From positions 400,490-464,489 of the forward strand of contig JAVZEV010000001.1 of the NCBI GenBank assembly GCA_038873195.1: a stretch of 64,000 nt of DNA. The letters run 5' to 3'. Numbering within the stretch: position 1 is the stretch's first letter; each line of letters starts with the position of its first letter. The stretch comes from Candidatus Bathyarchaeia archaeon (GTDB lineage: Archaea; Thermoproteota; Bathyarchaeia; Bathyarchaeales; Bathycorpusculaceae). Under the pieces are notes generated by a model. That model saw only the letters and a list, made by a program, of their open reading frames with translations, was not told the DNA's origin and did no database searches. This document shows, piece after piece, positions 1 to 64,000 of the stretch. The position numbers and the translations under genes were made by a program.

Positions 1-228
1 GTATCTTACCTTGATATTATCGATTTTCTTTTCTTTCAGTCGCTTTCGCAGAACTTGGTTTATTGTGCTTGGTGCTTTGCCCATAAGTTTGACTTCTGCA
101 TATTTTAAGTTAGATTCTACAAACTCCTTTATTATCTCATCGTATATTGGTTCTCTTCCTTTCCTTTTTCCAGGTATTCTTTCTACTGGTACTAAAAAGC
201 GCAAGTTTTCTTTTTTCTCACCAGACAT
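1..228 (-). CDS. Partial wHTH-like protein, paralog of the next gene (C-terminus off window)
   Basis: The minus strand is open from an ATG at 228 to the window edge, 76 codons. The product (MSGEKKENLRFLVPVERIPG...) aligns closely with the N-terminus of the adjacent 285-836 gene: both have a basic segment, then YDEII.EF.ES.LKYAEVK, then a short basic helix ending in RLKEK. The pattern of a helix followed by 'KYAEVK..G.AP.T' looks like a small helix-turn-helix DNA-binding unit, but I do not recognise a named family. The stop codon lies outside the window, so I cannot tell whether it also carries the zinc ribbon of its paralog. Tandem duplication of the two genes is the simplest reading. Confidence 0.7.
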   Translation of the reverse strand, partial: MSGEKKENLRFLVPVERIPGKRKGREPIYDEIIKEFVESNLKYAEVKLMGKAPSTINQVLRKRLKEKKIDNIKVRY

Positions 229-284
229 TTAGTAATGCCACCTTACTCATTCTATCAAAGATTTAGCTTAATAATTTTAAAGCT

Positions 285-836
285 CTAAGTACTTTTCTCT
301 TTAGAGTTTAGCTCTTTTTCTAATTTTTCAATTGATCTGAGTGATTCTTGATATTCCTCTTCGTTCTTGTAAAAGTTATAATTGCATTCTCGGCAGCGAT
401 ATGCATCTTTTGTGTTTAAGGCCTTACATTTTGGGCAGCGAACTTTTATTATTACAGAGTTTAACAAATGCACTACATCAATTATGGGTTTGACGTCTTT
501 AGGTGAAGTTTCCTCGAATGGTGCTTCTTCGAGCGAGTAGTTCTTGTCAACAAAGTCGCAAAGCGTTTTTTCCCGTGCGTCCACTCTTTCTAGGTAAACT
601 TTTTTATTTCTTATTCGGGCTTTGATGAACGTTAATTGTTTCTCTTTTAACCTTTGGCTTAACATTATCTGAACTGTTTCAGGGGCTCTTCCAGTTTCTT
701 TAACCTCTGCGTATTTTAAACCAGATTCTATAAACTCGCTAATTATTTCATCGTAGAAACTAGGTTTCCTCCTTTTTGTGGGCGGTAGATGTTCAATAGG
801 TTTTAAGAAGCGAAAGTCTTCTACTTGTTCAGCCAT
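285..836 (-). CDS. wHTH-like protein with C-terminal zinc ribbon
   Basis: A 183-residue protein. The N-terminal half (about residues 1-85) is the duplicated helix-turn-helix-like segment shared with the gene at 1-228. The C-terminal half carries one zinc-ribbon-like set of four cysteines, CPKC then CREC, about 13 residues apart (near residues 135-155), followed by a charged Glu/Lys-rich tail. No catalytic motif is visible. It is probably a DNA- or RNA-binding protein, possibly a regulator. It lies downstream of, and on the same strand as, the dpdA-HerA-NurA run, but a gap of about 190 bases separates it from the nuclease gene, so membership of that operon is not shown. The function is unknown. 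Confidence 0.7.
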   Translation of the reverse strand: MAEQVEDFRFLKPIEHLPPTKRRKPSFYDEIISEFIESGLKYAEVKETGRAPETVQIMLSQRLKEKQLTFIKARIRNKKVYLERVDAREKTLCDFVDKNYSLEEAPFEETSPKDVKPIIDVVHLLNSVIIKVRCPKCKALNTKDAYRCRECNYNFYKNEEEYQESLRSIEKLEKELNSKEKST

Positions 837-1022
837 CAGTAATCTACCTACGCTTCATTTTTAGAAATGAGTTCTACAGGAAATTTAACTTTTGTGAAAG
901 ATCAATCTTCATTACTAACATAAATAACAGACAGATTATTATGTCAAATGATCTTTTCATAGGTCGCCGCTATTCTCTCACGTGGTGGTTAACGATTTGC
1001 CAAGTATGTGTGTTTAAGGATG

Positions 1023-1591
1023 TTATTCTAGATTATAGAGTTTACACAATCTCTCAATGTCACTAAATGACACTACTATAACATTATTTGGTCCATGAAG
1101 CTTTCTGAATTCTAGTAAAGCCTTTTCAAAACGATTTCGTATAGGTTCAAGTTTTCTGCCCTTCTCATCCCCGCTGTGCACTTCTGCTGCCCCTCTTTTA
1201 ACTACGATGATCCCATAAGGCAGTTTGGAAAGGTTTGAAATGTCTCCTTTCATTGCTTTCGTTGTTGTATCCGTGGCTTCGATCTCAAAGGCGGCATAAA
1301 GACATCTTTCTAAACCGATTTTGGTTTCTAATAATTGTTTGTAATCCTCATCTAAATCGTTTCTTGATAACGTCTCTTTGAGTAAGTCTTTAAACCATTT
1401 TGGGTTCTCGTATACCATAAGACATCGTGGCGTATAGCAAGTTTTCCAAGCTCTGATTCTTGCTCCTCCTCTACATCAACTTCAAAACCAAGGTGCTTAC
1501 CAAGTTTGCAGAGAAGAACTTTAAGTCTATATGCATCTCCACTTTCATTTCTTCCTTTCTTGATGTTATCAAAATTAGAAACGTTTCGCAT
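1023..1591 (-). pseudogene. PD-(D/E)XK-type nuclease gene split by one frameshift
   Basis: Two overlapping minus-strand reading frames (1591-1352 and 1418-1023) read as one protein if one base is restored near 1400-1410. The first frame ends its plausible part at HDVLWY, and the second continues YENPKWFKDLL...YAAFEIEATDTTTKAM. Together they give about 190 residues with an Asp (HDV), a later FEIE strand and a Lys, the order seen in PD-(D/E)XK nucleases of the 'DVLWY...FEVE' type that often sit by HerA. The gene is 37 bases after HerA on the same strand. A real disruption, an assembly error and a -1 recoding site are all possible; no classic slippery heptamer is obvious to me. Confidence 0.55.
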
Positions 1592-1627
1592 GTTACTCCT
1601 CTTTATGCTTTTACTTTTCGTTCCGAT

Positions 1628-3304
1628 CTAAAATTTCTGTAATTCGTCTTTTAGGTCAGGTGTTACTCCTCCGTGGAAGGTTCCACGGGGTCTCACGATT
1701 ATGGGCAAAGACATAATTGTAGCTGGACCAAACACATATGCCTCTCCAGGCGCTAAAGCTCTAATCTCTTCCAAATCCTCATCAGTGACCCACTCGCTGA
1801 TTCTTCTAACGTAATTCTGATCGTTAGGATTTGTCATCCGCATTATAATCTGATTATTACATTGCGATAACACATCAGCATCAACTCTACTTGGCCTCTG
1901 ACTAATCAAGCCCAACCCAACAAAGAATTTCCGTCCTTCTTGGGCAATCTGCTTCATTGTAGATAGAGAAACGCTAGTTTCTGCACCGCCAGGAGCAAAA
2001 CGATGCGCTTCTTCAAAAAGAAGCAAAACAGGTGGAATCTCATCAGCGATTCTGCCAGCTAATATTTTTTTGCCTATAATTGCAGCAACCGCTTGCTGTT
2101 CCAGCAGAGGAGTCAAGCTCAAATCGATAACGGTAACTTGCCCCTTCTTAACCAAATCCTTCGCTGAGATACGTTTCTCACCAATTGTTTTAGCAAAAAA
2201 TGAACGATTATTCAACAAACTAAGTTTAGCTATTAAAAGATCAATCGGCGCGGTACCTCGCACAAAATCTGGGCCAACTCTTCTTATCTCACTCTCGATT
2301 GTGCTAAATTGTATAAATTCCCCACGTTCCGCTCTTGCATGTATATCGCTCCAAATAGCATCTATTATTCTCATCTGCGCCTCAGTAATGCTGTAAAAAG
2401 AAGATAGAAGAAGATTCAGCTGAGAAGGGTCAAGGTCTGCAAGCTGAATCTTAAGAGGATTAACCTTAACGATGATATCAGGATACTTCTTTCTAACTTT
2501 CTGTAAAATTATATCAGACTTTACGGGATCAGTTGAATAAAAAGCTACATTTTTCTGTACTTTTTCCACGCCCACTTTAGCTCGAATAATTAATTCCTCT
2601 GGCATTCCAAGCTTTCTCATGTTGTCAAAATTTTTCTCAAAACCAATTGACCGAGCCAAACTGTAATATTCCCCATGTGGGTCAAAGATGACAATAGGCA
2701 AATCTGAAATTGAGAGAACCTCCTCAATCAAAACTCCGCCAGCATAACTTTTGCCTGCCCCAGTCATTGCAAGAATTGCAAAATGCTTTGAAACAAGTTC
2801 AGTCAAATCGAGGAAAACGGGCACTTTTGGGTCGTCTCTAAGGGAGCCTAAACACAAATTATCTTCTCCTTCTTTAGAAAGTTGCTTTAAAAGGAACTCC
2901 GTATCTGCCTCATAAACTCTTTCGCCAGGGTAGACAGGTATCCTTGGACGCAGGAACGCTTTCCCATCCTTACTTCTGAAACCTAAAACTTCCACAACTC
3001 CAATAAGCGATTCAGTAATGTCCCTGCGGAAACCAAGATCATCCAATGTTGCTTTTCCGGTCCCTGCCATCAGTGCAACTTGGGCGGGAAGACTTGCGCT
3101 GAGCAATTCATTCTGCCGGATCACAGATATGACTCTGCCAAGCAAGAAGGTATCTTTCTCTTCAGACGCTGGAATCTTTACAAACTGCCCTCTGCGTATT
3201 GTAACTGGATGCCCAGTTTCTGTTTTGAGCCCTACAAACTGGAACGTATAGGGGGTTGTAGATCCTATTATCAATCCTAACGGTTTATTTTCTTCTAGCA
3301 CCAT
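1628..3304 (-). CDS. herA: HerA-type hexameric DNA translocase/helicase ATPase
   Basis: This 558-residue protein has the HerA/FtsK-like layout. An N-terminal HAS-barrel-like beta domain (about 1-130) is followed by the P-loop TGAGKSY (residues 181-187), the characteristic VIFDPHGEY segment (about 205-213) and a Walker B strand LLLFEEAHRF near 430. It ends in the arginine-rich C-terminal region typical of the family (SQRPSRVD, then MRMTNPNDQ). HerA hexamers translocate double-stranded DNA and work with NurA in end resection. The ATG overlaps the nurA stop as TAATG, so the two are translationally coupled. In archaeal chromosomes the canonical partners are Mre11 and Rad50; here they are absent and the pair sits downstream of a DpdA-like gene, so this may be a second, specialised HerA. 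Confidence 0.92.
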   Translation of the reverse strand: MVLEENKPLGLIIGSTTPYTFQFVGLKTETGHPVTIRRGQFVKIPASEEKDTFLLGRVISVIRQNELLSASLPAQVALMAGTGKATLDDLGFRRDITESLIGVVEVLGFRSKDGKAFLRPRIPVYPGERVYEADTEFLLKQLSKEGEDNLCLGSLRDDPKVPVFLDLTELVSKHFAILAMTGAGKSYAGGVLIEEVLSISDLPIVIFDPHGEYYSLARSIGFEKNFDNMRKLGMPEELIIRAKVGVEKVQKNVAFYSTDPVKSDIILQKVRKKYPDIIVKVNPLKIQLADLDPSQLNLLLSSFYSITEAQMRIIDAIWSDIHARAERGEFIQFSTIESEIRRVGPDFVRGTAPIDLLIAKLSLLNNRSFFAKTIGEKRISAKDLVKKGQVTVIDLSLTPLLEQQAVAAIIGKKILAGRIADEIPPVLLLFEEAHRFAPGGAETSVSLSTMKQIAQEGRKFFVGLGLISQRPSRVDADVLSQCNNQIIMRMTNPNDQNYVRRISEWVTDEDLEEIRALAPGEAYVFGPATIMSLPIIVRPRGTFHGGVTPDLKDELQKF

Positions 3305-4509
3305 TATAGACTCTCCCTAAATCTATCTTCTAATAAAACCTTATAATCTTGATGAAATCTCTTTGCCAGAATCCCGTGAACAAGCCTTAAAATGCTATCA
3401 GCGTATTCTCTGCTTAATTTACCTACATGATGAGCAAAAAAGAGAGGCGCAGGATAACCAGGTATAGGCGAATAATAGCTAAGGTTACTTATAATTTGGA
3501 AAAAGTGGTCGAGATCTTCTCTTTCCCAAAAAATTGCTTCGGTGTAAAAAGGGCGAACATCTGGAAAAACCTTAAAATAGAACCCTGCAACACGACCTCG
3601 AATAATATTTACTGCAACAGGAAAACGAGTTGCACAACTTACTTCTGCAATTTTTGTTCTTTTAAAACTCTGGTTCCACAACATACGCCTAATTAACGCT
3701 AATTCATTAGATGTGGAAAAGTTTTGCATCCAGGATTTTTTATCTCCAAATAATGAAATAGTGGTAGAGTTGGAAGGTATCTCAACTGGACATTTCAATT
3801 TGGTCATCGATTGATATCTTTTTTTCCATTCATTAGTTAGGAATTTTCGGATGCCTAGAAGATACTTATTTGCTGTAGGGTCTTTTGAAACACCAGCCAC
3901 AATTATCTTTTCTTTTTCAAGTAAACCAAAAAACTGATTTGCGTGTTTTAAAAATTTCTTTTCAAATTCTTCCTTAACCCAATCGGGGGAATCAGCAGTC
4001 CGAAAATCATCTGGAAAAGTCAGAGTCCCATCTAATAATACTAAATCTGGTTTCTTTCCTTCTTCCACCATTTTTTTAAGTGTTTCATAAGCTACTTGAT
4101 ACTCTAAGGTTTTCATCCGTAAACTGCAAACGAGATCTCCACGATAGGGATGACAAAAAAGTATGTCTGGGAGAAAAATTGGTTTCACGCCTTTCTCACT
4201 CGGATCATAAGAACACGCACTGGCAAGTGTCAAGTAAATAGAACTGTATTTTTGAGTGTAAATTGTTCCATCGCAAGCAAAAACATGGACCTTTCTATGG
4301 CTTTCTAAATTCTCTCTTGGAAGATCTGCGACAATCTCATCGTGAAGAGTGCCAGCCAATTTGCTTATTTTTTCGATCCAGTTAGAAACAGTTCCTACAC
4401 CCGACTTGTCTACTTCAGAAAGTTTTGAAGAGATGCCGGAAATCAAAGATCTATTATCATCTTTTATGGTTACTTGGTTAACTTTTTCATCAAACAATTT
4501 AGCCCACAC
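3304..4509 (-). CDS. nurA: NurA-domain 5'-3' nuclease
   Basis: The 401-residue product has NurA landmarks: a strand VHVFACDG with Asp80 and a second strand DLVLLDGTL with Asp160, matching the conserved aspartates of the RNase H-like NurA fold, plus a late 'PGYPAPLFFAHH' segment typical of NurA C-termini. NurA degrades DNA ends in a complex threaded by HerA. The likely start is GTG at 4509, giving an 11-base overlap with the upstream ATPase gene; the GGTGTGG just there could serve as ribosome binding site. The stop overlaps the HerA ATG (TAATG). Overlap on both sides makes a tight ATPase-NurA-HerA translational unit. Sequence outside the catalytic strands is divergent, which would fit a dedicated rather than a housekeeping NurA. 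Confidence 0.85.
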   Translation of the reverse strand: MWAKLFDEKVNQVTIKDDNRSLISGISSKLSEVDKSGVGTVSNWIEKISKLAGTLHDEIVADLPRENLESHRKVHVFACDGTIYTQKYSSIYLTLASACSYDPSEKGVKPIFLPDILFCHPYRGDLVCSLRMKTLEYQVAYETLKKMVEEGKKPDLVLLDGTLTFPDDFRTADSPDWVKEEFEKKFLKHANQFFGLLEKEKIIVAGVSKDPTANKYLLGIRKFLTNEWKKRYQSMTKLKCPVEIPSNSTTISLFGDKKSWMQNFSTSNELALIRRMLWNQSFKRTKIAEVSCATRFPVAVNIIRGRVAGFYFKVFPDVRPFYTEAIFWEREDLDHFFQIISNLSYYSPIPGYPAPLFFAHHVGKLSREYADSILRLVHGILAKRFHQDYKVLLEDRFRESL

Positions 4510-7500
4510 CTTCTTTTAAAATTCCCTTTTTCTTAAGAACCTCTAATCCCTCTGAAAATTCCTTTAAAGTCATTTCCAGTCTCTCGGCATAAGATTGCAT
4601 CTTTTCAATAAACAAAAATGGTTCAAGAAATTCAAAAGCAATGGCGTGAGCAATTTTTAACCCAGAGTTTTCTACATTATCTATCATTTTGTGGTAAAAT
4701 TCTACTAAATTATGGGCTCTGGATACACCGTCTGTGGCAGCTTTGAGCATTTGCATGTCTTCTTCCAGTTCCTTCATCCTCTGAGGCCAAAACCTTTCTA
4801 AGGCTGATACCAAAGTATCAGATTTGCCCAAGAACTCGTTTGAAGAGATCGAGTATTGCTCATATATTTGAACAGTTTTGTCTCGTATAGACCGCACGTT
4901 ATCTTGATACCTTTTGATGATTATTTTAAACTCTGTTTTCTCCAGTGCTTCAATGAGGGATTTCAACTCCTCTTGACTTATTTCCATTGGTTTTTCGAGT
5001 AATTCGATTTTTGTCAAGAAAGTATACAATGATTTGAAGAAATCTTTTTCTGCTTGCGTAGGCGCGGATGCAAAATAGTTTCCAAGTTTATAGTTTTTTA
5101 TTTTATCAAGCATTTTATGTACGTTGTCTTTCTTTTCACCAATAATTCTCGCTTTTTCATTGTTTTCCTGAATTTCAACTTCTCCATTAATTAGCATTAA
5201 AGCAACTTGATCGCACTCGCCATCGAAGTCCTTTGCCAAGCCTTCTAAAACACTTATTTCCTTCTCAATTAATTCTATAAGTCGTCCATCTTCAATTAGT
5301 TTAGAAATTTTTGAGAGAGATTTCTTGACATTCTTATTGACTGATAAAACTGATTTCGGTGTAAAATGTAAAGAAGCTCTTGCCAAATGGTCGTTGATCT
5401 TAATCTTTGCGCTCTCAACAATTCCGATGACTTCTTGAATTTTTCTAATGATGCTTGAAAAACTATCTTGAGGCTCTGCACGAAGGTTTTCTATGGACCT
5501 TGTGATGTAATATAACTGTGTAAGGACAATAGCTTTTTTCAATAAATCCTGGTTATCTTGGATTTCTTTTACATAATTTTCAAGGAGTTCAAGCTTATCT
5601 GTGATCTTTGAAATGTACTTATTGTTATTAAAAACAAAAGTTTCTCCATCAAAATTGATTTCTATTTGGCGTTGTAGATCCTTTTTTATGCTTGTGATTA
5701 AGTTCAAAACAGATTGTTTTTCTTCCGAGATCTTACGTGTTGTAACTATGATTTTCTGTCGTCCGGCCTCAAACTCCGGAGAGATCTTAACAAGATTTTT
5801 AGATGCCAATAAAATCTCTACTATGAATTGGTATGGAGTGATTCCAGCTTGTTTTAGTTTGTACAAAGCTCCAGAAACAAATGCACGATTTATTTCTTCT
5901 TCTAAAATAGATTTTTCTATGCGATATTGATTTTCAAGTAACTGGTAGACCTTTCTTTCATATTCAGAAATTACAATATTTTTATCACGATCTAATAATT
6001 CTTGTATTACCTCTCCATCTTCAAACTCAACTGGTCCGTATGGTTTCTTATAAGTTTCAATAAATTCACGCACAGTATTGTCTTTTATATCGTTTAACAT
6101 TTGTGTGAACCACTTTTCTACAAGTTTTGGATAGATACAAGTTTCATCGTTAGGATTCAATCTTTTTAGAGCCCACTTCAAACCATAGAGAGGCATTAGA
6201 AGATACTCACTTAACATGCCTTCATTGAAATCTCTTATTGCATCAAGGGTTAATCCTTCAAGATTTATAGCGAAAGTAGCTGGATCGGTTAAAATGGTTA
6301 CTAAATCAGCCTCAGTCAAATTTTTTATGAAGATCCGCTTATATGCTGGAGCCCATTTGATGTTTTCTTGCATATAAGGCTCTAGCCGTTTATATTCCAA
6401 AAATTCCGGGTAGGTAAATACTATAACAAAGTCAGACGCTGAAGTCTTTAATCCTTCAACCAACTTTCGAAAATCATCATCAATAATTCCACTTGGTGGA
6501 ACACATATAAATTTAAGCCCAACTCTATAGTAGATTTCTGGAGTTGCCGCATGTGGCGTGACTTTTAACCCAAGTACTTTTAACGCATCGTTTCCATATT
6601 CTTCATATGCAGGTTCTATTAAACTTGCTTCCTTTAAATGCGCATGAGTCACCACAATTTTTAATTGACCCAAAATCTTTTGTTCTCGGCTGATACTGTC
6701 GCCGTCTAAAAATTCTCTAAGAACTTCAAGTTGTTCAACTGAAAATTTCCTAAATCTTCCTTCTAATGCAACATGAAAGATTTCCAACGTATTTTTAAGC
6801 CAATAAATGTTTTCTTGTCTGGCATTGAACTTTTTAAAAATACGTTCTACGGCATCATCAATCAAATGGAGGGAAGGAACTATAAGATAGCATGGCTCAT
6901 CGTTAGCCGTCACCCAAGGAATAGAGAAAATGGACTCGATTCTTTCTTCATATCTTTTGCCCAGCTTCTTAATTTCGCCCTTTATGTTTTTTTCCGCAGT
7001 TTCATAACTTAGGATCCAACATTGTTCAGCATTAACTATTGGTGCTAGTTCTTCATGTAACACTCTTTTCACTTCAGATGCTGTAAGATTGCATGCTTTT
7101 GAAATCTCAGGAATAGTCCACCATCCTAACGCTGATCCCAGAAACTGAGCCACGGCCTTTCCTGGCGGCGATTGCGCTATTTCTTCTACTTTATGTACAT
7201 TTGGTGAGAGATCTACAGTCATCTCTAAAATTTTTGTCTCCTTCAATGCCGAGGGGAGCTCCTTAAATGTGAATGTATCTAGATCACATGATAATATGTA
7301 ATCAAAACAATGACGCAAAAGTTCGACTAGGAATCGAGTTGTAGGTCGATAGGAAGCTCCCTTTTTTTCGACGACGTATGGGCAAAGATTAATTAAGCTA
7401 AGCACCGTATAGCGGTCAAACGGATAGTAGGGGTTCATTTTCAGTTTTGTATTTACAATTGACTTGTCTGCATATGCTTGCAAGAAATTTTTAGCAACTC

Positions 7501-8089
7501 TTAATCCTATATAAGGATCTAGAACCGGGAGAGGTTTTACAGTAAGCATAAACCTTTGACTCATATCCTCTTCGTGAAGTATAGTATCCTTGACCTGGGG
7601 AGTGCAGAAAAGCAGTATTGTTACGTTGGCAAATCCTTCTTCAGTAACGGCTTCTTTTTTCCCTTCTAAAAAGTTTCTTAATTGTATTTTGAAATTGGAA
7701 ATAGCGTCTGGATTTCTTCGTACGGTATCATATAGACCTTGAACTTCGTCAAATAATATAATTGTCCTCTTTTTCTTGAACTCTGTGGCAAAAATCGTAT
7801 CATAAAGGGATGTCTCTACACGAAAGAATTCTTCTTTCACATCGTATCCATTTTTCACAGCTAGACTACGAATAATATTACTTAAATGAGATTTTCCAGA
7901 GCCAAATTCTCCAACAAATAAATAACAGCTTGGACGTTTTTCATCATAAAGGCTCTTTAACCATTTTTCCAAGGCATTTTCATGAAGTTCAGAGAATGGG
8001 TATGCTGCAAATGGTACGTTTACTTTTGGTGGTACTCCATGTTGTGGAAAAGGGTTTGCCTTAAATCCAAGATCGGATGGTGACCTCAT
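4499..8089 (-). CDS. Giant P-loop ATPase with long C-terminal helical/coiled-coil region
   Basis: An 1196-residue protein. Near the N-terminus are a Walker A GEFGSGKSH (residues 60-68) and a Walker B IILFDEVQG (about 110-117), an AAA+/STAND-like ATPase core similar in style to BREX BrxC and DUF499-type ATPases. A winged-helix-like stretch follows near 330-370 (WWTIPEISKACNLTASEVKRVL). From about 740 to the end the sequence is rich in Lys, Glu and Leu and should be helical with coiled coils. It starts within a TAATG overlap with the upstream winged-helix gene and ends overlapping nurA. Large ATPases of this kind couple target sensing to effector nucleases in defence systems. It resembles in size and position the DpdH-type ATPases of bacterial dpd clusters, but I cannot confirm homology without a search. 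Confidence 0.8.
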   Translation of the reverse strand: MRSPSDLGFKANPFPQHGVPPKVNVPFAAYPFSELHENALEKWLKSLYDEKRPSCYLFVGEFGSGKSHLSNIIRSLAVKNGYDVKEEFFRVETSLYDTIFATEFKKKRTIILFDEVQGLYDTVRRNPDAISNFKIQLRNFLEGKKEAVTEEGFANVTILLFCTPQVKDTILHEEDMSQRFMLTVKPLPVLDPYIGLRVAKNFLQAYADKSIVNTKLKMNPYYPFDRYTVLSLINLCPYVVEKKGASYRPTTRFLVELLRHCFDYILSCDLDTFTFKELPSALKETKILEMTVDLSPNVHKVEEIAQSPPGKAVAQFLGSALGWWTIPEISKACNLTASEVKRVLHEELAPIVNAEQCWILSYETAEKNIKGEIKKLGKRYEERIESIFSIPWVTANDEPCYLIVPSLHLIDDAVERIFKKFNARQENIYWLKNTLEIFHVALEGRFRKFSVEQLEVLREFLDGDSISREQKILGQLKIVVTHAHLKEASLIEPAYEEYGNDALKVLGLKVTPHAATPEIYYRVGLKFICVPPSGIIDDDFRKLVEGLKTSASDFVIVFTYPEFLEYKRLEPYMQENIKWAPAYKRIFIKNLTEADLVTILTDPATFAINLEGLTLDAIRDFNEGMLSEYLLMPLYGLKWALKRLNPNDETCIYPKLVEKWFTQMLNDIKDNTVREFIETYKKPYGPVEFEDGEVIQELLDRDKNIVISEYERKVYQLLENQYRIEKSILEEEINRAFVSGALYKLKQAGITPYQFIVEILLASKNLVKISPEFEAGRQKIIVTTRKISEEKQSVLNLITSIKKDLQRQIEINFDGETFVFNNNKYISKITDKLELLENYVKEIQDNQDLLKKAIVLTQLYYITRSIENLRAEPQDSFSSIIRKIQEVIGIVESAKIKINDHLARASLHFTPKSVLSVNKNVKKSLSKISKLIEDGRLIELIEKEISVLEGLAKDFDGECDQVALMLINGEVEIQENNEKARIIGEKKDNVHKMLDKIKNYKLGNYFASAPTQAEKDFFKSLYTFLTKIELLEKPMEISQEELKSLIEALEKTEFKIIIKRYQDNVRSIRDKTVQIYEQYSISSNEFLGKSDTLVSALERFWPQRMKELEEDMQMLKAATDGVSRAHNLVEFYHKMIDNVENSGLKIAHAIAFEFLEPFLFIEKMQSYAERLEMTLKEFSEGLEVLKKKGILKEGVG

Positions 8090-8952
8090 TATTGAGTCTC
8101 CTTCAATTGTTTAAGCTCTCTCCAATTTGCTGGCGCTCTAAGAGTAGCAATGTATTGTGGAACGAACCGCACAAACGCATAAGCTGGGGGGATGGGTGGC
8201 GTAGGCCATCCTGGACTGAATTCTACGGTGCCCGAATTTTCCTTCTGGAGCTCAATTAACCGATGCAGAAGAAAATCCATATCTGGTTGGTCTTTCATGT
8301 ATTCTCTATACCTTGCTTGTAATTTTTCGCAAAAATCTACAGTTGACCATTCATTTCGAAAGTTTGCAAGCTCTCTAATAATTGCTAGAAATTCAACATC
8401 GGAAAATTCTGGTTTAAATTCTCGATTGATAATATATTTCTTGCAATCGTCATCCCACGTAATCAATCCTAACCATCTTGCTACTGCTATGGCATTTTCG
8501 CGATCAATCCTATCATCTTTTTCATATCCAAAATCAAAAAGCCATTCTTTAATAACAAAATTATCAAACTCTTCTGGTTTGAATGAGTGTCTTCCAGGGG
8601 TCGTTATAAATTTATCTAAATACCTAGCAACTTGATACCTATCTTTAACCATGTTGAAAATCGCTCTAGCAAAATCGACATCACGTCCCTTTTCATACAT
8701 CTCAACAATTATTCTTCCTTTTTCTGTGATGTTATAATTAAAAGCAACAGGCGTGATTAATTCTAAATCTTCAAGAAACCTTCGAGGTGGTTCAGTTTTA
8801 TCAATTGTCAGTTCCCTTATTCTATTTGATAGCTTTTTTTTAGGGATTGATCCACCTTCGTATTCTATATTCCTCAGAAGATTGAATGTGCCTTCTATCA
8901 GTTCTTCACTTGAGAAGCTATAGCTCCAGCTATCACCACTACGTTTTTTCAC
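8089..8952 (-). CDS. Winged-helix-like protein of the dpdA/HerA operon
   Basis: The product has about 287 residues if the GTG at 8952 is used. That start has a strong GGTGGGG ribosome binding site seven bases upstream; the frame is open to a TTG at 8967. Early helices followed by 'LSNRIRELTIDKTEPPRRFLEDLELITP...YNITEKGRIIVEMYEKG' look like a winged helix-turn-helix, with further helical segments and a proline-rich C-terminus (PGWPTPPIPPAY). There are no catalytic motifs. The stop overlaps the ATPase start (TAATG), so the two are probably made in a fixed ratio and may form a complex, as DpdG-DpdH are thought to in bacterial dpd loci; that parallel is inferred from size and order only. Confidence 0.72.
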   Translation of the reverse strand: MKKRSGDSWSYSFSSEELIEGTFNLLRNIEYEGGSIPKKKLSNRIRELTIDKTEPPRRFLEDLELITPVAFNYNITEKGRIIVEMYEKGRDVDFARAIFNMVKDRYQVARYLDKFITTPGRHSFKPEEFDNFVIKEWLFDFGYEKDDRIDRENAIAVARWLGLITWDDDCKKYIINREFKPEFSDVEFLAIIRELANFRNEWSTVDFCEKLQARYREYMKDQPDMDFLLHRLIELQKENSGTVEFSPGWPTPPIPPAYAFVRFVPQYIATLRAPANWRELKQLKETQ

Positions 8953-9018
8953 TTGGAGCCCCACCAAAATAACTCTTTAATTACTGACATGTATATTTTA
9001 CGAATTCTGAGTTAATGA

Positions 9019-10263
9019 CTATGCTGTTTGGCTCTTAAAGCTTAAAAGCCCTTCTTTAATTTTAAGTATACCACACCATTTAGCGATTTCAATAAGCGTA
9101 CTTAGATCTTGACCATTAATTGAGTGGCGGTTTTCTAACCTCAACGCCGCGTTTATCTGTTCCTTTAAATTGTCGAGCGTTGTGGGAGTTTTGAGCTTCT
9201 CCACCATAATTTTATAAGGCATTATAGTATTCCTAGTCAAAATGTGAAGAAATTGTTTCGCTTTGTTCTCATCTTTCTCATGAAGAGAGACAAAAGCCTC
9301 TCCTATAGGTGTTAATTTGATTCTTTTTTTGTCTCTATACGCTAAAGTTAAAAGACTGCTAAGTCTCAAACAATCTCCGCCTTTAGTTTCTAGACCTGCG
9401 ATTTCAAATATTTTTGGATCTGCTCCTTCTGGAAATTTGGAAAGTTGGACCACGTATTTCTCAAAAGTTTTCATTGAAATCCTAGGAAGCGAAGTGCCAT
9501 CTCGGCTAAAACTTTCAGCTTTTTGAGTTTCCTCTTCTCTCTTATGAGAGAAAGAAAATGAAAAAATTCCTTTATCTTTGTACTTTAGATCTACGCGAAA
9601 CGGTTTTTCATTTCCAATAAAGATTTTTGCTGACTCACATTTCTTCATGAAATAGCGCAGAGTTTTAAGATAATCTACTATTGTAGAGACATGTGCGGAA
9701 TTTTTAACGTTCATTTTAAAATAGGGATCATTAGGCTTTGCAACAAAAGCATAGTTTTCTTTTGCGGCAAATATTGTTAACTCGTTAGGGTTGGAAACTG
9801 AAAAAGTGATTTCATGAGAGATAGCGGAAGCTTTGTATATGAGATCCGCGATTTCTCCCGCCGGAATTTCTAAAGTTGCTTCATAGTCAAATATATTTGG
9901 TTCTGGTAAATTGTAGGGATCTGGTCTAAGCCATTTTATGTTAAAAGAGGACAACCAGTTTTCTTGTGTGGAAAATTGAATTTGATCTTCGCTAGTTTTA
10001 ATGAAGATTTTTGATGCGGTGAGAGTTGAAAGGACCGTAGAAAGTTTAGAACAATCTATTGAAAAATTTTGCTCATTTTTAATTTCGTATTTTTCAAAGA
10101 AATTTGGGTATAATATTATATCAACGTAACAGAAGTCGTGAGGGTCAATGCTTCTTACTCTCATCATGTCCTTCTTTACATCAAAATGAGCCACTTCAAT
10201 AAAACGTGCTAAATATTGGAAGAGCGCTCGAAAAATACTGACATCGGTTATTTCTGCTTTCAA
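9019..10263 (-). CDS. PCNA-like sliding-clamp protein with extra C-terminal domain
   Basis: With a TTG start at 10263, three bases after the dpdA stop and with GGTGG upstream, the product is 414 residues; the frame is open to 10332. Residues about 1-240 follow PCNA closely: a start helix 'SIFRALFQYLARFIEVAHFDV', then RVRSIDPHDFCYVDI (compare the PCNA 'MRAMDPSRVAMVDL' segment), then 'SIDCSKLSTVLSTLTA', a linker, a second clamp-like half and a final 'VDLKYKDKGIFSFSFSHK'. About 170 more residues follow, absent from ordinary PCNA, with a winged-helix-like 'IKLTPIGEAFVSL'. Replicative PCNA is about 250 residues, so this is a specialised paralog. It may tether the modification or nuclease proteins to DNA; that role is inferred. 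Confidence 0.75.
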   Translation of the reverse strand: MKAEITDVSIFRALFQYLARFIEVAHFDVKKDMMRVRSIDPHDFCYVDIILYPNFFEKYEIKNEQNFSIDCSKLSTVLSTLTASKIFIKTSEDQIQFSTQENWLSSFNIKWLRPDPYNLPEPNIFDYEATLEIPAGEIADLIYKASAISHEITFSVSNPNELTIFAAKENYAFVAKPNDPYFKMNVKNSAHVSTIVDYLKTLRYFMKKCESAKIFIGNEKPFRVDLKYKDKGIFSFSFSHKREEETQKAESFSRDGTSLPRISMKTFEKYVVQLSKFPEGADPKIFEIAGLETKGGDCLRLSSLLTLAYRDKKRIKLTPIGEAFVSLHEKDENKAKQFLHILTRNTIMPYKIMVEKLKTPTTLDNLKEQINAALRLENRHSINGQDLSTLIEIAKWCGILKIKEGLLSFKSQTA

Positions 10264-10265
10264 TA

Positions 10266-11303
10266 CTACTTTCCACCAAACAGAACTTGCGAAATTCTCA
10301 TGTACTTTTTCCGAAGTTTTGCATACTCCCAAAGATGATTTAACCCAGATCTAGAAAAAATTCTATCTAAATAAGCTTCATAGGCATCTTCACCTATTTC
10401 GAGAAGGTCACGCGCCAACTGGCACTCCTGTTTAATTACATGCTCGTTATGTATAGCCCGTGCTTTCCAATCGTTCACTAAAAGATTTGGATTACTGCTG
10501 CAGATCGGGCAGTTACACCTTTCAAGCCACATTAACTCCAGAGAATCCTCAATTTTGGCAGTTCCAAAACTCGCAGATCTGTTGCTAACATAGCGTTCGC
10601 CTGTTCCGGGGAGGATTATTTTTCCGTAAGCAGCTTTTCTACGGTAGCCCGCGCTATCCGTGCTATCTGCACCTAGGTAGTATGCAAGGTGCAAAGTAAG
10701 TGGGGAAGATCCAAGCCCTGTTACGTGAATCTTGAAATTAGTGTGGCATCTTACTGCTTCTATTCCTAAAGAAAGCATGTCAACTAATTCTCTCCTTGGC
10801 TGGCGGTCGCCAAAAAAACCGGAAAAATCTGCAAAGTCGGGATTGACAAGACTTCCAAGCATTATCATGTCAGCATCTGCCTCTCTTTGAAGCCACATTA
10901 AATTAGATACTAATGATTTTTTGCTCCATGCATGGAGAACCGGGACAATTTTGCCTTGAAGTTTCGTAGAATTTTGCCAATAAATTATGTTCTCTTTTGT
11001 ATTTTCCCATAGTCTTGCCATAAGAGACACGGGCATTCCAGGGCCAAATGGAAAGTCTAAAGGGACAGCTTTGTCTGGCATGAATAATTCTTGAATTTCA
11101 ATTACTTTGTTTCTTTCTAATACTATTCCTTGTTGTCTGGCAGTAAAAGCTCCGCAGTCTAAAAATAATTTCCCTGCTTTGTAAAGAATACTGGGCGAAG
11201 GTGAATCATAGTAGTTTATTACCGAATCCATAACTAGATCTGTTTTCCGATCAGCTTTTACAGGAACCTTAGATTCACCGAGCCATAGCAGTTTCTCAGA
11301 CAC
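10266..11303 (-). CDS. dpdA: DpdA-like TGT-fold enzyme, putative DNA 7-deazaguanine transglycosylase
   Basis: A 345-residue protein with the tRNA-guanine transglycosylase catalytic layout: FLDCGAFTA with Asp49 (the DSGGFQ position of TGT), PLDFPFGPG at 81-89, GLGSS at 196-200, then GADSTDSAGYRR at 211-222 supplying the second Asp. A CxCxxC zinc site (Cys263, 265, 268) is followed by His285/His288. Archaeal TgtA is much longer and ends in a PUA domain; here nothing follows the TGT fold, and the DSxDSxGYR motif is of the DpdA kind, which exchanges guanine for preQ0 in DNA. A GTG start at 11303 is preceded by GGCGGTG. The first gene of the operon, it is followed at once by the PCNA-like gene. 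A tRNA-directed role cannot be excluded from sequence alone. Confidence 0.82.
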   Translation of the reverse strand: MSEKLLWLGESKVPVKADRKTDLVMDSVINYYDSPSPSILYKAGKLFLDCGAFTARQQGIVLERNKVIEIQELFMPDKAVPLDFPFGPGMPVSLMARLWENTKENIIYWQNSTKLQGKIVPVLHAWSKKSLVSNLMWLQREADADMIMLGSLVNPDFADFSGFFGDRQPRRELVDMLSLGIEAVRCHTNFKIHVTGLGSSPLTLHLAYYLGADSTDSAGYRRKAAYGKIILPGTGERYVSNRSASFGTAKIEDSLELMWLERCNCPICSSNPNLLVNDWKARAIHNEHVIKQECQLARDLLEIGEDAYEAYLDRIFSRSGLNHLWEYAKLRKKYMRISQVLFGGK

Positions 11304-11341
11304 CTTGACACCGCCTTAATAATAGTTCGTAATACCATAAA

Positions 11342-11355
11342 TAACTTTTAAGTTA
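11342..11355. promoter_or_regulatory. Inverted repeat over the dpdA promoter
   Basis: TAACTT-TT-AAGTTA is a perfect six-base inverted repeat. It partly overlaps a TATA-like stretch (minus strand TTATTTATG, about 11336-11344) placed about 33 bases before the dpdA GTG. A repressor bound here would cover the TATA/BRE region. Being short and AT-rich it could be chance. Confidence 0.3.
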
Positions 11356-11461
11356 AATTTGATTTCAGAGTACATGCGAGATGAGTATCTTATTCTATTC
11401 ATGCCCAAACAAATCGATTGATTAAGTAAAGCTTTTAATTGGAATAAACATAAAGTAATGT

Positions 11462-11529
11462 CCTAAGGCGGGTGAGTGGGTCCTCCCACCCGTTCCGCCA
11501 TAAAAACCCCGGAGTAGGGAGGTAAAAAT
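11462..11529 (+). promoter_or_regulatory. Structured leader of queT, candidate preQ1/preQ0 riboswitch
   Basis: A TATA-like TTTTAA at 11433-11438 predicts transcription from about 11460. The RNA then has an outer stem GGCGG (11467-11471) with CCGCC (11495-11499) and an inner stem GTGGG (11476-11480) with CCCAC (11485-11489). The segment CCTCCC (11482-11487) can instead pair with GGGAGG (11517-11522), which contains the queT ribosome binding site, seven bases before the TTG start. A hairpin loop pairing with the ribosome binding site in front of a COG4708/QueT gene is the architecture of preQ1-II (COG4708) riboswitches. The conserved ligand-binding bases of known preQ1 classes are not evident, so this is a candidate new class or a simple translational switch. 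Confidence 0.5.
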
Positions 11530-12006
11530 TTGAAAATAAAAAGCAGAGATCTTTCATTGGTTGCGGTCTTCGCCTCACTATATGCAGCTATGGTTTATTT
11601 GTTCGCTCCAATATCCTTTTACGCATTGCAGTTTAGAGTTGCAGGAATATTAAGACCAAGCATTGCAAGAAAATGCATACTGGCATTAGGCTACGCTATT
11701 GGAGTAATTATCGGTAACGTTTTCAGCCCATTTACTGGGGCTTATGAACTTATTTTTATGCCCATTATGAGTTTTCTTGCCGGAACAATTGGATACATGG
11801 TGGCTAAGCCATTTAATCATAACTATTTCATCGCCGGTGGCATTATCGCTACCATAATATCCATGAGCGTCAGCTGGATGCTAAGCCAGCTATTTGGTTT
11901 ACCAATACTGACAACCTTACCGTATTTGTTCATCAGCGAGCAAATAGTTTGCCTAATTGGATCGTTCTTGTTCAAGCTCATTGAAACCAAGTTCAAATGG
12001 TGGTGA
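11530..12006 (+). CDS. queT: QueT-family transporter for queuosine/7-deazaguanine precursors
   Basis: A 158-residue, very hydrophobic protein with about five membrane segments. The block FRVAGILRPS followed by 'GVIIGNVFSPFTGAYELIF' matches the 'R.AEALRPL...GN..SP.G..D' pattern of the QueT (COG4708) family, thought to be ECF S components that import preQ1 or related bases. The start is TTG at 11530 after GGGAGG. The stop overlaps the ribosome binding region of queC. Position beside queC and opposite dpdA supports a role in 7-deazaguanine salvage. Import of preQ0 rather than preQ1 would make more sense in an archaeon; that is inference. Confidence 0.75.
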   Translation: MKIKSRDLSLVAVFASLYAAMVYLFAPISFYALQFRVAGILRPSIARKCILALGYAIGVIIGNVFSPFTGAYELIFMPIMSFLAGTIGYMVAKPFNHNYFIAGGIIATIISMSVSWMLSQLFGLPILTTLPYLFISEQIVCLIGSFLFKLIETKFKWW

Positions 12007-12008
12007 GC

Positions 12009-12665
12009 ATGAAAGGAAAAAACAAATGTATAGTCGTTCTAAGTGGTGGACCAGACTCCTCTACTGTAGCATATTGGGCTAAAAAGCAAGGATACGACAT
12101 TTTTGCAATAACTTTTAATTACGGTCAAATAGCAACCAAAGAAATCGAGTGTGCTCAGAAGATAGCAGAAAAATTGGAAATCCCCATTAAAGTAATTGAT
12201 CTTTCAGCACTTAAAGAAATTTTTACAGGAGTGACATCGCTTTGTGACGAAACTATACCGATGACTTCAAACTTTAGCCAACCCATTATCGTTCCTTTCA
12301 GAAACGCCATTTTCCTTTCCGTGTCAGTTGCCTATGCCATATCAATTGGCGCAAATAGGATATTCTACGGTGCCCAAGGTTCTGACGAGCAGTTCTATCC
12401 AGATTGTCGGAAAAAGTTCTATAAAGCCTTCGAGAGAACAGCGAGGCTTGGAACAAATAAGGAAATATTTGTAGAAGCGCCTTTTAATGACATTTCAAAG
12501 TCTGATATTATAAAACTAGGAACAGAGCTTGGTGTCCCTTTTAATCTTACATGGTCTTGTTATCTTAACGGACAAAAGCATTGCGGAACATGCGAATCCT
12601 GCATAAATCGTAAAAAGGCATTTAACGAAGCGGGTCTCCCAGATCCCACAGAATACAATAATTGA
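12009..12665 (+). CDS. queC: 7-cyano-7-deazaguanine (preQ0) synthase QueC
   Basis: QueC converts 7-carboxy-7-deazaguanine to preQ0 using ATP and ammonia. The 218-residue product shows the PP-loop LSGGPDSS near its N-terminus, FNYGQ, 'VPFRNAIFLS', the YPDCR segment and a C-terminal zinc set (SCYLNG then HCGTCESC), all QueC hallmarks. I place the start at ATG 12009, preceded by GGTGGTGA, which overlaps the end of queT; the frame is open to an ATG at 11997. preQ0 is the archaeosine precursor in archaea and also the DpdA substrate. The other pathway genes (folE-like, queD, queE) are not in this window, so QueC may work with a pathway encoded elsewhere. Confidence 0.95.
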   Translation: MKGKNKCIVVLSGGPDSSTVAYWAKKQGYDIFAITFNYGQIATKEIECAQKIAEKLEIPIKVIDLSALKEIFTGVTSLCDETIPMTSNFSQPIIVPFRNAIFLSVSVAYAISIGANRIFYGAQGSDEQFYPDCRKKFYKAFERTARLGTNKEIFVEAPFNDISKSDIIKLGTELGVPFNLTWSCYLNGQKHCGTCESCINRKKAFNEAGLPDPTEYNN

Positions 12666-12778
12666 CAACAATAAGTTTAGGGAAGATGAGTGAACAAGAA
12701 GCTTAAACACTATCTAGAATGAATTGATTTAACTTTCTCATGCCAAGCAGCAATTCGATATTTTTATGATTAGGAACA

Positions 12779-14830
12779 ATGATTAATTTTGTTAGAGTGA
12801 GTGAAATGAGAAAAAATCGCAAAAAAGCAAATATCATGGCTGAAGATCTTGGATCTAAATTTCTCTTCGGATCAGTTTATTTGCTTGAGTTTTTAAGTGC
12901 GCCAGACAGAAATTGGCAAATTTATAAGAAACTTAATGAATTATACCCAAAAGAACCGCCGCCGGAACTTATTGACGGATACAAATTCGCACTGATTGCG
13001 CTCCTTCATTCAATCATAATTCAGGTAATTCAAAGTCCAGAATTGCTTGGGATTCGTAGAAATGAAAAGATTAATTGGGCTTTTTACTTTGGGAAAGGTG
13101 ATCGGAGCAAGGTCCACAAACTTGTTGACGAATCACCTCAAGGGATTCTAATTAGCAACTTGTTAGCTTTCAGAAAACGAATTCTTAAAAGTCGAGATTG
13201 GCAAACTTTGAAACGCGAATTGTATTCCCTAATGGATTTCATGAGATTGTTTAAGGTAATTTTTCTGAACTGTTACGCTGGTCTTAATGAGAATACTGAA
13301 GAAATAATAGATCCGGAAAATGCTTTGAGGATGAAACTGCCAGGGACTCTTCTTATATTTATCAATGATGAACGAAACCTGCGCCATTCATTTTTTGACA
13401 TGTATCGATTCCATTCGGGGAAACTAAAACTTGAGCATTTTAGACGTCCCTTGGAATCATACCTTGATTTTCCCGAGAGCCCTTTAGAAACCATTATGAA
13501 AAATAAGAACTTTTTTGCTGGTTTTAAATTTGCAGTCATTGTTCTATGGTATGCGGTTCTTAAAGAAGATTTCATGGATAAGATTGACCTCTTCACTCGA
13601 ATAAAAGATGCCCAAACATGGCGCGATTTCGACAGCCTTTTTGAATTATTGAACGATAATATAGTTGGTCCTTTCGAGGAAAAAACTCAAGCAAACGCAA
13701 TAATACTTTTCAAGACGAAAGCCATACCTAAAACTCTTAACAGTAGATTGATAGTTCCATTAGAGAAACCAAAAAAACACTACCCTCTATTGGCGGATGT
13801 TTTCAATCATAGGCCCGCAAGGGTTGTGAGTTATGAAGGATCGAATGGAGCTTTAAACTTCTGTACAGTTCTGCTAGGATTAATAAGTCAAAGAGAACTT
13901 GGTTTGATGAAAGAAAAAGTAAGAGTTTTGGAATTTGTTCATAGACAAAACATTAAGGGTAAACACGCAAACAATTATAGTTATGCCTTGTTCTTACCGT
14001 GCTCAAGCAATATCGCTGATTATTCTCGTTGGTGGGTTTTTTATAATTGTGCAACAGACTATTCTGGTGCTGGTGGTTTTAACTACCAGTACATCCACAA
14101 TTTTCTAAAGAGCTTTAAAAGGTTCATTCATTATAGGAGGGTTGCTATTGATGAGACAAGCTTTTTTAAATTTTTAAAGTCAGACTATGTAAGGTTCCTT
14201 GAGACGGAATGCGAAAAGGCGACTAGTATTAATGTGCTTATGCGGGGTGCTCTTCTTGAACTTATAGTTGCTCTATATTTCGTTAACCAAGGATTTCAAG
14301 TGTTTGTTAGGCATAAATCAAAAGTGTTGGGCCGTGAAATTGATGTTGTAGCTAAAAAGCGGGAGAAAAATTTTAATTTAATATACGTTGTTGAATGTAA
14401 AGAACGTTCAATCAGTGCCTCTGCAGATGAATTTGATCGCTATGCACGCGTTATTCTCGATGAAATGAGAGCTAAAACAACTGAACCAGTTGGAGTTTCG
14501 CAATATGATGCAATTATGCGTATGCTTCAAGATTTTGAGAAAAATTATATTAAACCGTTGCAAGAGAGATTACCAGAGTTCGTGAAAGAAATTGATCCAA
14601 ATCACAAAGGAAATGTAAGATTAAAAGGAGTACTAGCTACGACTGAACTTTATGAAGCCACCGTCGAGTTTTCACCAGACGTCGAGTTTTGGACTTGGTG
14701 GACCTTGAAGAAGAAACTAACCCAAGAAAGAGTAAATAAAAGTTTTTTGGAAATCATCGAGAAACATCTGGAAGGTGATGTCGGAAAGCCTATTTCACAT
14801 TTACATTTCCATGAAGATTATTTTGCATAG
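12779..14830 (+). CDS. Large protein with C-terminal restriction-endonuclease-like domain
   Basis: A 683-residue protein of unrecognised family. The first 450 residues are mixed helical and strand with no motif I can name. Around 500-560 it has a typical PD-(D/E)XK arrangement: 'RGALLELIVALYFVNQGFQVFV', then GREIDVVAKK, then YVVECKERS, that is a helix with Glu, then Asp, then E-x-K, as in Mrr/Card1-like nucleases. A DNA-cleaving role is therefore likely but not shown. The start is ATG 12779 with GGA six bases upstream; in-frame ATGs at 12806 and 12836 are alternatives. It is downstream of queC on the same strand after about 110 bases, and its end overlaps the convergent GIY-YIG-like gene by 41 bases. 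Confidence 0.7.
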   Translation: MINFVRVSEMRKNRKKANIMAEDLGSKFLFGSVYLLEFLSAPDRNWQIYKKLNELYPKEPPPELIDGYKFALIALLHSIIIQVIQSPELLGIRRNEKINWAFYFGKGDRSKVHKLVDESPQGILISNLLAFRKRILKSRDWQTLKRELYSLMDFMRLFKVIFLNCYAGLNENTEEIIDPENALRMKLPGTLLIFINDERNLRHSFFDMYRFHSGKLKLEHFRRPLESYLDFPESPLETIMKNKNFFAGFKFAVIVLWYAVLKEDFMDKIDLFTRIKDAQTWRDFDSLFELLNDNIVGPFEEKTQANAIILFKTKAIPKTLNSRLIVPLEKPKKHYPLLADVFNHRPARVVSYEGSNGALNFCTVLLGLISQRELGLMKEKVRVLEFVHRQNIKGKHANNYSYALFLPCSSNIADYSRWWVFYNCATDYSGAGGFNYQYIHNFLKSFKRFIHYRRVAIDETSFFKFLKSDYVRFLETECEKATSINVLMRGALLELIVALYFVNQGFQVFVRHKSKVLGREIDVVAKKREKNFNLIYVVECKERSISASADEFDRYARVILDEMRAKTTEPVGVSQYDAIMRMLQDFEKNYIKPLQERLPEFVKEIDPNHKGNVRLKGVLATTELYEATVEFSPDVEFWTWWTLKKKLTQERVNKSFLEIIEKHLEGDVGKPISHLHFHEDYFA

Positions 14831-15344
14831 TACTAAGTACTGAATTGCTTCTGTGGATGTATCCTTCGCTATCCACGTAATAATCCCCTAATCCTAAGGC
14901 TGCAAGAACCGACGCTTCACCTTTGTTAATCAGTTTAAACGGTTTTACACCCTTGTATTCTTTTTTAAGCTTATCGTTCCCTTCCGGTTTTTTAATAAAG
15001 ATAAGCAGATTCTCAGCGGAATCTAAATACGCTCTTTTGCTACTATCCCATAATATCGCTACATACTTTTTGCAGTGTTCATCAGCTATTTTATCCAGTT
15101 TCTCTCTTCTTTCTTGAGCATCTCCATATTCAAGCGGTTGTTTTAACTCAATTAATGCTCTTTCAAGCGCAATATAACGCTGCTTTGATTCTTGAAAGAG
15201 GTGTTGCCTTTCACCTGAGGATTTTCCTATGTAGATTATTTTTGAATTGTATGCGATGGCATATAATCCACTTAGCCCGCTCATGCCTTCAGGAGTTTCC
15301 ACGTTAACTCCATAAGGTCCCTTCCATTCTAGTTTCAGCTCCAT
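14790..15344 (-). CDS. GIY-YIG-like nuclease-domain protein
   Basis: A 184-residue protein. Residues about 24-45 read GLYAIAYNSKIIYIGKS, the G-(I/L)-Y ... Y-I-G spacing of GIY-YIG nucleases, followed by GER and a helical segment with an Arg-rich stretch. The middle contains 'RAYLDSAENLLIF', where a Glu (in DSAENLLI) sits where the metal-binding Glu of the fold is expected. Similar single-domain GIY-YIG proteins occur in restriction systems and in phage. It converges on and overlaps the end of the 12779-14830 gene, which suggests the pair are close neighbours by selection or rearrangement rather than one operon. Confidence 0.6.
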   Translation of the reverse strand: MELKLEWKGPYGVNVETPEGMSGLSGLYAIAYNSKIIYIGKSSGERQHLFQESKQRYIALERALIELKQPLEYGDAQERREKLDKIADEHCKKYVAILWDSSKRAYLDSAENLLIFIKKPEGNDKLKKEYKGVKPFKLINKGEASVLAALGLGDYYVDSEGYIHRSNSVLSTMQNNLHGNVNVK

Positions 15345-15522
15345 TCCATCCGCATCCTTGCAAAGAGTTGCAATTACTTTTTATTTTCTAATTTAAGTTT
15401 CTTATGAAAGCTCAATCACTATTTTTGTTTTAACCAAGAATACCAGTTTTAAATGTTGGTTAGGAAAAATGTGAATTTAAAATTCGAAAAGTAGGCACAT
15501 TTGTTTTGAAGTAGCAAATGGG

Positions 15523-15687
15523 TTAAAAAAGAAAATCTTCATCCAATTCGTCTTCTTCAAGCCAATAACACTCTTCGCAAAAACCATCATATTCCACATA
15601 CTCTTCCTCAGAAATTTCCTTACCACACCGCAAACAGTGATGCTTTTCATCGTCAGTTAATTGTTTCTTTCTTTTGTCGATTTTCAT
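15523..15687 (-). CDS. Small zinc-binding acidic protein (54 residues)
   Basis: Read directly from the minus strand: ATG at 15687 preceded by GGAG, TAA at 15523-15525. The protein has a basic start (MKIDKRKK), then CLRC and CEEC pairs 15 residues apart, forming one four-cysteine zinc knuckle, and a very acidic tail (EEDELDEDFLF). The good ribosome binding site and the clean zinc motif argue that it is real. Its function is unknown; such mini zinc ribbons are common in archaeal accessory DNA. Confidence 0.7.
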   Translation of the reverse strand: MKIDKRKKQLTDDEKHHCLRCGKEISEEEYVEYDGFCEECYWLEEDELDEDFLF

Positions 15688-15797
15688 CAACAATTTCTCC
15701 GCATGCGAAATTAATAAAAGTGACTACCGAAAAATTAAGACGCAACTTCAAAAATAGAGCCGGAAGACCTTTTATGTAGCATTATCGTGAATGCAGG

Positions 15798-15917
15798 ATG
15801 TACTATGCTATTTTAATTGTAGAGATACACGAGTTGAAGCCAGAATATGTGCTCAAAGACCTTACATTGGCTAGTGGCAATAAAAGAGTAGAACTGTACA
15901 AAATTGACACTTTATAG
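15798..15917 (+). CDS. Possible 39-residue peptide
   Basis: An ATG at 15798 with GGATG-type upstream bases opens a 39-codon frame (MYYAILIVEIHELKPEYVL...) ending TAG at 15915-15917. No motif or homology is recognisable; it may be a gene fragment or noise. Confidence 0.2.
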   Translation: MYYAILIVEIHELKPEYVLKDLTLASGNKRVELYKIDTL

Positions 15918-15980
15918 TGTCTGAATAATCCGGAGAGAAAAATAGATAATGTCGCAACAATACATTAAAAATTGGTTAGA

Positions 15981-16649
15981 ATGGGGCGTTTTCCTCAAAC
16001 TCAAGCACAGAAAGGCAGTCAAAAATGGATTCAAATACTTATTAATGACAAGCCACAGATTTTGAATAAGCATATTTGGAACGCATTTAATTTTTCATGG
16101 AATGAAGATATTCAATGGCTTTCTCCGCTAAGGGATGATGATTATGCAGAGTATCGGGATCAAGCTTTCTTAAAGCGGCTTAATGTCAAATTGGAGAAGT
16201 TGCCGTTGCGTGATTTCTGGCCTAAAGGAGGGCCTCAATGGGACGCTCTAGGAAGAAGTACTTCTGGAAAGTTGTTTCTTGTAGAGGCAAAGTCACACAT
16301 TCGAGAATTGATTTCAACGCTGCACGCGAAAGATAAGGGTTCGAAAAGAAGAATACTCAAGAGCCTTAAGGAAGTTAAGGAGTATTTAGGGGCAAAGACG
16401 GATTTTGACTGGTCTAAAGGTTTTTATCAATACACAAACAGATTAGCTCATCTTTACTTATTAAGAAAGAACGGACTAAACGCATACCTTATCTTTGTCT
16501 ATTTCATAAACGATTCGCAAGTCAAAGGTCCTAAAACGATCTCCGAGTGGAAAGGTGCAATTAAACTGCTCTATTCATGTTTAGGAATTGAAAGGCACAG
16601 ACTGAAAAAGTATGTTGCGAAGGTGTTTTTAGATATAAATCAACTTTGA
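15981..16649 (+). CDS. PD-(D/E)XK nuclease-like protein
   Basis: A 222-residue protein from ATG 15981 (open to TTG 15972). The core PQWDALG ... LFLVEAKSHIREL has the Asp, then E-x-K, followed by a helix, the standard PD-(D/E)XK metal site, and the following 'YQYTNRLAHLYLLRK' helix is typical of small single-domain members of unknown function found in many bacteria and archaea. It lacks any partner methylase nearby. With the genes at 1023, 12779 and 14790 it makes a fourth nuclease-like gene in 16 kb, consistent with a defence-rich island. Confidence 0.7.
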   Translation: MGRFPQTQAQKGSQKWIQILINDKPQILNKHIWNAFNFSWNEDIQWLSPLRDDDYAEYRDQAFLKRLNVKLEKLPLRDFWPKGGPQWDALGRSTSGKLFLVEAKSHIRELISTLHAKDKGSKRRILKSLKEVKEYLGAKTDFDWSKGFYQYTNRLAHLYLLRKNGLNAYLIFVYFINDSQVKGPKTISEWKGAIKLLYSCLGIERHRLKKYVAKVFLDINQL

Positions 16650-16777
16650 TAGACACGTTAATATGTGAAGAGGCTCTATTGCTTGCTAAATACTTAGGGG
16701 GTGAACGTAACGCGATTCCCCGGCTACCATAATTTAGAATTAATAGTTTGCTGTCAAAGAAGGTTAGTGATGAGTAA

Positions 16778-17395
16778 TTGATTAGAGTCTTGTTTCCCAA
16801 AGAGTCGAAGTATGTTAAGTTTTTTGAGCGTGTTGGAGACGTAAATGGAAATTTGATTCTTAAGCCCTACGAATTTAATTATGAAAGTCAAATGTTTAGA
16901 ACAGATAAGTATTTTTGCCTTGAGATTCTAGAAGTTAACAACGATGAATTTGAATCTACTTTAGGTGTGTTCATAAAAGACTTAATTGAAAAATATAACA
17001 CTAGGAGTTGGAGTAGATGTCTTCAACGGTGTATTAACGCTATTCGCTGGATGGACCCCGTGCTTTCTGAGTTTAAACAAACTCCATATGGATATGGCTT
17101 AGAAATCGAGATACAGCTGGGTAAGATCAAGGAGTTAAAAAAGTGGGGCTCCTCATACGAAACAGGTGAAATAAAACTTAGCTTTAAGCGGTTGCGCACT
17201 AAAGAGCTTACGTTGATTACCTTTATACATGAATTAATCCATATTGTGCAGTATTGGGAAGGCTACAACATGCATGACCCGACCATTGAGGATGAAGACT
17301 TTATGCTTGCTGTAGCCAAAGAACACCTATCGCAAACAACTATACCCGATTTGTGGGCCTCTTTAATTCATAAGAGGCAGAAGCGTAGCGTATGA
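16778..17395 (+). CDS. HExxH putative metallopeptidase-like protein
   Basis: A 205-residue protein starting at TTG 16778 (no better start follows in frame near the N-terminus). Near residue 160 is TFIHELIHIVQYWEGY, an HELIH zinc-metallopeptidase motif, with a later 'EDEDFMLAVAKEH' that could give the third ligand. There is no signal peptide, so it is cytoplasmic. The family is not recognised; small HExxH proteins of this kind include SprT-like and ImmA-like proteins in defence and mobile-element regions. Confidence 0.6.
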   Translation: MIRVLFPKESKYVKFFERVGDVNGNLILKPYEFNYESQMFRTDKYFCLEILEVNNDEFESTLGVFIKDLIEKYNTRSWSRCLQRCINAIRWMDPVLSEFKQTPYGYGLEIEIQLGKIKELKKWGSSYETGEIKLSFKRLRTKELTLITFIHELIHIVQYWEGYNMHDPTIEDEDFMLAVAKEHLSQTTIPDLWASLIHKRQKRSV

Positions 17396-17454
17396 TGGTG
17401 TGGTTGGGTGGTGGGTGTAGGTGATTAAAGGCTTTTTCACGTTTTCAATTCGCA

Positions 17455-18012
17455 TTAGAAATTCATAAGACCTGTCATATTTTCTCGTTTGCGAACTATT
17501 TTTCTTGCAGCTTCAAGGATTTCCAAAGTTTGTTCTTTCTTTAGTTTATGTCTTTTTTCGCCTAACTCTTTTATGGCTGATTCTATGTCGGAAACTTCAA
17601 TATAGCCCCTGCTTAGGCTTTCCAACAAGATAGTCCAAGTGTTCCAGGTTTTAAGCCCAAACATCCTTGCAAGATTTGAAAGAGCCTTCTCATCAACCAA
17701 GACTTGGGCTTTTCTCTCCCTTGCAAACAATAGCGTCTCCGCATCCGTCAGCGATATGTTTTCATCCATAGCCAGCCTTTTAACGGCTGAGGCTAAACGT
17801 TTTGGGAATTCTTCAACCTTAATCCATCCTTCTTCTATGGCTTTTCCAATTATCTTGGCATCGGAGTGACCGAGTTTGATGCCTTCGTCAACGGCTTCCC
17901 GCTTCACATTTGGAGTTATTATTACTTGGTTGAAAAGCTTCTTGACAAGGTATAACTTGTTTATTTGGGCTAAATGAATGAGCGGACCAGCATCAGAAAC
18001 AACGGCTGACAA
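17455..18012 (-). CDS. PIN-domain toxin (DUF3368 type)
   Basis: A 185-residue PIN-fold RNase. The start shows SDAGPLIHLAQINKL (first Asp), the middle EAVDEG, and the C-terminal half SLTDAETLLFARE and VLVDEKALSNLA with the remaining acidic residues. This is the DUF3368 type, normally paired with a UPF0175 antitoxin, as here: the antitoxin gene ends five bases before. A TTG start at 18012 is served by GGAG lying inside the end of the antitoxin gene. It is predicted to cleave RNA when freed from its partner. The tail beyond the PIN core (about 140-185) is longer than usual and helical. Confidence 0.85.
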   Translation of the reverse strand: MSAVVSDAGPLIHLAQINKLYLVKKLFNQVIITPNVKREAVDEGIKLGHSDAKIIGKAIEEGWIKVEEFPKRLASAVKRLAMDENISLTDAETLLFARERKAQVLVDEKALSNLARMFGLKTWNTWTILLESLSRGYIEVSDIESAIKELGEKRHKLKKEQTLEILEAARKIVRKRENMTGLMNF

Positions 18013-18017
18013 AGGGG

Positions 18018-18320
18018 CTAATCTCCATACTTCGCCTTCAAATATTCACGTATACCCTCAGAATCCCAGTTTACTGGAACACCTTCCCGCTCCAAAATTT
18101 CAAGAAACTCCCGCAAAGAAACTCCCAAGATTTCAGCTGCCCGCCCAGCCGTCACCTTGCCCTTCCGATAAATGTCAACAACTCTTCTGCGCAATCCATC
18201 CTCAATAAACTCCTTGATAAGCGTTGACCGGTCAACATCCTCAATAACCCTTAAGGCTTCAACCCTTTCCAAATCACGCTTTGACAAGCGAACAGTAACC
18301 ACAGCGCTTTTCTCCGTCAC
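18018..18320 (-). CDS. UPF0175-type antitoxin with ribbon-helix-helix start
   Basis: A 100-residue protein. The N-terminus 'VVTVRLSKRDLERVEAL' is ribbon-helix-helix-like, and the C-terminal half 'KGKVTAGRAAEILGVSLREFLEILEREGVPVNW' is the UPF0175 signature. It precedes the PIN toxin on the same strand with five bases between, the usual antitoxin-first order. It should neutralise the toxin and repress its own promoter. Confidence 0.85.
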   Translation of the reverse strand: MTEKSAVVTVRLSKRDLERVEALRVIEDVDRSTLIKEFIEDGLRRRVVDIYRKGKVTAGRAAEILGVSLREFLEILEREGVPVNWDSEGIREYLKAKYGD

Positions 18321-18557
18321 ACGTTATCCCAGAATATAGAGAATACAATGTAATACATAAGGCTTATGCGTAAACCAGTCCCGAATTGAGAAAGACGCAA
18401 TGAAACCCTAACATTTGATGGTTTGCCCAAAAGAACCTATCTACGGCCTAATCAGTAACATAATTTTAGTTTTCAGATGTTTCATAAAATTGAAATAATA
18501 TATAAGCACTTCAATCAAATAAAATTCTATTAAAGAGTGAATGAAGAAATATTGACT

Positions 18558-18779
18558 TTAGGCTGGGCTTTCTAAAATTAGCTTTAGTTTTTCAGCTATG
18601 TCCTTTGATATTGGGAGTATGGCGTTTTGGGATGCCTTCCATATTTCTATGCCAACAAGGTTTCCGTCCTTGTCAAGGTCTATGTAAGCATCTTCGCTTA
18701 ACATTCTCGTATCTACTATTTCGGCTTCTTTGAATTTTATGTAAAGTATATCCGACTCTCTGTCGTATTCAACTTTCAC
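18558..18779 (-). CDS. DUF2283 family protein, likely antitoxin
   Basis: A 73-residue protein opening YDRESDILYIKF, followed by 'IDLDKDGNLVGIEIWKAS', the diagnostic DUF2283 pattern. It overlaps the upstream DUF4258 gene by four bases (18776-18779), a standard toxin-antitoxin arrangement. The toxin-first order matches other DUF4258/DUF2283 pairs. Its role as antitoxin is inferred from pairing. Confidence 0.85.
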   Translation of the reverse strand: MKVEYDRESDILYIKFKEAEIVDTRMLSEDAYIDLDKDGNLVGIEIWKASQNAILPISKDIAEKLKLILESPA

Positions 18780-19045
18780 CTAACTTTCACCCATGTTTTG
18801 CCCAGTTTTCTACCAATTATCCTTTGAGCATCTGATGTTATAAATGTTGTTACAACTTTGATCTCACTGTCTTCTTTAGAGTACGCCACCAAAAGATGCT
18901 TCTTATTCAGTTTCTTGAAAACAATTGTTGTTCCAATACTTAGATCATAATAGGTTTGGGAAGGCTGGGATATCGCCTCCAAAATCATCTTTTCTGTTAT
19001 ACCCCTTTCAGCAGCCCTCGACTTTGCATGTTTTGTAAATTTCAT
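18776..19045 (-). CDS. DUF4258 family protein, RelE-like putative toxin
   Basis: An 89-residue protein starting MKFTKHAKSRAAERGIT, which is the DUF4258 opening (F..H...R..eRgI), then 'SYDLSIGTTIVFKK'-style strands and a C-terminal Thr/Arg-rich strand. DUF4258 proteins are small RelE-like mRNA-interferase candidates. It is coupled by a four-base overlap to the DUF2283 gene. No SD is obvious upstream, so it may be leaderless. Confidence 0.8.
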   Translation of the reverse strand: MKFTKHAKSRAAERGITEKMILEAISQPSQTYYDLSIGTTIVFKKLNKKHLLVAYSKEDSEIKVVTTFITSDAQRIIGRKLGKTWVKVR

Positions 19046-19471
19046 GCAACTACAACCTTTCTATTGGTTTGAAATTCTGCTGGTTAGTTTATTATTGTTG
19101 TGGTGGATCATCCAAGACCGCGAGGGAGTCCCGGAAGCTATCGATTTTGGGACTTGAACCCTTTTGGGTTTAAATCCCACCGGGCCCGCTGAACCTCATT
19201 TCCAGAAGAAGATTCAAGCAAACATCTAGAGAGTAAAAAACGTAAGGACACAATTGAAAGCTTTTCGAATAGTATCGTTTACTATCGGTTGCGCTGAAAA
19301 CTGAAAGACAAAGTTAAATGTTACGTTTTGCTTGAAATATAAGTAGATGAGTGAGGGAAACAAGGAACTGTTTTTCCACGAATCTCCTTTCTCTCCTTTC
19401 CCTTCCCTCATGAATTCTGTTTCAATTAGAAACGAAATTAAAAAAAAGGAGGGGTGATAGCTATGCGGTAT
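19046..19471. other. Gene-free stretch between toxin-antitoxin pair and metalloprotease
   Basis: There is no credible coding region over 425 bases. It holds a tRNA-like relic (entered separately) and, around 19300-19400, purine-rich sequence next to the end of the metalloprotease gene. Confidence 0.6.
19149..19190 (+). other. tRNA-like 3' fragment (possible relic)
   Basis: The sequence TGGG-TTTAAAT-CCCA at 19165-19179 resembles a T arm with a seven-base loop (canonical TTCAAAT), followed by a GC-rich CGGGCCCGC like an acceptor 3' strand. No matching 5' acceptor strand or clean D arm is present upstream. It could be a degraded tRNA or an integration scar at the edge of the accessory region; chance is also possible. 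Confidence 0.25.
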
Positions 19472-21622
19472 TTATGGAATAAGACACTTCCAAGGCAATG
19501 GGACTTTTGTCACTTGGAAACGGTAGTCGGCTAAGCCCTTTGATATAATTGGTGTTATAACTAGTACAACGTAGCTTGGTTTTTTCGCGTACCCAACAGC
19601 GAAACCAGTTTCGGTGGAATCTTTCAGCCACATGTCATGAGGTATGTATAATGTCATGCCGTCTATTACAAGTGCGTCGACAACCGTCACTTGGAAATCT
19701 GCTTCTGGCGGTATGGGTGCCAGTGGAGCTAAGGTTAGTTCTGTTCCGCTCACGGTTGCGCTGTTTATCCACCAGCCTTCATAAGTAGTCGCCCAGTCTG
19801 TCATGTAACGGAAGCCAATCATCACGGTCATTCCAGCATAAGCTGAAAGGTCAAAACTCATGGTGGTCCAATCTGGCCAGTCGGGGTTGTAGTCTGTTAA
19901 GCCTGGAAGGTTGGCAACAATATCTGGGTGAGCAGCTGGATCGTGGTCATATGTCGTGTATTCATTTTCAAGCGATACCCATGTTTGGCCACCGTCTGTA
20001 GAAACTTGCACGAATCCATAGTCCCACAAGGTTTCAAGACCATAAGCAGTGACAATGGTTAAGGTTGGATCTGCCGGGTCTACGTAAGCGGTGCCTCCAA
20101 TTGCCTCGTTTGCAAGGTCTTCACCTGTGCCGGAGTACCAGCCGTCTGGTGTCAGCGTCCATAAGTGTGGCGGTGGAAGCGTTGCGGTGTCGTCTCCATC
20201 AAAGTAAATGAATCCTATCCCTGTTCTTGTCCAGTTTTCGAAGGCAATGTAGTCTGTTCCATAGGTTGCTACCATTGATATTCCAGTGTCGTAGCCCAAT
20301 ATGGTAATTGTGTTTCCAAAGTCTGTGCCTCTTGTCCATGGAACAGGCAATCCGTCAACTTCGTAAATTCTGACTGGTATGTAGGCGGGGTCGTTTAGGT
20401 TGATGCTCTTGTAATTGTATCTATGACAACCCGGGAAGTCCGCGCGGATTAGGTTTGCAAGTTTCCAGTCACGATAGACATCATAAAATGTGGCCTTGTA
20501 GTGGAAGTGCGCGAGTGCTGCGTTTATGCCGGCAATTCCTCCGCCTCCACTTGAGAAGTAGTACTGGAGAAACTCAGCACCGAACTGATCGCTCAAATAG
20601 GTTGTCCATAAAGCTGCTGCACCGTAATCCGCCAAAATGTTTATGTCTCCTTGGTCACCCCAGATTGTGAGCGAGTTATCTGGCGTGGCGAAATAGCTAT
20701 TCGGATAATCTGGGTCAATTCCATATCCACATAGTAATTCGGCATACATACTGCAGCCTTCGTTCATGAAAGTGTCGTCTCCCGGACAAAGTTCGTAGTG
20801 TAGCAGATGTTGCCATTCATGGGCTACGGTGCTATCATATGCGTAAGGTGCAGTAACATTGTGATTATGGATGGTTGGGACGCCACCAACAATACTTAAG
20901 TGATCTCCCCAATTCATGGTTGCAGGGCCGAGACCATGATACCAGCTTACTGCGTCTAGTGTTATGATGTTTCTGTCATAATAGTAACTTTCATAAGCGC
21001 CTATGTGTACTCCGATTATATAGTAAGGATAGCTTGGGTTGTAGTAGTTTTCATCTCTAATGTTGCAGACTAAGATGACGGCTCGTCCAGTTGGTTCATA
21101 ATAGTATTCTGGATCGTCAGGAATAGCAGGACTTAGGTACTGCAACTGGGCGTTTGATCCGTCAAGGAACAAGGGTGCGCCGAAGAAATCCGACTCTTTG
21201 GGCAATATATTTTGTTCGAATTGGTCAGCAAGATACTGCAACATAGCATAGGTAGGTTTAGTCGGTGGGTTTCTGTTAGGGGTCTGCCCTGATGGGAAGT
21301 TGATATTGTTTTGAACCCAGATTTCTACTTTGGTTCCAATATAGCTTAACGTATAATATGTCAAGAAGAGGCTCCCGGTATATCCATTATAACCTGTCCA
21401 GATGGCAGTGTCGCCAAGATTCCAGTAGGAGTGATGTGTTTCTCCTTGAGGTTCGATTTGTTCGCTTAAGTCAAGCGCAGCAGTTTTTACGTCTTCATCT
21501 ATTCCTTTAGGTTCGACAGTGGTTGGTGAGGAATATGCTCGGTTTGTGATTGCGACTACAAAAGTGCTTGCAATCAATAGCATTGATAGGGCAATAGTTA
21601 ACAATTTAATCGATTTGTTCAT
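19472..21622 (-). CDS. Secreted zinc metalloprotease, immune-inhibitor-A/M6-like
   Basis: A 716-residue protein with a Sec signal peptide (basic start then a hydrophobic run to about residue 30). The catalytic motif HEWQH (about residue 268) is followed 18-20 residues later by FMNEGCSMYAE, whose Glu would be the third zinc ligand, as in gluzincins. Residues about 480-640 are a beta-sandwich with 'LWDYGFVQVSTDGGQTW' and 'AGMTVMIGFRY', the MAM-like module seen after M6 peptidases. There is no C-terminal membrane anchor, so it is probably released. The start has GGAG nine bases upstream. It likely degrades extracellular protein; the substrate is unknown. Confidence 0.8.
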   Translation of the reverse strand: MNKSIKLLTIALSMLLIASTFVVAITNRAYSSPTTVEPKGIDEDVKTAALDLSEQIEPQGETHHSYWNLGDTAIWTGYNGYTGSLFLTYYTLSYIGTKVEIWVQNNINFPSGQTPNRNPPTKPTYAMLQYLADQFEQNILPKESDFFGAPLFLDGSNAQLQYLSPAIPDDPEYYYEPTGRAVILVCNIRDENYYNPSYPYYIIGVHIGAYESYYYDRNIITLDAVSWYHGLGPATMNWGDHLSIVGGVPTIHNHNVTAPYAYDSTVAHEWQHLLHYELCPGDDTFMNEGCSMYAELLCGYGIDPDYPNSYFATPDNSLTIWGDQGDINILADYGAAALWTTYLSDQFGAEFLQYYFSSGGGGIAGINAALAHFHYKATFYDVYRDWKLANLIRADFPGCHRYNYKSINLNDPAYIPVRIYEVDGLPVPWTRGTDFGNTITILGYDTGISMVATYGTDYIAFENWTRTGIGFIYFDGDDTATLPPPHLWTLTPDGWYSGTGEDLANEAIGGTAYVDPADPTLTIVTAYGLETLWDYGFVQVSTDGGQTWVSLENEYTTYDHDPAAHPDIVANLPGLTDYNPDWPDWTTMSFDLSAYAGMTVMIGFRYMTDWATTYEGWWINSATVSGTELTLAPLAPIPPEADFQVTVVDALVIDGMTLYIPHDMWLKDSTETGFAVGYAKKPSYVVLVITPIISKGLADYRFQVTKVPLPWKCLIP

Positions 21623-21837
21623 TTTCCTATCTCCTTTCGGTTAATTTAGAACATAATTAATTAACGCGTAGTTGTTTTTGAATTTTGTGGAATTTAGTTC
21701 TATTGGCTATGTCCCAAACATTTCATCATATTGTCTTGCCATAATCTGCAGAAAACATTGAAAATTCAAAACAAACATGCTTATTTTCAACTTCTATCTA
21801 ATCAACCTAGCAACGAATAAACCTAAAGTGGCGTTGC

Positions 21838-22452
21838 ATGATAAACAAAAAAATCTCGCAAACAATTGTAATATCGCTTATATTGATTCTACTTGGTTCT
21901 GTTCTTATTATCTGCGCAATGCCTCTCTTCACCTACACACGAGATGAACCCCAACTAGTTCCAAAGTCTGAAACTCTAATAGATGATTACTTTGAAGTAT
22001 ACCAATCTCAAAACAAAGTAGTCACTGCTGAGTTAAGCATTGAACAAACACTCAACATTTTAGCAACAAGCAACGCAATTTTTAACTTCTCCATAGTTAA
22101 TCAAACACAACAACCAAATATAACATATTACTTCCTAAACAACACAACCACAGTCAACATGACATGGACGCACCAGATAAGAACGCAACCCAGAACATAT
22201 TATCTCGTGTTCGAAACCCAAAACGCTTCCTCAAACTCGCCCGTACAAGTGTACGCTAACGTAACTAAAAATTGGACAGAAATTAAACTTGTACCCGTTT
22301 TAATGCCAGACCGCATACCACTAATCAACTCAAACTTCGCATATGTAGGCGCAGCAATTCTCATTATCGGAATAGTTTATCTTAGAGTCAACTTACATTC
22401 TAAACGTAAACTTGCTGATAGAAGACGCAAAAAGCAAAGTGCCATTAGATAA
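21838..22452 (+). CDS. Membrane-anchored extracellular protein, unknown function
   Basis: A 204-residue protein with an N-terminal membrane segment (about 10-32), an Asn/Thr-rich extracellular domain with several N-glycosylation sequons, and a second membrane segment (about 165-187) before a basic cytoplasmic tail (KRKLADRRRKKQS). The two-anchor topology with an outside loop is common in archaeal envelope proteins. No named domain. The start ATG at 21838 follows GTGGCG rather than a strong SD. Confidence 0.65.
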   Translation: MINKKISQTIVISLILILLGSVLIICAMPLFTYTRDEPQLVPKSETLIDDYFEVYQSQNKVVTAELSIEQTLNILATSNAIFNFSIVNQTQQPNITYYFLNNTTTVNMTWTHQIRTQPRTYYLVFETQNASSNSPVQVYANVTKNWTEIKLVPVLMPDRIPLINSNFAYVGAAILIIGIVYLRVNLHSKRKLADRRRKKQSAIR

Positions 22453-22549
22453 CTGTGCTTGCATATCCTTATCGTGTCACTTTATGTTTTGTTAAAACAA
22501 CAAATATTTATGGCAAAGGTGCCAAAGAAAATTTCGGAGAGAAAAGAGA

Positions 22550-22957
22550 ATGAAGGAAAAATCTATAGCGGCAATATTACTCACGGGCATCTTAATTGCT
22601 GTAGTTTCTACAAGCTTAGCCTTCTATGATCAACAAACCAGAGAAACACTCAGAAACACTGAAGAGAATTATCTGAATGTGAATAAAGTCGCAGACAATG
22701 ATGAACAAATGGACACTTATGACGGACAGAAACAAGGAACAAGCAACCAATCGACAATCTACAACCCTCAAGAAGACATTCCTAAATATGCTGATAACTC
22801 ATTCGAAGCAGACAACAACAAAAATTTCCAGACACAACTGCCTCTTCCGATGCCAGACGGGCGAATTTTCTTAGATTCTGAACCTCCCTATGCATATACT
22901 CCTACATGCATGCCAAAAGAACCAAAGATACCACTCATACCCCTTGAACCAGAGTAA
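22550..22957 (+). CDS. Small signal-anchored extracellular protein, unknown
   Basis: A 135-residue protein: a signal or anchor segment (AILLTGILIAVVSTSLAF, about 8-25), then a low-complexity Asn/Asp/Gln-rich region and a proline-rich C-terminus. GGAGAG lies 12 bases before the ATG. No domain is recognisable; it is probably exported. It may be lineage-specific. Confidence 0.55.
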   Translation: MKEKSIAAILLTGILIAVVSTSLAFYDQQTRETLRNTEENYLNVNKVADNDEQMDTYDGQKQGTSNQSTIYNPQEDIPKYADNSFEADNNKNFQTQLPLPMPDGRIFLDSEPPYAYTPTCMPKEPKIPLIPLEPE

Positions 22958-23151
22958 TACCAAGAAAAAACGGGTTACGTGAATACGCTATAACTGCTAA
23001 AGAAAATATTTTTTCTCTACCAACCCACCTCATTAATGAACAAACCTAAAAGATAAACGCTACAAAAAGATAATTTTCAGCTATAAGCCATTAAAAACGA
23101 ACCGCAATTCCTAAATGCCCTACACCCCTCTCTTTTTAAAGGAACCCTTCT

Positions 23152-23226
23152 GGGCCGGTAGTTCAGTCTGGTATGAACGCCGCATTCGCAATGCGGAAGT
23201 CGGGGGTTCAAATCCCCCCCGGTCCA
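23152..23226 (+). tRNA. tRNA-Ala (anticodon CGC)
   Basis: Cloverleaf read by eye: acceptor GGGCCGG pairs with CCGGTCC, D stem GTTC/GAAC, anticodon stem CCGCA/TGCGG with loop TTCGCAA (anticodon CGC, reads GCG), T stem GGGGG/CCCCC with loop TTCAAAT, discriminator A. No CCA is encoded and no intron is present. A T-rich stretch follows about 80 bases downstream. Confidence 0.95.
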
Positions 23227-23645
23227 CTTAGCAAAAATATCGTGTTGAACAATCTTCAAGGTCAGTTTATTTGTTACGAGGAAAAAGGAATATTTGTTGT
23301 TGTTATTTTTCTCCTTTCTCCCCCGTTTTTATTATTAGAGTTGTTAGAATAAAATTTTATTTGACACGGTTGTGTTAACGTTTCTATCTTTCTATTACAA
23401 AAGATTAGGGGCTTAGGAATGAATATAAAAGAAGATTCACGTTAGAAAACAGCAAAACACAGGCTGAGTTTAGCATTTTCACGTCTAAATAATGGCATAC
23501 CACTGCTTTCATCTTTTGCTCTTTTTCCTCGAAAATAATTCGCTTAGTGTATGTCTCAGAGAACTACACCTAAAAAACTACATCTCCACCCTTACAGACT
23601 CGCTTAGGTTAGATAAGCACTCTTGTCACAATTGAAGGAATAAAC
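23227..23645. other. Gene-free stretch after tRNA-Ala
   Basis: AT-rich, with T runs near 23300-23340 that may end the tRNA transcript. I see no coding region, repeat or RNA structure. Confidence 0.6.
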
Positions 23646-24185
23646 ATGAGAAAATATGTAACCGTATTCAATAGAGAAGTACATTTGGGTCTTCTTGCCA
23701 TGCTATGCGTAATAGTGCTGCTTTCCTCAGCCCTAGCCACAGTATACTTCACCAAAACAATCAACCACCAAGCAACCATAATAAGTGATGGTAAAATACA
23801 AACATATTATGACCTTGAATGTACACAGATTTTGAACAGTCACGACTGGGGAGAGTTTAACGTGTCTTCTGGAGACGATACTGAAATCTTGGATTTTTAC
23901 CTCAGAAACGAGGGTAACGTGGCGATAAACGTGACATGGAGAGCCTCAGCCTTCACATCTTACAATGAAGCAGCAATTCAATTTGAAACTTCTTCGTGGA
24001 TATTGTACTTGGTAAAAGTAGAAACGGGCGAAACAAGACTTAAACCCGAAAATGCAACAGTTCCAGACAAGATACACTTATCTCCCGGTGAAGTAGTCCA
24101 CCTGAAGTTTTATCTGACAGCAATCGAAAATAGCGCCACTGAGAGCTTTGCATTTCATACAAGTTTCAGCTCGCAAGATAACTAA
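23646..24185 (+). CDS. Signal-anchored extracellular protein, unknown
   Basis: A 179-residue protein with a hydrophobic segment at about 15-35 (LAMLCVIVLLSSALATVYF) and a beta-rich outside domain including 'DFYLRNEGNVAINVTWRAS' and 'HLSPGEVVHLKFYL', the style of small immunoglobulin-like or camelysin-like surface proteins. Sequons for N-glycosylation are present. No enzyme motif. It stands alone between the tRNA and a small coiled-coil gene. Confidence 0.65.
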   Translation: MRKYVTVFNREVHLGLLAMLCVIVLLSSALATVYFTKTINHQATIISDGKIQTYYDLECTQILNSHDWGEFNVSSGDDTEILDFYLRNEGNVAINVTWRASAFTSYNEAAIQFETSSWILYLVKVETGETRLKPENATVPDKIHLSPGEVVHLKFYLTAIENSATESFAFHTSFSSQDN

Positions 24186-24333
24186 AATTTACAAAGACTA
24201 TTATGACATAGTAGTAGTCCTGCAGTACTAGTGTCTGTATTTGTTCATTTCTAAATTTGATTTCCAATATTGATTTTGTCTTCATAACATTATTATCTCT
24301 TTATCGCCATCGAAGAATCCTAGGTGAACATGC

Positions 24334-24648
24334 TTGAGCAGTTGGCATGAACTTGAAGATTTACACAAGAAAAAGGCAGAACTAGAATTCCAATTACTCT
24401 CACTAGAAGAAAAAGAGAAAGCATTGCAGGAAAAAGTGAAAATAATTGAAGAAAAAATAACAATTCAAGAGCTTGAAGAGCATTTGAAGGCTAAGCATGA
24501 AGCTGTAGGAAACCTTGAATCAAGGATTACAGAGCTAGAAAGAAAACTGAAAGAACAAGGAAAGAAATTTGAAAGCTCCATGATAACGCAGGACATAGAA
24601 GAAGAGGAAGAAAAAACCGAGTACTTCTTCCAACAAGACGAAAGATAG
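24334..24648 (+). CDS. Small coiled-coil protein
   Basis: A 104-residue protein starting at TTG, almost entirely one heptad-repeat helix (Leu/Glu/Lys-rich, about residues 5-80) with an acidic tail EEEEEKTEYFF. An overlapping ATG frame ends after six codons. No known family; structural or scaffold role possible. Confidence 0.5.
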   Translation: MSSWHELEDLHKKKAELEFQLLSLEEKEKALQEKVKIIEEKITIQELEEHLKAKHEAVGNLESRITELERKLKEQGKKFESSMITQDIEEEEEKTEYFFQQDER

Positions 24649-24699
24649 CCGCAGTTTGCCATAAAACTTCTTTAGCATCTCTAGAACTTCTTAAAATGG

Positions 24700-27600
24700 T
24701 TAAGAAATGGCTATGTAGACTTTTTTATCGTCAAGCGCGTACTCATGCCATTCCGTTTCTAATTCCTCGCGTTTATTATATAAGCGCACGTTTTTGACGC
24801 GGACAAGCTCCTCCATTTCTTTCAAATGCGGCTTAAGCAACCTTTTGCTTTCGCCGTCAAGCTCAGCAACATGTGCAGCTTCTAAGATGTCAGTTGGCAC
24901 ATAGCCCAACTCCTTCCTTAAAGATTGGATTCTGCGAGCTAAATCACGCATTAAACCTTCGCCAAGTAGTTTTTCGTCTCGGTGAACATCCAAGAAGACT
25001 TGTATGCCCTCTTCAGTGGCTGAAGCCCATTCTTCACGAGCCGCATCCTCTGGAGTCTCTTGAGCGTATTCCGCTGTTTTAACGTTTGCAAGTTCCAAGA
25101 ATAGTTCTTCAACGTTTTTCAGCGCTTTGCAAACTTTTTCTGGAGCTACTACAATCATTCGGTTAAGCGGCCATCGTCTCTTCAGCTTCGCCGACTGCCT
25201 AGCGGAGTATACAAGCGACACGCACTTGAAGAGCACTTCAAATTCTTCTTCTAAAGTCTTATTTCGCAGTTTCTCGGAAGGTTCAGGCCAGCTTTCAAAG
25301 TTCACCGATTCAGGTAATGCTGGACTGAGTTTTCTGTAAACATTCTGGTATAATGCCTCGCTTAAGTATGGCGTAACTGGATTGAACAGTAGCGTAACGG
25401 TTTTGAGAACATGCCACAAGGTTGCATATATGGCTAGTCTTCGGTTGAGTGTTTCAGGGTCGTCTGTCCAAAGTTCTTTTCGAACCATTGGCACGTAAAG
25501 TCTGCTCAATGTTTCTATTACATAATCTTCTAAAGTGGCGAGGGCGAAGTTGAATTCGCACGTTTCGAGCTTGGCAGTATAAGCCTCTATGAGTTGTTGA
25601 AGTTTTGAAAGCAGCCATAGGTCTGGATTTTTGAGTTGTTTTTCTTTTTTCGCCCATTCCAGCGTGTGCTCTTGCGGGTTGAAATTGTCGTATTCTGCGT
25701 TCTGCAAAAAGAATCTGTTTAAGTGATATAGTGTTGAGAGCACTTGGTATGGACGTTTTGTTAATTCTTGAAAGTCAAAGTTCATGAAGTCTACTGGCGC
25801 GCATTTCCGCAGCATGTAGAACCTGCATAGGTCTGCAGAATATTTTTCTAGGAGCTTGTTGGCTTCCACAACATTTCCTAGGCTTTTACTCATTTTTCTG
25901 CCTTTAGCGTCTTGCGTTAAGCCTTGAAATAGGAAAGCCTTGTATGGAGCTTCTGCCTTTCCGGTTAATATGACATGCTCCAGCAGAAGCGAGTTTGCCC
26001 ATCCCCTGGTTTGGTCTATTCCTTCTGTTAGGAAATCAGTTGGCACGTACTTGGCGAATTCTTTGTCGGTGAATCTTGCGTATGGTGAAGCTCCACTGTT
26101 GTGCCACGTGTCCAAAACAAAGTCTTCTCTATACATTGTGCCGCCGCATTTTTCGCATTTTAGTTTTATGCGGTCAACCCATGGCTTATGCAGTTCAAAA
26201 TGTCCTTTTGGTTTTTCTAAGGCTTTTTCGAGCAATTCCTTCTTGCTTGCTATGAGCGTTTTCGCGTCGCATTTTTCGCATTTCCAAACTGGCAGTGGAG
26301 TACCCCAGACGCGTTCTCTGGATATGCACCATGGTTTGCCTTCTTTTAGGAAGGAGAGAAAGCGGTTTTTGGGGCTTTCAAAGAAGTATTCAACTTTTTC
26401 GGCGGCTTCGACGATTTTGTCGTTTATTTTGTCTGTTCGAAGGAAGTATTCTTTTCTGGCTAGCCACACGAGCTTGTGATGTGAACGCCAGCATGTTGGA
26501 TACTCATGCTTTATGGTTTTGACTTCAACGAGCAAGCCTCTTTTGCGCAGTTCTTCAACAACCATCTTGTCCGTGTCACGCGCAAATATGCCGCTGAAGA
26601 CTCCTGCTTCTTCTGTGAATTTGACTTCGTCATCGAAAGGCGCAAATATTGGAACGCCACGCTTTTGTGCTGCAAAAAAGTCTTCTTCACCGTTTCCCGG
26701 CGACTGATGCACTACACCCGTGGCAGTGTCTATGTCCACGAAGTCTTCGCAGACAACTCTATGCACTAGTGGATGCTTGTCAAGTTCGGCTTGTTTGGGT
26801 ATTAAGTCTTTGAATGGGTAATCATATTTTGTTCCTTCAAGCTCTTTGCCAAGCATTGTTTCTGTTAGCGTGTATTTGTTTATGCCTAATTCTTGCATGA
26901 CTGGTTCGACGCGTTGTTTGACGAGTATCCATGTTTCGTCGCCAACTTTGACTTTCGCATATTCCGCCTCGGGATGCACAGCCAACAGCATGTCCGTTAT
27001 AAGCGTGAAAGGCATGGTCGTCCACACTAGGAAGTACTCGTTTTGGCTGTTTGCAACTTTGAATTTGAAGTATAATGATGGGTCTTCAACTTCTCTGTAA
27101 GAGTCTTCGTAGCCAACTTCTGCGCTGCTTAGACTTGTTTGACAACCCGGACAATACGCTACGACATAGTGGCCTTCTTCGAGCAAGCCTTGTTCCCATG
27201 CTCGCTTAAGATATTGCCATTCGCGTTCTATGTAATCATCCAGGTATGTCCAGTACGCCTTTTCCTGGTCTATGAACACTCCGAGCAACTCGTCAGCTTT
27301 AACCCATTCACGATGGTATTTCACAATAGCCTTTTTACATTCTTCTATGAAGCGTTCTTCACCTACACGTTCGAGAAGTTCCCGCTTGTTCTTGACGCCC
27401 AAAAGTTTCTCAACTTCAAGCTCCACTGGCAAGCCTTGCGTGTCCCACCCTGCCCAGAAAGGAATGAAATAGCCTTGCATTGTCTTCCAGCGATAGCGTA
27501 AATCTTTCATTACGCGTCCTCTGGCGTGCCCAACGTGTGGTATGCCATTCAATGTTGGGGGTCCTTCAACCCAGCCTGTTACGCCCTTATTGTTTTTCTC

Positions 27601-27729
27601 GCGAAAATCCATTAGCTTCTTTTTTATGCGGTTTTGATTCCAGAATTCGCGTGTTTCTTTTTCAAGTTCAAGCGGGCGATAGTCCATGCTGAGCCATTTG
27701 TTAGAATCAGCTTTGAATTTGGCGGTCAC
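24700..27729 (-). CDS. ileS: Isoleucyl-tRNA synthetase
   Basis: A class I aminoacyl-tRNA synthetase of 1009 residues, which charges tRNA-Ile with isoleucine and edits valine. The HIGH motif reads HVGHA (near residue 66) within 'PPTLNGIPHVGHARGR', the class I KMSKS motif GRKMSKSLGN lies near 620, and the editing domain and two zinc-type CxxC pairs (CEKCDAKT, CEKCGGTM) are present. Length and the C-terminal anticodon-binding region fit archaeal IleS. The GTG start at 27729 is preceded by a TATA-like box about 48 bases up, giving a short leader; an in-frame ATG at 27687 is an alternative. Confidence 0.97.
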   Translation of the reverse strand: MTAKFKADSNKWLSMDYRPLELEKETREFWNQNRIKKKLMDFREKNNKGVTGWVEGPPTLNGIPHVGHARGRVMKDLRYRWKTMQGYFIPFWAGWDTQGLPVELEVEKLLGVKNKRELLERVGEERFIEECKKAIVKYHREWVKADELLGVFIDQEKAYWTYLDDYIEREWQYLKRAWEQGLLEEGHYVVAYCPGCQTSLSSAEVGYEDSYREVEDPSLYFKFKVANSQNEYFLVWTTMPFTLITDMLLAVHPEAEYAKVKVGDETWILVKQRVEPVMQELGINKYTLTETMLGKELEGTKYDYPFKDLIPKQAELDKHPLVHRVVCEDFVDIDTATGVVHQSPGNGEEDFFAAQKRGVPIFAPFDDEVKFTEEAGVFSGIFARDTDKMVVEELRKRGLLVEVKTIKHEYPTCWRSHHKLVWLARKEYFLRTDKINDKIVEAAEKVEYFFESPKNRFLSFLKEGKPWCISRERVWGTPLPVWKCEKCDAKTLIASKKELLEKALEKPKGHFELHKPWVDRIKLKCEKCGGTMYREDFVLDTWHNSGASPYARFTDKEFAKYVPTDFLTEGIDQTRGWANSLLLEHVILTGKAEAPYKAFLFQGLTQDAKGRKMSKSLGNVVEANKLLEKYSADLCRFYMLRKCAPVDFMNFDFQELTKRPYQVLSTLYHLNRFFLQNAEYDNFNPQEHTLEWAKKEKQLKNPDLWLLSKLQQLIEAYTAKLETCEFNFALATLEDYVIETLSRLYVPMVRKELWTDDPETLNRRLAIYATLWHVLKTVTLLFNPVTPYLSEALYQNVYRKLSPALPESVNFESWPEPSEKLRNKTLEEEFEVLFKCVSLVYSARQSAKLKRRWPLNRMIVVAPEKVCKALKNVEELFLELANVKTAEYAQETPEDAAREEWASATEEGIQVFLDVHRDEKLLGEGLMRDLARRIQSLRKELGYVPTDILEAAHVAELDGESKRLLKPHLKEMEELVRVKNVRLYNKREELETEWHEYALDDKKVYIAIS

Positions 27730-27774
27730 CTTTCATCACATTGCACCCGCAAATACACCAAAATAGCCACAGCC

Positions 27775-27788
27775 ACATATAACCTTTA
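27775..27788 (-). promoter_or_regulatory. Probable BRE/TATA of ileS
   Basis: On the minus strand AAAGG-TTATATG lies about 48 bases before the ileS GTG, which would start transcription about 24 bases before the codon. The match is by eye only. Confidence 0.4.
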
Positions 27789-28087
27789 CCCATAAATCTT
27801 GGGATATATGGCATAAATGGCGACATGGCTTATTTTCTTTTTCTGAATAGCATTATGTTCTCGGATGTTGTACAGATGTATTCAAAGTCGGGCTCTATGA
27901 GCTATTTTGCTTCGTTGCCTGTTTTGATTGTATAGTGTAGAAACAGGAATTGAAGGTGTAGATTGGTTTGATTTTAGGATGTAGTTTAAGATTTAGCTAG
28001 AATCAGTATGGATTTAAAGGAATTTTAATATGAATTTGTCTTGCATAAATCTTTTAGAGTATGCTTTCGTAATAAACGCTAAAATTC
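27789..28087. other. Intergenic region between ileS and surface protein gene
   Basis: No intact gene. On the minus strand at about 27830-27935 a frame with internal stops reads like a decayed protein C-terminus (IEPDFEYICTTSENIMLFRK), perhaps a gene relic. Confidence 0.4.
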
Positions 28088-29923
28088 ATGGAGGAAACTC
28101 GAGTGACGAAAATTAGGTTTTCGTCTATTGTCGCAATATCCATTATCTTTGTTTCAATAACGCTTGGACTCTACAGAATTTCTTTCTCCAGCACATCCAC
28201 ACCAGAAACAAACGCCAACCCAAGAATCATTTATTGGCCTGCACTTCAGATATGGGAAACAGCTGATGGACAACTTATTTTTAATTCCGGAGGTATCGAC
28301 ACAACAAGCATCGCATGGTCTCCTTCCGGAAAACTGATGTTGATAGCTGCTTCTGACCGTTTTGCAGTGATTAACACAAGCACTTTGTCGCCGATTTACG
28401 AGTTTTGGCACTCACATGACTATAGTGGTCAAGGCGTTTTTGATAATTTTGCCATTTCACCAGACGACTCAAAAATATTCTATGTTAACACCAGCGGTGC
28501 AGTTGCTCCATCTTCCTTAATATATTCGATGAACGTAGATGGTTCCAATCCAACCTTCATAACCTACGTAAATAGCAGTTCCTCATGTGTTCCCACATTC
28601 TTGGACTTATCAAGCGATGGCACAACGTTGATTTGCACGGAATTCGCAGAGAACTATTCTTCGTATCCCTACACCCGTTTTAGTCGCATTTGGAAAGTCA
28701 ACATGGAAACAAGCGAGAGATCGTTAACTCTGGAGCTTGAGGGATCAGACAGCCAAATTTTCAGCGTTAGGTTTTCTCCATCAAACGACAAAATAGCCTT
28801 CACAACATACAATGGCATTTGGACAATTAACCCTGATGGAACTGGCCTAACCAAGGTTGCTGATATTTCAGAGAATAGTGTTGCAATGTATTTAAATTGG
28901 GTGCCAAATGGAACAATGCTAACATACACGGAAGTTAATTACATAGAAAGGTATGATTATAATCCATATATCAACGACCAATGCTGGGCTAACAGTAACA
29001 TCACAGTCGTAAACGTGGATGGCAGCAACAAGAACACAATTTTTTATGGAGCCAAATGTTGGACATGGTCGCCTCTCAATAGTTCTATGGCCGCCTTTAT
29101 TAAACCGCTGAACAAGGGTGTTCCATACCTTATAGACTTAAGCCTTCCAATAACATCAGACCCGGACAGCGACGGAGACGGCATACTTGACCGTGAGGAA
29201 ATATTCTCTGGATACTTCAACCCGCTGGACCCTACTGACATCTACAAAGACTACGACGATGACGGTTTGTCCAACTTGGAAGAATATGAGTTTAACCTAA
29301 ATCGGACTGGGTCTGGAGCCTACCCGTTGAATCTGCTAAATCGAGACAGTGACGGAGATGGACTCAGCGACGGCGTTGAAATCAAAATCTTTACAACTGA
29401 TCCAACAAAAGCAGATACAGATGGTGACGGCATAAGTGATGGCCTTGAGGCTGCAGCAACAGGCTTGAACGCTTTTATCACGGTTCTACCAGAAGGATGG
29501 ATTCGCATGACGCTTGAATGGTCAAACAAAACCATGTATGTTTCGACAAACTCTTCTGTTTTAGGGGTAGTCTTTAACTCAACAAGCATGGCTTTAAGCG
29601 TCTCCGTAGGCGGTCCAGATGGCACAACAGGCATAGCCAACATAACAGTTCCGATAGAAATGGTGAACTCACTCTCAGACATCAGAGTCACGCTGGACAA
29701 TCAACCCGTAGACTTCCAAATAAGCCAAGTAGGCAGCAACGCCCAAATCTACGTGGAGTACCACCACAGCTACCACGAATTGACGGCGCACTTGCAAGGC
29801 GGTGGTGGCGGCATTGGCGGTGTAGACTTAACGGGCTTAATGAGTTACTGGTGGCTAATATTATCCGTCGCTATCGTAGCAGTAGCAGCCATAATAGCAG
29901 TAATTATCGTGAAACGCAGATAA
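28088..29923 (+). CDS. Surface protein: beta-propeller plus calcium-binding type-3 repeats
   Basis: A 611-residue protein with an N-terminal anchor or signal (about 12-32). Residues about 60-350 carry repeating blades of the TolB/WD40-like kind (SPSGKLMLI, SPDDSKIFYV, SPSNDKIAFTTYNGIW). Then come four thrombospondin type-3-like calcium repeats: DSDGDGILDREE, DYDDDGLSNLEE, DSDGDGLSDGVE and DTDGDGISDGLE (about 357-455). After a beta domain and a glycine-rich linker there is a C-terminal membrane helix ending in KRR. It should be anchored at the cell surface with the propeller outside. The next gene, also anchored, is 14 bases downstream, probably cotranscribed. Confidence 0.8.
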   Translation: MEETRVTKIRFSSIVAISIIFVSITLGLYRISFSSTSTPETNANPRIIYWPALQIWETADGQLIFNSGGIDTTSIAWSPSGKLMLIAASDRFAVINTSTLSPIYEFWHSHDYSGQGVFDNFAISPDDSKIFYVNTSGAVAPSSLIYSMNVDGSNPTFITYVNSSSSCVPTFLDLSSDGTTLICTEFAENYSSYPYTRFSRIWKVNMETSERSLTLELEGSDSQIFSVRFSPSNDKIAFTTYNGIWTINPDGTGLTKVADISENSVAMYLNWVPNGTMLTYTEVNYIERYDYNPYINDQCWANSNITVVNVDGSNKNTIFYGAKCWTWSPLNSSMAAFIKPLNKGVPYLIDLSLPITSDPDSDGDGILDREEIFSGYFNPLDPTDIYKDYDDDGLSNLEEYEFNLNRTGSGAYPLNLLNRDSDGDGLSDGVEIKIFTTDPTKADTDGDGISDGLEAAATGLNAFITVLPEGWIRMTLEWSNKTMYVSTNSSVLGVVFNSTSMALSVSVGGPDGTTGIANITVPIEMVNSLSDIRVTLDNQPVDFQISQVGSNAQIYVEYHHSYHELTAHLQGGGGGIGGVDLTGLMSYWWLILSVAIVAVAAIIAVIIVKRR

Positions 29924-29937
29924 CAAGAGGGAGCAAA

Positions 29938-30606
29938 ATGAAGAAATCCATTGTCCTTGAAACAATCATAACACTATTTTTGTTTTATGCAGCTTCGGCT
30001 TACGCCGAAATACAAATTGGCGTCAAAACAGGCGACTGGATAAGATGCGATTACGTTTCAGGTAGTGCTCTGCCAAGCGACTTCATTCAATGGGTTAAAG
30101 TAGAATGCCTATCAACCGAAGGGACAACTGCAACATTACGCATGACAACGCACTTAAACAATGGAGAAGAACAAACTGAAATTATGATTTGGGATGTTGC
30201 CAGCGGTACTGGAAACTTAACTTTCCAGGCACTTATACCAGCAAACTCAAAGACCGGAGATACCATTCAAGTAGCAGGAGGAAGCAGAGTAACCATTGCT
30301 GGCGAAAAAACTGGGAACTATGCTGGGGCAAACAGAAACGTTGTTTACGCAAGCCTAACGCAAGGAGACATGCAGTTCAGTTGCTGCTGGGACAAGGAGA
30401 CAGGAATCATCGTGGAAGTAACCTTAACCCAAGGCTCAACATCTGCGACTTTTAAGGCTACGAGCACAAACATTTGGCAAGCGTCATCTAACCCGCTAAC
30501 ATTGCCAAATCTGCCAATAGAACTGCTTTCCATCAGCATTTCAGTGGCGCTGGCAATAGCAATAGTGGCAGCTGCAGTAATCTTAACAAGGCACAAAAGA
30601 CGCTAA
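29938..30606 (+). CDS. Membrane-anchored surface protein, unknown
   Basis: A 222-residue protein from ATG 29938, chosen because GAGGGAG precedes it and a signal peptide begins there (MKKSIVLETIITLFLFYAASAYA). The frame is open further upstream but would run into the end of the preceding gene. The outside domain is beta-rich, with one Cys pair (FSCCW); a C-terminal membrane helix ends in RHKRR. It probably works with the upstream propeller protein, with which it shares architecture and spacing. Confidence 0.75.
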   Translation: MKKSIVLETIITLFLFYAASAYAEIQIGVKTGDWIRCDYVSGSALPSDFIQWVKVECLSTEGTTATLRMTTHLNNGEEQTEIMIWDVASGTGNLTFQALIPANSKTGDTIQVAGGSRVTIAGEKTGNYAGANRNVVYASLTQGDMQFSCCWDKETGIIVEVTLTQGSTSATFKATSTNIWQASSNPLTLPNLPIELLSISISVALAIAIVAAAVILTRHKRR

Positions 30607-30872
30607 AAAGCGCCACATACTTAAAAAATTTCAGGCTACTGCGTTTCATTTTCCCAATTTTTATCACTCTCATAATTAGAAGGGTGACAGAAGCCATAAA
30701 ATCCTATTAAAGGTTAACCCTTGTTTTAAAGCTCGTAGTTATCTTGAATGTTGTTAACGCTTCTGGCAAGGTTAATATACGTTGCCCAGAATATATGATT
30801 GTGCGTATCTGAAGGTGTAAGCAGTTTTTTCTGTCTGTTTCTCTTCGGAAATAATTAGGCGTTAGGCTGAGT

Positions 30873-31400
30873 ATGATGCAAAGGCAAGAAATGTTAAAAA
30901 AAATAAAAGTAACTGCGGTTTCTCAGAAGTTTGAAGGTTGCTCTGAAAAGCACGTCAAGTTTTATAGGAAGTACGCCATTGTTGCCTTCAAAACTTTAAC
31001 CAACCCTTTATTTCAACGCTTCATAAACTGGATGATATTAAAAGAAAGCATAAATGAACACATGATTACTACCATTCAAATAAGAGCGTTGCCGTTTAGA
31101 AAATACAACGGGAACGGACTAGCTGGAAAATACAACAAAAAAGGCGAAATTGTAATCTACCCGAAACGATTGGAATTTTGTAAGAAACTAATGCAGAAGA
31201 CTGAAAAAGAAAACGTGTACTGCTACATCAAAACTCGAGCAAGGGCAACATTAATACACGAATTACTGCACGCAAAATACTCTCATGACGAGGACAGAGT
31301 TAGACAATTGACAAGAAAATACATAAGCATTTTCACTCGCCACAGAAATTTACAAGATAGTAGTATCGAACATGTTCTGCGGACACTGTTCCCACATTAA
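30873..31400 (+). CDS. SprT-like HExxH metallopeptidase-domain protein
   Basis: A 175-residue cytoplasmic protein. Near residue 130 is TLIHELLHAKYSHDEDRV, an HELLH motif followed by a His/Asp-containing stretch as in SprT and related WLM/Spartan-type peptidases. The N-terminal part is helical without recognised motif. In other organisms such domains process DNA-protein crosslinks, but this one lacks a zinc ribbon and its role is not known. It converges with pyrK, nine bases away. Confidence 0.6.
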   Translation: MMQRQEMLKKIKVTAVSQKFEGCSEKHVKFYRKYAIVAFKTLTNPLFQRFINWMILKESINEHMITTIQIRALPFRKYNGNGLAGKYNKKGEIVIYPKRLEFCKKLMQKTEKENVYCYIKTRARATLIHELLHAKYSHDEDRVRQLTRKYISIFTRHRNLQDSSIEHVLRTLFPH

Positions 31401-31409
31401 CAATCAGCG

Positions 31410-32240
31410 TTAAAAGGATATTTTTCTTCCGTCAAAATCACGCTTAAACTTACCAAACTCTGCTTTAACTTCAAGTAATTGTTGCGAATTAAATACGGGC
31501 CCATCCCTGCAGACACGGTATTTGCCTATGACGCAGCTTCCACACAAGCCTATGGCACAACGCATTAAACGTTCCAAACTTGCTTCCAAAGCTATTTCAT
31601 ACTTTTCAGCTAAATTCAAAACCTTCCGCATCATCAACTCTGGTCCACAAGTGTAAATCATGTCAAACTTTTCTTTGCAGAGAAGTAGCTCTAGCGATTC
31701 TGAAGCTAAGCATTTTATGCCATAACTGCCGTCTTCGGTTGACGCAACAACATTCTCTTTACCGCATAGCCGCTCAATTTCGTCTATAAAAAAGAGTTCT
31801 TCTTTAGTTTTCGCTCCTGCTATAAAGACAAGTTTCGTCGCTTTTGGCTTAATCTTTCTGGAGAGAAACAGAAGTGGAAAAACGCCAGTCCCGCCGGCGA
31901 CCATGAGCACTTTCCCTTTTTTCGCCGTAAAGTCATTACCAAATGGACCACGTACGCCAATGATTTCGCCAGCTTTTTTGTTGTGTAATGCGCTTGTTGC
32001 TTCTCCAACCTTTTTCACTGCAACGGCAACGCTTCCATCTTCTCGTGCATCTAATATGCTCAATGGAATTTCATCAACACCCGGAACCCAAAGCATGAGA
32101 AACTGTCCAGGCTTAGCCTTGGCGCATAGCTTATCTTTGAAAGTGAAAGTTTTCACCGTCTGCGTTTCAGCTTTTATGCTTTGAATTTGTGTAGTTCTCA
32201 GTTTGTTAGCAACGATGTGATAATCCAACAATCTCACCAA
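31410..32240 (-). CDS. pyrK: Dihydroorotate dehydrogenase electron-transfer subunit PyrK
   Basis: PyrK carries FAD and a 2Fe-2S cluster and passes electrons from PyrD to NAD. It shows the FAD-binding barrel with 'PGQFLMLWVPG', an NAD-binding part with MVAGGTGVFPL, and a C-terminal cluster site CAIGLCGSC...CRDGPVF. It overlaps the end of pyrD by about 35 bases. The start is uncertain: TTG 32240, GTG 32237 or the TTGs at 32231/32228; the GGTGAGA at 32238-32232 best fits 32228. Confidence 0.92.
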   Translation of the reverse strand: MVRLLDYHIVANKLRTTQIQSIKAETQTVKTFTFKDKLCAKAKPGQFLMLWVPGVDEIPLSILDAREDGSVAVAVKKVGEATSALHNKKAGEIIGVRGPFGNDFTAKKGKVLMVAGGTGVFPLLFLSRKIKPKATKLVFIAGAKTKEELFFIDEIERLCGKENVVASTEDGSYGIKCLASESLELLLCKEKFDMIYTCGPELMMRKVLNLAEKYEIALEASLERLMRCAIGLCGSCVIGKYRVCRDGPVFNSQQLLEVKAEFGKFKRDFDGRKISF

Positions 32241-33126
32241 CGTTTCGGAATCCTTTACGTCTCAAATATGCATCTAACCCACGCGTGACCCTTCTAAAAA
32301 CACTTGAGCTTTCAATCGCTATTGCAGTTCCAATCTGAACCGCTGACGCACCAGCAAGGAAAAATTCCACAGCGTCACGCCAGCTTGCGATTCCTCCGCA
32401 CCCAATTATCGGCACTTTAACCCGCTCATAAATATCGTAGACGCACCGCACCGCTATGGGCTTTATGGCTGAGCCGGAAAGTCCGCCGAGTTTATTGCCT
32501 AAGATAGGCATGGCTGTTTCTGGGTCGATTGCCATGGCTTTGATGGTGTTTATGGCTGTTAAAGCGTTTGCGCCCGCTTTTGCTGCTGCTTCTGCAATGT
32601 CGGCTATGCTGGTCACGTTTGGAGACAACTTAACAAAAACTGGCTTATCCACAGTAGCCTTAACTTTCTTAATGACTTTCGACAAAATTTCTGGTTTTTG
32701 TCCAATTTCTGAGCCCGTCTCTTTCACGTGGGGACATGAAACGTTAAGCTCTAAAGCATCTGCGCCGGCGTCTGCCGCTTTCTTTGACACAACCGCGTAC
32801 TCTTCCTCCGAAAAGCCGTAAACGCTCACGATTAAAGGAACATTCAAAACCTTCTTTGCTTGACAAATCTCTTTAACAAACGCGTCAATTCCAGGGTTTG
32901 GAAGACCCATAGCATTAATCAAACCACAATCAACCTGAACAACCGTTGGGTTTGCGTAGCCAACTCTTGGCTTTAAACCAACGGATTTCGTGACAACAGC
33001 GCCAGCCCCACCGGCAACAATACTTTCCAATGTTTCCGCAGAGTACCCCAAGATTCCAGAAGCCAACATTGTTGGATTGGCAAGCTTCAAACCAGCCAGA
33101 TTAACTGTCAAACGATTATCTTTCAA
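32206..33126 (-). CDS. pyrD: Dihydroorotate dehydrogenase, class 1B catalytic subunit
   Basis: A 306-residue TIM-barrel FMN enzyme that oxidises dihydroorotate to orotate in pyrimidine synthesis. Seen are the N-terminal 'NPTMLASGILG', the active-site loop LNVSCPHVKETG with the class 1B cysteine, FVKLSPNV, GGLSGSAIKP and IIGCGGI near the C-terminus. The cysteine, and pyrK directly downstream, place it in class 1B (NAD-linked heterotetramer). The TAA is read through the pyrK start region. Confidence 0.95.
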   Translation of the reverse strand: MKDNRLTVNLAGLKLANPTMLASGILGYSAETLESIVAGGAGAVVTKSVGLKPRVGYANPTVVQVDCGLINAMGLPNPGIDAFVKEICQAKKVLNVPLIVSVYGFSEEEYAVVSKKAADAGADALELNVSCPHVKETGSEIGQKPEILSKVIKKVKATVDKPVFVKLSPNVTSIADIAEAAAKAGANALTAINTIKAMAIDPETAMPILGNKLGGLSGSAIKPIAVRCVYDIYERVKVPIIGCGGIASWRDAVEFFLAGASAVQIGTAIAIESSSVFRRVTRGLDAYLRRKGFRNVGEIVGLSHRC

Positions 33127-33203
33127 ATGCGCCTTCTCCGCAAACTTTTAAGTTAGATTATTACCCTTTGGCAAGATAAAACTTAGTTCTTTAGGTGCGG
33201 ACT

Positions 33204-33884
33204 ATGTCCAAAACTAGGAAGATTAAAGCAGTGCTGTTCGACCTTGGAGGGACGCTGGTTAAGACTGCGCATGCTTATGAAATTCACCGAAGAATATTGG
33301 AAGCGCAAGGAATCATTGTTCCACTGGACAGAATTGCAGAGGCTCACGGTATAAATCAGAGAGAGCTTGATGTTGAAGAGATGGCTAGACTGGGACAGAA
33401 GTACTGGATTAAATGGAATTTGAGGATGTTGGAAAGACTTGGAATAAAAGAAAACAGGGAATTTTTGGCACGGAAAATCGACGAGTTATGGTGGGAATAC
33501 GCTGAATTGACCGCTTATCCGGACGTGCAAGAAACTCTCGCAGAACTATCAAGTAAAGGAATTAAAATGGGTATAGTGACGAACGGAACAGAAAAAGACT
33601 TCAAACAAGTCCTTCAAAGACTTAACCTAGCAGGCTATTTTAACATCGTTGTTGGAGTTGACGCTTGCAAAAAGGCGAAACCACACAAGGAAATTTTTCT
33701 CCACGCACTTGCAAAACTCCGCGTGAAGCCTGACGAAACAATTTTTGTGGGAGACTCTGTTGAGCATGATTATGAAGGCGCGCGGAAAGCTGGATTAAAG
33801 CCTGTATTGATTGACAGGGATGGAAAAGGAAATGCAAATTTGGATTCGATAAGGCATTTAACTGAGCTGCTAAAGTATGTTTAA
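33204..33884 (+). CDS. HAD-superfamily hydrolase
   Basis: A 226-residue protein from ATG 33204, with AGGTG six bases upstream (an in-frame GTG is at 33195). HAD motifs: FDLGGTLVKT (motif I, in which the second Asp of DxD is replaced by Gly), MGIVTNGT (II), CKKAKPHKEIF (III) and FVGDSVEHDYEGARKAG (IV). The helical cap between I and II is of the phosphoglycolate phosphatase/haloacid dehalogenase kind. The missing second Asp would weaken the acid/base step of phosphatases, so it may not be a simple phosphatase. Substrate unknown. Confidence 0.85.
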   Translation: MSKTRKIKAVLFDLGGTLVKTAHAYEIHRRILEAQGIIVPLDRIAEAHGINQRELDVEEMARLGQKYWIKWNLRMLERLGIKENREFLARKIDELWWEYAELTAYPDVQETLAELSSKGIKMGIVTNGTEKDFKQVLQRLNLAGYFNIVVGVDACKKAKPHKEIFLHALAKLRVKPDETIFVGDSVEHDYEGARKAGLKPVLIDRDGKGNANLDSIRHLTELLKYV

Positions 33885-33886
33885 GC

Positions 33887-34123
33887 TTATTTCTTCTTTT
33901 TCTGTCCAAACTGGGGTTCCGGCTCTTCAGCGCCCAGCAGCACCCGCAACGATTTCACTTCTTCCCGTAGCATGCTTATTTCGCTTTCTAAGGCTTTAGC
34001 TTTAGAATCTGCCATTTTCTTAAGTTCTTCAATTTCTAACATGAGGTTGTTGCGTTCAGCTTCTAAGGATTTAATCTTTTCAATTACGTTTTTGAAATTG
34101 CTCATAAGCGTCAGCTCATTCAT
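33887..34123 (-). CDS. Small coiled-coil protein
   Basis: A 78-residue protein, mostly a single heptad helix (NVIEKIKSLEAERNNLMLE onward), ending in a Lys-rich tail QKKKK. An alternative start is the ATG 18 bases in. It converges with the HAD gene (three bases apart). Function unknown. Confidence 0.6.
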   Translation of the reverse strand: MNELTLMSNFKNVIEKIKSLEAERNNLMLEIEELKKMADSKAKALESEISMLREEVKSLRVLLGAEEPEPQFGQKKKK

Positions 34124-34258
34124 TATTGCTTTATACTTCGGTTTTTGAGCACTTAAGATTTATGTAGAAAAGTTCTGTTAAGCAATCGAACCGTGACAAG
34201 CTAGAGGTAAAGCTTTATTCTATGTTTTCGCTTTACAAGCGTTTGTTGAGGAATTCGC

Positions 34259-34519
34259 ATGTCTCTCGTTGAAGTTACCGTGAAAAGCCAAAAAGGCAAA
34301 TGCGCTTTCGGGCATAAGGTTGGCGACAAAATAGTTTTTGACGGCAAATCCGTGAAAGGCAACATTTGCTATAGCGCGTTAATGGTGATTCTTCCAAAGG
34401 TCTACGCTATGCGTTATGGCGCAGAGTTTCCGTGGGCTGAAGACAAAAATGTGATATGCAATGCGTGTCCAGACGCAGAAAACCCTGTGGTCTTCGAAAT
34501 CCGCCGCATCAAAAAATAA
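34259..34519 (+). CDS. TIGR04076 family protein
   Basis: An 86-residue protein of the TIGR04076 family: VEVTVKSQKGKCAFGHKVGDKI, 'GNICYSALMVILPKVYAMRYG', then VICNACPDAENPVVFEI. The conserved Cys/His pattern suggests a metal-binding protein of unknown function, common in archaea and anaerobic bacteria. It stands 100 bases upstream of the fluoride riboswitch and is probably a separate transcript. Confidence 0.85.
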   Translation: MSLVEVTVKSQKGKCAFGHKVGDKIVFDGKSVKGNICYSALMVILPKVYAMRYGAEFPWAEDKNVICNACPDAENPVVFEIRRIKK

Positions 34520-34621
34520 ACCATGGCAGAGTCTGAAGAAAAAGTTGTCAACTGCTCGTTAAATCAAAGAAAGTATAGGAAAATATTTATCAGTTTGGTT
34601 TTGTATTTTCAAAAAGCATAA

Positions 34622-34686
34622 GGCGATGAAGCTCGCCTTTAACCGCCCTTGCTTTGGCGCTTGCAGGGGCTGATAGCTTCTACCGG
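34622..34686 (+). promoter_or_regulatory. Fluoride (crcB-type) riboswitch
   Basis: P1 stem GGCG/CGCC closes the opening GGCGATGAAGCTCGCC (34622-34637), and a P3-type hairpin follows (about 34645-34670, GCCCTTGC paired with GCAGGGGC). Then comes CTGATAGCTTCTACC (34670-34684). The signature pseudoknot is perfect: GAAGCT at 34628-34633 pairs with AGCTTC at 34675-34680. The conserved 'GGCGATG', 'CTGAT' and 'CTAC' blocks match the crcB motif that binds fluoride with magnesium. A TATA-like ATATTTAT (34583-34590) would start transcription a few bases before. It controls the following operon; no terminator is apparent, so the mechanism is unclear. Confidence 0.93.
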
Positions 34687-34703
34687 CACCCAATGCAAAA
34701 AGA

Positions 34704-35597
34704 GTGGATGTTAGGTTGCGTGAAGTGGGGCGGTTCGCTCTAGCAAACAAAAACGTGTTAGATTCGAATAGGGTGCAATTTGTTAATTCTGGCAGCATCA
34801 AGCGCGCCATAGAATACATTGTAAATCGTCAAAACGAAGATGGAGGATACACTTTTTGTCAAGAAGCTGAGTCAAACGCGCAAGACACTTACTATGGATT
34901 AGCCGTTTTAAGAATGTTGAATGTTCCTTTTCCAAATGTTGAAAAGACAATTAGATGGCTGCTTGAACTTGACTTAGATAGCACTTATTCTTACTATTAC
35001 GTTGCCAAGGCTTTGACTTTGTGCGGTGAGCCTTTAGATTATCGTTTCAAAGAACACGTTTTCTCAGTAATTAATTCTAGAAAATATGTAGGCAAAGAAG
35101 ATGTTTATGCTGAAATTTCTTCTGAATTTGAGTTAACTTTCATGGTTCTAGAACTGGCTGATTTATTGAATGTAAAGTGTGATGGTATCGAAACAGAAAA
35201 GTGGATATTTAAATTTAAAAATGTGGACGGCGGTTTTGGCGCGCGCAAGCATTCCAACATTAACTCAACCTACTATGCATTGGCTTCGCTTGATTTACTG
35301 AAATACAACGTGAAGAAGTTGCAAGACACAAAAATCTTCCTAAGAGAATGCGAGAAACCATATGGCGGATTCACCGTGATTCCTACTTCTGTAACACCTT
35401 ACATGGAGCACACATATTATGGAGTAACGGCTTTAAACTTGGTGGGAGAAAGTTGTAGATTCCCTGCACAAACCGTGGATTTTATTTTGCGATGCCAAAA
35501 TGCTAATGGAGGTTTTGCTCGTTCGGATTCTGGCATATCAACCCTTGAAAATACGTTTCAAGCAGTAAGCATGCTGCGAAAACTTGGCTTTTTGTGA
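34704..35597 (+). CDS. Prenyltransferase/squalene-oxidase-repeat (alpha-alpha toroid) protein
   Basis: About 297 residues beginning GTG 34704 (TTG 34716 and GTG 34725 are alternatives). It has repeated QNEDGGYTF-like, VDGGFGARKH, 'KPYGGFTV' and QNANGGFARS units with intervening helices, the QW-type repeats of the prenyltransferase/terpene-cyclase fold (PF00432). No catalytic DCTAE or DxDD motif is present, so it is not a cyclase of known type. It is the first gene under the fluoride riboswitch. Its role in fluoride response is unknown; it may bind a protein partner or modify a lipid/protein. Confidence 0.8.
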   Translation: MDVRLREVGRFALANKNVLDSNRVQFVNSGSIKRAIEYIVNRQNEDGGYTFCQEAESNAQDTYYGLAVLRMLNVPFPNVEKTIRWLLELDLDSTYSYYYVAKALTLCGEPLDYRFKEHVFSVINSRKYVGKEDVYAEISSEFELTFMVLELADLLNVKCDGIETEKWIFKFKNVDGGFGARKHSNINSTYYALASLDLLKYNVKKLQDTKIFLRECEKPYGGFTVIPTSVTPYMEHTYYGVTALNLVGESCRFPAQTVDFILRCQNANGGFARSDSGISTLENTFQAVSMLRKLGFL

Positions 35598-35609
35598 GGA
35601 AATAGAAAC

Positions 35610-36410
35610 ATGAAAGATGTAGCTTTAAATTATATTCGCGAAGCCTTACATGACGCTGAAAAGTGTCTCTTTTGCAGTTTAGAAGGCAGGTTTGAGCGTA
35701 GGTTTATTGATAGTTACCTCAGCGAGCACGTGATGGACCCAAAAACAAGACAAAAAGTTATTGAAAGCCGAGGCTTTTGTAATTATCACTCATACAAAAT
35801 GTTCATGTCAGCAAACAAGCCGTCTAGTAATGATGGCTTAGGAATGGCATTAACACTGAAAAGTGTTGCTGAGCAGCTACTTGTGGATGTTAAAAGCCAC
35901 GAAAGCTTCGAATCTGCACGATTAAAACCACGAATTTTACGCTTAAAAAATAAGAAAAAACCATTTTCTACTCTCAAATTGTCAAAAACTATTCTCAACG
36001 AATTTAATTGCCCAGCATGTCACCACATTTCAGAAATGATGCAAATTTATATGAGAGCTTTTTTGCAGGAAATTTCTCAAGACGAGAGTTTATGGAAACT
36101 TTACGAAGAATCCAGCGGAATGTGCATCCCTCATTATATTATGATTTTGCAAATAGCCAGCGAGTCATTTGACGAAAAACTCGCGCTTTTAATGCAGAGG
36201 CTAGTTGAGAAGCAAATTAAAACGCTGGAAAAGATGTTAACGGAGCTGTCTACATACATTGAAAAACAAGACTATCATTTTTCAAGCGAAGAACGCGCAA
36301 AAACTGAGAGGACAATTTGTGAGAGTTTAACAAAAATTGTTGGAAGACAAGGAACAGAACGCGTATTAACGAATATGTTGCAAACAAGAGGCATTGTCCA
36401 TGAGACTTAA
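35610..36410 (+). CDS. Cys-rich DUF6062-like protein
   Basis: A 266-residue protein with two zinc-type Cys modules: CLFCSLEGRF then RGFCNYHSYK, and CPACHHISEMM then SGMCIPHYIM, each CxxC...(G)xCxxH. This pattern resembles DUF6062 family proteins of firmicutes. The C-terminal half is helical. Twelve bases after the toroid gene and overlapping the next gene, so the second gene of the riboswitch operon. Function unknown. Confidence 0.7.
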   Translation: MKDVALNYIREALHDAEKCLFCSLEGRFERRFIDSYLSEHVMDPKTRQKVIESRGFCNYHSYKMFMSANKPSSNDGLGMALTLKSVAEQLLVDVKSHESFESARLKPRILRLKNKKKPFSTLKLSKTILNEFNCPACHHISEMMQIYMRAFLQEISQDESLWKLYEESSGMCIPHYIMILQIASESFDEKLALLMQRLVEKQIKTLEKMLTELSTYIEKQDYHFSSEERAKTERTICESLTKIVGRQGTERVLTNMLQTRGIVHET

Positions 36411-36687
36411 CCGTAATAGAAAAGTAAGAATCAAATTTGACATTCCCAAGGATACGTATGATAAGCTAGGAAGCCAAGAAAAAACAGTGGAACTACTCAA
36501 AACGGGGTTGCTTTCGCTGAAAGTTGCTCTTCTAGAGAAAGAAATTGTAGACCTTACTGAAAAAATTAGAGAATCGAAGAAACTCATAGCAGAATTACCG
36601 AGTGAAATCGAAAGTTTGCAAGAACTTCTAAGAGAAGCCGTCAAGGATAGAAAAGTGCTTGAAACCCTTCTCGATAAAAAGGAGTGA
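36400..36687 (+). CDS. Small coiled-coil protein of the fluoride operon
   Basis: A 95-residue protein from ATG 36400, which overlaps the end of the preceding gene. Its basic, strand-like start (RNRKVRIKFDIPKDTYDKL) is followed by a coiled coil with KTVELLK and IESLQELLREAVKD. The 'RKVRIKFDIPKDTY' part resembles a ribbon-helix-helix. Could be a regulator or scaffold. Confidence 0.6.
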   Translation: MRLNRNRKVRIKFDIPKDTYDKLGSQEKTVELLKTGLLSLKVALLEKEIVDLTEKIRESKKLIAELPSEIESLQELLREAVKDRKVLETLLDKKE

Positions 36688-36691
36688 AAAC

Positions 36692-37099
36692 ATGAACATC
36701 CACCATCGGAAAACAAGTGTGAAAAGAATTTTCACAGAAAAAGACAGTGAGATTCATGAATTGGCTAAGGAACTGAATATTTTTCTGGATTCAGAAGCCA
36801 TAAAAAACATAACTACTCTAGGGTTAGAACGCATCAATTCGGAAGCGCAACTTAAAGAGACTATAAAAGAGTTGGAAGAAAAGAAAAAGAAACTTGAACG
36901 CGAATTTAAGGAAATCGCGTCTAAAAGAATCATGCTTGAAGCTCAATATGTTGGACTAAGAAGTCAGATTGTTAGAACCTACCGCGATAACCAAGCGTTC
37001 GCCATGCATTTATGTGCAAAAACTCTAAGAAATGAGCATGAAAGCCAGCTTAGAGAAAAATTAATTCAGAAATACATCATCGATTCTAAACGTATATAA
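36692..37099 (+). CDS. Coiled-coil protein of the fluoride operon
   Basis: A 135-residue protein from ATG 36692, with GGAG eight bases upstream, three bases or so after the preceding stop. It has a long heptad stretch (about 45-85, KETIKELEEKKKKLEREFK) and basic ends. No known domain. Fourth and last gene of the run. Confidence 0.6.
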   Translation: MNIHHRKTSVKRIFTEKDSEIHELAKELNIFLDSEAIKNITTLGLERINSEAQLKETIKELEEKKKKLEREFKEIASKRIMLEAQYVGLRSQIVRTYRDNQAFAMHLCAKTLRNEHESQLREKLIQKYIIDSKRI

Positions 37100-37212
37100 A
37101 ATATTTCGAATACGTTTACAACGCTAAACTTTTACCTTAAGAAGACTTTTGCAGCAACTATTTATTAGGAGCAAACATTAGGAATAGTGTTTGGCAGCAA
37201 GAGGCGTAATGA

Positions 37213-38433
37213 ATGAAAGCAACAATAGTCAAGTGCTCGTTTGGAATATTTGCTTTTAGCGAAGAAAACGCGCTTGTTGAAAAAGTTTTGTTTCCAAAGA
37301 ATCCGCAGAACGCCGCTAAAACCATTACGAAAATTGAATCTGGAAAAATCGTGGACGAAGTTGCCCGTTTGATTAAGTTGGTAAAGAAAAAAGGTTACGA
37401 CAAGTTTGTTTTTGAAAACGCAAATCTCGCCAAAGAAGCGGAAAAATTGGGAATTGCAACCGAAGTTGCTAAGCCTTCACGCGCTGGTGAACTAGTTCGT
37501 TCTAACATGGAAAGGTTTGCGGTTGAAACAGGATTTGTAAAGAACGTAGAAGAATTTAATGTGTGGACACATAACGTCACAATGGAAATTGCTAAGCTAC
37601 GCGTCAAAGGCGCAGTTGAAAAAAGAGACTTAATCATTGCCCAAGCCATTCAGACACTTGATGATTTAGACAAGACAATAAACTTGTTCATGAGCCGCGT
37701 AAGAGAATGGTATGGAATTCACTTTCCAGAACTTGACCGCCTAGTTGATAAGCATGAAGCCTACGCACGCTTAATTTTGGAGCTTGGTAACCGAGAAAAT
37801 TTCACAGTCGAAGCGCTTGAGAAACAGGATGTGCCAAAATCAAAATCTGAACAAATAGCCAAAACAGCCGAAGCTTCCATGGGCGCAGACCTTGCCGAAG
37901 CAGACCTCAAACAAATTCAAAGCCTATGCAAGGACGTGCTTAACCTATACCAACTCAGAGAAAACATGGAAAAATACTTAGAAACCGCCATGGAAGAAGT
38001 CGCGCCGAACGTGAAAGCCATAGTCGGTGCATTACTTGGCGCACGCCTAATTGCAATTTCAGGCGGCTTAACAAACCTGGCAAGACGCCCAGCAAGCACA
38101 ATCCAAGTTTTAGGAGCAGAAAAAGCCCTATTCCGCGCGTTAAAGTCTGGAGCAAGACCGCCAAAACACGGGATAATCTTTCAACACACCTATCTGCATG
38201 AAGCCAAAAAATGGCAAAGAGGAAAAATTGCACGGGCTTTAGCTGGAAAACTAGCAATAGCCGCAAGGTCAGACGCTTTCGGAGGCAGATACATAGGCGA
38301 CGATTTGAAGGCTGACTTAGAAAAGAGACTTGAGGAAATCCGCGAAAAATACACGGAACCGCCACAAGTTCCAGAAAAGAAGCCTCAACAAGAGAAAAAG
38401 TGGAGAAAGAACAAACGTGCACATAAGCGTTAA
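37213..38433 (+). CDS. nop5: Nop5/Nop56-like C/D box RNP protein
   Basis: A 406-residue core protein of the archaeal C/D box guide RNP that directs 2'-O-methylation of rRNA and tRNA. It has the N-terminal fibrillarin-binding domain, a coiled coil (about 150-240) and the NOP domain with GGLTNLARRPASTIQVLGAE and 'PPKHGIIFQH'. A Lys-rich C-terminal tail follows. The gene overlaps the fibrillarin start by 17 bases, the standard archaeal pairing. Confidence 0.96.
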   Translation: MKATIVKCSFGIFAFSEENALVEKVLFPKNPQNAAKTITKIESGKIVDEVARLIKLVKKKGYDKFVFENANLAKEAEKLGIATEVAKPSRAGELVRSNMERFAVETGFVKNVEEFNVWTHNVTMEIAKLRVKGAVEKRDLIIAQAIQTLDDLDKTINLFMSRVREWYGIHFPELDRLVDKHEAYARLILELGNRENFTVEALEKQDVPKSKSEQIAKTAEASMGADLAEADLKQIQSLCKDVLNLYQLRENMEKYLETAMEEVAPNVKAIVGALLGARLIAISGGLTNLARRPASTIQVLGAEKALFRALKSGARPPKHGIIFQHTYLHEAKKWQRGKIARALAGKLAIAARSDAFGGRYIGDDLKADLEKRLEEIREKYTEPPQVPEKKPQQEKKWRKNKRAHKR

Positions 38434-39115
38434 GCCTCATCCGCAGTTTCCAGCAATCTACCAAGTAACATTAGAAGACGGAGCCCAAAGGCTGGCAACG
38501 CGGAATCTTACGCCTGGAAGAAACGTTTATGGTGAGAGGCTAATACGCTTTGAGGGCGTTGAATACCGCGTCTGGGACGCTTTCCGCAGTAAGCTCGCAG
38601 CAGCTATAAACAAAAACTTGAAAACTGTCCCAATAAAGCCAAACCATACAGTGCTTTATCTTGGCGCCGCTTCAGGAACCACCGCCAGTCACGTTTCAGA
38701 CATTGTCGGCGAAAAAGGACGCGTCTACTGTGTGGAATTTGCTTCCAGAGCCATAAGAGAACTGGTGAACAACGTTTGCGCTTATAGAGTTAACATGTTG
38801 CCAATTCTTGAAGACGCTCGATTTCCAGAGAAATACGCCGTGTTCGTCAGCGGAAAAGTTGATGACATTTACTGCGACATCGCCCAGCCGGAACAAGCAA
38901 AAGTTCTTGCAGACAATGCAGATTTATTCCTTAAAAAGCACGGGTGGATAATGCTTGCCGTAAAATCTCAAAGCATAGATGTAACAAAAGAACCCTCAGA
39001 AGTCTACAAACAAGAAACCAAAGTCTTGAAAAACCGCGGCTTCGACATCGAAGAAATCGTCCATTTAGAACCATACGATAAAGCACACGCCATGATAGTA
39101 GCTCGGTTCTACTGA
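38417..39115 (+). CDS. flpA: Fibrillarin-like rRNA/tRNA 2'-O-methyltransferase
   Basis: A 232-residue SAM-dependent methyltransferase of C/D RNPs. Start GTG 38417 with GGAGAAAG upstream, chosen because homologs begin near 'VHISVKPH' and because it gives the usual length. SAM site: VLYLGAASGTTASHVSD, then VYCVEFASRA, 'ILEDARFPEKY', DDIYCDIAQPEQ and the C-terminal 'AKVL...GWIMLAVKSQSID'. It overlaps nop5 by 17 bases and is translationally coupled. Confidence 0.96.
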   Translation: MHISVKPHPQFPAIYQVTLEDGAQRLATRNLTPGRNVYGERLIRFEGVEYRVWDAFRSKLAAAINKNLKTVPIKPNHTVLYLGAASGTTASHVSDIVGEKGRVYCVEFASRAIRELVNNVCAYRVNMLPILEDARFPEKYAVFVSGKVDDIYCDIAQPEQAKVLADNADLFLKKHGWIMLAVKSQSIDVTKEPSEVYKQETKVLKNRGFDIEEIVHLEPYDKAHAMIVARFY

Positions 39116-39178
39116 ATCTATCTTCTAGACAAGTATAGTTTATATCGGACAGCGTGATGATATTTTCTGTGACGCTCG

Positions 39179-40126
39179 ATGGTTTATAGGGGGAGGGAGG
39201 AGAAAAAAGCTCCTGAGACTGTGCTGAAAGAGGCTGGGTTCAGCGTTTCCGAAAAATGTTGCGCCAGGCACAGTTGCTTTGATTATGCAGCACGAAAGGG
39301 CGAAAATGTTGTTTTCATAAAATTTCAACTGGACATTGACGGTTTCTCCTTCGATGATTCGCAAGAACTGAAACTCGTGTCCAAATGCGTCTCAGCAGCA
39401 TATTTTCTTGTAAGCGAAAGAACACGCGAAAAACCATTAGAAGACGACACGGTTTACAAAAGGTATGATGTTTTTGCAGTCACGTCCAAAACTTTCGAGA
39501 ACATCGTGCTTCACAAAATCTACCCGCTAATTCAAGCAGGTCCTGGCGGCTATTACGTTGAGATCGACGGCGAAACAATTAAGCGTAGAAGACAAGAGCT
39601 AAGCCTATCTGCAGGCGAAGCGGCTGAGATGGTTGGTATATCACGGCGAACTCTTTACGGTTATGAACGTGGAATGGCTAAAGCTTCAGTGGCAACTGCT
39701 TATAATTTGATTTATGCTCTCGGAGCGCCTGTTGCTAAACCAGTAAACATTTTCGAAAAACCCAAAAATCAACGTAAATGTGCCTTGCTAAGAACGGCGG
39801 GAAACGTTATAGCAAAAAATAGACTCCTCGCCAGAATATGCAGTAAATTTTCGCGTTCCCATGTCACAATGGTGAAAAGGGCACCTTTCGATTTTGTCAT
39901 AACAGTTCCAGAAGAAGAAATGAAAATTATCGGTGGAGTGGCAAACGACCGAGAACGCACATTAGACCGTAGGGTGGAGGAAATCTTAAGCGTCAGTCGA
40001 GTAATCAAAGCGCATCCAGTGCTGATAACAGAAAAGCAAAAACCACCAAACAAGGACATACCCTGCATTTACCGTGATGACCTTTCCAAAATCAGAAAAC
40101 CCGAAGATATAATCTGCATGGCTTAA
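39179..40126 (+). CDS. HTH transcriptional regulator, COG1395 family
   Basis: A 315-residue archaeal protein with an N-terminal nuclease-like alpha/beta domain (about 1-130; 'FDYAARKGENVVFIKFQLDID'), a central Cro/CI-type helix-turn-helix (IKRRRQELSLSAGEAAEMVGISRRTLYGYERG, about 140-172) and a C-terminal domain. This is the COG1395 type. The target is unknown. It converges with rnhB, the stops overlapping by four bases. Confidence 0.85.
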   Translation: MVYRGREEKKAPETVLKEAGFSVSEKCCARHSCFDYAARKGENVVFIKFQLDIDGFSFDDSQELKLVSKCVSAAYFLVSERTREKPLEDDTVYKRYDVFAVTSKTFENIVLHKIYPLIQAGPGGYYVEIDGETIKRRRQELSLSAGEAAEMVGISRRTLYGYERGMAKASVATAYNLIYALGAPVAKPVNIFEKPKNQRKCALLRTAGNVIAKNRLLARICSKFSRSHVTMVKRAPFDFVITVPEEEMKIIGGVANDRERTLDRRVEEILSVSRVIKAHPVLITEKQKPPNKDIPCIYRDDLSKIRKPEDIICMA

Positions 40127-40785
40127 ACCAGCTTAGCTTGACGTGAATCATTTTCCTTCTTGACTTTTTTGGCAGGCTTCCAAGATTTTCTCACAAACTC
40201 TGGGTATTCGCCAAATTTTTTTAGACATTCTTGGAGAAACTCAAGCGTCTTCTGGTCTGTGGGGTAGCCGCATCCTAAATCGCCATATTTGCTAGCTAGC
40301 TCTGCGATTTCTTTGTCGCGTTCTACTTTGGCTATTATTGACGCTGCTGAGACTATGGGGTATTTTCTGTCAGCTTTATGTTCAGATATTATAGGTATTT
40401 TGAATGATAACTCCTCTAGAATGTGCTCTTTAAATCGTTCTTCCAGAACATCCGAGGCGTCCACATACGCGATGTCCGGCTTTAGCGTTTCTATCACTTT
40501 CGCCATAGTTTGCGCTTCCAGACGGTTGAGCTTGTGAAGTTTTCTGCCAGTTTCAACAACGCGGTCGATTTCTCTCGGTGTCAACTTCATTACTGCATAG
40601 TTTTTGGCGATGCGTTTGATTTCTGCAGCGAGAATTTCTCTTCGGTGCGGAGACAACAGTTTTGAGTCTTTAACGCCTAATTGCACAAGTCTGGTTATGT
40701 CCTCTTCATGCATTAGCACTCCGGCAATTACTAATGGACCAATTACGGAACCGCGCCCTGCATCGTCAACGCCTGCAACCAGCAT
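40123..40785 (-). CDS. rnhB: Ribonuclease HII
   Basis: A 220-residue enzyme that nicks RNA in RNA-DNA hybrids (ribonucleotide excision, primer removal). The active-site start reads AGVDDAGRGSVIGP, where the usual DEAGRG has an Asp-Asp pair, then YVDASD and 'HKADRKYPIVSAASIIAKVERD'. The Glu-to-Asp change keeps an acid at the second metal-binding position. The C-terminus is Lys-rich. Confidence 0.93.
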   Translation of the reverse strand: MLVAGVDDAGRGSVIGPLVIAGVLMHEEDITRLVQLGVKDSKLLSPHRREILAAEIKRIAKNYAVMKLTPREIDRVVETGRKLHKLNRLEAQTMAKVIETLKPDIAYVDASDVLEERFKEHILEELSFKIPIISEHKADRKYPIVSAASIIAKVERDKEIAELASKYGDLGCGYPTDQKTLEFLQECLKKFGEYPEFVRKSWKPAKKVKKENDSRQAKLV

Positions 40786-40933
40786 TACATAACCTTCTAA
40801 TCTTCAGTTAAGGAGTATTTCAATTTCGAGGCTATAACACTTTATTTTGTTTTATCGTGAAAAATCAATAATTGCATTTTGAGTAGCGATGTGCATATTA
40901 GTTGATTTTGCACAATTCTTACTTTGTATCGCA

Positions 40934-42070
40934 ATGTTCCACGAAAACGATAATCTTGGAATACTCCAGCCAATAATCGGCTCATGGTATGAATCGTTAA
41001 AGAACCCAGAAAAACATCAAGAGCAAGTTCTCAACGATTTGGTTAGCGCTTACGCTAAAACAAGGTATGGACAAAATCACAACGCCTCACAAATTAAAGA
41101 TGCGGCAGATTTTAGGAAAAACTTTCCAGTAATAAACTATAAAGGGCTTAACCCCTACTTCAGTGAAGTTGTGAAAGGCAACTACAACGCGATTCTTTCT
41201 GAACCCGTCTTGTGCTGGGTCATGACCCGCGGCTCAACAGGTACCGCAAAAGTGCTTCCCGCAACGAAAACGCACATAGAGCAGATTTTCACTTGCGGAG
41301 CAAGGGCTCTCGTAAATTACGCATTAAGAAAAGAGGATTTTGAAATTTTTACAGGAAAAATTCTCAACTTGAACTTCCCATCCAGTGTTCACACTATGGT
41401 TATGGATGGTCATGAAGTCACTTATGGTTACAGTTCAGGCACTTACGCGAGGCTTAACCCCATGCTTGATAGAGTTAGCCTTGTGCCCAGACAAGAAGAT
41501 ATAGACGCTTTGGGTTCGGGTATTACTAGGCAAGACTGGGAAAAACGGTTTGAACTGGCTTATCAGCAGGCATTGAATGAGAATGTAGTCGCCACTATGG
41601 GAGTAACACCTATCATTTTAGCCTTTGCCCGATACGTCAAACAGAGACACGGGAAAAAACCGAAGGACTTGTGGAAGTTCCACGCTCTTTTCTGCACAAG
41701 CGTGCGAAAAATCCAGTTCAAATATGCTCCAAAGTTAAGAGAGTATTTCGGACAAGTCCCAGTTATCGAAATCTACAGCGCCACAGAAGGCGTTTTTGGA
41801 CAACAACTTGACGATTTGCCATACATTTCTCCAAACTATGACAAATACTTCTTCGAAGTTCAAACAAATCATAAAGTGAAAATGCTGCATGAGCTTAAAC
41901 GTGGAGAATGGGGTAACCTAATAATATCTTCATGCATGTTTCCAAGGTATGACATAGGAGACTTGATAGAAGCAGCTGGAAAAAATTATTTCCGCGTAAT
42001 CGGACGAAACAACACTCTAACACGTTTGGAACATTACTTGTTTAGGCTGTTTTTTGGCTGGGTAATCTAG
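40934..42070 (+). CDS. GH3-like acyl-adenylate/amide synthetase family protein
   Basis: About 378 residues from ATG 40934; the frame is open to ATG 40889 but the extra 15 residues are hydrophobic and unlike GH3 starts. The ATP-binding P-loop-like MTRGSTGTAKVLP, the middle 'IYSATEGVFGQ' and the C-terminal 'PRYDIGDLIEA' match the GH3 subgroup of ANL adenylating enzymes. Plant GH3 conjugates hormones to amino acids; archaeal substrates are not known. It converges with the next gene, overlapping by four bases. Confidence 0.8.
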   Translation: MFHENDNLGILQPIIGSWYESLKNPEKHQEQVLNDLVSAYAKTRYGQNHNASQIKDAADFRKNFPVINYKGLNPYFSEVVKGNYNAILSEPVLCWVMTRGSTGTAKVLPATKTHIEQIFTCGARALVNYALRKEDFEIFTGKILNLNFPSSVHTMVMDGHEVTYGYSSGTYARLNPMLDRVSLVPRQEDIDALGSGITRQDWEKRFELAYQQALNENVVATMGVTPIILAFARYVKQRHGKKPKDLWKFHALFCTSVRKIQFKYAPKLREYFGQVPVIEIYSATEGVFGQQLDDLPYISPNYDKYFFEVQTNHKVKMLHELKRGEWGNLIISSCMFPRYDIGDLIEAAGKNYFRVIGRNNTLTRLEHYLFRLFFGWVI

Positions 42071-42468
42071 GGCTTAGGATACTTCTTTCTCGCCATCATT
42101 GTATAGTAGAACGCGCCGAATATTATGAGCACACCAACTATGATTATGAACAGAGCCCACATCATCCCTCTCGTTCGCATATCAAAAACGCCGGTCACTT
42201 CAAGATAAGAAGTTAAGCCTATAATAATCAAGATTATGCCGCCGATGAGCGGCCCTATGAAGGCGTATTCCTTCTTCTCATGCTTTTCCGTCTTCTCTTT
42301 TTCATGTTTCTCCTGTTTCTCGTGCTTCTCTTCTTTTTCGCCTTTGGAACGCTGAGTCGTTGGAGGCTGCCCAGCAGAAACTGCCTCGACTTTCAATGGT
42401 GCACCACATTTGGGACAGAAACTCATGTCTTCCTCAACTTTGGCACCGCACTTTTTGCATTCAGGCAT
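42067..42468 (-). CDS. Zinc-ribbon membrane protein
   Basis: About 133 residues from ATG 42468, chosen for GGTGA just upstream (in-frame GTG at 42477). The N-terminal zinc ribbon is CKKCGAKVEEDMSFCPKCGAP, then a Lys/Glu-rich linker (KEEKHEKQEKHEKEKTEK) and two membrane helices (about 75-95 and 105-128). This zinc-ribbon-plus-helices layout is common in archaea and lacks an assigned function. Confidence 0.7.
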   Translation of the reverse strand: MPECKKCGAKVEEDMSFCPKCGAPLKVEAVSAGQPPTTQRSKGEKEEKHEKQEKHEKEKTEKHEKKEYAFIGPLIGGIILIIIGLTSYLEVTGVFDMRTRGMMWALFIIIVGVLIIFGAFYYTMMARKKYPKP

Positions 42469-42594
42469 TCGCTTCACCTTTTACACATTTCACTTTCTTA
42501 TTGTCGCATTAAGTATTTAAGGTATGTTGAGCTAATTTTCTTCGCGAAATGTTATATGTATGCAAGACTAAACTAGTGTTGGAGAAAAACAAAA

Positions 42595-43080
42595 ATGAGT
42601 GTTAATTTTTCGCAGAAAACAAAGGAACAATTTCTCAGCATCTTTTCGGCAGGCGCCTTCTTTATTCTTTTAGGTGTGCTCTTTATTGGAACGCCAGGAT
42701 TAATCGACAACACCATAGCCTTTTTCCAAGATTTTAACATTGTCCGAGTGCCCAACGTTTCACTTAATATTTCTCTTCCAGCACCTGCGAACCCAGCAAA
42801 TCACTCGGCTGTTTACTCTGCTGCGGCTTTATTCTGTTTTTCGTGGGGCATCTTCCTTGCAGTCTTGCTTGCACTGCGCCTTTTTGCGCGTTCACCATTG
42901 AACAAAAAAGCTGATAATGCAGGAGACATTGTTTTTTGGCTAGTTGGAGGCTTTCTTGTAAATAACTTCCTTAATGCAACGACAACTCATGCTATGTGGT
43001 TTTCGTTTTGGGCGGCAATAATAATGTTGATTGGCGTCTCTTTGATTATTAGAGCAGTAATTTTGGCTTTGTTCAGGTAA
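42595..43080 (+). CDS. Integral membrane protein, unknown
   Basis: A 161-residue protein with four likely membrane helices, at about 15-38, 70-92, 110-128 and 138-158. No charged motif suggests a transporter family. It begins after a GGAGAAAA stretch (ribosome binding site at about 42582). Confidence 0.65.
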   Translation: MSVNFSQKTKEQFLSIFSAGAFFILLGVLFIGTPGLIDNTIAFFQDFNIVRVPNVSLNISLPAPANPANHSAVYSAAALFCFSWGIFLAVLLALRLFARSPLNKKADNAGDIVFWLVGGFLVNNFLNATTTHAMWFSFWAAIIMLIGVSLIIRAVILALFR

Positions 43081-43121
43081 CGCCTAACGCCATAAGCTGG
43101 CTTATTCATCGTTGAAGGAAC

Positions 43122-43472
43122 TCAGAGACTTTTTCCTAACGGTTTCGCGATTACTGCTGTTCCATAAGCTGCGAAGACTGTAGCTGTTCCTTGAAGTATG
43201 TCACTTGTTTCGAAATCCACACCTATGACGGCGTTTGCGCCTTTTTCTCTGGCATTTTCAATGAGTCTATCTAACGATTCTCTTCTTGCTTTTTCGCATT
43301 CAGAAGTGTAAGAAGTCACTTCTCCACCGAAAATTCCTTCAACACTAGCAACGAATTTTCCACCGACGCCTCTGGTTCTCACGGTTAATCCGTGCACAAC
43401 GCCTAAAACCTTAACAATTTCATGTCCGGGCAATTCTGGTGTCGTAACCACGATGATCGTGTTTTCAGTCAT
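43122..43472 (-). CDS. UPF0145 (YbjQ-like) protein
   Basis: A 116-residue YbjQ/UPF0145 family member: 'TTPELPGHEIVKVLGVVHGLTVR', EARRESLDRLIENAREKGANAVIGVDFETSD and 'VFAAYGTAVIAKP'. A homopentameric heavy-metal-binding-like fold with unknown function. Confidence 0.88.
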   Translation of the reverse strand: MTENTIIVVTTPELPGHEIVKVLGVVHGLTVRTRGVGGKFVASVEGIFGGEVTSYTSECEKARRESLDRLIENAREKGANAVIGVDFETSDILQGTATVFAAYGTAVIAKPLGKSL

Positions 43473-43547
43473 GTGTATAACCCAAAGAAGTTAATAGTCA
43501 ACGCTATTAATTTGGGTTACTAACTAACGCGGTAAGGAGCTTTCTAT

Positions 43548-44687
43548 ATGGAAGACATAGAAGAGATTCGCAAACAATTTCCAATAACAAAGAACAAAGT
43601 GTTTTTGAACCATGCTGCACAGTCGCCTCTTCCAAAACCAGTTGCTGATGCTCTTCGCAAATGCGTTGACGAATTCTCGAATTTCGGAGACACTTCGATT
43701 AAATGGAACGACGGCGGAAAGCCTTTCTTTGCGAAACTAATCGGTGCTAAACCAGAAGAAATTGCGCTTGTCGAAAACACTTCCATAGGATTGAATATAG
43801 CTGCAAACGTGCTCAGCTATCCGCGTGGCTCAAAAATTGTCACGACAGACTTGGAATATCCATCGGTGGTTTATCCTTGGCTGCGTAAGGGTTTAGACGT
43901 GAAAGTTGATTACGTGAAAAATGTGAATGGCAAAATCTTGCTCGAAGATGTGGAGAAAGCTGTTGACGATAAAACGATGGCAGTTGCAGTAAGCCACGTT
44001 GAATACGTAAACGGTTTTCGCCATGACTTGCGAGCTTTAAGCGAAATAGCTCATGAACACGGAGCCTACCTAATTGTTGACGCAATACAGTCAGTTGGCA
44101 CCATGCCAATAGATGTGAAGAAGGACGACGTGGACTTTTTGGCTACAGCATGTTACAAGTGGCTTCTAAGCCCTCCAGGAACTGGTTATCTTTACGTTAA
44201 AGAGGAGCTTATCGAAAAATTTGAGCCAACGTTTGTCGGTTGGGCAAGTGTAAAGCAAGAGATTTTCGAAACCGTAGATTTCTGGGACATTTGGAGTTTG
44301 AAACTTTCGGAAACTGCAAGCCGTTTTGAAGTTGGTTCACCGGGATTCATAAGCTTCACTGGCACAATGGAAGCCTTGAAGCTGCTATTGGAGTTTGGTG
44401 TGGAAAACGTTCAAGAGAGAATATTGAAGCTCACAGACCGCATAATTGAGGCTGTTAAAGATTTGGAGCTTAAACTTCAGACGCCAGAAGACCCCCAATA
44501 CCGCTCAGGCATAGTTAATTTCAAAATAGACAAGCCAAAGAAACTGACTGAAACGTTAAGGCAGAAGGGAATAGTTACCTCTGCAAGAGCTCGCGGATTA
44601 AGAGTTTCACCGCATTTCTACAATACTGAAGAGGAAATTGACAAGTTAATGGAAGAAGTCAAAAAATGGCTAAAGACAAACACATGA
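43548..44687 (+). CDS. Class V aminotransferase/cysteine-desulfurase-like PLP enzyme
   Basis: A 379-residue fold-type I PLP enzyme. FLNHAAQSPLPKPV opens it, then 'VSHVEYVNGFRHDL', LIVDAIQSVG (PLP-ring Asp) and 'ATACYKWLLSPPGTGYLYV' with the Schiff-base Lys. C-terminally, SARARGLRVSPHFYNTEEEID binds substrate carboxylate. It resembles SufS-like and isopenicillin-N-epimerase-like enzymes; the conserved active-site Cys loop of SufS is not evident, so desulfurase activity is uncertain. It overlaps the next HAD gene (ATGA). Confidence 0.82.
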   Translation: MEDIEEIRKQFPITKNKVFLNHAAQSPLPKPVADALRKCVDEFSNFGDTSIKWNDGGKPFFAKLIGAKPEEIALVENTSIGLNIAANVLSYPRGSKIVTTDLEYPSVVYPWLRKGLDVKVDYVKNVNGKILLEDVEKAVDDKTMAVAVSHVEYVNGFRHDLRALSEIAHEHGAYLIVDAIQSVGTMPIDVKKDDVDFLATACYKWLLSPPGTGYLYVKEELIEKFEPTFVGWASVKQEIFETVDFWDIWSLKLSETASRFEVGSPGFISFTGTMEALKLLLEFGVENVQERILKLTDRIIEAVKDLELKLQTPEDPQYRSGIVNFKIDKPKKLTETLRQKGIVTSARARGLRVSPHFYNTEEEIDKLMEEVKKWLKTNT

Positions 44688-45358
44688 CCGCAGTGCTATT
44701 CGATTTAGAAGATACACTAATTCAGACCCCATGGTCCAATTTTCAACATGTCAAAGAGTTTAGACGCAAAACAAGAGAGAAACTGATAGTGCTTGGCATT
44801 CCATCAAGTCTACTTGAAGGAATAGAACGCGCAACTCTTATGCGTAATAAAAGCTACGAGTATGCTGAGAAAAACTTTTCAAGAATCAAGAAAGAAAGGT
44901 TTCACCGTGAATTGGAAGAGTTTCTGAGCAAATACGAGTTAGAATCAGCAAAGAACTCGAAACTTTTTCCAGACGCCATTCCTACATTACAGGAATTGGA
45001 AAAGCTTGAATTGAAAATTGGTCTTGTAACCAATACTTCAGTAAAAGCCGTCAACATCGTCTTTGAGCTTCATGGTTTAGGAGAGTACTTTGATGTTATT
45101 GTAACAAGAGAGAAAGTGAAGCAGCTGAAACCTAATCCAGAAGGGATATTACTGGCTGTCAAAACGTTAGGAGTGAAGGAATTCTTTATGGTTGGCGACT
45201 TGCTTTTTGATGTGTTAGCCGCCAAAAACGCTAATGGAACAGCGATATTTGTTAAAAGAGACTTTCAAGAAAAAGATGAAGCGCCAGCAGATTACATTGT
45301 TCATTCTTTAAGGGAAATTCCAGCGATCATTCAAGAAAAATTAGCTGCAAGAGAATAA
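44684..45358 (+). CDS. HAD-superfamily hydrolase
   Basis: About 224 residues from ATG 44684, which overlaps the aminotransferase stop (ATGA); an in-frame ATG lies at 44666. Motifs: FDLEDTLIQT (motif I), LVTNTSVKA (II), KQLKPNPEGI (III), MVGDLLFDVLAAKNAN (IV). The second position of DxD is replaced by Glu-Asp (LEDT). Cap type as in phosphoglycolate phosphatase-like HADs. Coupled to the PLP enzyme, suggesting joint work on one pathway. Confidence 0.82.
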   Translation: MTAVLFDLEDTLIQTPWSNFQHVKEFRRKTREKLIVLGIPSSLLEGIERATLMRNKSYEYAEKNFSRIKKERFHRELEEFLSKYELESAKNSKLFPDAIPTLQELEKLELKIGLVTNTSVKAVNIVFELHGLGEYFDVIVTREKVKQLKPNPEGILLAVKTLGVKEFFMVGDLLFDVLAAKNANGTAIFVKRDFQEKDEAPADYIVHSLREIPAIIQEKLAARE

Positions 45359-45401
45359 ATGAAAAACTTGAAGAGACGCGCTGAATTAAAGTCTCAATGG
45401 C

Positions 45402-47858
45402 TTAATATTCACTAATGAAGCTTATTTCTGGTCTCTCTGGAATCTGTCTGCCTTTACCCTTTTCCGACAAAATCTCCATGTAAACGATTTTGCATGTTCC
45501 CGCAATGTCTTCCTTACTCTCGCTGAGTATTCTCGCGAATTCGCTTTTTCCAGCATAAAGTTTTAGCCTTTTTATTTGCGCGTTTAAGGGTTTTCTTTTC
45601 TCTGCCTTTTCACGTCTAATCTCAGTTATAACAGCCATCACCAGGTCTCCTTTCTTCTCAGAATCTTCATCTATAAGTTTCACATCTGGTGTTGGCCATG
45701 CTGTTAATTGCAAGCTTTTTTCGCCTACTTCGTCCTTGTAGATTGCGTCATAGATTTCCTCAGTAATGTGAGGCGAAATTGGAGCAAGAAGCTGAATTAC
45801 GCGGTAAAGAACATTATAAAGCGTTAATTGAACTGCTTTCCTCTTTTTTTCTCCGTAAACTTCTGGCTTGTAAAGCCTATCCTTCACAGCTTCAATGTAT
45901 TGGTCGCAGAACAAGTGCCATGTGAAGTTACGAATTTCTTCAAGGGCTATGTTGAATTGGCATTTTTCTAACGCTTCTGTTACTCGTTGCGTGAGTTTTT
46001 GAGCCTTGCTTAGAATCCATTTGTCCAGAAGTTGCAACTCGTACTCTTCGTTTTCTTTGTAATCTTCAAGTTGGCTGCTAACAAATTTTGCGGCGTTCCA
46101 GAGCTTAGTCAAGAAGCGTTTTCCATATTCAACATCAGGCCAACGGAATGGAATGTCTGAGCCTGTGGCTCCGCCGCCGGCAGCCCATTGTCTAGCGGCG
46201 TCTGTACCGTACTTGTCCAGCACGTCTGGAGCTGCAACATAGTTTTTCAATGATTTGCTCATTTTTCTGCCGTCAGAACCCAAAACCATACCATTAATTA
46301 AACAGCTTTTGTAGGGTTCCTCGTCAAACAAAGCCAAGTGTCTAACCATCAAATAGTAAGCCCAAGTTCGAATAATGTCTATTCCTGACGGGTGCAAGTC
46401 CGCCGGAAACAGTCTTCTCCAGTCTTCGCGGTCTGGCCAACCAGCATGCACGGCGCAGGAAATTGAAGAGTCCATCCATGTGTCGAAAACATCGCGTTCT
46501 GGAATGAATTCTTTGCCGCCGCATTTTGGGCACTTGTCTATTCGTGGTTTTTCGAGTTTCGGGTCTATCGGAACCCACTTTTCATCTGCTAAGATTACCT
46601 CGTTGCAGTTTTTGCAGTACCAAACGGGTATTGGTGTTCCGAAAACGCGTTGGCGGCTTATTACCCAGTCCCAGTCAAGCGAACGTGCCCAATCTATTAA
46701 GCGAATTTTCATGTAGTCCGGGTACCACGTGATTTGTTTTGCTTTTTCTTCAACTTTATCGGTTAGGATGCGTGTTTTCATGAACCATTGTTTGCGTTCA
46801 AGAATCTCCACTGGAGCGTCACATCTGTCGCATACGCCTATTTCCTGCTTTATCCGTTCAGTTTTCTCCAGCAATCCAGCGGCTTGAAGGTCTTTTACTA
46901 TGGCTTCTTTGGCTTTGTTTATTGTTAAGCCTGCGTATTTGCCGCCGTTCTCGTTTATGGTTCCATTCTCGTTCAAGAGTCCTATGACTGGAAGTTTGTG
47001 TTTGATTACGGTTTTCACGTCTTCTTTGTCGCCGTATGTACAAATCATCACAACGCCCGTGCCAAAGGATGGGTCAACGTTTTCGTCTGGGATTATCTCG
47101 ACTGTGCGGTTCACGATTGGCACTGTTATTTTTTTGCCTATGTGTTTGTTGAATCTGTCGTCTGACGGGTTGATTGCTACTGCTACGCATGCGGGTATGA
47201 ATTCTGGGCGTGTCGTGGCTATAAGCAGATGTTCACCGCTGTTTTCTAATGGAAATTTAATGTAGTGAAGTGTGCCTTCTCGTTCTTCATAATCCACTTC
47301 TGCATCTGCTATTGCTGTCTCGCAGCGAGGACACCAGTTCACCGGGTGCGTTCCTTGGTACATGAAGCCTTTTTTATGGAGAATTATGAAACTCAATTGG
47401 GTGCGTCTCCAGTAGTCCGGGTTCATCGTGCGGTATTCCGTCGTCCAATCCACGCTGCATCCTAAGCGTATCACACCTTCCTTCATCATCGCAATGTATT
47501 TTTCAACAAGCTCTTCACACCATTTCCGAAACTTGTCCGGAGGCACGTCCCTCTTTCTGACTTTATGCTCTCTCTCCACTTGAACCTCTATGCCCAAGCC
47601 ATGGCAGTCCCATCCTTGCGGAAAATAAACGTTGTAGCCTCTCATGCGTTTGTATCTGGCAACTATGTCGAAATATGTCCAGTTTAACACGTTTCCCATG
47701 TGAAACTCGCCCGAAGGATACGGCGGCGGAGTGTCAATGCTGAAAATTGGACGTTTCGTGTCTTTCCAGTCAAAACGATAAACACCCATTTCTTCCCATT
47801 TCTCTTGCCACTTCCGCTCAATCTTGATGATGTCAAATTCTTTAGGCAAAGGCTTCAT
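45402..47858 (-). CDS. valS: Valyl-tRNA synthetase
   Basis: A class I synthetase of about 818 residues from ATG 47858, charging tRNA-Val. HIGH: HMGN within 'PPYPSGEFHMGNVLN', KMSKS: GRKMSKSLKNY (near 520), editing-domain motif, and zinc-type CDRCDAP and CPKCGGK pairs. The usual C-terminal coiled coil is short, as in archaeal ValS. The N-terminus could extend to TTG 47876. A TPP riboswitch gene stands divergently 70 bases upstream. Confidence 0.96.
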   Translation of the reverse strand: MKPLPKEFDIIKIERKWQEKWEEMGVYRFDWKDTKRPIFSIDTPPPYPSGEFHMGNVLNWTYFDIVARYKRMRGYNVYFPQGWDCHGLGIEVQVEREHKVRKRDVPPDKFRKWCEELVEKYIAMMKEGVIRLGCSVDWTTEYRTMNPDYWRRTQLSFIILHKKGFMYQGTHPVNWCPRCETAIADAEVDYEEREGTLHYIKFPLENSGEHLLIATTRPEFIPACVAVAINPSDDRFNKHIGKKITVPIVNRTVEIIPDENVDPSFGTGVVMICTYGDKEDVKTVIKHKLPVIGLLNENGTINENGGKYAGLTINKAKEAIVKDLQAAGLLEKTERIKQEIGVCDRCDAPVEILERKQWFMKTRILTDKVEEKAKQITWYPDYMKIRLIDWARSLDWDWVISRQRVFGTPIPVWYCKNCNEVILADEKWVPIDPKLEKPRIDKCPKCGGKEFIPERDVFDTWMDSSISCAVHAGWPDREDWRRLFPADLHPSGIDIIRTWAYYLMVRHLALFDEEPYKSCLINGMVLGSDGRKMSKSLKNYVAAPDVLDKYGTDAARQWAAGGGATGSDIPFRWPDVEYGKRFLTKLWNAAKFVSSQLEDYKENEEYELQLLDKWILSKAQKLTQRVTEALEKCQFNIALEEIRNFTWHLFCDQYIEAVKDRLYKPEVYGEKKRKAVQLTLYNVLYRVIQLLAPISPHITEEIYDAIYKDEVGEKSLQLTAWPTPDVKLIDEDSEKKGDLVMAVITEIRREKAEKRKPLNAQIKRLKLYAGKSEFARILSESKEDIAGTCKIVYMEILSEKGKGRQIPERPEISFISEY

Positions 47859-47929
47859 GTTGCAACATCCCAACACGCGCTAACTTTAGGAAAAATAAAT
47901 ATACAACTAAATAACATTATCCCCCGCAA

Positions 47930-48021
47930 GGTTTAGGGGAGCTGGGAACATGACCTGGCTGAGAGGACGGCTGAAAGCTGTCGACCCTTAGAACCTGATC
48001 CAGGTAATACTGGCGGAGGGA
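47930..48021 (+). promoter_or_regulatory. TPP (thi-box) riboswitch of thiT
   Basis: Classic THI-element blocks in order: GGGGAGCTGGG, CTGAGAGGACGG, GACCCTTAGAACCTGATC and CAGGTAATACTGGCGGAGGG. The P2-type pairing GGGG with CCC and the CCAG/CTGG stem are present, and the thiT ribosome binding site (GGAGGG at about 48014-48020) lies at the 3' end of the aptamer. An upstream CCCCC run (47930-47935) could pair with it. Thiamine pyrophosphate binding should reduce translation of thiT. Confidence 0.93.
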
Positions 48022-48027
48022 AAAAAC

Positions 48028-48552
48028 ATGAAAGAAAGTAAAGCTACGTCTTCAACTAAAATAATTGCGGAAGTTGTAAGTTTTGTTGCTTTGGCAACTG
48101 CGTTGAGCTACATTAAAGTGTTCAGTCTTCCACAAGGCGGCTCTGTGACTGCTGGTTCAATGGTGCCAATTCTTTGGTTAGCATTGAGAAGAGGAGCGAA
48201 GGTAGGCTTGTTTGCAGCGGTGGTTTATGGTCTTGTGCAGTTAGCGGTTGAGCCATTCATATACCACCCAGCTCAAGTGCTACTGGATTACCCCATAGCT
48301 TTTGGCATGCTTGGATTGGCTGGTTTCTTCCAAAATCGCCCGTTTGTCGGTGTCAACGTGGGCATATGGGGACGTTTCCTAGCGCATTTCATTTCAGGCG
48401 TGATTTTCTTCGGCAGTTACGCACCAGAAGGAATGTCTCCAATAGTATACTCAGCAGTCTACAATGGAGGGTACATATTACCAGAGCTTGCAATAAGCAT
48501 CTACATAGTTTATCTCTTGCAAGAAAGCAAGTTGCTGAAAATATTTCTATGA
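48028..48552 (+). CDS. thiT: ThiT-like thiamine ECF transporter S component
   Basis: A 174-residue membrane protein with five to six helices: FSLPQGGSVTAGSMVPILWLALRRG and 'VYGLVQLAVEP' are ThiT signatures (the thiamine-contact GGSVT/ALRRG region). As an S component it would need an ECF ATPase/T module encoded elsewhere. The TPP riboswitch directly in front supports thiamine uptake. It probably runs on into the following KaiC-like gene 13 bases downstream. Confidence 0.92.
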   Translation: MKESKATSSTKIIAEVVSFVALATALSYIKVFSLPQGGSVTAGSMVPILWLALRRGAKVGLFAAVVYGLVQLAVEPFIYHPAQVLLDYPIAFGMLGLAGFFQNRPFVGVNVGIWGRFLAHFISGVIFFGSYAPEGMSPIVYSAVYNGGYILPELAISIYIVYLLQESKLLKIFL

Positions 48553-48565
48553 GAGCGAGCTCCAA

Positions 48566-49276
48566 ATGGTGAAGCTGAAGACTGGGATTAAGGGCTTTGA
48601 TGATTTGATAGGTGGCGGCATCGAGTCTGGCTCGCGCAACATTCTTTATGGTCCACCAGGAACAGGAAAAACTGTTTTTGCAATGCAGTTTCTTTGGCAA
48701 GGATTAAAGGAAGGCGAAACTGTTGCTTATGATGTCATGGATAAACCGTTTCCACGTTTGATAGCTTACTTCAAATCTTTCGGATGGAACATTGAACCCT
48801 ACATTGACAAAGGCAAATTCATCGCAATACAAGCCTTCCCACATTTTGAGCCTTACCCGAAAGACCCTCGAGTAATATATTTTAGCTTGGACGACTTCGA
48901 AGAGATGAAACGCATAGACAAGCTGATTTCCGAAAAAAGGGTGGCACGATTTGCTGCCGGAGACTTCAGCGAACAACTCTTCGCCTTGTACGACTTGAAA
49001 TATATGGAGCCTGTTGAAGATTGGACGATTAACTGGTGTCACTACGACAACATTGTTAACATCGACATAATGACAGCAGCCACCCAAAAGGACATTGCAA
49101 CTCAACGCGCCACAGACTTAGACTTGAACAAAGCCCACAACATTTTCTACTTCAGATTTAACGAGGAAAAATGCCAGCGAGAACTTCGCATAGTCAAAAT
49201 GGAAGGATGCCATCATCCTCTTGAATGGATTCCCTTCAAAATAACAAGCAAAGGAATTGAACTGTTAAGAAAATAA
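48566..49276 (+). CDS. KaiC/RadA-superfamily ATPase
   Basis: A 236-residue KaiC-like P-loop ATPase. It has the opening TGIKGFDDLIGGGIESGS, a Walker A GPPGTGKTVFAMQFL and a predicted Walker-B-like strand later. Single-domain KaiC relatives are numerous in archaea and mostly uncharacterised. The Walker B aspartate is not in the canonical position that I can see. Between thiT and the HypE-like gene. Confidence 0.72.
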   Translation: MVKLKTGIKGFDDLIGGGIESGSRNILYGPPGTGKTVFAMQFLWQGLKEGETVAYDVMDKPFPRLIAYFKSFGWNIEPYIDKGKFIAIQAFPHFEPYPKDPRVIYFSLDDFEEMKRIDKLISEKRVARFAAGDFSEQLFALYDLKYMEPVEDWTINWCHYDNIVNIDIMTAATQKDIATQRATDLDLNKAHNIFYFRFNEEKCQRELRIVKMEGCHHPLEWIPFKITSKGIELLRK

Positions 49277-49294
49277 CTGGATTTGTTGGAAAAA

Positions 49295-50296
49295 ATGGGC
49301 AAGCTAGCAACCGAAGAGTTGAAGAGACTTCTAAGCTGTATTAAAAAAGACTTGCGAGTTATTGTTCCGCCTTTACCAGGATTTGATTCAGGCGTACACT
49401 TACTAGACGATAAGTATTTAGTTGTCTCAACTGACCCGTGCATTGGCGTTCCAGAGAAATGGTTCGGATGGTTGCTGGTGCATTACGCGGCTTCTGACGT
49501 GGCGCTCTTCGGAGCGAAACCAGAATTCTGCACAATAAACCTTCTAGGTGCATCATCAACAAAACCCGAAACTTTCTACAACATTATGAGCCAAGCCTGC
49601 AAAGCGGCTGACGAGCTAAAAATAGCTGTTGTAACAGGACATACAGGAACCTACCAAGGACTGTCAACGCTTGTTGGCGTTTGCACAGCATATGGAACAA
49701 TAGAAAAAGAAAAGCTAATCACTCCCGGCGGCGCTAAACCAGAAGACCATATTTTATGCGTCAAACCAATCGGTTTAGAAATAGCAGTAAACTTTGCATT
49801 GACACACAAAGCGCTGGCTGAAAGACTTTTTGGAGAGACAAGAACAAGAGAACTCTCAGAACTTGTCACAACGCAGAGTTGCGTTAAAGAGGCGTTAATA
49901 CTTTCCGAAATTGGCGGCGTACACGCCATGCATGATGCTACTGAAGGCGGGTTAACTGCAGCGTTAAATGAGATGGCGGAAGCGTCAAAAGTCGGTTTCA
50001 AAATAAATTTCGAAAAAATTCCAATAAAAAATGAAGTCAAAACGTTATGCGAATGGTTTAAGCTATCAGATGAACAAATGCTTTCAATGTCTTCAACAGG
50101 CACGATACTAGTGGCTGTTAGTCCCGAGGCAAAAGACAAAGTTCAGAAGGAACTGCTTGCAAAGGGTATTGAAGCAAATTTTCTGGGAATATTCACTAAA
50201 AAACCACGCAGCATCCTTGTTAAAGATGGAAAAGAAATGCCGTTTCCGAGAAAGGCTGACGACCCTTATGAGAGAATTCTTTCTGGAAAAGTGTAG
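49295..50296 (+). CDS. AIR synthase-related protein (HypE/ThiL-like)
   Basis: About 333 residues from ATG 49295 (open to TTG 49283). PurM/HypE/ThiL/SelD fold: 'STDPCIGVPEKW' near 48, 'GAKPEFCTINLLG', then 'VTGHTGTYQG' and HAMHDATEGGLTAALNEMA, the glycine-rich ATP site. Methanogens have related proteins of unknown function near the C1 pathway genes. It could make a phosphorylated thiamine or a carbamoyl-nickel intermediate; neither is shown. The end overlaps convergent fdhD by 31 bases. Confidence 0.82.
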   Translation: MGKLATEELKRLLSCIKKDLRVIVPPLPGFDSGVHLLDDKYLVVSTDPCIGVPEKWFGWLLVHYAASDVALFGAKPEFCTINLLGASSTKPETFYNIMSQACKAADELKIAVVTGHTGTYQGLSTLVGVCTAYGTIEKEKLITPGGAKPEDHILCVKPIGLEIAVNFALTHKALAERLFGETRTRELSELVTTQSCVKEALILSEIGGVHAMHDATEGGLTAALNEMAEASKVGFKINFEKIPIKNEVKTLCEWFKLSDEQMLSMSSTGTILVAVSPEAKDKVQKELLAKGIEANFLGIFTKKPRSILVKDGKEMPFPRKADDPYERILSGKV

Positions 50297-51042
50297 ATAT
50301 TCATGCGTTTTCCGCGAACAAACCCTATCAAAGTCAAGTCTGCATTCTTGGCAACAGCGATTCCAGAGTCTAAAGCAGCAGCCAATGAAGCCACTATTGG
50401 TAAACCCGCTTTTGCCGCTTTAAAAACCATATCACCTGTTAATCGTCCGCTCAGGGCGAGAAAACAATCGCTAGAATCAATCTTGTTTAGAGCGACAGAG
50501 CCTATTACTTTGTCGACTGCGTTGTGGCGTCCAACGTCCTCAGCAAATGCCACGAGAACTCCGTCTTTTTTGTAAATCGCTGCAGCGTGTGTTCCGCCAG
50601 TTTTTCTAAAAGTCTCAGCCGTAAAGTTTAGGTTTCTTACGCACTCAAGGATTGTTTCAGCTTTAACCTTCAAATTTGACTTTATTTTTGGAAGTTTCTT
50701 GGAAGGTTGGTATGGACCAACACATGCAGAGAGAATTATGCGTGAAAAATGTTGAGAAAGCTTCAGTCTCTTTTCTAAGTCTATGTTTGGTTTTAGTTTA
50801 ACATGGCAGACATTTTTTTCCTTGATATCTATGCTCTGGATTTCATCAATTGATTTTATGATGCCTTCGGTTAATAGATGACCAACTGCTAATTCTTTGA
50901 GGTTTGTTGGAGAACAGTAAATAGTCGCATAATGGGTTTTGTTTATGAATATGGGCAAAGGTTTTTCTTCTGCAACATAATCCTTCAGTTTTTGAGCTTT
51001 TTTTGTTGAAACGTCAACTTTAACGATTTCAACCTCGCGCAC
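50266..51042 (-). CDS. fdhD: FdhD-like sulfurtransferase for Mo/W-bis-MGD enzymes
   Basis: A 258-residue FdhD family protein that carries sulfur to the Mo/W-bisMGD of formate dehydrogenase. Seen are 'PTNLKELAVGHLLTEGI', 'GGTHAAAIYKKDG', FAEDVGRHNAVDKVIG and 'SGRLTGDMVFKAAKAGLPIVAS'. Characterised FdhD proteins carry a CxxC loop; here I see SACVGPY with one Cys only, so the transfer mechanism may differ. A likely client is the FwdB-type enzyme encoded downstream. Confidence 0.9.
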   Translation of the reverse strand: MREVEIVKVDVSTKKAQKLKDYVAEEKPLPIFINKTHYATIYCSPTNLKELAVGHLLTEGIIKSIDEIQSIDIKEKNVCHVKLKPNIDLEKRLKLSQHFSRIILSACVGPYQPSKKLPKIKSNLKVKAETILECVRNLNFTAETFRKTGGTHAAAIYKKDGVLVAFAEDVGRHNAVDKVIGSVALNKIDSSDCFLALSGRLTGDMVFKAAKAGLPIVASLAAALDSGIAVAKNADLTLIGFVRGKRMNIYTFPERILS

Positions 51043-51057
51043 TTTAACCAGTCTCTC

Positions 51058-51936
51058 CTATTTTTTCAATTCTGACACGACGAACTTGACAATTTCGTCT
51101 GCAATGTTAACTTTTGTAATTGATTGCAGTCCTCTCCATCCTGGTTGACTGTTAACTTCCACAACTAAAGGTCCTCTTGGACTTTCTAGAATGTCCACGC
51201 CCGCAATCTTACATTCAATGAGTTGTGCGGATTTAACTGCCATATCCTCAAGCGTCTTCTCAAGCTCGACAGATAATGGCTGAGCGCCTTGACTGTAATT
51301 TGTTTTCCAACTGTTCGCAACACGACGCATAGCGGCAACCACGCGGTTGCCAACAACAAAAACGCGAATGTCCGAAAAGCCATGGTGCACAAACTCTTGA
51401 AGATATATCACGCCGTGATAAAACGTTATGTTTCGGAAAACTGTGTGCGCAATTTCCGCGTCTGTAACTCGAGTGGAGCCTATGCCTCTTGAACCGAAAA
51501 GTGGCTTGACAACCACGTCTCCGCCAAGCTCATTAAAAGCCTTCAAAGCTTCGTCAACGCTTTCGGTAACGGTTGTGCGTGGAACGGGTATGTCGTTTTC
51601 TTCCAAAATTGCGAGAATGTCGTATTTGTCGACGCAGTGTTCGATTGCTTCGGGCGGATTTACCACGTACATGCCTAAGCGTTGAAGCCTATAAAGCATG
51701 TCCATTCTGAAAACTAGTTCTTCTAGTGAGCCTCTTCCAATTGGACGAACTATTAGTGCGTTTAGTTCTTCTAGAAGGTTGACGTTAGCGAGGTTTATGT
51801 ATGGTTTGTATCCGACGCGAGCGGCTAACCGTGGAAAACTAAAGCATAAGTGAGGAATGTTGTGTCTGGCTAGTGCTTCTCTAAGCTGCGTTGAACTCCA
51901 CGAGTTTCTATTTCGCGTTACAACTCCAATCTTCAA
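51058..51936 (-). CDS. RimK-type ATP-grasp ligase, MptN/CofF-like
   Basis: A 292-residue ATP-grasp enzyme. Signatures include ALIVRPIGRGSLEELVFRMD-type start (about 62-80), 'NPPEAIEHCVDKY', KPLFGSRGIG and the C-terminal VVEVNSQPGWRGLQ. The IGRGS and NPPEAIE blocks are of the archaeal MptN/CofF subgroup, which adds alpha-L-glutamate to tetrahydromethanopterin or F420. Given mch and fwd genes close by, MptN is the better guess, but the two cannot be told apart here. It lies 15 bases upstream of fdhD. Confidence 0.78.
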   Translation of the reverse strand: MKIGVVTRNRNSWSSTQLREALARHNIPHLCFSFPRLAARVGYKPYINLANVNLLEELNALIVRPIGRGSLEELVFRMDMLYRLQRLGMYVVNPPEAIEHCVDKYDILAILEENDIPVPRTTVTESVDEALKAFNELGGDVVVKPLFGSRGIGSTRVTDAEIAHTVFRNITFYHGVIYLQEFVHHGFSDIRVFVVGNRVVAAMRRVANSWKTNYSQGAQPLSVELEKTLEDMAVKSAQLIECKIAGVDILESPRGPLVVEVNSQPGWRGLQSITKVNIADEIVKFVVSELKK

Positions 51937-52109
51937 AAACGAACCTTCTCAAGTTTAAATTCTTAAAAGATGCTACGGGACTGTATTCTTAAAGTTTCCG
52001 TGTAAAAAATGTTGGCGCACATTATTAGGGCTATCTGCTTAAATTTGCACTCGCGCATAGTTAAACCTGTCACATTTGGCGGCGTGAGAGACATAGAGAG
52101 AAACTTCCA

Positions 52110-52916
52110 ATGAAAAATGAACAAATTGACCGATTAGTTGAAACGGTTTTAAAAAGCTCAAAATATCGAAACGTTTGCGAAGACTTAATCCGAAGCATTG
52201 GAATGCACGAGCTTCTGAAACAGCAAAGCCTAAAAGCAGCAGTAAAAACCACAAAGAACAAGCTACACCAAATAGGCGGAGCATACTTCCTAAAGAAACC
52301 GCAATATGAGATGTGGCAGGAAAAGCTACAGAAAACAAAAAAATCAGGTAAGGAAAATTTGTTCCGCCGAGCATGTGCTGAAATAATGAGCTGCCATTAT
52401 TCAACAAGAGAACGTTTAGGGCTGTTAGACGAGTTTTATTCAAGAATTTTTTCACTTCTCCCGCCTATTAATTCAGTAATGGATGTGGCATGCGGGTTTC
52501 ATCCGCTGTCGATTCCTTGGATGCCTCTATCTGAAAAGACAAAATACTATGCATATGACATTTACAAGGACATGATTAACTTTCTAAACAAGTTCATGCA
52601 AATAAACAATGTTCAAGGATTTGCAGAAGCCAGAGATGTAGTGCAACATCCACCAATAATTAAAACGGATTTGGCTTTCGTGCTCAACACTTTACCGTGC
52701 CTCGAACAAATCCAGAAGTCGGCTGGATTAAAAACTTTAGAAGCGCTTAACTCGAAATTTCTTGTCATTTCTTTTCCCGTTAAAACTTTGGGAGGACGAG
52801 AGAAAGACATGAGAAAACACTACGAGGCTACATTTAAAAAGTTAACAGAAAAGAAAGACTGGAACATTCAGCGACTAGAATTTAAATCAGAATTGGTTTT
52901 CCTTGTTGCCAAATAA
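52110..52916 (+). CDS. ArmA/Rmt-like 16S rRNA (m7G1405) methyltransferase homolog
   Basis: A 268-residue protein whose sequence tracks the aminoglycoside-resistance family ArmA/RmtB/FmrO (PF07091): KLHQIGGAYFLKKPQYEMW, YSTRERLGLLDEFYSRIF, VMDVACGFHPLSIPWMPL (the SAM site, with 'DFGCGFNPLALPWM' in ArmA), YYAYDIYKDMINFL, 'VISFPVKTLGGREKDM' and a final ELVFLVAK. All key blocks are in order, so enzyme activity is likely. The start ATG 52110 lacks a clear SD. In an archaeon this could be a housekeeping rRNA modification or self-protection. Confidence 0.87.
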   Translation: MKNEQIDRLVETVLKSSKYRNVCEDLIRSIGMHELLKQQSLKAAVKTTKNKLHQIGGAYFLKKPQYEMWQEKLQKTKKSGKENLFRRACAEIMSCHYSTRERLGLLDEFYSRIFSLLPPINSVMDVACGFHPLSIPWMPLSEKTKYYAYDIYKDMINFLNKFMQINNVQGFAEARDVVQHPPIIKTDLAFVLNTLPCLEQIQKSAGLKTLEALNSKFLVISFPVKTLGGREKDMRKHYEATFKKLTEKKDWNIQRLEFKSELVFLVAK

Positions 52917-52936
52917 TTGCTGAGCCGAATGGCCGT

Positions 52937-53866
52937 TTAGAATTTGTGAATGTAAGGGATTAGTTGTTTTGCATTTTGGAATTTTCGAGAAAGCTCCACA
53001 TTCAAATAGGCACCGGAGACATTGAAGTATGGTTGTCCCTTCCGAGAGAATAAAGTTAAAATTTTGCCACTGTGGTTGAGTTTGAAACCTTCCTCGCTGG
53101 GCTCGTGACCTCTTATCAGAATCTTAACATTAAATCTCTCCAACGCTTCATTAGTTATTTTCTCACCGAACAGTTTTCCCGCGCCTCTCGGCGACGCACA
53201 TAATTCTTTAACTGTATCGTTTGGGTCGCTCCATAAGATATCTTCAAGTATTCGCTGTTTCGGATGCGTAGCATGAGCAAATGCCAAGTCTTCAATGCTT
53301 CTTGCCTGAGGAGATAAACCGCCATGAATCATCAAGCAGCGCTCTTCCACCAAAACCGCATTGTAAAGGCAAGCGAATAGTTCACGAATTTTAGCGTAAA
53401 CACTTGTCCATTTTTCGCCAAATTTGACTTCAAACTCCACGGGTAAATCATGCGGAGAAGCCATGAGGTCTTTGGGTCCTTCGTGGTTTCCGCGCATCAA
53501 AACAACCTGCGTTGGAAAATGCAGTTTCAGTTTTAGAACTGTGTAGTAGATTTCCGTGGAGTATTCGCCGCGGTCTCCATAGTCGCCAAGAAAAATTAGA
53601 AGTGCATCTGTGTTTTGGCTCATTTTCTGAAGAAAATTGCTCATTTTAAGTATGTCGATTAGGCTTTCTAGGTCTCCATGTAAGTCGCCGATTACCAGCG
53701 CTTCGCCTTGAGGTTTGAGTTTGACTAGTCTTCCTAAAATGTCGAGATTGCCAACTTTTCCATTCTCTTTACAAAGCAGACGCGTAGCCTCTTCAACCAA
53801 ATCCATAAAAGCGTCAGATTTGACTTCTAAAGCTTCCTTAACAATTTGTGTGATGTTAAATTGCAA
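52937..53866 (-). CDS. PPP-family serine/threonine protein phosphatase
   Basis: A 309-residue metallophosphatase of the PPP1/2A type: GDLHGDLESL, GDYGDRGEYS, LMRGNHEGP and IRGHEPSEEGF cover the metal-binding motifs, and the HGG motif reads MIHGGLSPQA. The eukaryotic-like phosphatases are widespread in archaea. It lies 16 bases downstream of the coiled-coil gene on the same strand, suggesting a joint unit. Confidence 0.92.
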   Translation of the reverse strand: MQFNITQIVKEALEVKSDAFMDLVEEATRLLCKENGKVGNLDILGRLVKLKPQGEALVIGDLHGDLESLIDILKMSNFLQKMSQNTDALLIFLGDYGDRGEYSTEIYYTVLKLKLHFPTQVVLMRGNHEGPKDLMASPHDLPVEFEVKFGEKWTSVYAKIRELFACLYNAVLVEERCLMIHGGLSPQARSIEDLAFAHATHPKQRILEDILWSDPNDTVKELCASPRGAGKLFGEKITNEALERFNVKILIRGHEPSEEGFKLNHSGKILTLFSRKGQPYFNVSGAYLNVELSRKFQNAKQLIPYIHKF

Positions 53867-53882
53867 ATGTCAAGCCTTCAAA

Positions 53883-55130
53883 CTATTCGATGTGAACTTT
53901 TCTTCCCATAAAACTGAAAATGTTCCTTTCTATTTGACTTTTATGAACACGAATTCTTTCCATCGTTTCGCTATATGCTTGTTCGACAGCGTTTTCTTCA
54001 GACTCAACGCTTTTGCTTCTTCGTTCAAGATTTTCAAGCTGTTCCTGAAGTTTGGATAAGCTGTTTTTTGTTTCAGCTACTTCTGAAGATGTTGAAAGCA
54101 GGCTTTTACGCAACATTACATCAACGCATTTTTGATGGAGACTCTCTAATGAATTCTTGTTGAGAATGTTCTCTATTGCTTGTTTGGCTTTTCGCGTCTT
54201 CTCCGGTTTCAGTTTAAGCTTTTCCTCTGATATTCCACGGTCAAGTTTTTGCAAAATCTGCCTCAACAATGGATAACCCTTTTCTTCGGTTGCGAGAGCT
54301 TCAAAAGGACTCTCCAAATACTGATTAAGTTTTTTGACTTCTTCTGGAGTTAATCCGCTTCCGCTGCCGTGAAGGGTTAATGATTGAAGTTTTATGAAAG
54401 GTTTCTGTAAATGCCCCAAGCTATGTTTTACTTCCATGCTTAAAGCTTCAATTTCAGCGTCTATTTGGCTTAGTTGACCTATGCCACCCTTACTTTTTAA
54501 TTCGGCAATTTTTTGTTGCGTGCCAGCGATTTCCTTTTCAACCAAAGCCTTTTCATTTTCAGTTTTTAGTTTTCGTTCGTTCAGATTTACGAGTTGATTT
54601 TCGAGAGCGTGAAGTCTGTCTATGAGTTGGAAGGTTTCTTCCAAAGTTTTCGTTTTAACGTATTCTCGTGCCAGAAAATCGCCGAGCATTTTAAGCAGTT
54701 CTTTTGACCTTTCGAAAACCAGTTGAAATTTTCTTCTGTCAAGAATAAAGAACGGTGATATTCGTGGAAACCAGTTTCTAATATCAACCTCAGTTACCAA
54801 GAATGCTTTTTGGGTTTCTTGAAAAAATTGTTGAAGGCTGTCGTAGGTAACTTTTTCAGGAACTTTAATCAGCCTTAGCCTGTCAATAAACATGTGCGCG
54901 AGTTTGTTTAGGGCGCGTGCTCTGCCGTAAGTTTTTATGTTTCGTTTCTCAATTTCCTTAGCGCTGTTATCGAGAAGCATTTTTGAAGCATCAGAAAGAC
55001 TCTCAAGTGCCTTACGCATTTCTCCAAGCAGTTTTTCTGCTTTGGCATGGACTGGAACAAAAATTGAACTTGTTTCTTTTTCAAGCCAGCCTTTGATTTC
55101 GTTTGAGGGGAACTTTACGATTTCAGTCAA
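53883..55130 (-). CDS. Coiled-coil protein upstream of the phosphatase
   Basis: A 415-residue protein rich in Lys, Glu, Leu and Gln with long heptad stretches near 180-245 and 325-400 (SKLQEQLENLERRS). No catalytic motif. It is the first gene before the PPP phosphatase, 16 bases apart, and may be its target or scaffold. Start choice at 55130 lacks a strong SD. Conserved homologs are not recognised. Confidence 0.65.
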   Translation of the reverse strand: MTEIVKFPSNEIKGWLEKETSSIFVPVHAKAEKLLGEMRKALESLSDASKMLLDNSAKEIEKRNIKTYGRARALNKLAHMFIDRLRLIKVPEKVTYDSLQQFFQETQKAFLVTEVDIRNWFPRISPFFILDRRKFQLVFERSKELLKMLGDFLAREYVKTKTLEETFQLIDRLHALENQLVNLNERKLKTENEKALVEKEIAGTQQKIAELKSKGGIGQLSQIDAEIEALSMEVKHSLGHLQKPFIKLQSLTLHGSGSGLTPEEVKKLNQYLESPFEALATEEKGYPLLRQILQKLDRGISEEKLKLKPEKTRKAKQAIENILNKNSLESLHQKCVDVMLRKSLLSTSSEVAETKNSLSKLQEQLENLERRSKSVESEENAVEQAYSETMERIRVHKSQIERNIFSFMGRKVHIE

Positions 55131-55265
55131 AGACGTTTCCCACTAGAAGATATGCATAAGCAATATTTATTTTTCAAGTTTTCCCGCATCCCGTAATACT
55201 CTTTTTTGAGTAGCTACTCTTAAATAATTAATACCACAAATCTTGCGCCGTCCAAAGTGGTCAAA

Positions 55266-55829
55266 ATGAACACAAAAACCGTAGCGATAATAACCATATT
55301 TGCTGCGCTTACCATAGTCCTCAATTTATCACCAATAAAAATTCCAGCGCCTTATGCACCGTATCTCATATATCAAATATGGGAAATACCAATAATCGCG
55401 GCGTTTCTACTCTACGGAATCCTCATAGGAATCGCCATAGCATTAGTGAATACCCTTGTGCTGTTTGCTGTTTTTCCTGGATTGCTTCCTACAGGTCCGC
55501 TTTACAATCTAGCCGCAGTAATAAGCATGCTTTTTGGCGTGTTTCTAATAATAAAATTGACTAGAAAAAATCCTCAAAAAAATGCGGACCCATTGGTGAT
55601 TACTCTATCTACAGTAGTGGGAACCATTTTCAGAGTTGGCATCATGACGCTTGTTAACTGGACGTTCCTTCGTTTTCCGCCTCCGGTAGGGTTTGGAATG
55701 CCAGAAGAAGCAATACTTGCTGCGCTATCGCTTATAGCAATTTTTAATGCTACACTAGCGCTTTACACTATTCCTCTGGGACACGTCATAGCAGAGGCAG
55801 TAAAACGGGGCGTAAAAACACCACAATAG
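55266..55829 (+). CDS. ECF-transporter S-component-like membrane protein
   Basis: A 187-residue protein from ATG 55266 (open to 55257) with five to six membrane helices. The opening KTVAIITIFAALTIVLNLSP and 'IWEIPIIAAFLLYG' are typical of ECF S components, which use a shared energising module. No substrate signature is recognised, and no riboswitch leader is visible upstream. It converges with mch, nine bases apart. Confidence 0.68.
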   Translation: MNTKTVAIITIFAALTIVLNLSPIKIPAPYAPYLIYQIWEIPIIAAFLLYGILIGIAIALVNTLVLFAVFPGLLPTGPLYNLAAVISMLFGVFLIIKLTRKNPQKNADPLVITLSTVVGTIFRVGIMTLVNWTFLRFPPPVGFGMPEEAILAALSLIAIFNATLALYTIPLGHVIAEAVKRGVKTPQ

Positions 55830-55837
55830 GCAACTTT

Positions 55838-56818
55838 TCACTTTTGTACCGCTTTCTCAAAGCCTAAAGATTTCACCAGTATTTCTACATTAATTTCTCC
55901 TGTTTTGAACAGCCTGCCAGTCTTTACATTGTTAACGATAACGACTGCTGGCGCGAAAAGGTTTGGGTCGATTTTGTAGAAGTCGTAGTTTGCTTCTTTG
56001 AAGATTTCCATGAAAGGTTTCCCATAGTCTTTAGACGCTTTAGAAGGAACACTCTCCACGATTCGTTTCAATTCTTCTTCATTTTCATATTCAACCACGT
56101 AATAGGTTATTCCACCATAAAGAATTGCATCGTTCGTCCTCGCCATTGCCTTAGCAAATTTTGGATGAGTCGGCGAGATGGGAGCGCAACCCCAAGCATA
56201 ACGGATCACGTTTGGGTTCAAGCCAACTCGGCTAAGCTTGTGAATTCCAGTTTCAACAATTCGTCCAGAAACTTGCGTTGACCCAGTTATACTTGTTGTT
56301 GGCGTTAAGATTATCGCCAAATTTCCCGGCGAAACCTTACAGTCTTTCGCAAGCTTGTTTATCAAGGATTCTGGTGGCTGCTTCTCAGTTTCCAAAACCA
56401 CAACCGCCTTGTCAAAATCATCCTTATAACCTATTTTTTCATAAATTTCCTTAGGCTTCAACGCCAAAGCTCTTCCAGGTCCGGACCCAATCGCGAAATA
56501 GTCGCCTTCTTTTATCTGCCAACCAGCAAACTGTGAACCCAAAGTGGCGATGACTGGGTGGTCTGTGTAAACGAATATTGAGAGAAGCCACAATTCGCCA
56601 TATTGCCTATGGGTTATTTTGGCTTTTCCACATCCTCCCATGCATATTTCAGTAACGATTTTTCCTGCTTGAAAGCCGCCTTTGGCTTTTACTCCGGCGT
56701 CCACAATGGTTGTTCCAGAATCTGTCTCCCCAACTTTTACTCCATAAAAATCAGGGTTTTTACAGAGTTTTTCGAGAAGTTTCCATGCTAAACGGTTAAC
56801 GCTTAATTTTTCTTTCAT
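55838..56818 (-). CDS. mch: Methenyltetrahydromethanopterin cyclohydrolase
   Basis: A 326-residue Mch: reversible ring opening of methenyl-H4MPT to formyl-H4MPT in the archaeal C1 branch. Characteristic blocks are ICMGGCGKAKI, 'IATLGSQFAGWQI', 'AIGSGPGRALA', 'TPTTSITGSTQVSGRIVETGIHKL' and 'IRYAWGCAPISPTHP'. It is last in the minus-strand run after fwdDBAC and lies about 30 bases after fwdC. Confidence 0.94.
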   Translation of the reverse strand: MKEKLSVNRLAWKLLEKLCKNPDFYGVKVGETDSGTTIVDAGVKAKGGFQAGKIVTEICMGGCGKAKITHRQYGELWLLSIFVYTDHPVIATLGSQFAGWQIKEGDYFAIGSGPGRALALKPKEIYEKIGYKDDFDKAVVVLETEKQPPESLINKLAKDCKVSPGNLAIILTPTTSITGSTQVSGRIVETGIHKLSRVGLNPNVIRYAWGCAPISPTHPKFAKAMARTNDAILYGGITYYVVEYENEEELKRIVESVPSKASKDYGKPFMEIFKEANYDFYKIDPNLFAPAVVIVNNVKTGRLFKTGEINVEILVKSLGFEKAVQK

Positions 56819-56847
56819 GACGCTTTTCTCCTTAAACTTCTAGCTGC

Positions 56848-57672
56848 TTAGAGAAGCCTTTCGTAATGGCTTAAGTGTGGATTTTTAGTTTTGGAGACAT
56901 AAAGTTTGCCGTTTCCGTTTTCCGTTAAGTCTCCTAAGAAAAGGTAGAATGGTCCTTGTGCTGTTTCGTCTTCTTCAACTTTAACTTTGCCCTTGACGCT
57001 GTCGATTGTGAAAGTTGGCAAGACAGACTCTAAAAAGCCGCCAACAATTATTTTCCCGTTAGTCATGCAAGCGCCCGCTCTGCCTTCAGAATCTTTTTCG
57101 ACGTATATTGTTCCGTCACGCATTCGGAAGCCCGCAAACTGTCCAGCGTTTCCGTAGATTTTGATTATACCCTTCCTCATGTGAGCGCCGGCTTCGTTTC
57201 CAACGTTGCCGTAGACAACTATTTTTCCTCCATGCATACCTTCGCTGCATCCACGGTAGGGAGCACCTAAATAGTCGCCTGCATTCCCGTGAATTTCTAT
57301 GGTTCCTCCTTTCATCATTGACCCTGCCCATCCGCCAGCGTTGCCGTGCACGGTTATTTTGCCACCTTTCATTTCTTCGCCAAGATGCATTCCTACATTT
57401 CCGTAAACTACTATTTCTCCCTCTTTCATGTTTGCGCCTATTCGGCGGACTTTGCCCACATCACCTTTTATGGTTATGACTTCTTTTCCAGAGGGGTTTT
57501 CTGTTCTGGTTTCTTCGATGTTGAAGAGCTCCGCAAGCTTTTTCTGTTTGTTTCCTTCCCAAACACTCAATCGCGCTATTTCCTCGGGTTTTTTGTTTTG
57601 AAAAACTTCTGGGTTTATGCAGTCGGCGATTATTGGAAATTTAAACTCTTTTTTTGGATACAATGTTATCAT
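56848..57672 (-). CDS. fwdC: Formylmethanofuran dehydrogenase subunit C
   Basis: A 274-residue beta-helix subunit. It has repeated GxxGxxxGxxMxGGxIxVxG units (for example GNVGMHLGEEMKGGKITVHG), the same fold as the glutamate-synthase alpha C-terminal domain. It overlaps the end of fwdA as TAATG. In the complex it is structural, next to the tungsten subunit. Confidence 0.95.
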   Translation of the reverse strand: MITLYPKKEFKFPIIADCINPEVFQNKKPEEIARLSVWEGNKQKKLAELFNIEETRTENPSGKEVITIKGDVGKVRRIGANMKEGEIVVYGNVGMHLGEEMKGGKITVHGNAGGWAGSMMKGGTIEIHGNAGDYLGAPYRGCSEGMHGGKIVVYGNVGNEAGAHMRKGIIKIYGNAGQFAGFRMRDGTIYVEKDSEGRAGACMTNGKIIVGGFLESVLPTFTIDSVKGKVKVEEDETAQGPFYLFLGDLTENGNGKLYVSKTKNPHLSHYERLL

Positions 57673-59363
57673 TAAACATCAGCCTTCACAAGTATTGGAC
57701 GAGAAACCTCAAGATAATGCTCTGTTACTGGATAATTTTCATATTCAACCGTCCAGTATTCCTTGAATCTTCGCTTCATTTCCTCTGTTATCTCAACAGG
57801 CTCGGAAGTTTGCACGTCAAGCCACATTGTGGCGCCTTCCACATGCTTCACAACTTCGCCGTCTTTAACTGCTATCTTTCCATCCTTAATCGTGTAAGCG
57901 GCTCTTTTGAACGCTTTTCTCAAAGTCTTATACTTCTTAGAAGGGTCTGTCGTTTCGGGATTAAAATTGTATATTGCTATGTCCGCGTCTGCGCCGACGC
58001 CCAAATGACCCTTACTCTTGAGCCCCAGAGCTTTAGCTTGTCCGGCTCTCGTCATAATTGCCATATCATAAAAGCCTAGTTCTCGGTCAATTGATGGCAG
58101 AAGGCTTCTGGCTCTTGCTTTTGGATTAATCTTCTTCAGAGTTTTTTCTCTAGCTTTCTTACTCATGAGCCACGCGATTATTTTTGGATATGCAATGAAT
58201 GGTCCGCCGTTGGGGTGGTCTGTTGTCATAAAAATTTTCCACGGGTCTTTAATCAGCAAAGCTAGCTCTAAGGCTATTGACCATTGGACTGCGTGGACGT
58301 AGCTTTTGCGTTTGTAATGGAAGGGGACTATTCCACTGCTAGTTTCGGTTTCCACATCATGGTTGACCCATTTGTTTCCGCTAAGTTCATAAAGATTATA
58401 TTGGAAGGGACCATCAGCCGTCATTGTCGTCGTGTCTGTGAATATTACTTGACCCATATCCATGGTCACATGAGAATGCGCGTTAACATAATTTGCGATT
58501 TCTTCAGCTCCAGACTCAAATGTCCGCCAGTCATCACCCTTAAAGGCAGAAAACTGACAATGCGTAATGTGAATTACGGGCTTGTTCTCAAGGGCTAAAT
58601 CTTCAACACACTTCATTGTTTCAAGAGCCGTAACGTAGTTTCCAGGTTTTCCAAGATTGTTAGTGTGAACATGAATCGTGTGAGGCAAGTTAAGTAGTCT
58701 ATTCACTTTTGATAGCCCACGTATAATCTCGCGTGGCGTAATGCAAAAATATGGAACTTGGTCGTCTAAACCATGAACGTTATGACCGAAACCCCAAGCT
58801 TCTAAACCGCCGGGGTTAACAAGTTTTATCGCGTAGCCTTTCGTCGCGTTTAACATCCAAGCCACATGTCTCGCGCATTCCTCAATTTTTCCTTCACGCA
58901 AATATTCAAGCACAAACCACCAGTCGCCGAGAAGCGGATAACTAGCCTTGTCAATTATTGGCGTGTCGTTAAATTCTTCATGTGTATGTTTGGCTTCTAA
59001 CGGAGGCATTGCCGGGTCCATCACTGTTGTGTAGCCCATTCGAGCATAGCGGTAGCCAGTCGTAAAAGTGGACGGAATTGAATAGCCCACACCAGACCTT
59101 GTTACAGGCGTTTTGGGTTCAAAATCCTTAAAGTGGTCTTCAGGTCTCAAAAGTCTTCCAGCGTTAACCTTTGAGCCTGCAATGTGCGAGTGAATGTCCA
59201 CTCCGCCGGGCATTACAACCATTCCGGAAGCGTCAATCTTTCGTGCTTTGCGTTCGTTGACTTTATCGACTATTTTGCCGTCTTTGATGGCTATGTCTAT
59301 TTTTTCGCCGTTAACGCCGTTGAGAGGGTCGTAAACGAAACCGTTTTTTATCAGAAGCTCCAT
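57672..59363 (-). CDS. fwdA: Formylmethanofuran dehydrogenase subunit A
   Basis: A 563-residue amidohydrolase-superfamily subunit that hydrolyses or forms the formyl group. It shows the metal-site opening GGVDIHSHIAGSKVN, 'YARMGYTTVMDPAMPPL', 'VNPGGLEAWGFG', HVHTNNLGKPGNY, HITHCQF and 'DHPNGGPF'. The His/Asp set for two zinc ions is visible. It starts one base from the end of fwdB. Confidence 0.96.
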   Translation of the reverse strand: MELLIKNGFVYDPLNGVNGEKIDIAIKDGKIVDKVNERKARKIDASGMVVMPGGVDIHSHIAGSKVNAGRLLRPEDHFKDFEPKTPVTRSGVGYSIPSTFTTGYRYARMGYTTVMDPAMPPLEAKHTHEEFNDTPIIDKASYPLLGDWWFVLEYLREGKIEECARHVAWMLNATKGYAIKLVNPGGLEAWGFGHNVHGLDDQVPYFCITPREIIRGLSKVNRLLNLPHTIHVHTNNLGKPGNYVTALETMKCVEDLALENKPVIHITHCQFSAFKGDDWRTFESGAEEIANYVNAHSHVTMDMGQVIFTDTTTMTADGPFQYNLYELSGNKWVNHDVETETSSGIVPFHYKRKSYVHAVQWSIALELALLIKDPWKIFMTTDHPNGGPFIAYPKIIAWLMSKKAREKTLKKINPKARARSLLPSIDRELGFYDMAIMTRAGQAKALGLKSKGHLGVGADADIAIYNFNPETTDPSKKYKTLRKAFKRAAYTIKDGKIAVKDGEVVKHVEGATMWLDVQTSEPVEITEEMKRRFKEYWTVEYENYPVTEHYLEVSRPILVKADV

Positions 59364-60821
59364 TTAGGCTTCCTCCGTAGTTTTGGCTTTCTTTATTTTT
59401 CTGACTTCAGAGAGAATCCTCCGCAAAATTTCTTCGTCTGGAAGCACTCCACGCGGTGGTTCGACAACCTTTTTGAGTGGAAGAGGCACGTGGTCCATGC
59501 GATAGGCTGTTCCTTCAGCTTCTATTCCGACAAATGCTGATGGAAAAACAACGTCAGCCATCTGAGCCGTAGCGTTCATGTGAGGGTCAATCACGATAAG
59601 CGGATTCTCAACCAAGTGCTCAACCGCTTTTCTGGGAAAATTCGCCACGGGGTCAGAAGCCACAACCAAAGCCGCGTCTGACTCTTTCCTAAGCAAAACG
59701 TCCATAACTGATGTTTCGCCTGGATTATAACGTGGATAGCCAAGAGAAAAATCAACCGCGTAAGGGTAGCCGCTCTGCCATGTGGAGACTGTGTTTGCGC
59801 CGGTGACGTTGAAGTGTCCTCTCATAGGCATTATTATAAACTTAGTGCACATGTTCAAGTCACGAACTAAAGAAAGCGCGGCGTCTATGTTCTTCAACTT
59901 ACCCCTACTCATTGTCAAACCAACACCGAAGAAGAGTGCTCCAAAACTGCACCCGACCATTGCGTCAGCAACCTCTTCAAGATGTTCCACTGGAACGCCA
60001 GCAACTTTGTCAACGTCAAGTTCTTGGTCGCGAATTAGACTTCTAAATGCTTGGAGAAGCTCGTAATCTTTGTTTGGCTCAACTTGAATGAAATAGTCAG
60101 CCATCTCAGCAGACTTAGTCCTTCTAACATCAATAACAATTAACTTTCTTCCAGTCCTAGAAATTGTCGGGCAAACTTTACCTTCTGGCACAGAAGAAAC
60201 TGATGGCTGCTTTTTGAGGAAAAGCCTTCTCAAGGTGCTTTCAATCTTCTTCCTACCTATTAGGGCTTTCAGTTTTGTTAAGTATCCTCTCCACTCGCTT
60301 TTTTCAAATCTGCCCTCAGAAAAGGCTGTGTATCTTTCTATGTGCCGTGGATGAGCACTCCAAGGGTCGCTTCCCCAGTAAATAACAAGGTCCGCTCTGT
60401 GCCTAATCTGTCCCAAAGTGCAAGATGGAATTCCTACTTCTTGAACACTTAAAAGAGACGGCCCATGACATACTACTGCCGTGTTGTCGATTACTCCGCC
60501 GACTTCTTCTGCCAATTCAAGTCCAACGCGTGTTGCTTCGCAGCTTGTTGAGCTCCAGCCGTATAGTATGGGATAGTTTGCTTCTGCGAGGATTTCAGCA
60601 GCTTTTCCAATAGCCTCTTTCATAGAAGCCTTAACGAGTTCGCCATTTCTCCTAATGAGCGGTTTCGAAATTCTGTGCTCGCCGCAGTATCCCAGAAATT
60701 TTGATTCACACATGGCGCAGCCATTTTTGACCTTTACAATCTTTCCGTCGTCAATTGTTAATTCGATGTCGTCGCATAAGCTTCCGCAAACTGGACAAGT
60801 TACAGCCTTAACCACTTGCAT
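59364..60821 (-). CDS. fwdB: Formylmethanofuran dehydrogenase subunit B (W/Mo enzyme)
   Basis: A 485-residue subunit with the bis-MGD site. It has CPVCGSLCDDIE and CAMCESKFLGYC for the [4Fe-4S] cluster, active-site Cys in VVCHGPS, 'WGSDPWSAHPRH', then DVRRTKSAEMADYF and a MAD/PS C-terminal block. Typical FwdB has about 430 residues; this one has about 45 extra between 'FEKSEWRG' and 'GRKLIVIDV' (about 178-225, basic). Cys rather than Sec is coded at the metal ligand. Start ATG 60821. Confidence 0.94.
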   Translation of the reverse strand: MQVVKAVTCPVCGSLCDDIELTIDDGKIVKVKNGCAMCESKFLGYCGEHRISKPLIRRNGELVKASMKEAIGKAAEILAEANYPILYGWSSTSCEATRVGLELAEEVGGVIDNTAVVCHGPSLLSVQEVGIPSCTLGQIRHRADLVIYWGSDPWSAHPRHIERYTAFSEGRFEKSEWRGYLTKLKALIGRKKIESTLRRLFLKKQPSVSSVPEGKVCPTISRTGRKLIVIDVRRTKSAEMADYFIQVEPNKDYELLQAFRSLIRDQELDVDKVAGVPVEHLEEVADAMVGCSFGALFFGVGLTMSRGKLKNIDAALSLVRDLNMCTKFIIMPMRGHFNVTGANTVSTWQSGYPYAVDFSLGYPRYNPGETSVMDVLLRKESDAALVVASDPVANFPRKAVEHLVENPLIVIDPHMNATAQMADVVFPSAFVGIEAEGTAYRMDHVPLPLKKVVEPPRGVLPDEEILRRILSEVRKIKKAKTTEEA

Positions 60822-60822
60822 T

Positions 60823-61230
60823 TTAACCCTTCCTAAACTGTTTCTTTAAAAGTTCCTCTAAGCCTAACACAGGCATGTCTGGAGCTGGCTCAATTTCTGC
60901 TGAAACTCCCTTAAATGATGGCATTCCAATACTATGCGTTTCAGAGCTGACCACAACGTTCGCCCATGGACCATAAGGAATATAAATAATTCCCGTATGT
61001 GGAGCCCTAAGCGATTTTAAAGCTTTAACCACCACAGAACCGTATTCTGTTGAAACTTGAACATTAGTTTTCTCTTTAATTCCAAGTTGTTTCATATCTT
61101 CGGGGTCCATGTAACAGACAGAAACGCTTTCTGCATATTCGCTTGAGGATTTTCCGCGTTCTTTGGCCACTCCTTGCTCTATTGTTCGTCCAGTAAGCAA
61201 CGTCACATATAGTTTGGACTTTTGTTCCAT
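60823..61230 (-). CDS. fwdD: Formylmethanofuran dehydrogenase subunit D
   Basis: A 135-residue molybdopterin-dinucleotide-binding domain protein from ATG 61230 (frame open to 61242). Blocks: 'YVTLLTGRTIEQGVAKERGK', SVCYMDPEDMKQLGI, 'VQVSTEYGSVVVKAL' and 'YIPYGPWANVVV'. It ends two bases before fwdB, as the first gene of the run. FwdD and FwdB together hold the bis-MGD. Confidence 0.94.
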   Translation of the reverse strand: MEQKSKLYVTLLTGRTIEQGVAKERGKSSSEYAESVSVCYMDPEDMKQLGIKEKTNVQVSTEYGSVVVKALKSLRAPHTGIIYIPYGPWANVVVSSETHSIGMPSFKGVSAEIEPAPDMPVLGLEELLKKQFRKG

Positions 61231-61403
61231 TAGGCAACACAACTTTTTACATTTCTTTCTTGAATGAAGCTTGATATGTTTTGAAAAGAAAATACACTAA
61301 TTTTAACCTAATTAACTTTTATCTTACGCTCTGTAAACGGAAACACTTTTAAACCAGAGATGCGATTGCTGGAACGTTTTGAACAAATTAAGGTTGATAA
61401 TTT

Positions 61404-62348
61404 ATGGGTGAAAAGACGGTTATAGAAGTTGAAGGTTTAACGAAACATTACGGCGAGATCACAGCCTTAGACGACGTGTCTTTCAGTGTTCTTGAAGGAG
61501 AAATTTTTGGATTACTAGGCCCGAACGGCGCGGGAAAAACCACGTTAATGGAAATACTGTGCGGTTTGAGAAGATTTGACAAGGGCAAAGTCGCCGTTTT
61601 GGGCTTTGACTTGGTTAAGGACTCCTACAAGGTTCGCAGTTCCATAGGATTTTGTCCTCAGGAAACTTTGCTCTACGATTTGTTAAGCGTTTACGAAAAC
61701 TTTGCCTTTTCCGCTTCGCTTTACTCACTAAGCTCAAAGAAGTTTAAAGAAAGAATTGAGTTTTACTCCAAATTTCTGGGAATTGGAGAATTCATGCGGC
61801 GAAAAGTCAAGGAACTTTCTGGAGGAATGAAGAGACGCGCAAATCTCGCCGCGTCAATCATTCATGACCCCTCCATCGTAATTTTAGACGAGCCCACCGT
61901 TGGCTTTGACCCGAACGTCAAAAGAGAGTTTTGGGAGCTTATTAGAGATTTGAAAGGCTACGGAAAAACCATGCTAATTTCCACGCATGACATGTATGAG
62001 GCTGATGAGCTTTGCGATAGAGTCGCTATAATGGATAAAGGGAAGATTGTTGCTCTTGATAAACCTCACGTTTTAAAAGAAACTATAGGCGGAGAAGCAT
62101 CAGTCCACATAAGAGTTAAGGATGCTTCAACAACAAAGGCGTTAAAAATCCTTGAAAGTTACCATTGCGTCACAAAAGAAAACGAAATTCAAGTTTTCTC
62201 TAAAGACCCTTGGGAAATCATGCCTGAAGTGTCAGAGAAGTTAATCTCACAGAAGATTCTCACGGAAAAAATTGAGGTTGTAGAGCCCACGTTGGAAGAT
62301 GTGTTCGTAAAGTTGACTGGACGCAAGTTAATGGAGGAGTCGCAATGA
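61404..62348 (+). CDS. ABC transporter ATP-binding protein
   Basis: A 314-residue ABC ATPase with Walker A GPNGAGKTT, the Q-loop FCPQE, the signature LSGGMKRR, Walker B IVILDEPTVGFD and the switch His in STHDMYEADE. The extra C-terminal domain (about 220-314) is of the DrrA/CcmA drug- or lipid-export type. Stop overlaps the permease ATG by four bases. Substrate unknown. Confidence 0.92.
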   Translation: MGEKTVIEVEGLTKHYGEITALDDVSFSVLEGEIFGLLGPNGAGKTTLMEILCGLRRFDKGKVAVLGFDLVKDSYKVRSSIGFCPQETLLYDLLSVYENFAFSASLYSLSSKKFKERIEFYSKFLGIGEFMRRKVKELSGGMKRRANLAASIIHDPSIVILDEPTVGFDPNVKREFWELIRDLKGYGKTMLISTHDMYEADELCDRVAIMDKGKIVALDKPHVLKETIGGEASVHIRVKDASTTKALKILESYHCVTKENEIQVFSKDPWEIMPEVSEKLISQKILTEKIEVVEPTLEDVFVKLTGRKLMEESQ

Positions 62349-63460
62349 ATTCAGTGATAGGAATAGCTGTTAAAGATATCAAGCAATTTTTTAGAGAAAA
62401 AGGCACGATTTTCTGGACTATAGCCTTCCCAGTGATGATACTCTTACTTTTCACTGCAATTTTCGGGAGAGAAATACCGTTCAACGCCAACATTGGAATA
62501 GTAAATGAAGACACGCAGGCGCCGATGCCCGAAATAACAGAAGGCATAATTTCGGGACTCAACAGCACAGGATTCTTAAATGTGAGAAACTTCACAGATA
62601 GAGTAGAAGCAGAAAAAGAGTTAAATGCAACTAACATACGCGCGGTACTCATCATTCCACAAAACTTCACGCAAAACCTTATGCTTAGTGGCCACGCAAA
62701 CATCACGCTGATATTGGATAAAACTAATCTTGACGTGTCTCGACTCATCAGCGACGGAGTTGCAACCTTTCTTACAGAATATTATAAGGGCATTAATCCA
62801 AACTATACCGAACCCATAGTGATAAATGAAGAGGCGACATTTGGGAAAGAGATAGGCTATAAAGAAAATATTGTTCCAGGCATGCTTACTTATCCGCTTT
62901 TGTTCTCGAGCATGGTAGTTTCCACGGGCGCTATAGTATATGAACGCGAAAGAGGAACACTTAAAAAGATTAGAGCTTCGCCTATTCGTCCCATAAATAT
63001 GCTTTTAGGCAAAACTTTGGCTGCGCTCTTTCAAACAGCAATATCAATCCTTGTGATGGCAATTCTTGCTGCGTTTCTACTTGGTCCAAAACTCAACTGG
63101 AACATTCCATTGCTTCTTCCAATATTCTTTTTGGGCTCAATGAACGGTATAGCCTTAGGCTTAATCATATCTTGCATTGGCAGGTCACCCCAAGAAGCGT
63201 CAAATGCAGCCACAACAATAGCCATAGTGCTTCAATTCTTCGTGGGAATGTATTTCCCACTGGAGTATCTTCCGACATACCTTCAACAGATTGGTCAGTT
63301 CATTCCAATGACGTATGCGGCTCAAGCGTTAAGAAACATAATGATAAGAAATGCCGTGTTAGCTGATTTGACCTTCACAATAGCGACGCTCAGCCTTTCA
63401 GCCATTGCATTATATGCGGTTGGAATTCTTCTCTACAAAAGATGGATTGAAAAAGAATAG
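62345..63460 (+). CDS. ABC-2 family permease
   Basis: A 371-residue permease. The N-terminal helix (about 20-40) is followed by a large extracellular domain (about 45-190), then five C-terminal helices with 'GTLKKIRASPIRPINMLLGKTLAALFQT' and 'FIPMTYAAQALRNIMI', the ABC-2 signatures. It pairs with the upstream ATPase as a homodimeric exporter. Confidence 0.9.
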   Translation: MNSVIGIAVKDIKQFFREKGTIFWTIAFPVMILLLFTAIFGREIPFNANIGIVNEDTQAPMPEITEGIISGLNSTGFLNVRNFTDRVEAEKELNATNIRAVLIIPQNFTQNLMLSGHANITLILDKTNLDVSRLISDGVATFLTEYYKGINPNYTEPIVINEEATFGKEIGYKENIVPGMLTYPLLFSSMVVSTGAIVYERERGTLKKIRASPIRPINMLLGKTLAALFQTAISILVMAILAAFLLGPKLNWNIPLLLPIFFLGSMNGIALGLIISCIGRSPQEASNAATTIAIVLQFFVGMYFPLEYLPTYLQQIGQFIPMTYAAQALRNIMIRNAVLADLTFTIATLSLSAIALYAVGILLYKRWIEKE

Positions 63461-64000
63461 TTAGGGCTTGTACCCGCCAAGAATACACAATGCTAACGCA
63501 GTAGCGATTATGTCAGCGGTTGTTCCAGGATTAAAATGGTTACCGAACCTTCTAAGGTTCAAGTCAAACGTGCGAAGACTTTCCTTGCCCTTTGCTGTTG
63601 AAAGCCCTCCGAGGTTTAAGATTTCCCTTGCCATCTTGGAGACTTCTTGAGCTTTTTCTAATCCCACCTTTCTAGCTATGAAAGTGTCTGGGTACTCAGC
63701 CAGAACCTTCAAAAAAGTGTGAATTATAGCCGTGTTCAAGTCTTTGTTCTCGTTAATCTGTTTCATTAAGAAAGGATAAGCGACATCGAAGGTTATGGGG
63801 TAATTGTTTACCCATTCAGAGCAAACATTGTCGTAGCTTGAGGCTATTTTGAACACTTGAAAAAGTGAAACATTCTCTTTTATTATTCTTTCCACGGAGT
63901 CTGGACTGTTAACGTCAAGGTCAGGAGCCTTGCCAAGACCGCTTGGATTCGCAATTTTAATGGCTTCATAAACGTTAACCGCGTCTTCCGGCGTGGTTGA
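63461..64000 (-). CDS. Triphosphoribosyl-dephospho-CoA synthase (CitG/MdcB)-like protein, 5' end off window
   Basis: 180 codons are visible, open to the window edge, so the true start lies outside; an internal GTG at 63895 is not the start because the reading upstream (TPEDAVNVYEAIKIANPSGLGKAPDLDV) matches the family. The C-terminal signature RRFGNHFNPGTTADIIATALALCIL is typical of CitG/COG1767. In bacteria it builds the prosthetic group of citrate/malonate lyase; in archaea the role is unknown. It converges with the permease. Confidence 0.85.
   Translation of the reverse strand, partial: STTPEDAVNVYEAIKIANPSGLGKAPDLDVNSPDSVERIIKENVSLFQVFKIASSYDNVCSEWVNNYPITFDVAYPFLMKQINENKDLNTAIIHTFLKVLAEYPDTFIARKVGLEKAQEVSKMAREILNLGGLSTAKGKESLRTFDLNLRRFGNHFNPGTTADIIATALALCILGGYKP

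Follow-up and report, generated by a model that had tools for sequence, protein, structure and literature searches.

The window analysed here is a stretch of 64,000 nucleotides from a Candidatus Bathyarchaeia archaeon, the genome of which spans 1.63 Mb and is 98 % complete. On its forward strand an aptamer of the fluoride (crcB) riboswitch family precedes a compact run of four genes, which encode an alpha-alpha toroid protein, a DUF6062 protein and two coiled-coil proteins (Table 1). A sequence-only reading of this DNA had proposed a crcB motif with a perfect pseudoknot, followed by a toroid-repeat protein, a Cys-rich protein and two coiled-coil proteins, and both the motif and the four genes are borne out. 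The aptamer also lies where that reading had placed it, although the extent given there, 34622-34686, falls slightly short. The gaps within the run (+12, -11 and +4 nt) are consistent with an operon, and a separate Nop5 gene begins 113 nt past it. A HAD hydrolase gene (33195-33884), which shares the strand and lies two genes upstream, was considered as an operon partner and rejected, a promoter-like box standing just before the aptamer.

Table 1. Features of the riboswitch locus in the window. Pairing and covariation of P1 and P3 come from alignment A4 of 36 aptamers from toroid loci.
Feature	Position	Strand	Basis
BRE/TATA-like archaeal promoter GGAAAATATTTAT	34578..34590	+	sequence; ~25 nt 5′ of aptamer
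fluoride (crcB) riboswitch aptamer	34613..34689	+	RF01734 51.6 bits, E 2.1e-11; R1 79.8 bits (own model, trained with this aptamer among its sequences)
P1 hairpin	34622..34637	+	GGCG 34622-34625 / CGCC 34634-34637; 100 % of cells paired, 2/4 pairs covary
pseudoknot 5′ strand GAAGCT	34628..34633	+	partner AGCTTC 34675-34680; exact complement
shared strand AACCGCCC	34641..34648	+	P3 side in aptamer, or predicted partner of toroid gene start in alternative fold
P3 hairpin	34645..34670	+	GCCC 34645-34648 / GGGC 34667-34670; 91 % of cells paired, 3/4 covary
pseudoknot 3′ strand AGCTTC	34675..34680	+	partner GAAGCT 34628-34633
alpha-alpha toroid protein (Prenyltrans family)	34716..35597	+	PF00432 E 7e-24; AlphaFold2, Foldseek
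candidate anti-aptamer strand GGGGCGGTT	34727..34735	+	within first toroid codons; putative expression platform
DUF6062 protein	35610..36410	+	PF19538 E 1.5e-33; two CxxC...CxxH-type Cys/His sets
coiled-coil protein 1	36400..36687	+	ORF overlapping DUF6062 stop; relatives in two genomes' toroid operons
coiled-coil protein 2	36692..37099	+	ORF, GGAGTG 5′ of it; relatives in two genomes' toroid operons

The fluoride aptamer

The cmscan match covers the full length of the RF01734 model (1-64) at 51.6 bits against a curated cut-off of 34, so that the Infernal check suggested by the earlier reading gave a strong match. It is the sole strong RF01734 copy in the genome; the runner-up, at 13.4 bits, is weak, has no R1 counterpart and was rejected. 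In sequence, P1, P3, pseudoknot and position in the 5′ UTR the RNA resembles the known family. Among the aptamers from toroid loci every cell of the pseudoknot (100 %) is paired, with two-sided changes in four of its six pairs, P1 is paired in all 36, and the helices taken together are paired in 97.4 % of cells, with nine pairs showing two-sided changes. Sliding the partner columns by 1-3 as a control lowered pairing to only 38-62 %. Judged by its sequence and covariation, the element is a genuine fluoride riboswitch, predicted to bind fluoride.

A second aptamer subtype in the class (GGCTATGGCATTAGCC, pseudoknot GGCATT/AATGCC) precedes crcB-DUF190 pairs, for example at G101:C1:209507-209584, and the GGCGATGAAG/GAGG type precedes toroids in class genomes. 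RF01734 is one of three RNA families that cmscan detected in the window. A TPP riboswitch (RF00059, 68.3 bits) at 47925-48039 (+) lies directly 5′ of a Thia_YuaJ thiamine transporter gene (48028-48552), an ordinary TPP target.

Promoter and putative switch

The transcription start expected from the promoter-like box, ~34612-34616, coincides with the 5′ edge of the aptamer. TATA-like boxes at -45 to -18 of the aptamer are found at 37 of 52 loci, compared with 18 of 208 control stretches, and the transcript therefore probably starts at the aptamer.

ViennaRNA folding of the window leader without ligand gave the helix between 34641-34648 and 34728-34735 a probability of 0.71-0.99 (about 0.98) and P3 a probability of 0.001; the alternative fold is predicted at -48.3 kcal/mol versus -44.7 kcal/mol for the aptamer fold with P1 and P3, pseudoknot and ligand uncounted. 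Complementarity between aptamer and gene start exceeds that of shuffled sequences in a contiguous-helix test (Fisher about 2e-6 in each group, with non-independent loci), which was used in place of a global RNAduplex comparison of aptamer and leader that proved too noisy (mean z -1.1). A full-ensemble folding test gave weaker support for the platform and agrees only modestly (Fisher 3e-4, shuffled mean already 0.69), and the combined p values overstate independence because the loci are related. The complementary strands fall on the start region or on ribosome sites resembling GGTGGG, and relatives show compensating changes. The same pairing is kept with other letters in G099 (ACCGCCTTT/AAAGGCGGT) and G089 (TTTGCCGTCTT/AGGACGGCAAA); the P1 strand CCCACC lies opposite a GGTGGG ribosome site in family f5, and crcB leaders carry TGCCTACCT opposite AGGTGGGCA.

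In the mechanism that we propose, the shared strand would pair, when fluoride is absent, with the anti-aptamer strand in the first toroid codons, disrupting P3 and masking the translation start; binding of fluoride and Mg would stabilise P3 and the pseudoknot, free the start and turn translation ON. The complementarity tests and predicted folds make a translational ON switch likely, but unproven, at the archaeal loci, where, unlike in known RF01734 systems, a strand of the aptamer seems to cover the gene start. Alternatively, the leader could govern transcription termination or RNA processing rather than access to the start. Such control would be in keeping with the well-studied fluoride riboswitches, which act on transcription according to PMC11077080, and among bacterial members the copy in L133 carries a terminator-like AGCTTCTACTG...CGGTAGAAGCTTTTTT overlapping the pseudoknot. 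However, no T-rich terminator lies 3′ of the aptamer in the archaeal window, and strands that single out start regions or ribosome sites, with compensation among relatives, point to translation; we regard termination or processing as unlikely here.

The toroid and DUF6062 proteins

From the annotated GTG at 34704, which overlaps a ribosome-site-like stretch (GAGTGGATG), the toroid reading frame has 297 codons. Its relatives align from the motif M/L-REAGR, and the TTG at 34716 appears the likelier start. The AlphaFold2 model (pLDDT 88) resembles RabGGTase and GGTase-III beta subunits in Foldseek, with a TM of about 0.7 and about 20 % identity, the best matches being prenyltransferase beta subunits and squalene cyclases. 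Like protein prenyltransferase beta subunits, the toroid has the alpha-alpha fold and GGF repeat turns; unlike them, it conserves a different polar set and lacks conservation of the Asp-Cys-His zinc ligands. In a sequence-profile alignment, as distinct from superposed coordinates, the corresponding inner-helix positions hold Thr/Ser and Asp/Asn/other and no conserved Cys or His. No prenyltransferase alpha subunit was seen beside the toroid among annotated neighbours. The protein has the fold of the PF00432 prenyltransferase beta family, and we do not file it as a member. Among the residues conserved all the way from Chloroflexota to Bathyarchaeota are D61, T62, S140, E217, E235, R273 and T284, and their mostly polar or charged character suggests a polar pocket. 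The toroid is modelled as a soluble protein, unlike the membrane channel CrcB/Fluc, and usually occurs where CrcB is absent. It is most likely a fluoride-tolerance factor rather than an exporter.

The DUF6062 protein matches PF19538 over residues 9-246 (116.7 bits against a cut-off of 27), and its CxxC...CxxH-type sets are invariant and zinc-knuckle-like. Its model resembles no solved fold, a search against the PDB giving no match at E below 0.4, and the literature search found no function for the family. The two coiled-coil ORFs were assigned no family; the second also has a 36-aa match in L179.

Linkage of aptamer and toroid

Among 257 genomes of the class Bathyarchaeia, RF01734 occurs in 58, the toroid in 28, CrcB in 45 and DUF6062 in 14. 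All but two of the toroid genomes (26 of 28) have a fluoride aptamer adjoining the toroid, immediately upstream by Rfam in 25 and by R1 in G119, where the toroid frame is broken; the two exceptions are G121, which begins at a contig end, and G217, which is without an aptamer. Genome-level co-occurrence has a p near 1e-15, kinship being ignored. DUF6062 comes right after the riboswitch and toroid in 12 of its 14 genomes, and directly after the aptamer in G031.

Family f5 and its neighbours have a conserved protein of ~200-220 aa without Pfam match after the toroid (L118:6841-7500, L007:2494-3069, L009:2481-3071). The region G097:C13:114652-128591 (L034) is a fluoride island in which several RF01734 matches surround P-type ATPases, toroid, DUF6062, MFS and MutS-V genes.

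Scanning GTDB for the toroid gave 46 loci. The aptamer immediately precedes the toroid in Jordarchaeia (L103), Brockarchaeota (L115), Methanoperedens (L125 and L126) and Archaeoglobus (L142), and likewise in the bacterial loci L131, L133 (Dehalococcoidia), L134 and L137 (Chloroflexi). In L124 and L129, which carry the label Deltaproteobacteria and which the tree tool assigns to Myxococcota, it lies upstream within the run of genes that includes the toroid; a weak match of 19.7 bits was obtained in Njordarchaeum (L114). On the toroid tree, loci with an aptamer turn up on several deep branches. Several homologues have no aptamer nearby (L098, L110, L113, L123, L128, L130, L132, L135, L136, L139, L140 and L141), so the family is not exclusively linked to fluoride.

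Divergent, back-to-back aptamer pairs occur in L125 (5723-5969), L133 (5657-5940), L134 (5835-5981) and L137 (5751-5976), each serving two divergent operons, one of which is always that of the toroid. In Wolframiiraptor (L128, L132) a toroid-DUF6062 pair is followed by an M20 peptidase gene and no fluoride aptamer was detected; the pair thus also exists outside detected fluoride control.

The adjacency in 26 of 28 genomes, together with the recurrence in unrelated archaea and bacteria, makes non-exporter genes a conserved target of the riboswitch, in support of the sequence-only reading. Its suggestion that the four genes are candidates for a new fluoride response needs qualifying: the toroid, often with DUF6062, forms the conserved core, and the coiled-coil genes are confined to the closest relatives. 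The fluoride response of the operon genes we infer from the RNA and the gene neighbourhoods.

Neighbouring genes

Similarly to CrcB/Fluc-DUF190 operons, the toroid stands behind RF01734 in the class, and in G099 and L142 the toroid, CrcB and DUF190 genes share one operon. Na+/H+ exchangers lie beside the toroid in L125, L127 and G073, enolase in L124, a universal stress protein in L125, and MutS domain V (MutS_V) and P-type ATPases in G097. CrcB-DUF190, the Na+/H+ exchanger, enolase, universal stress protein and MutS_V are known members of fluoride regulons, in which respect these loci are like other RF01734 systems: PMC11139923 names Na+/H+ antiporters, pyrophosphatase and enolase among the riboswitch targets, and PMC2864571 includes mutS. 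NUDIX genes adjoin the toroid in L102, L107, L112 and L127, and a HIT gene in L124.

Dynamin-like GTPases are governed by or adjoin fluoride aptamers in bacteria (L131:3139-4974, L124:1430-3178, L127:1524-3275, L134:4091-5815). Members of an MFS family are found beside the toroid or behind their own aptamer (L033:6746-7990, L034:8698-9636, L063:6522-7817, L125:6834-8015).

The toroid differs from the reported RF01734 targets: in the accessible parts of PMC11139923 and PMC2864571 neither it nor dynamin is mentioned as one, although an earlier listing is possible. The literature search returned nothing relevant that joins the fluoride riboswitch with prenyltransferase, dynamin or Bathyarchaeota. 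Baker et al. in 2012 reportedly listed early fluoride riboswitch target genes.

Known fluoride exporters

The sequence-only reading had allowed that a crcB gene might prove to be the real downstream target. This is not so: PF02537 (CrcB/Fluc) has no match in the window genome, and a hidden crcB target was rejected accordingly. In the class, 20 of the 28 genomes with the toroid have neither CrcB nor CLC-F. Four of the 28 encode CLC proteins, which invariably read GxEGP and not GREGT/V, given in PMC11139923 as the CLC-F signature. The one CLC of the window genome was rejected as a fluoride exporter, since it reads GLEGP and GGLFIP, its first part being cut by a contig end. Because this gene (G000:C2:175672-176568) is cut, its upstream side, including any aptamer, is not visible. 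Outside the class, CrcB is present in one of 11 genomes and CLCs in five; GREGT/V was seen in none of these CLCs, the motif not being located in one copy (L194). Incompleteness of the assemblies may explain some of the absences, but not all, because G026 is 100 % and G025, G027, G028 and G179 are 98 % complete. Genomes lacking the known exporters could have exporters of an unrecognised family, such as the linked MFS.

Interpretation

We consider it likely that a genuine fluoride riboswitch here switches ON a tolerance operon, the conserved product of which is the soluble toroid, usually with DUF6062 in the family of this genome. The computational evidence establishes the aptamer, its position relative to the promoter and the aptamer-toroid-DUF6062 linkage across lineages. 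The toroid would act as a cytosolic non-transporter that limits the intracellular harm done by fluoride, next to ion and pH transporters in genomes that have them and, in many genomes, without any recognised fluoride exporter. It might help to clear a phosphorylated or diphosphate compound that accumulates when fluoride blocks phosphoryl-transfer enzymes; this is the least certain part of the proposal, a doubtful guess prompted by the NUDIX and HIT hydrolases that accompany the toroid in both domains. A plausible extension, towards which we are slightly more sceptical than favourable, is that the toroid (with DUF6062, and NUDIX/HIT in some lineages) forms an exporter-independent fluoride-defence module of Archaea and Bacteria, and the main defence where CrcB and CLC-F are missing.

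The fold relatives of the toroid suggest another role, in which it handles an isoprenoid or lipid and, together with the dynamin-like GTPases that share its fluoride-controlled neighbourhoods in four bacterial loci, repairs or tightens the membrane against the entry of HF. Yet polar or charged residues make up most of those conserved between bacteria and archaea, no dynamin was seen among the annotated archaeal neighbours and no alpha subunit was seen next to the toroid, so that action on membranes seems improbable. The MFS protein linked to the toroid may itself be a fluoride transporter that has gone unrecognised, and the toroid could then be merely its accessory subunit or regulator: an MFS gene accompanies the toroid, adjacent or close by, in G072, G073, G097, G098, G099, G130, G143, G197 and Methanoperedens, and follows a fluoride aptamer of its own in G130, G097, G239 and G254. 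Many toroid operons are without MFS, however, the nearest MFS homologue in the window genome is neither linked to the toroid nor preceded by an aptamer, and the tie to the aptamer is more consistent for the toroid than for MFS; we find a purely accessory toroid quite improbable. Least credible by far is that the riboswitch is a leftover, the crcB gene behind it having been lost and the toroid having come under its control by chance. Although crcB is a common aptamer target elsewhere in the class, and a few loci hold both genes in one operon, an intact, covarying aptamer already contradicts it, as does the same junction in 26 class genomes, in bacteria and in other archaea, some of them on deep branches of the toroid tree.

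Conclusions

Fluoride resistance has so far been explained mainly by two exporters together with overproduced sensitive enzymes. A conserved, riboswitch-controlled soluble protein in genomes that lack exporters would, if true, represent a new principle of fluoride defence, and would give a function to the uncharacterised toroid family and to DUF6062. The toroid and DUF6062 are directly testable, the ligand and the switch being known and exporter-deleted strains existing. As far as the RNA and the gene neighbourhoods tell, the toroid operon is a conserved module under fluoride riboswitch control. Many archaea and some bacteria share the pairing of aptamer and toroid, often without a known exporter, and it thus points to a part of microbial fluoride survival that has yet to be studied.
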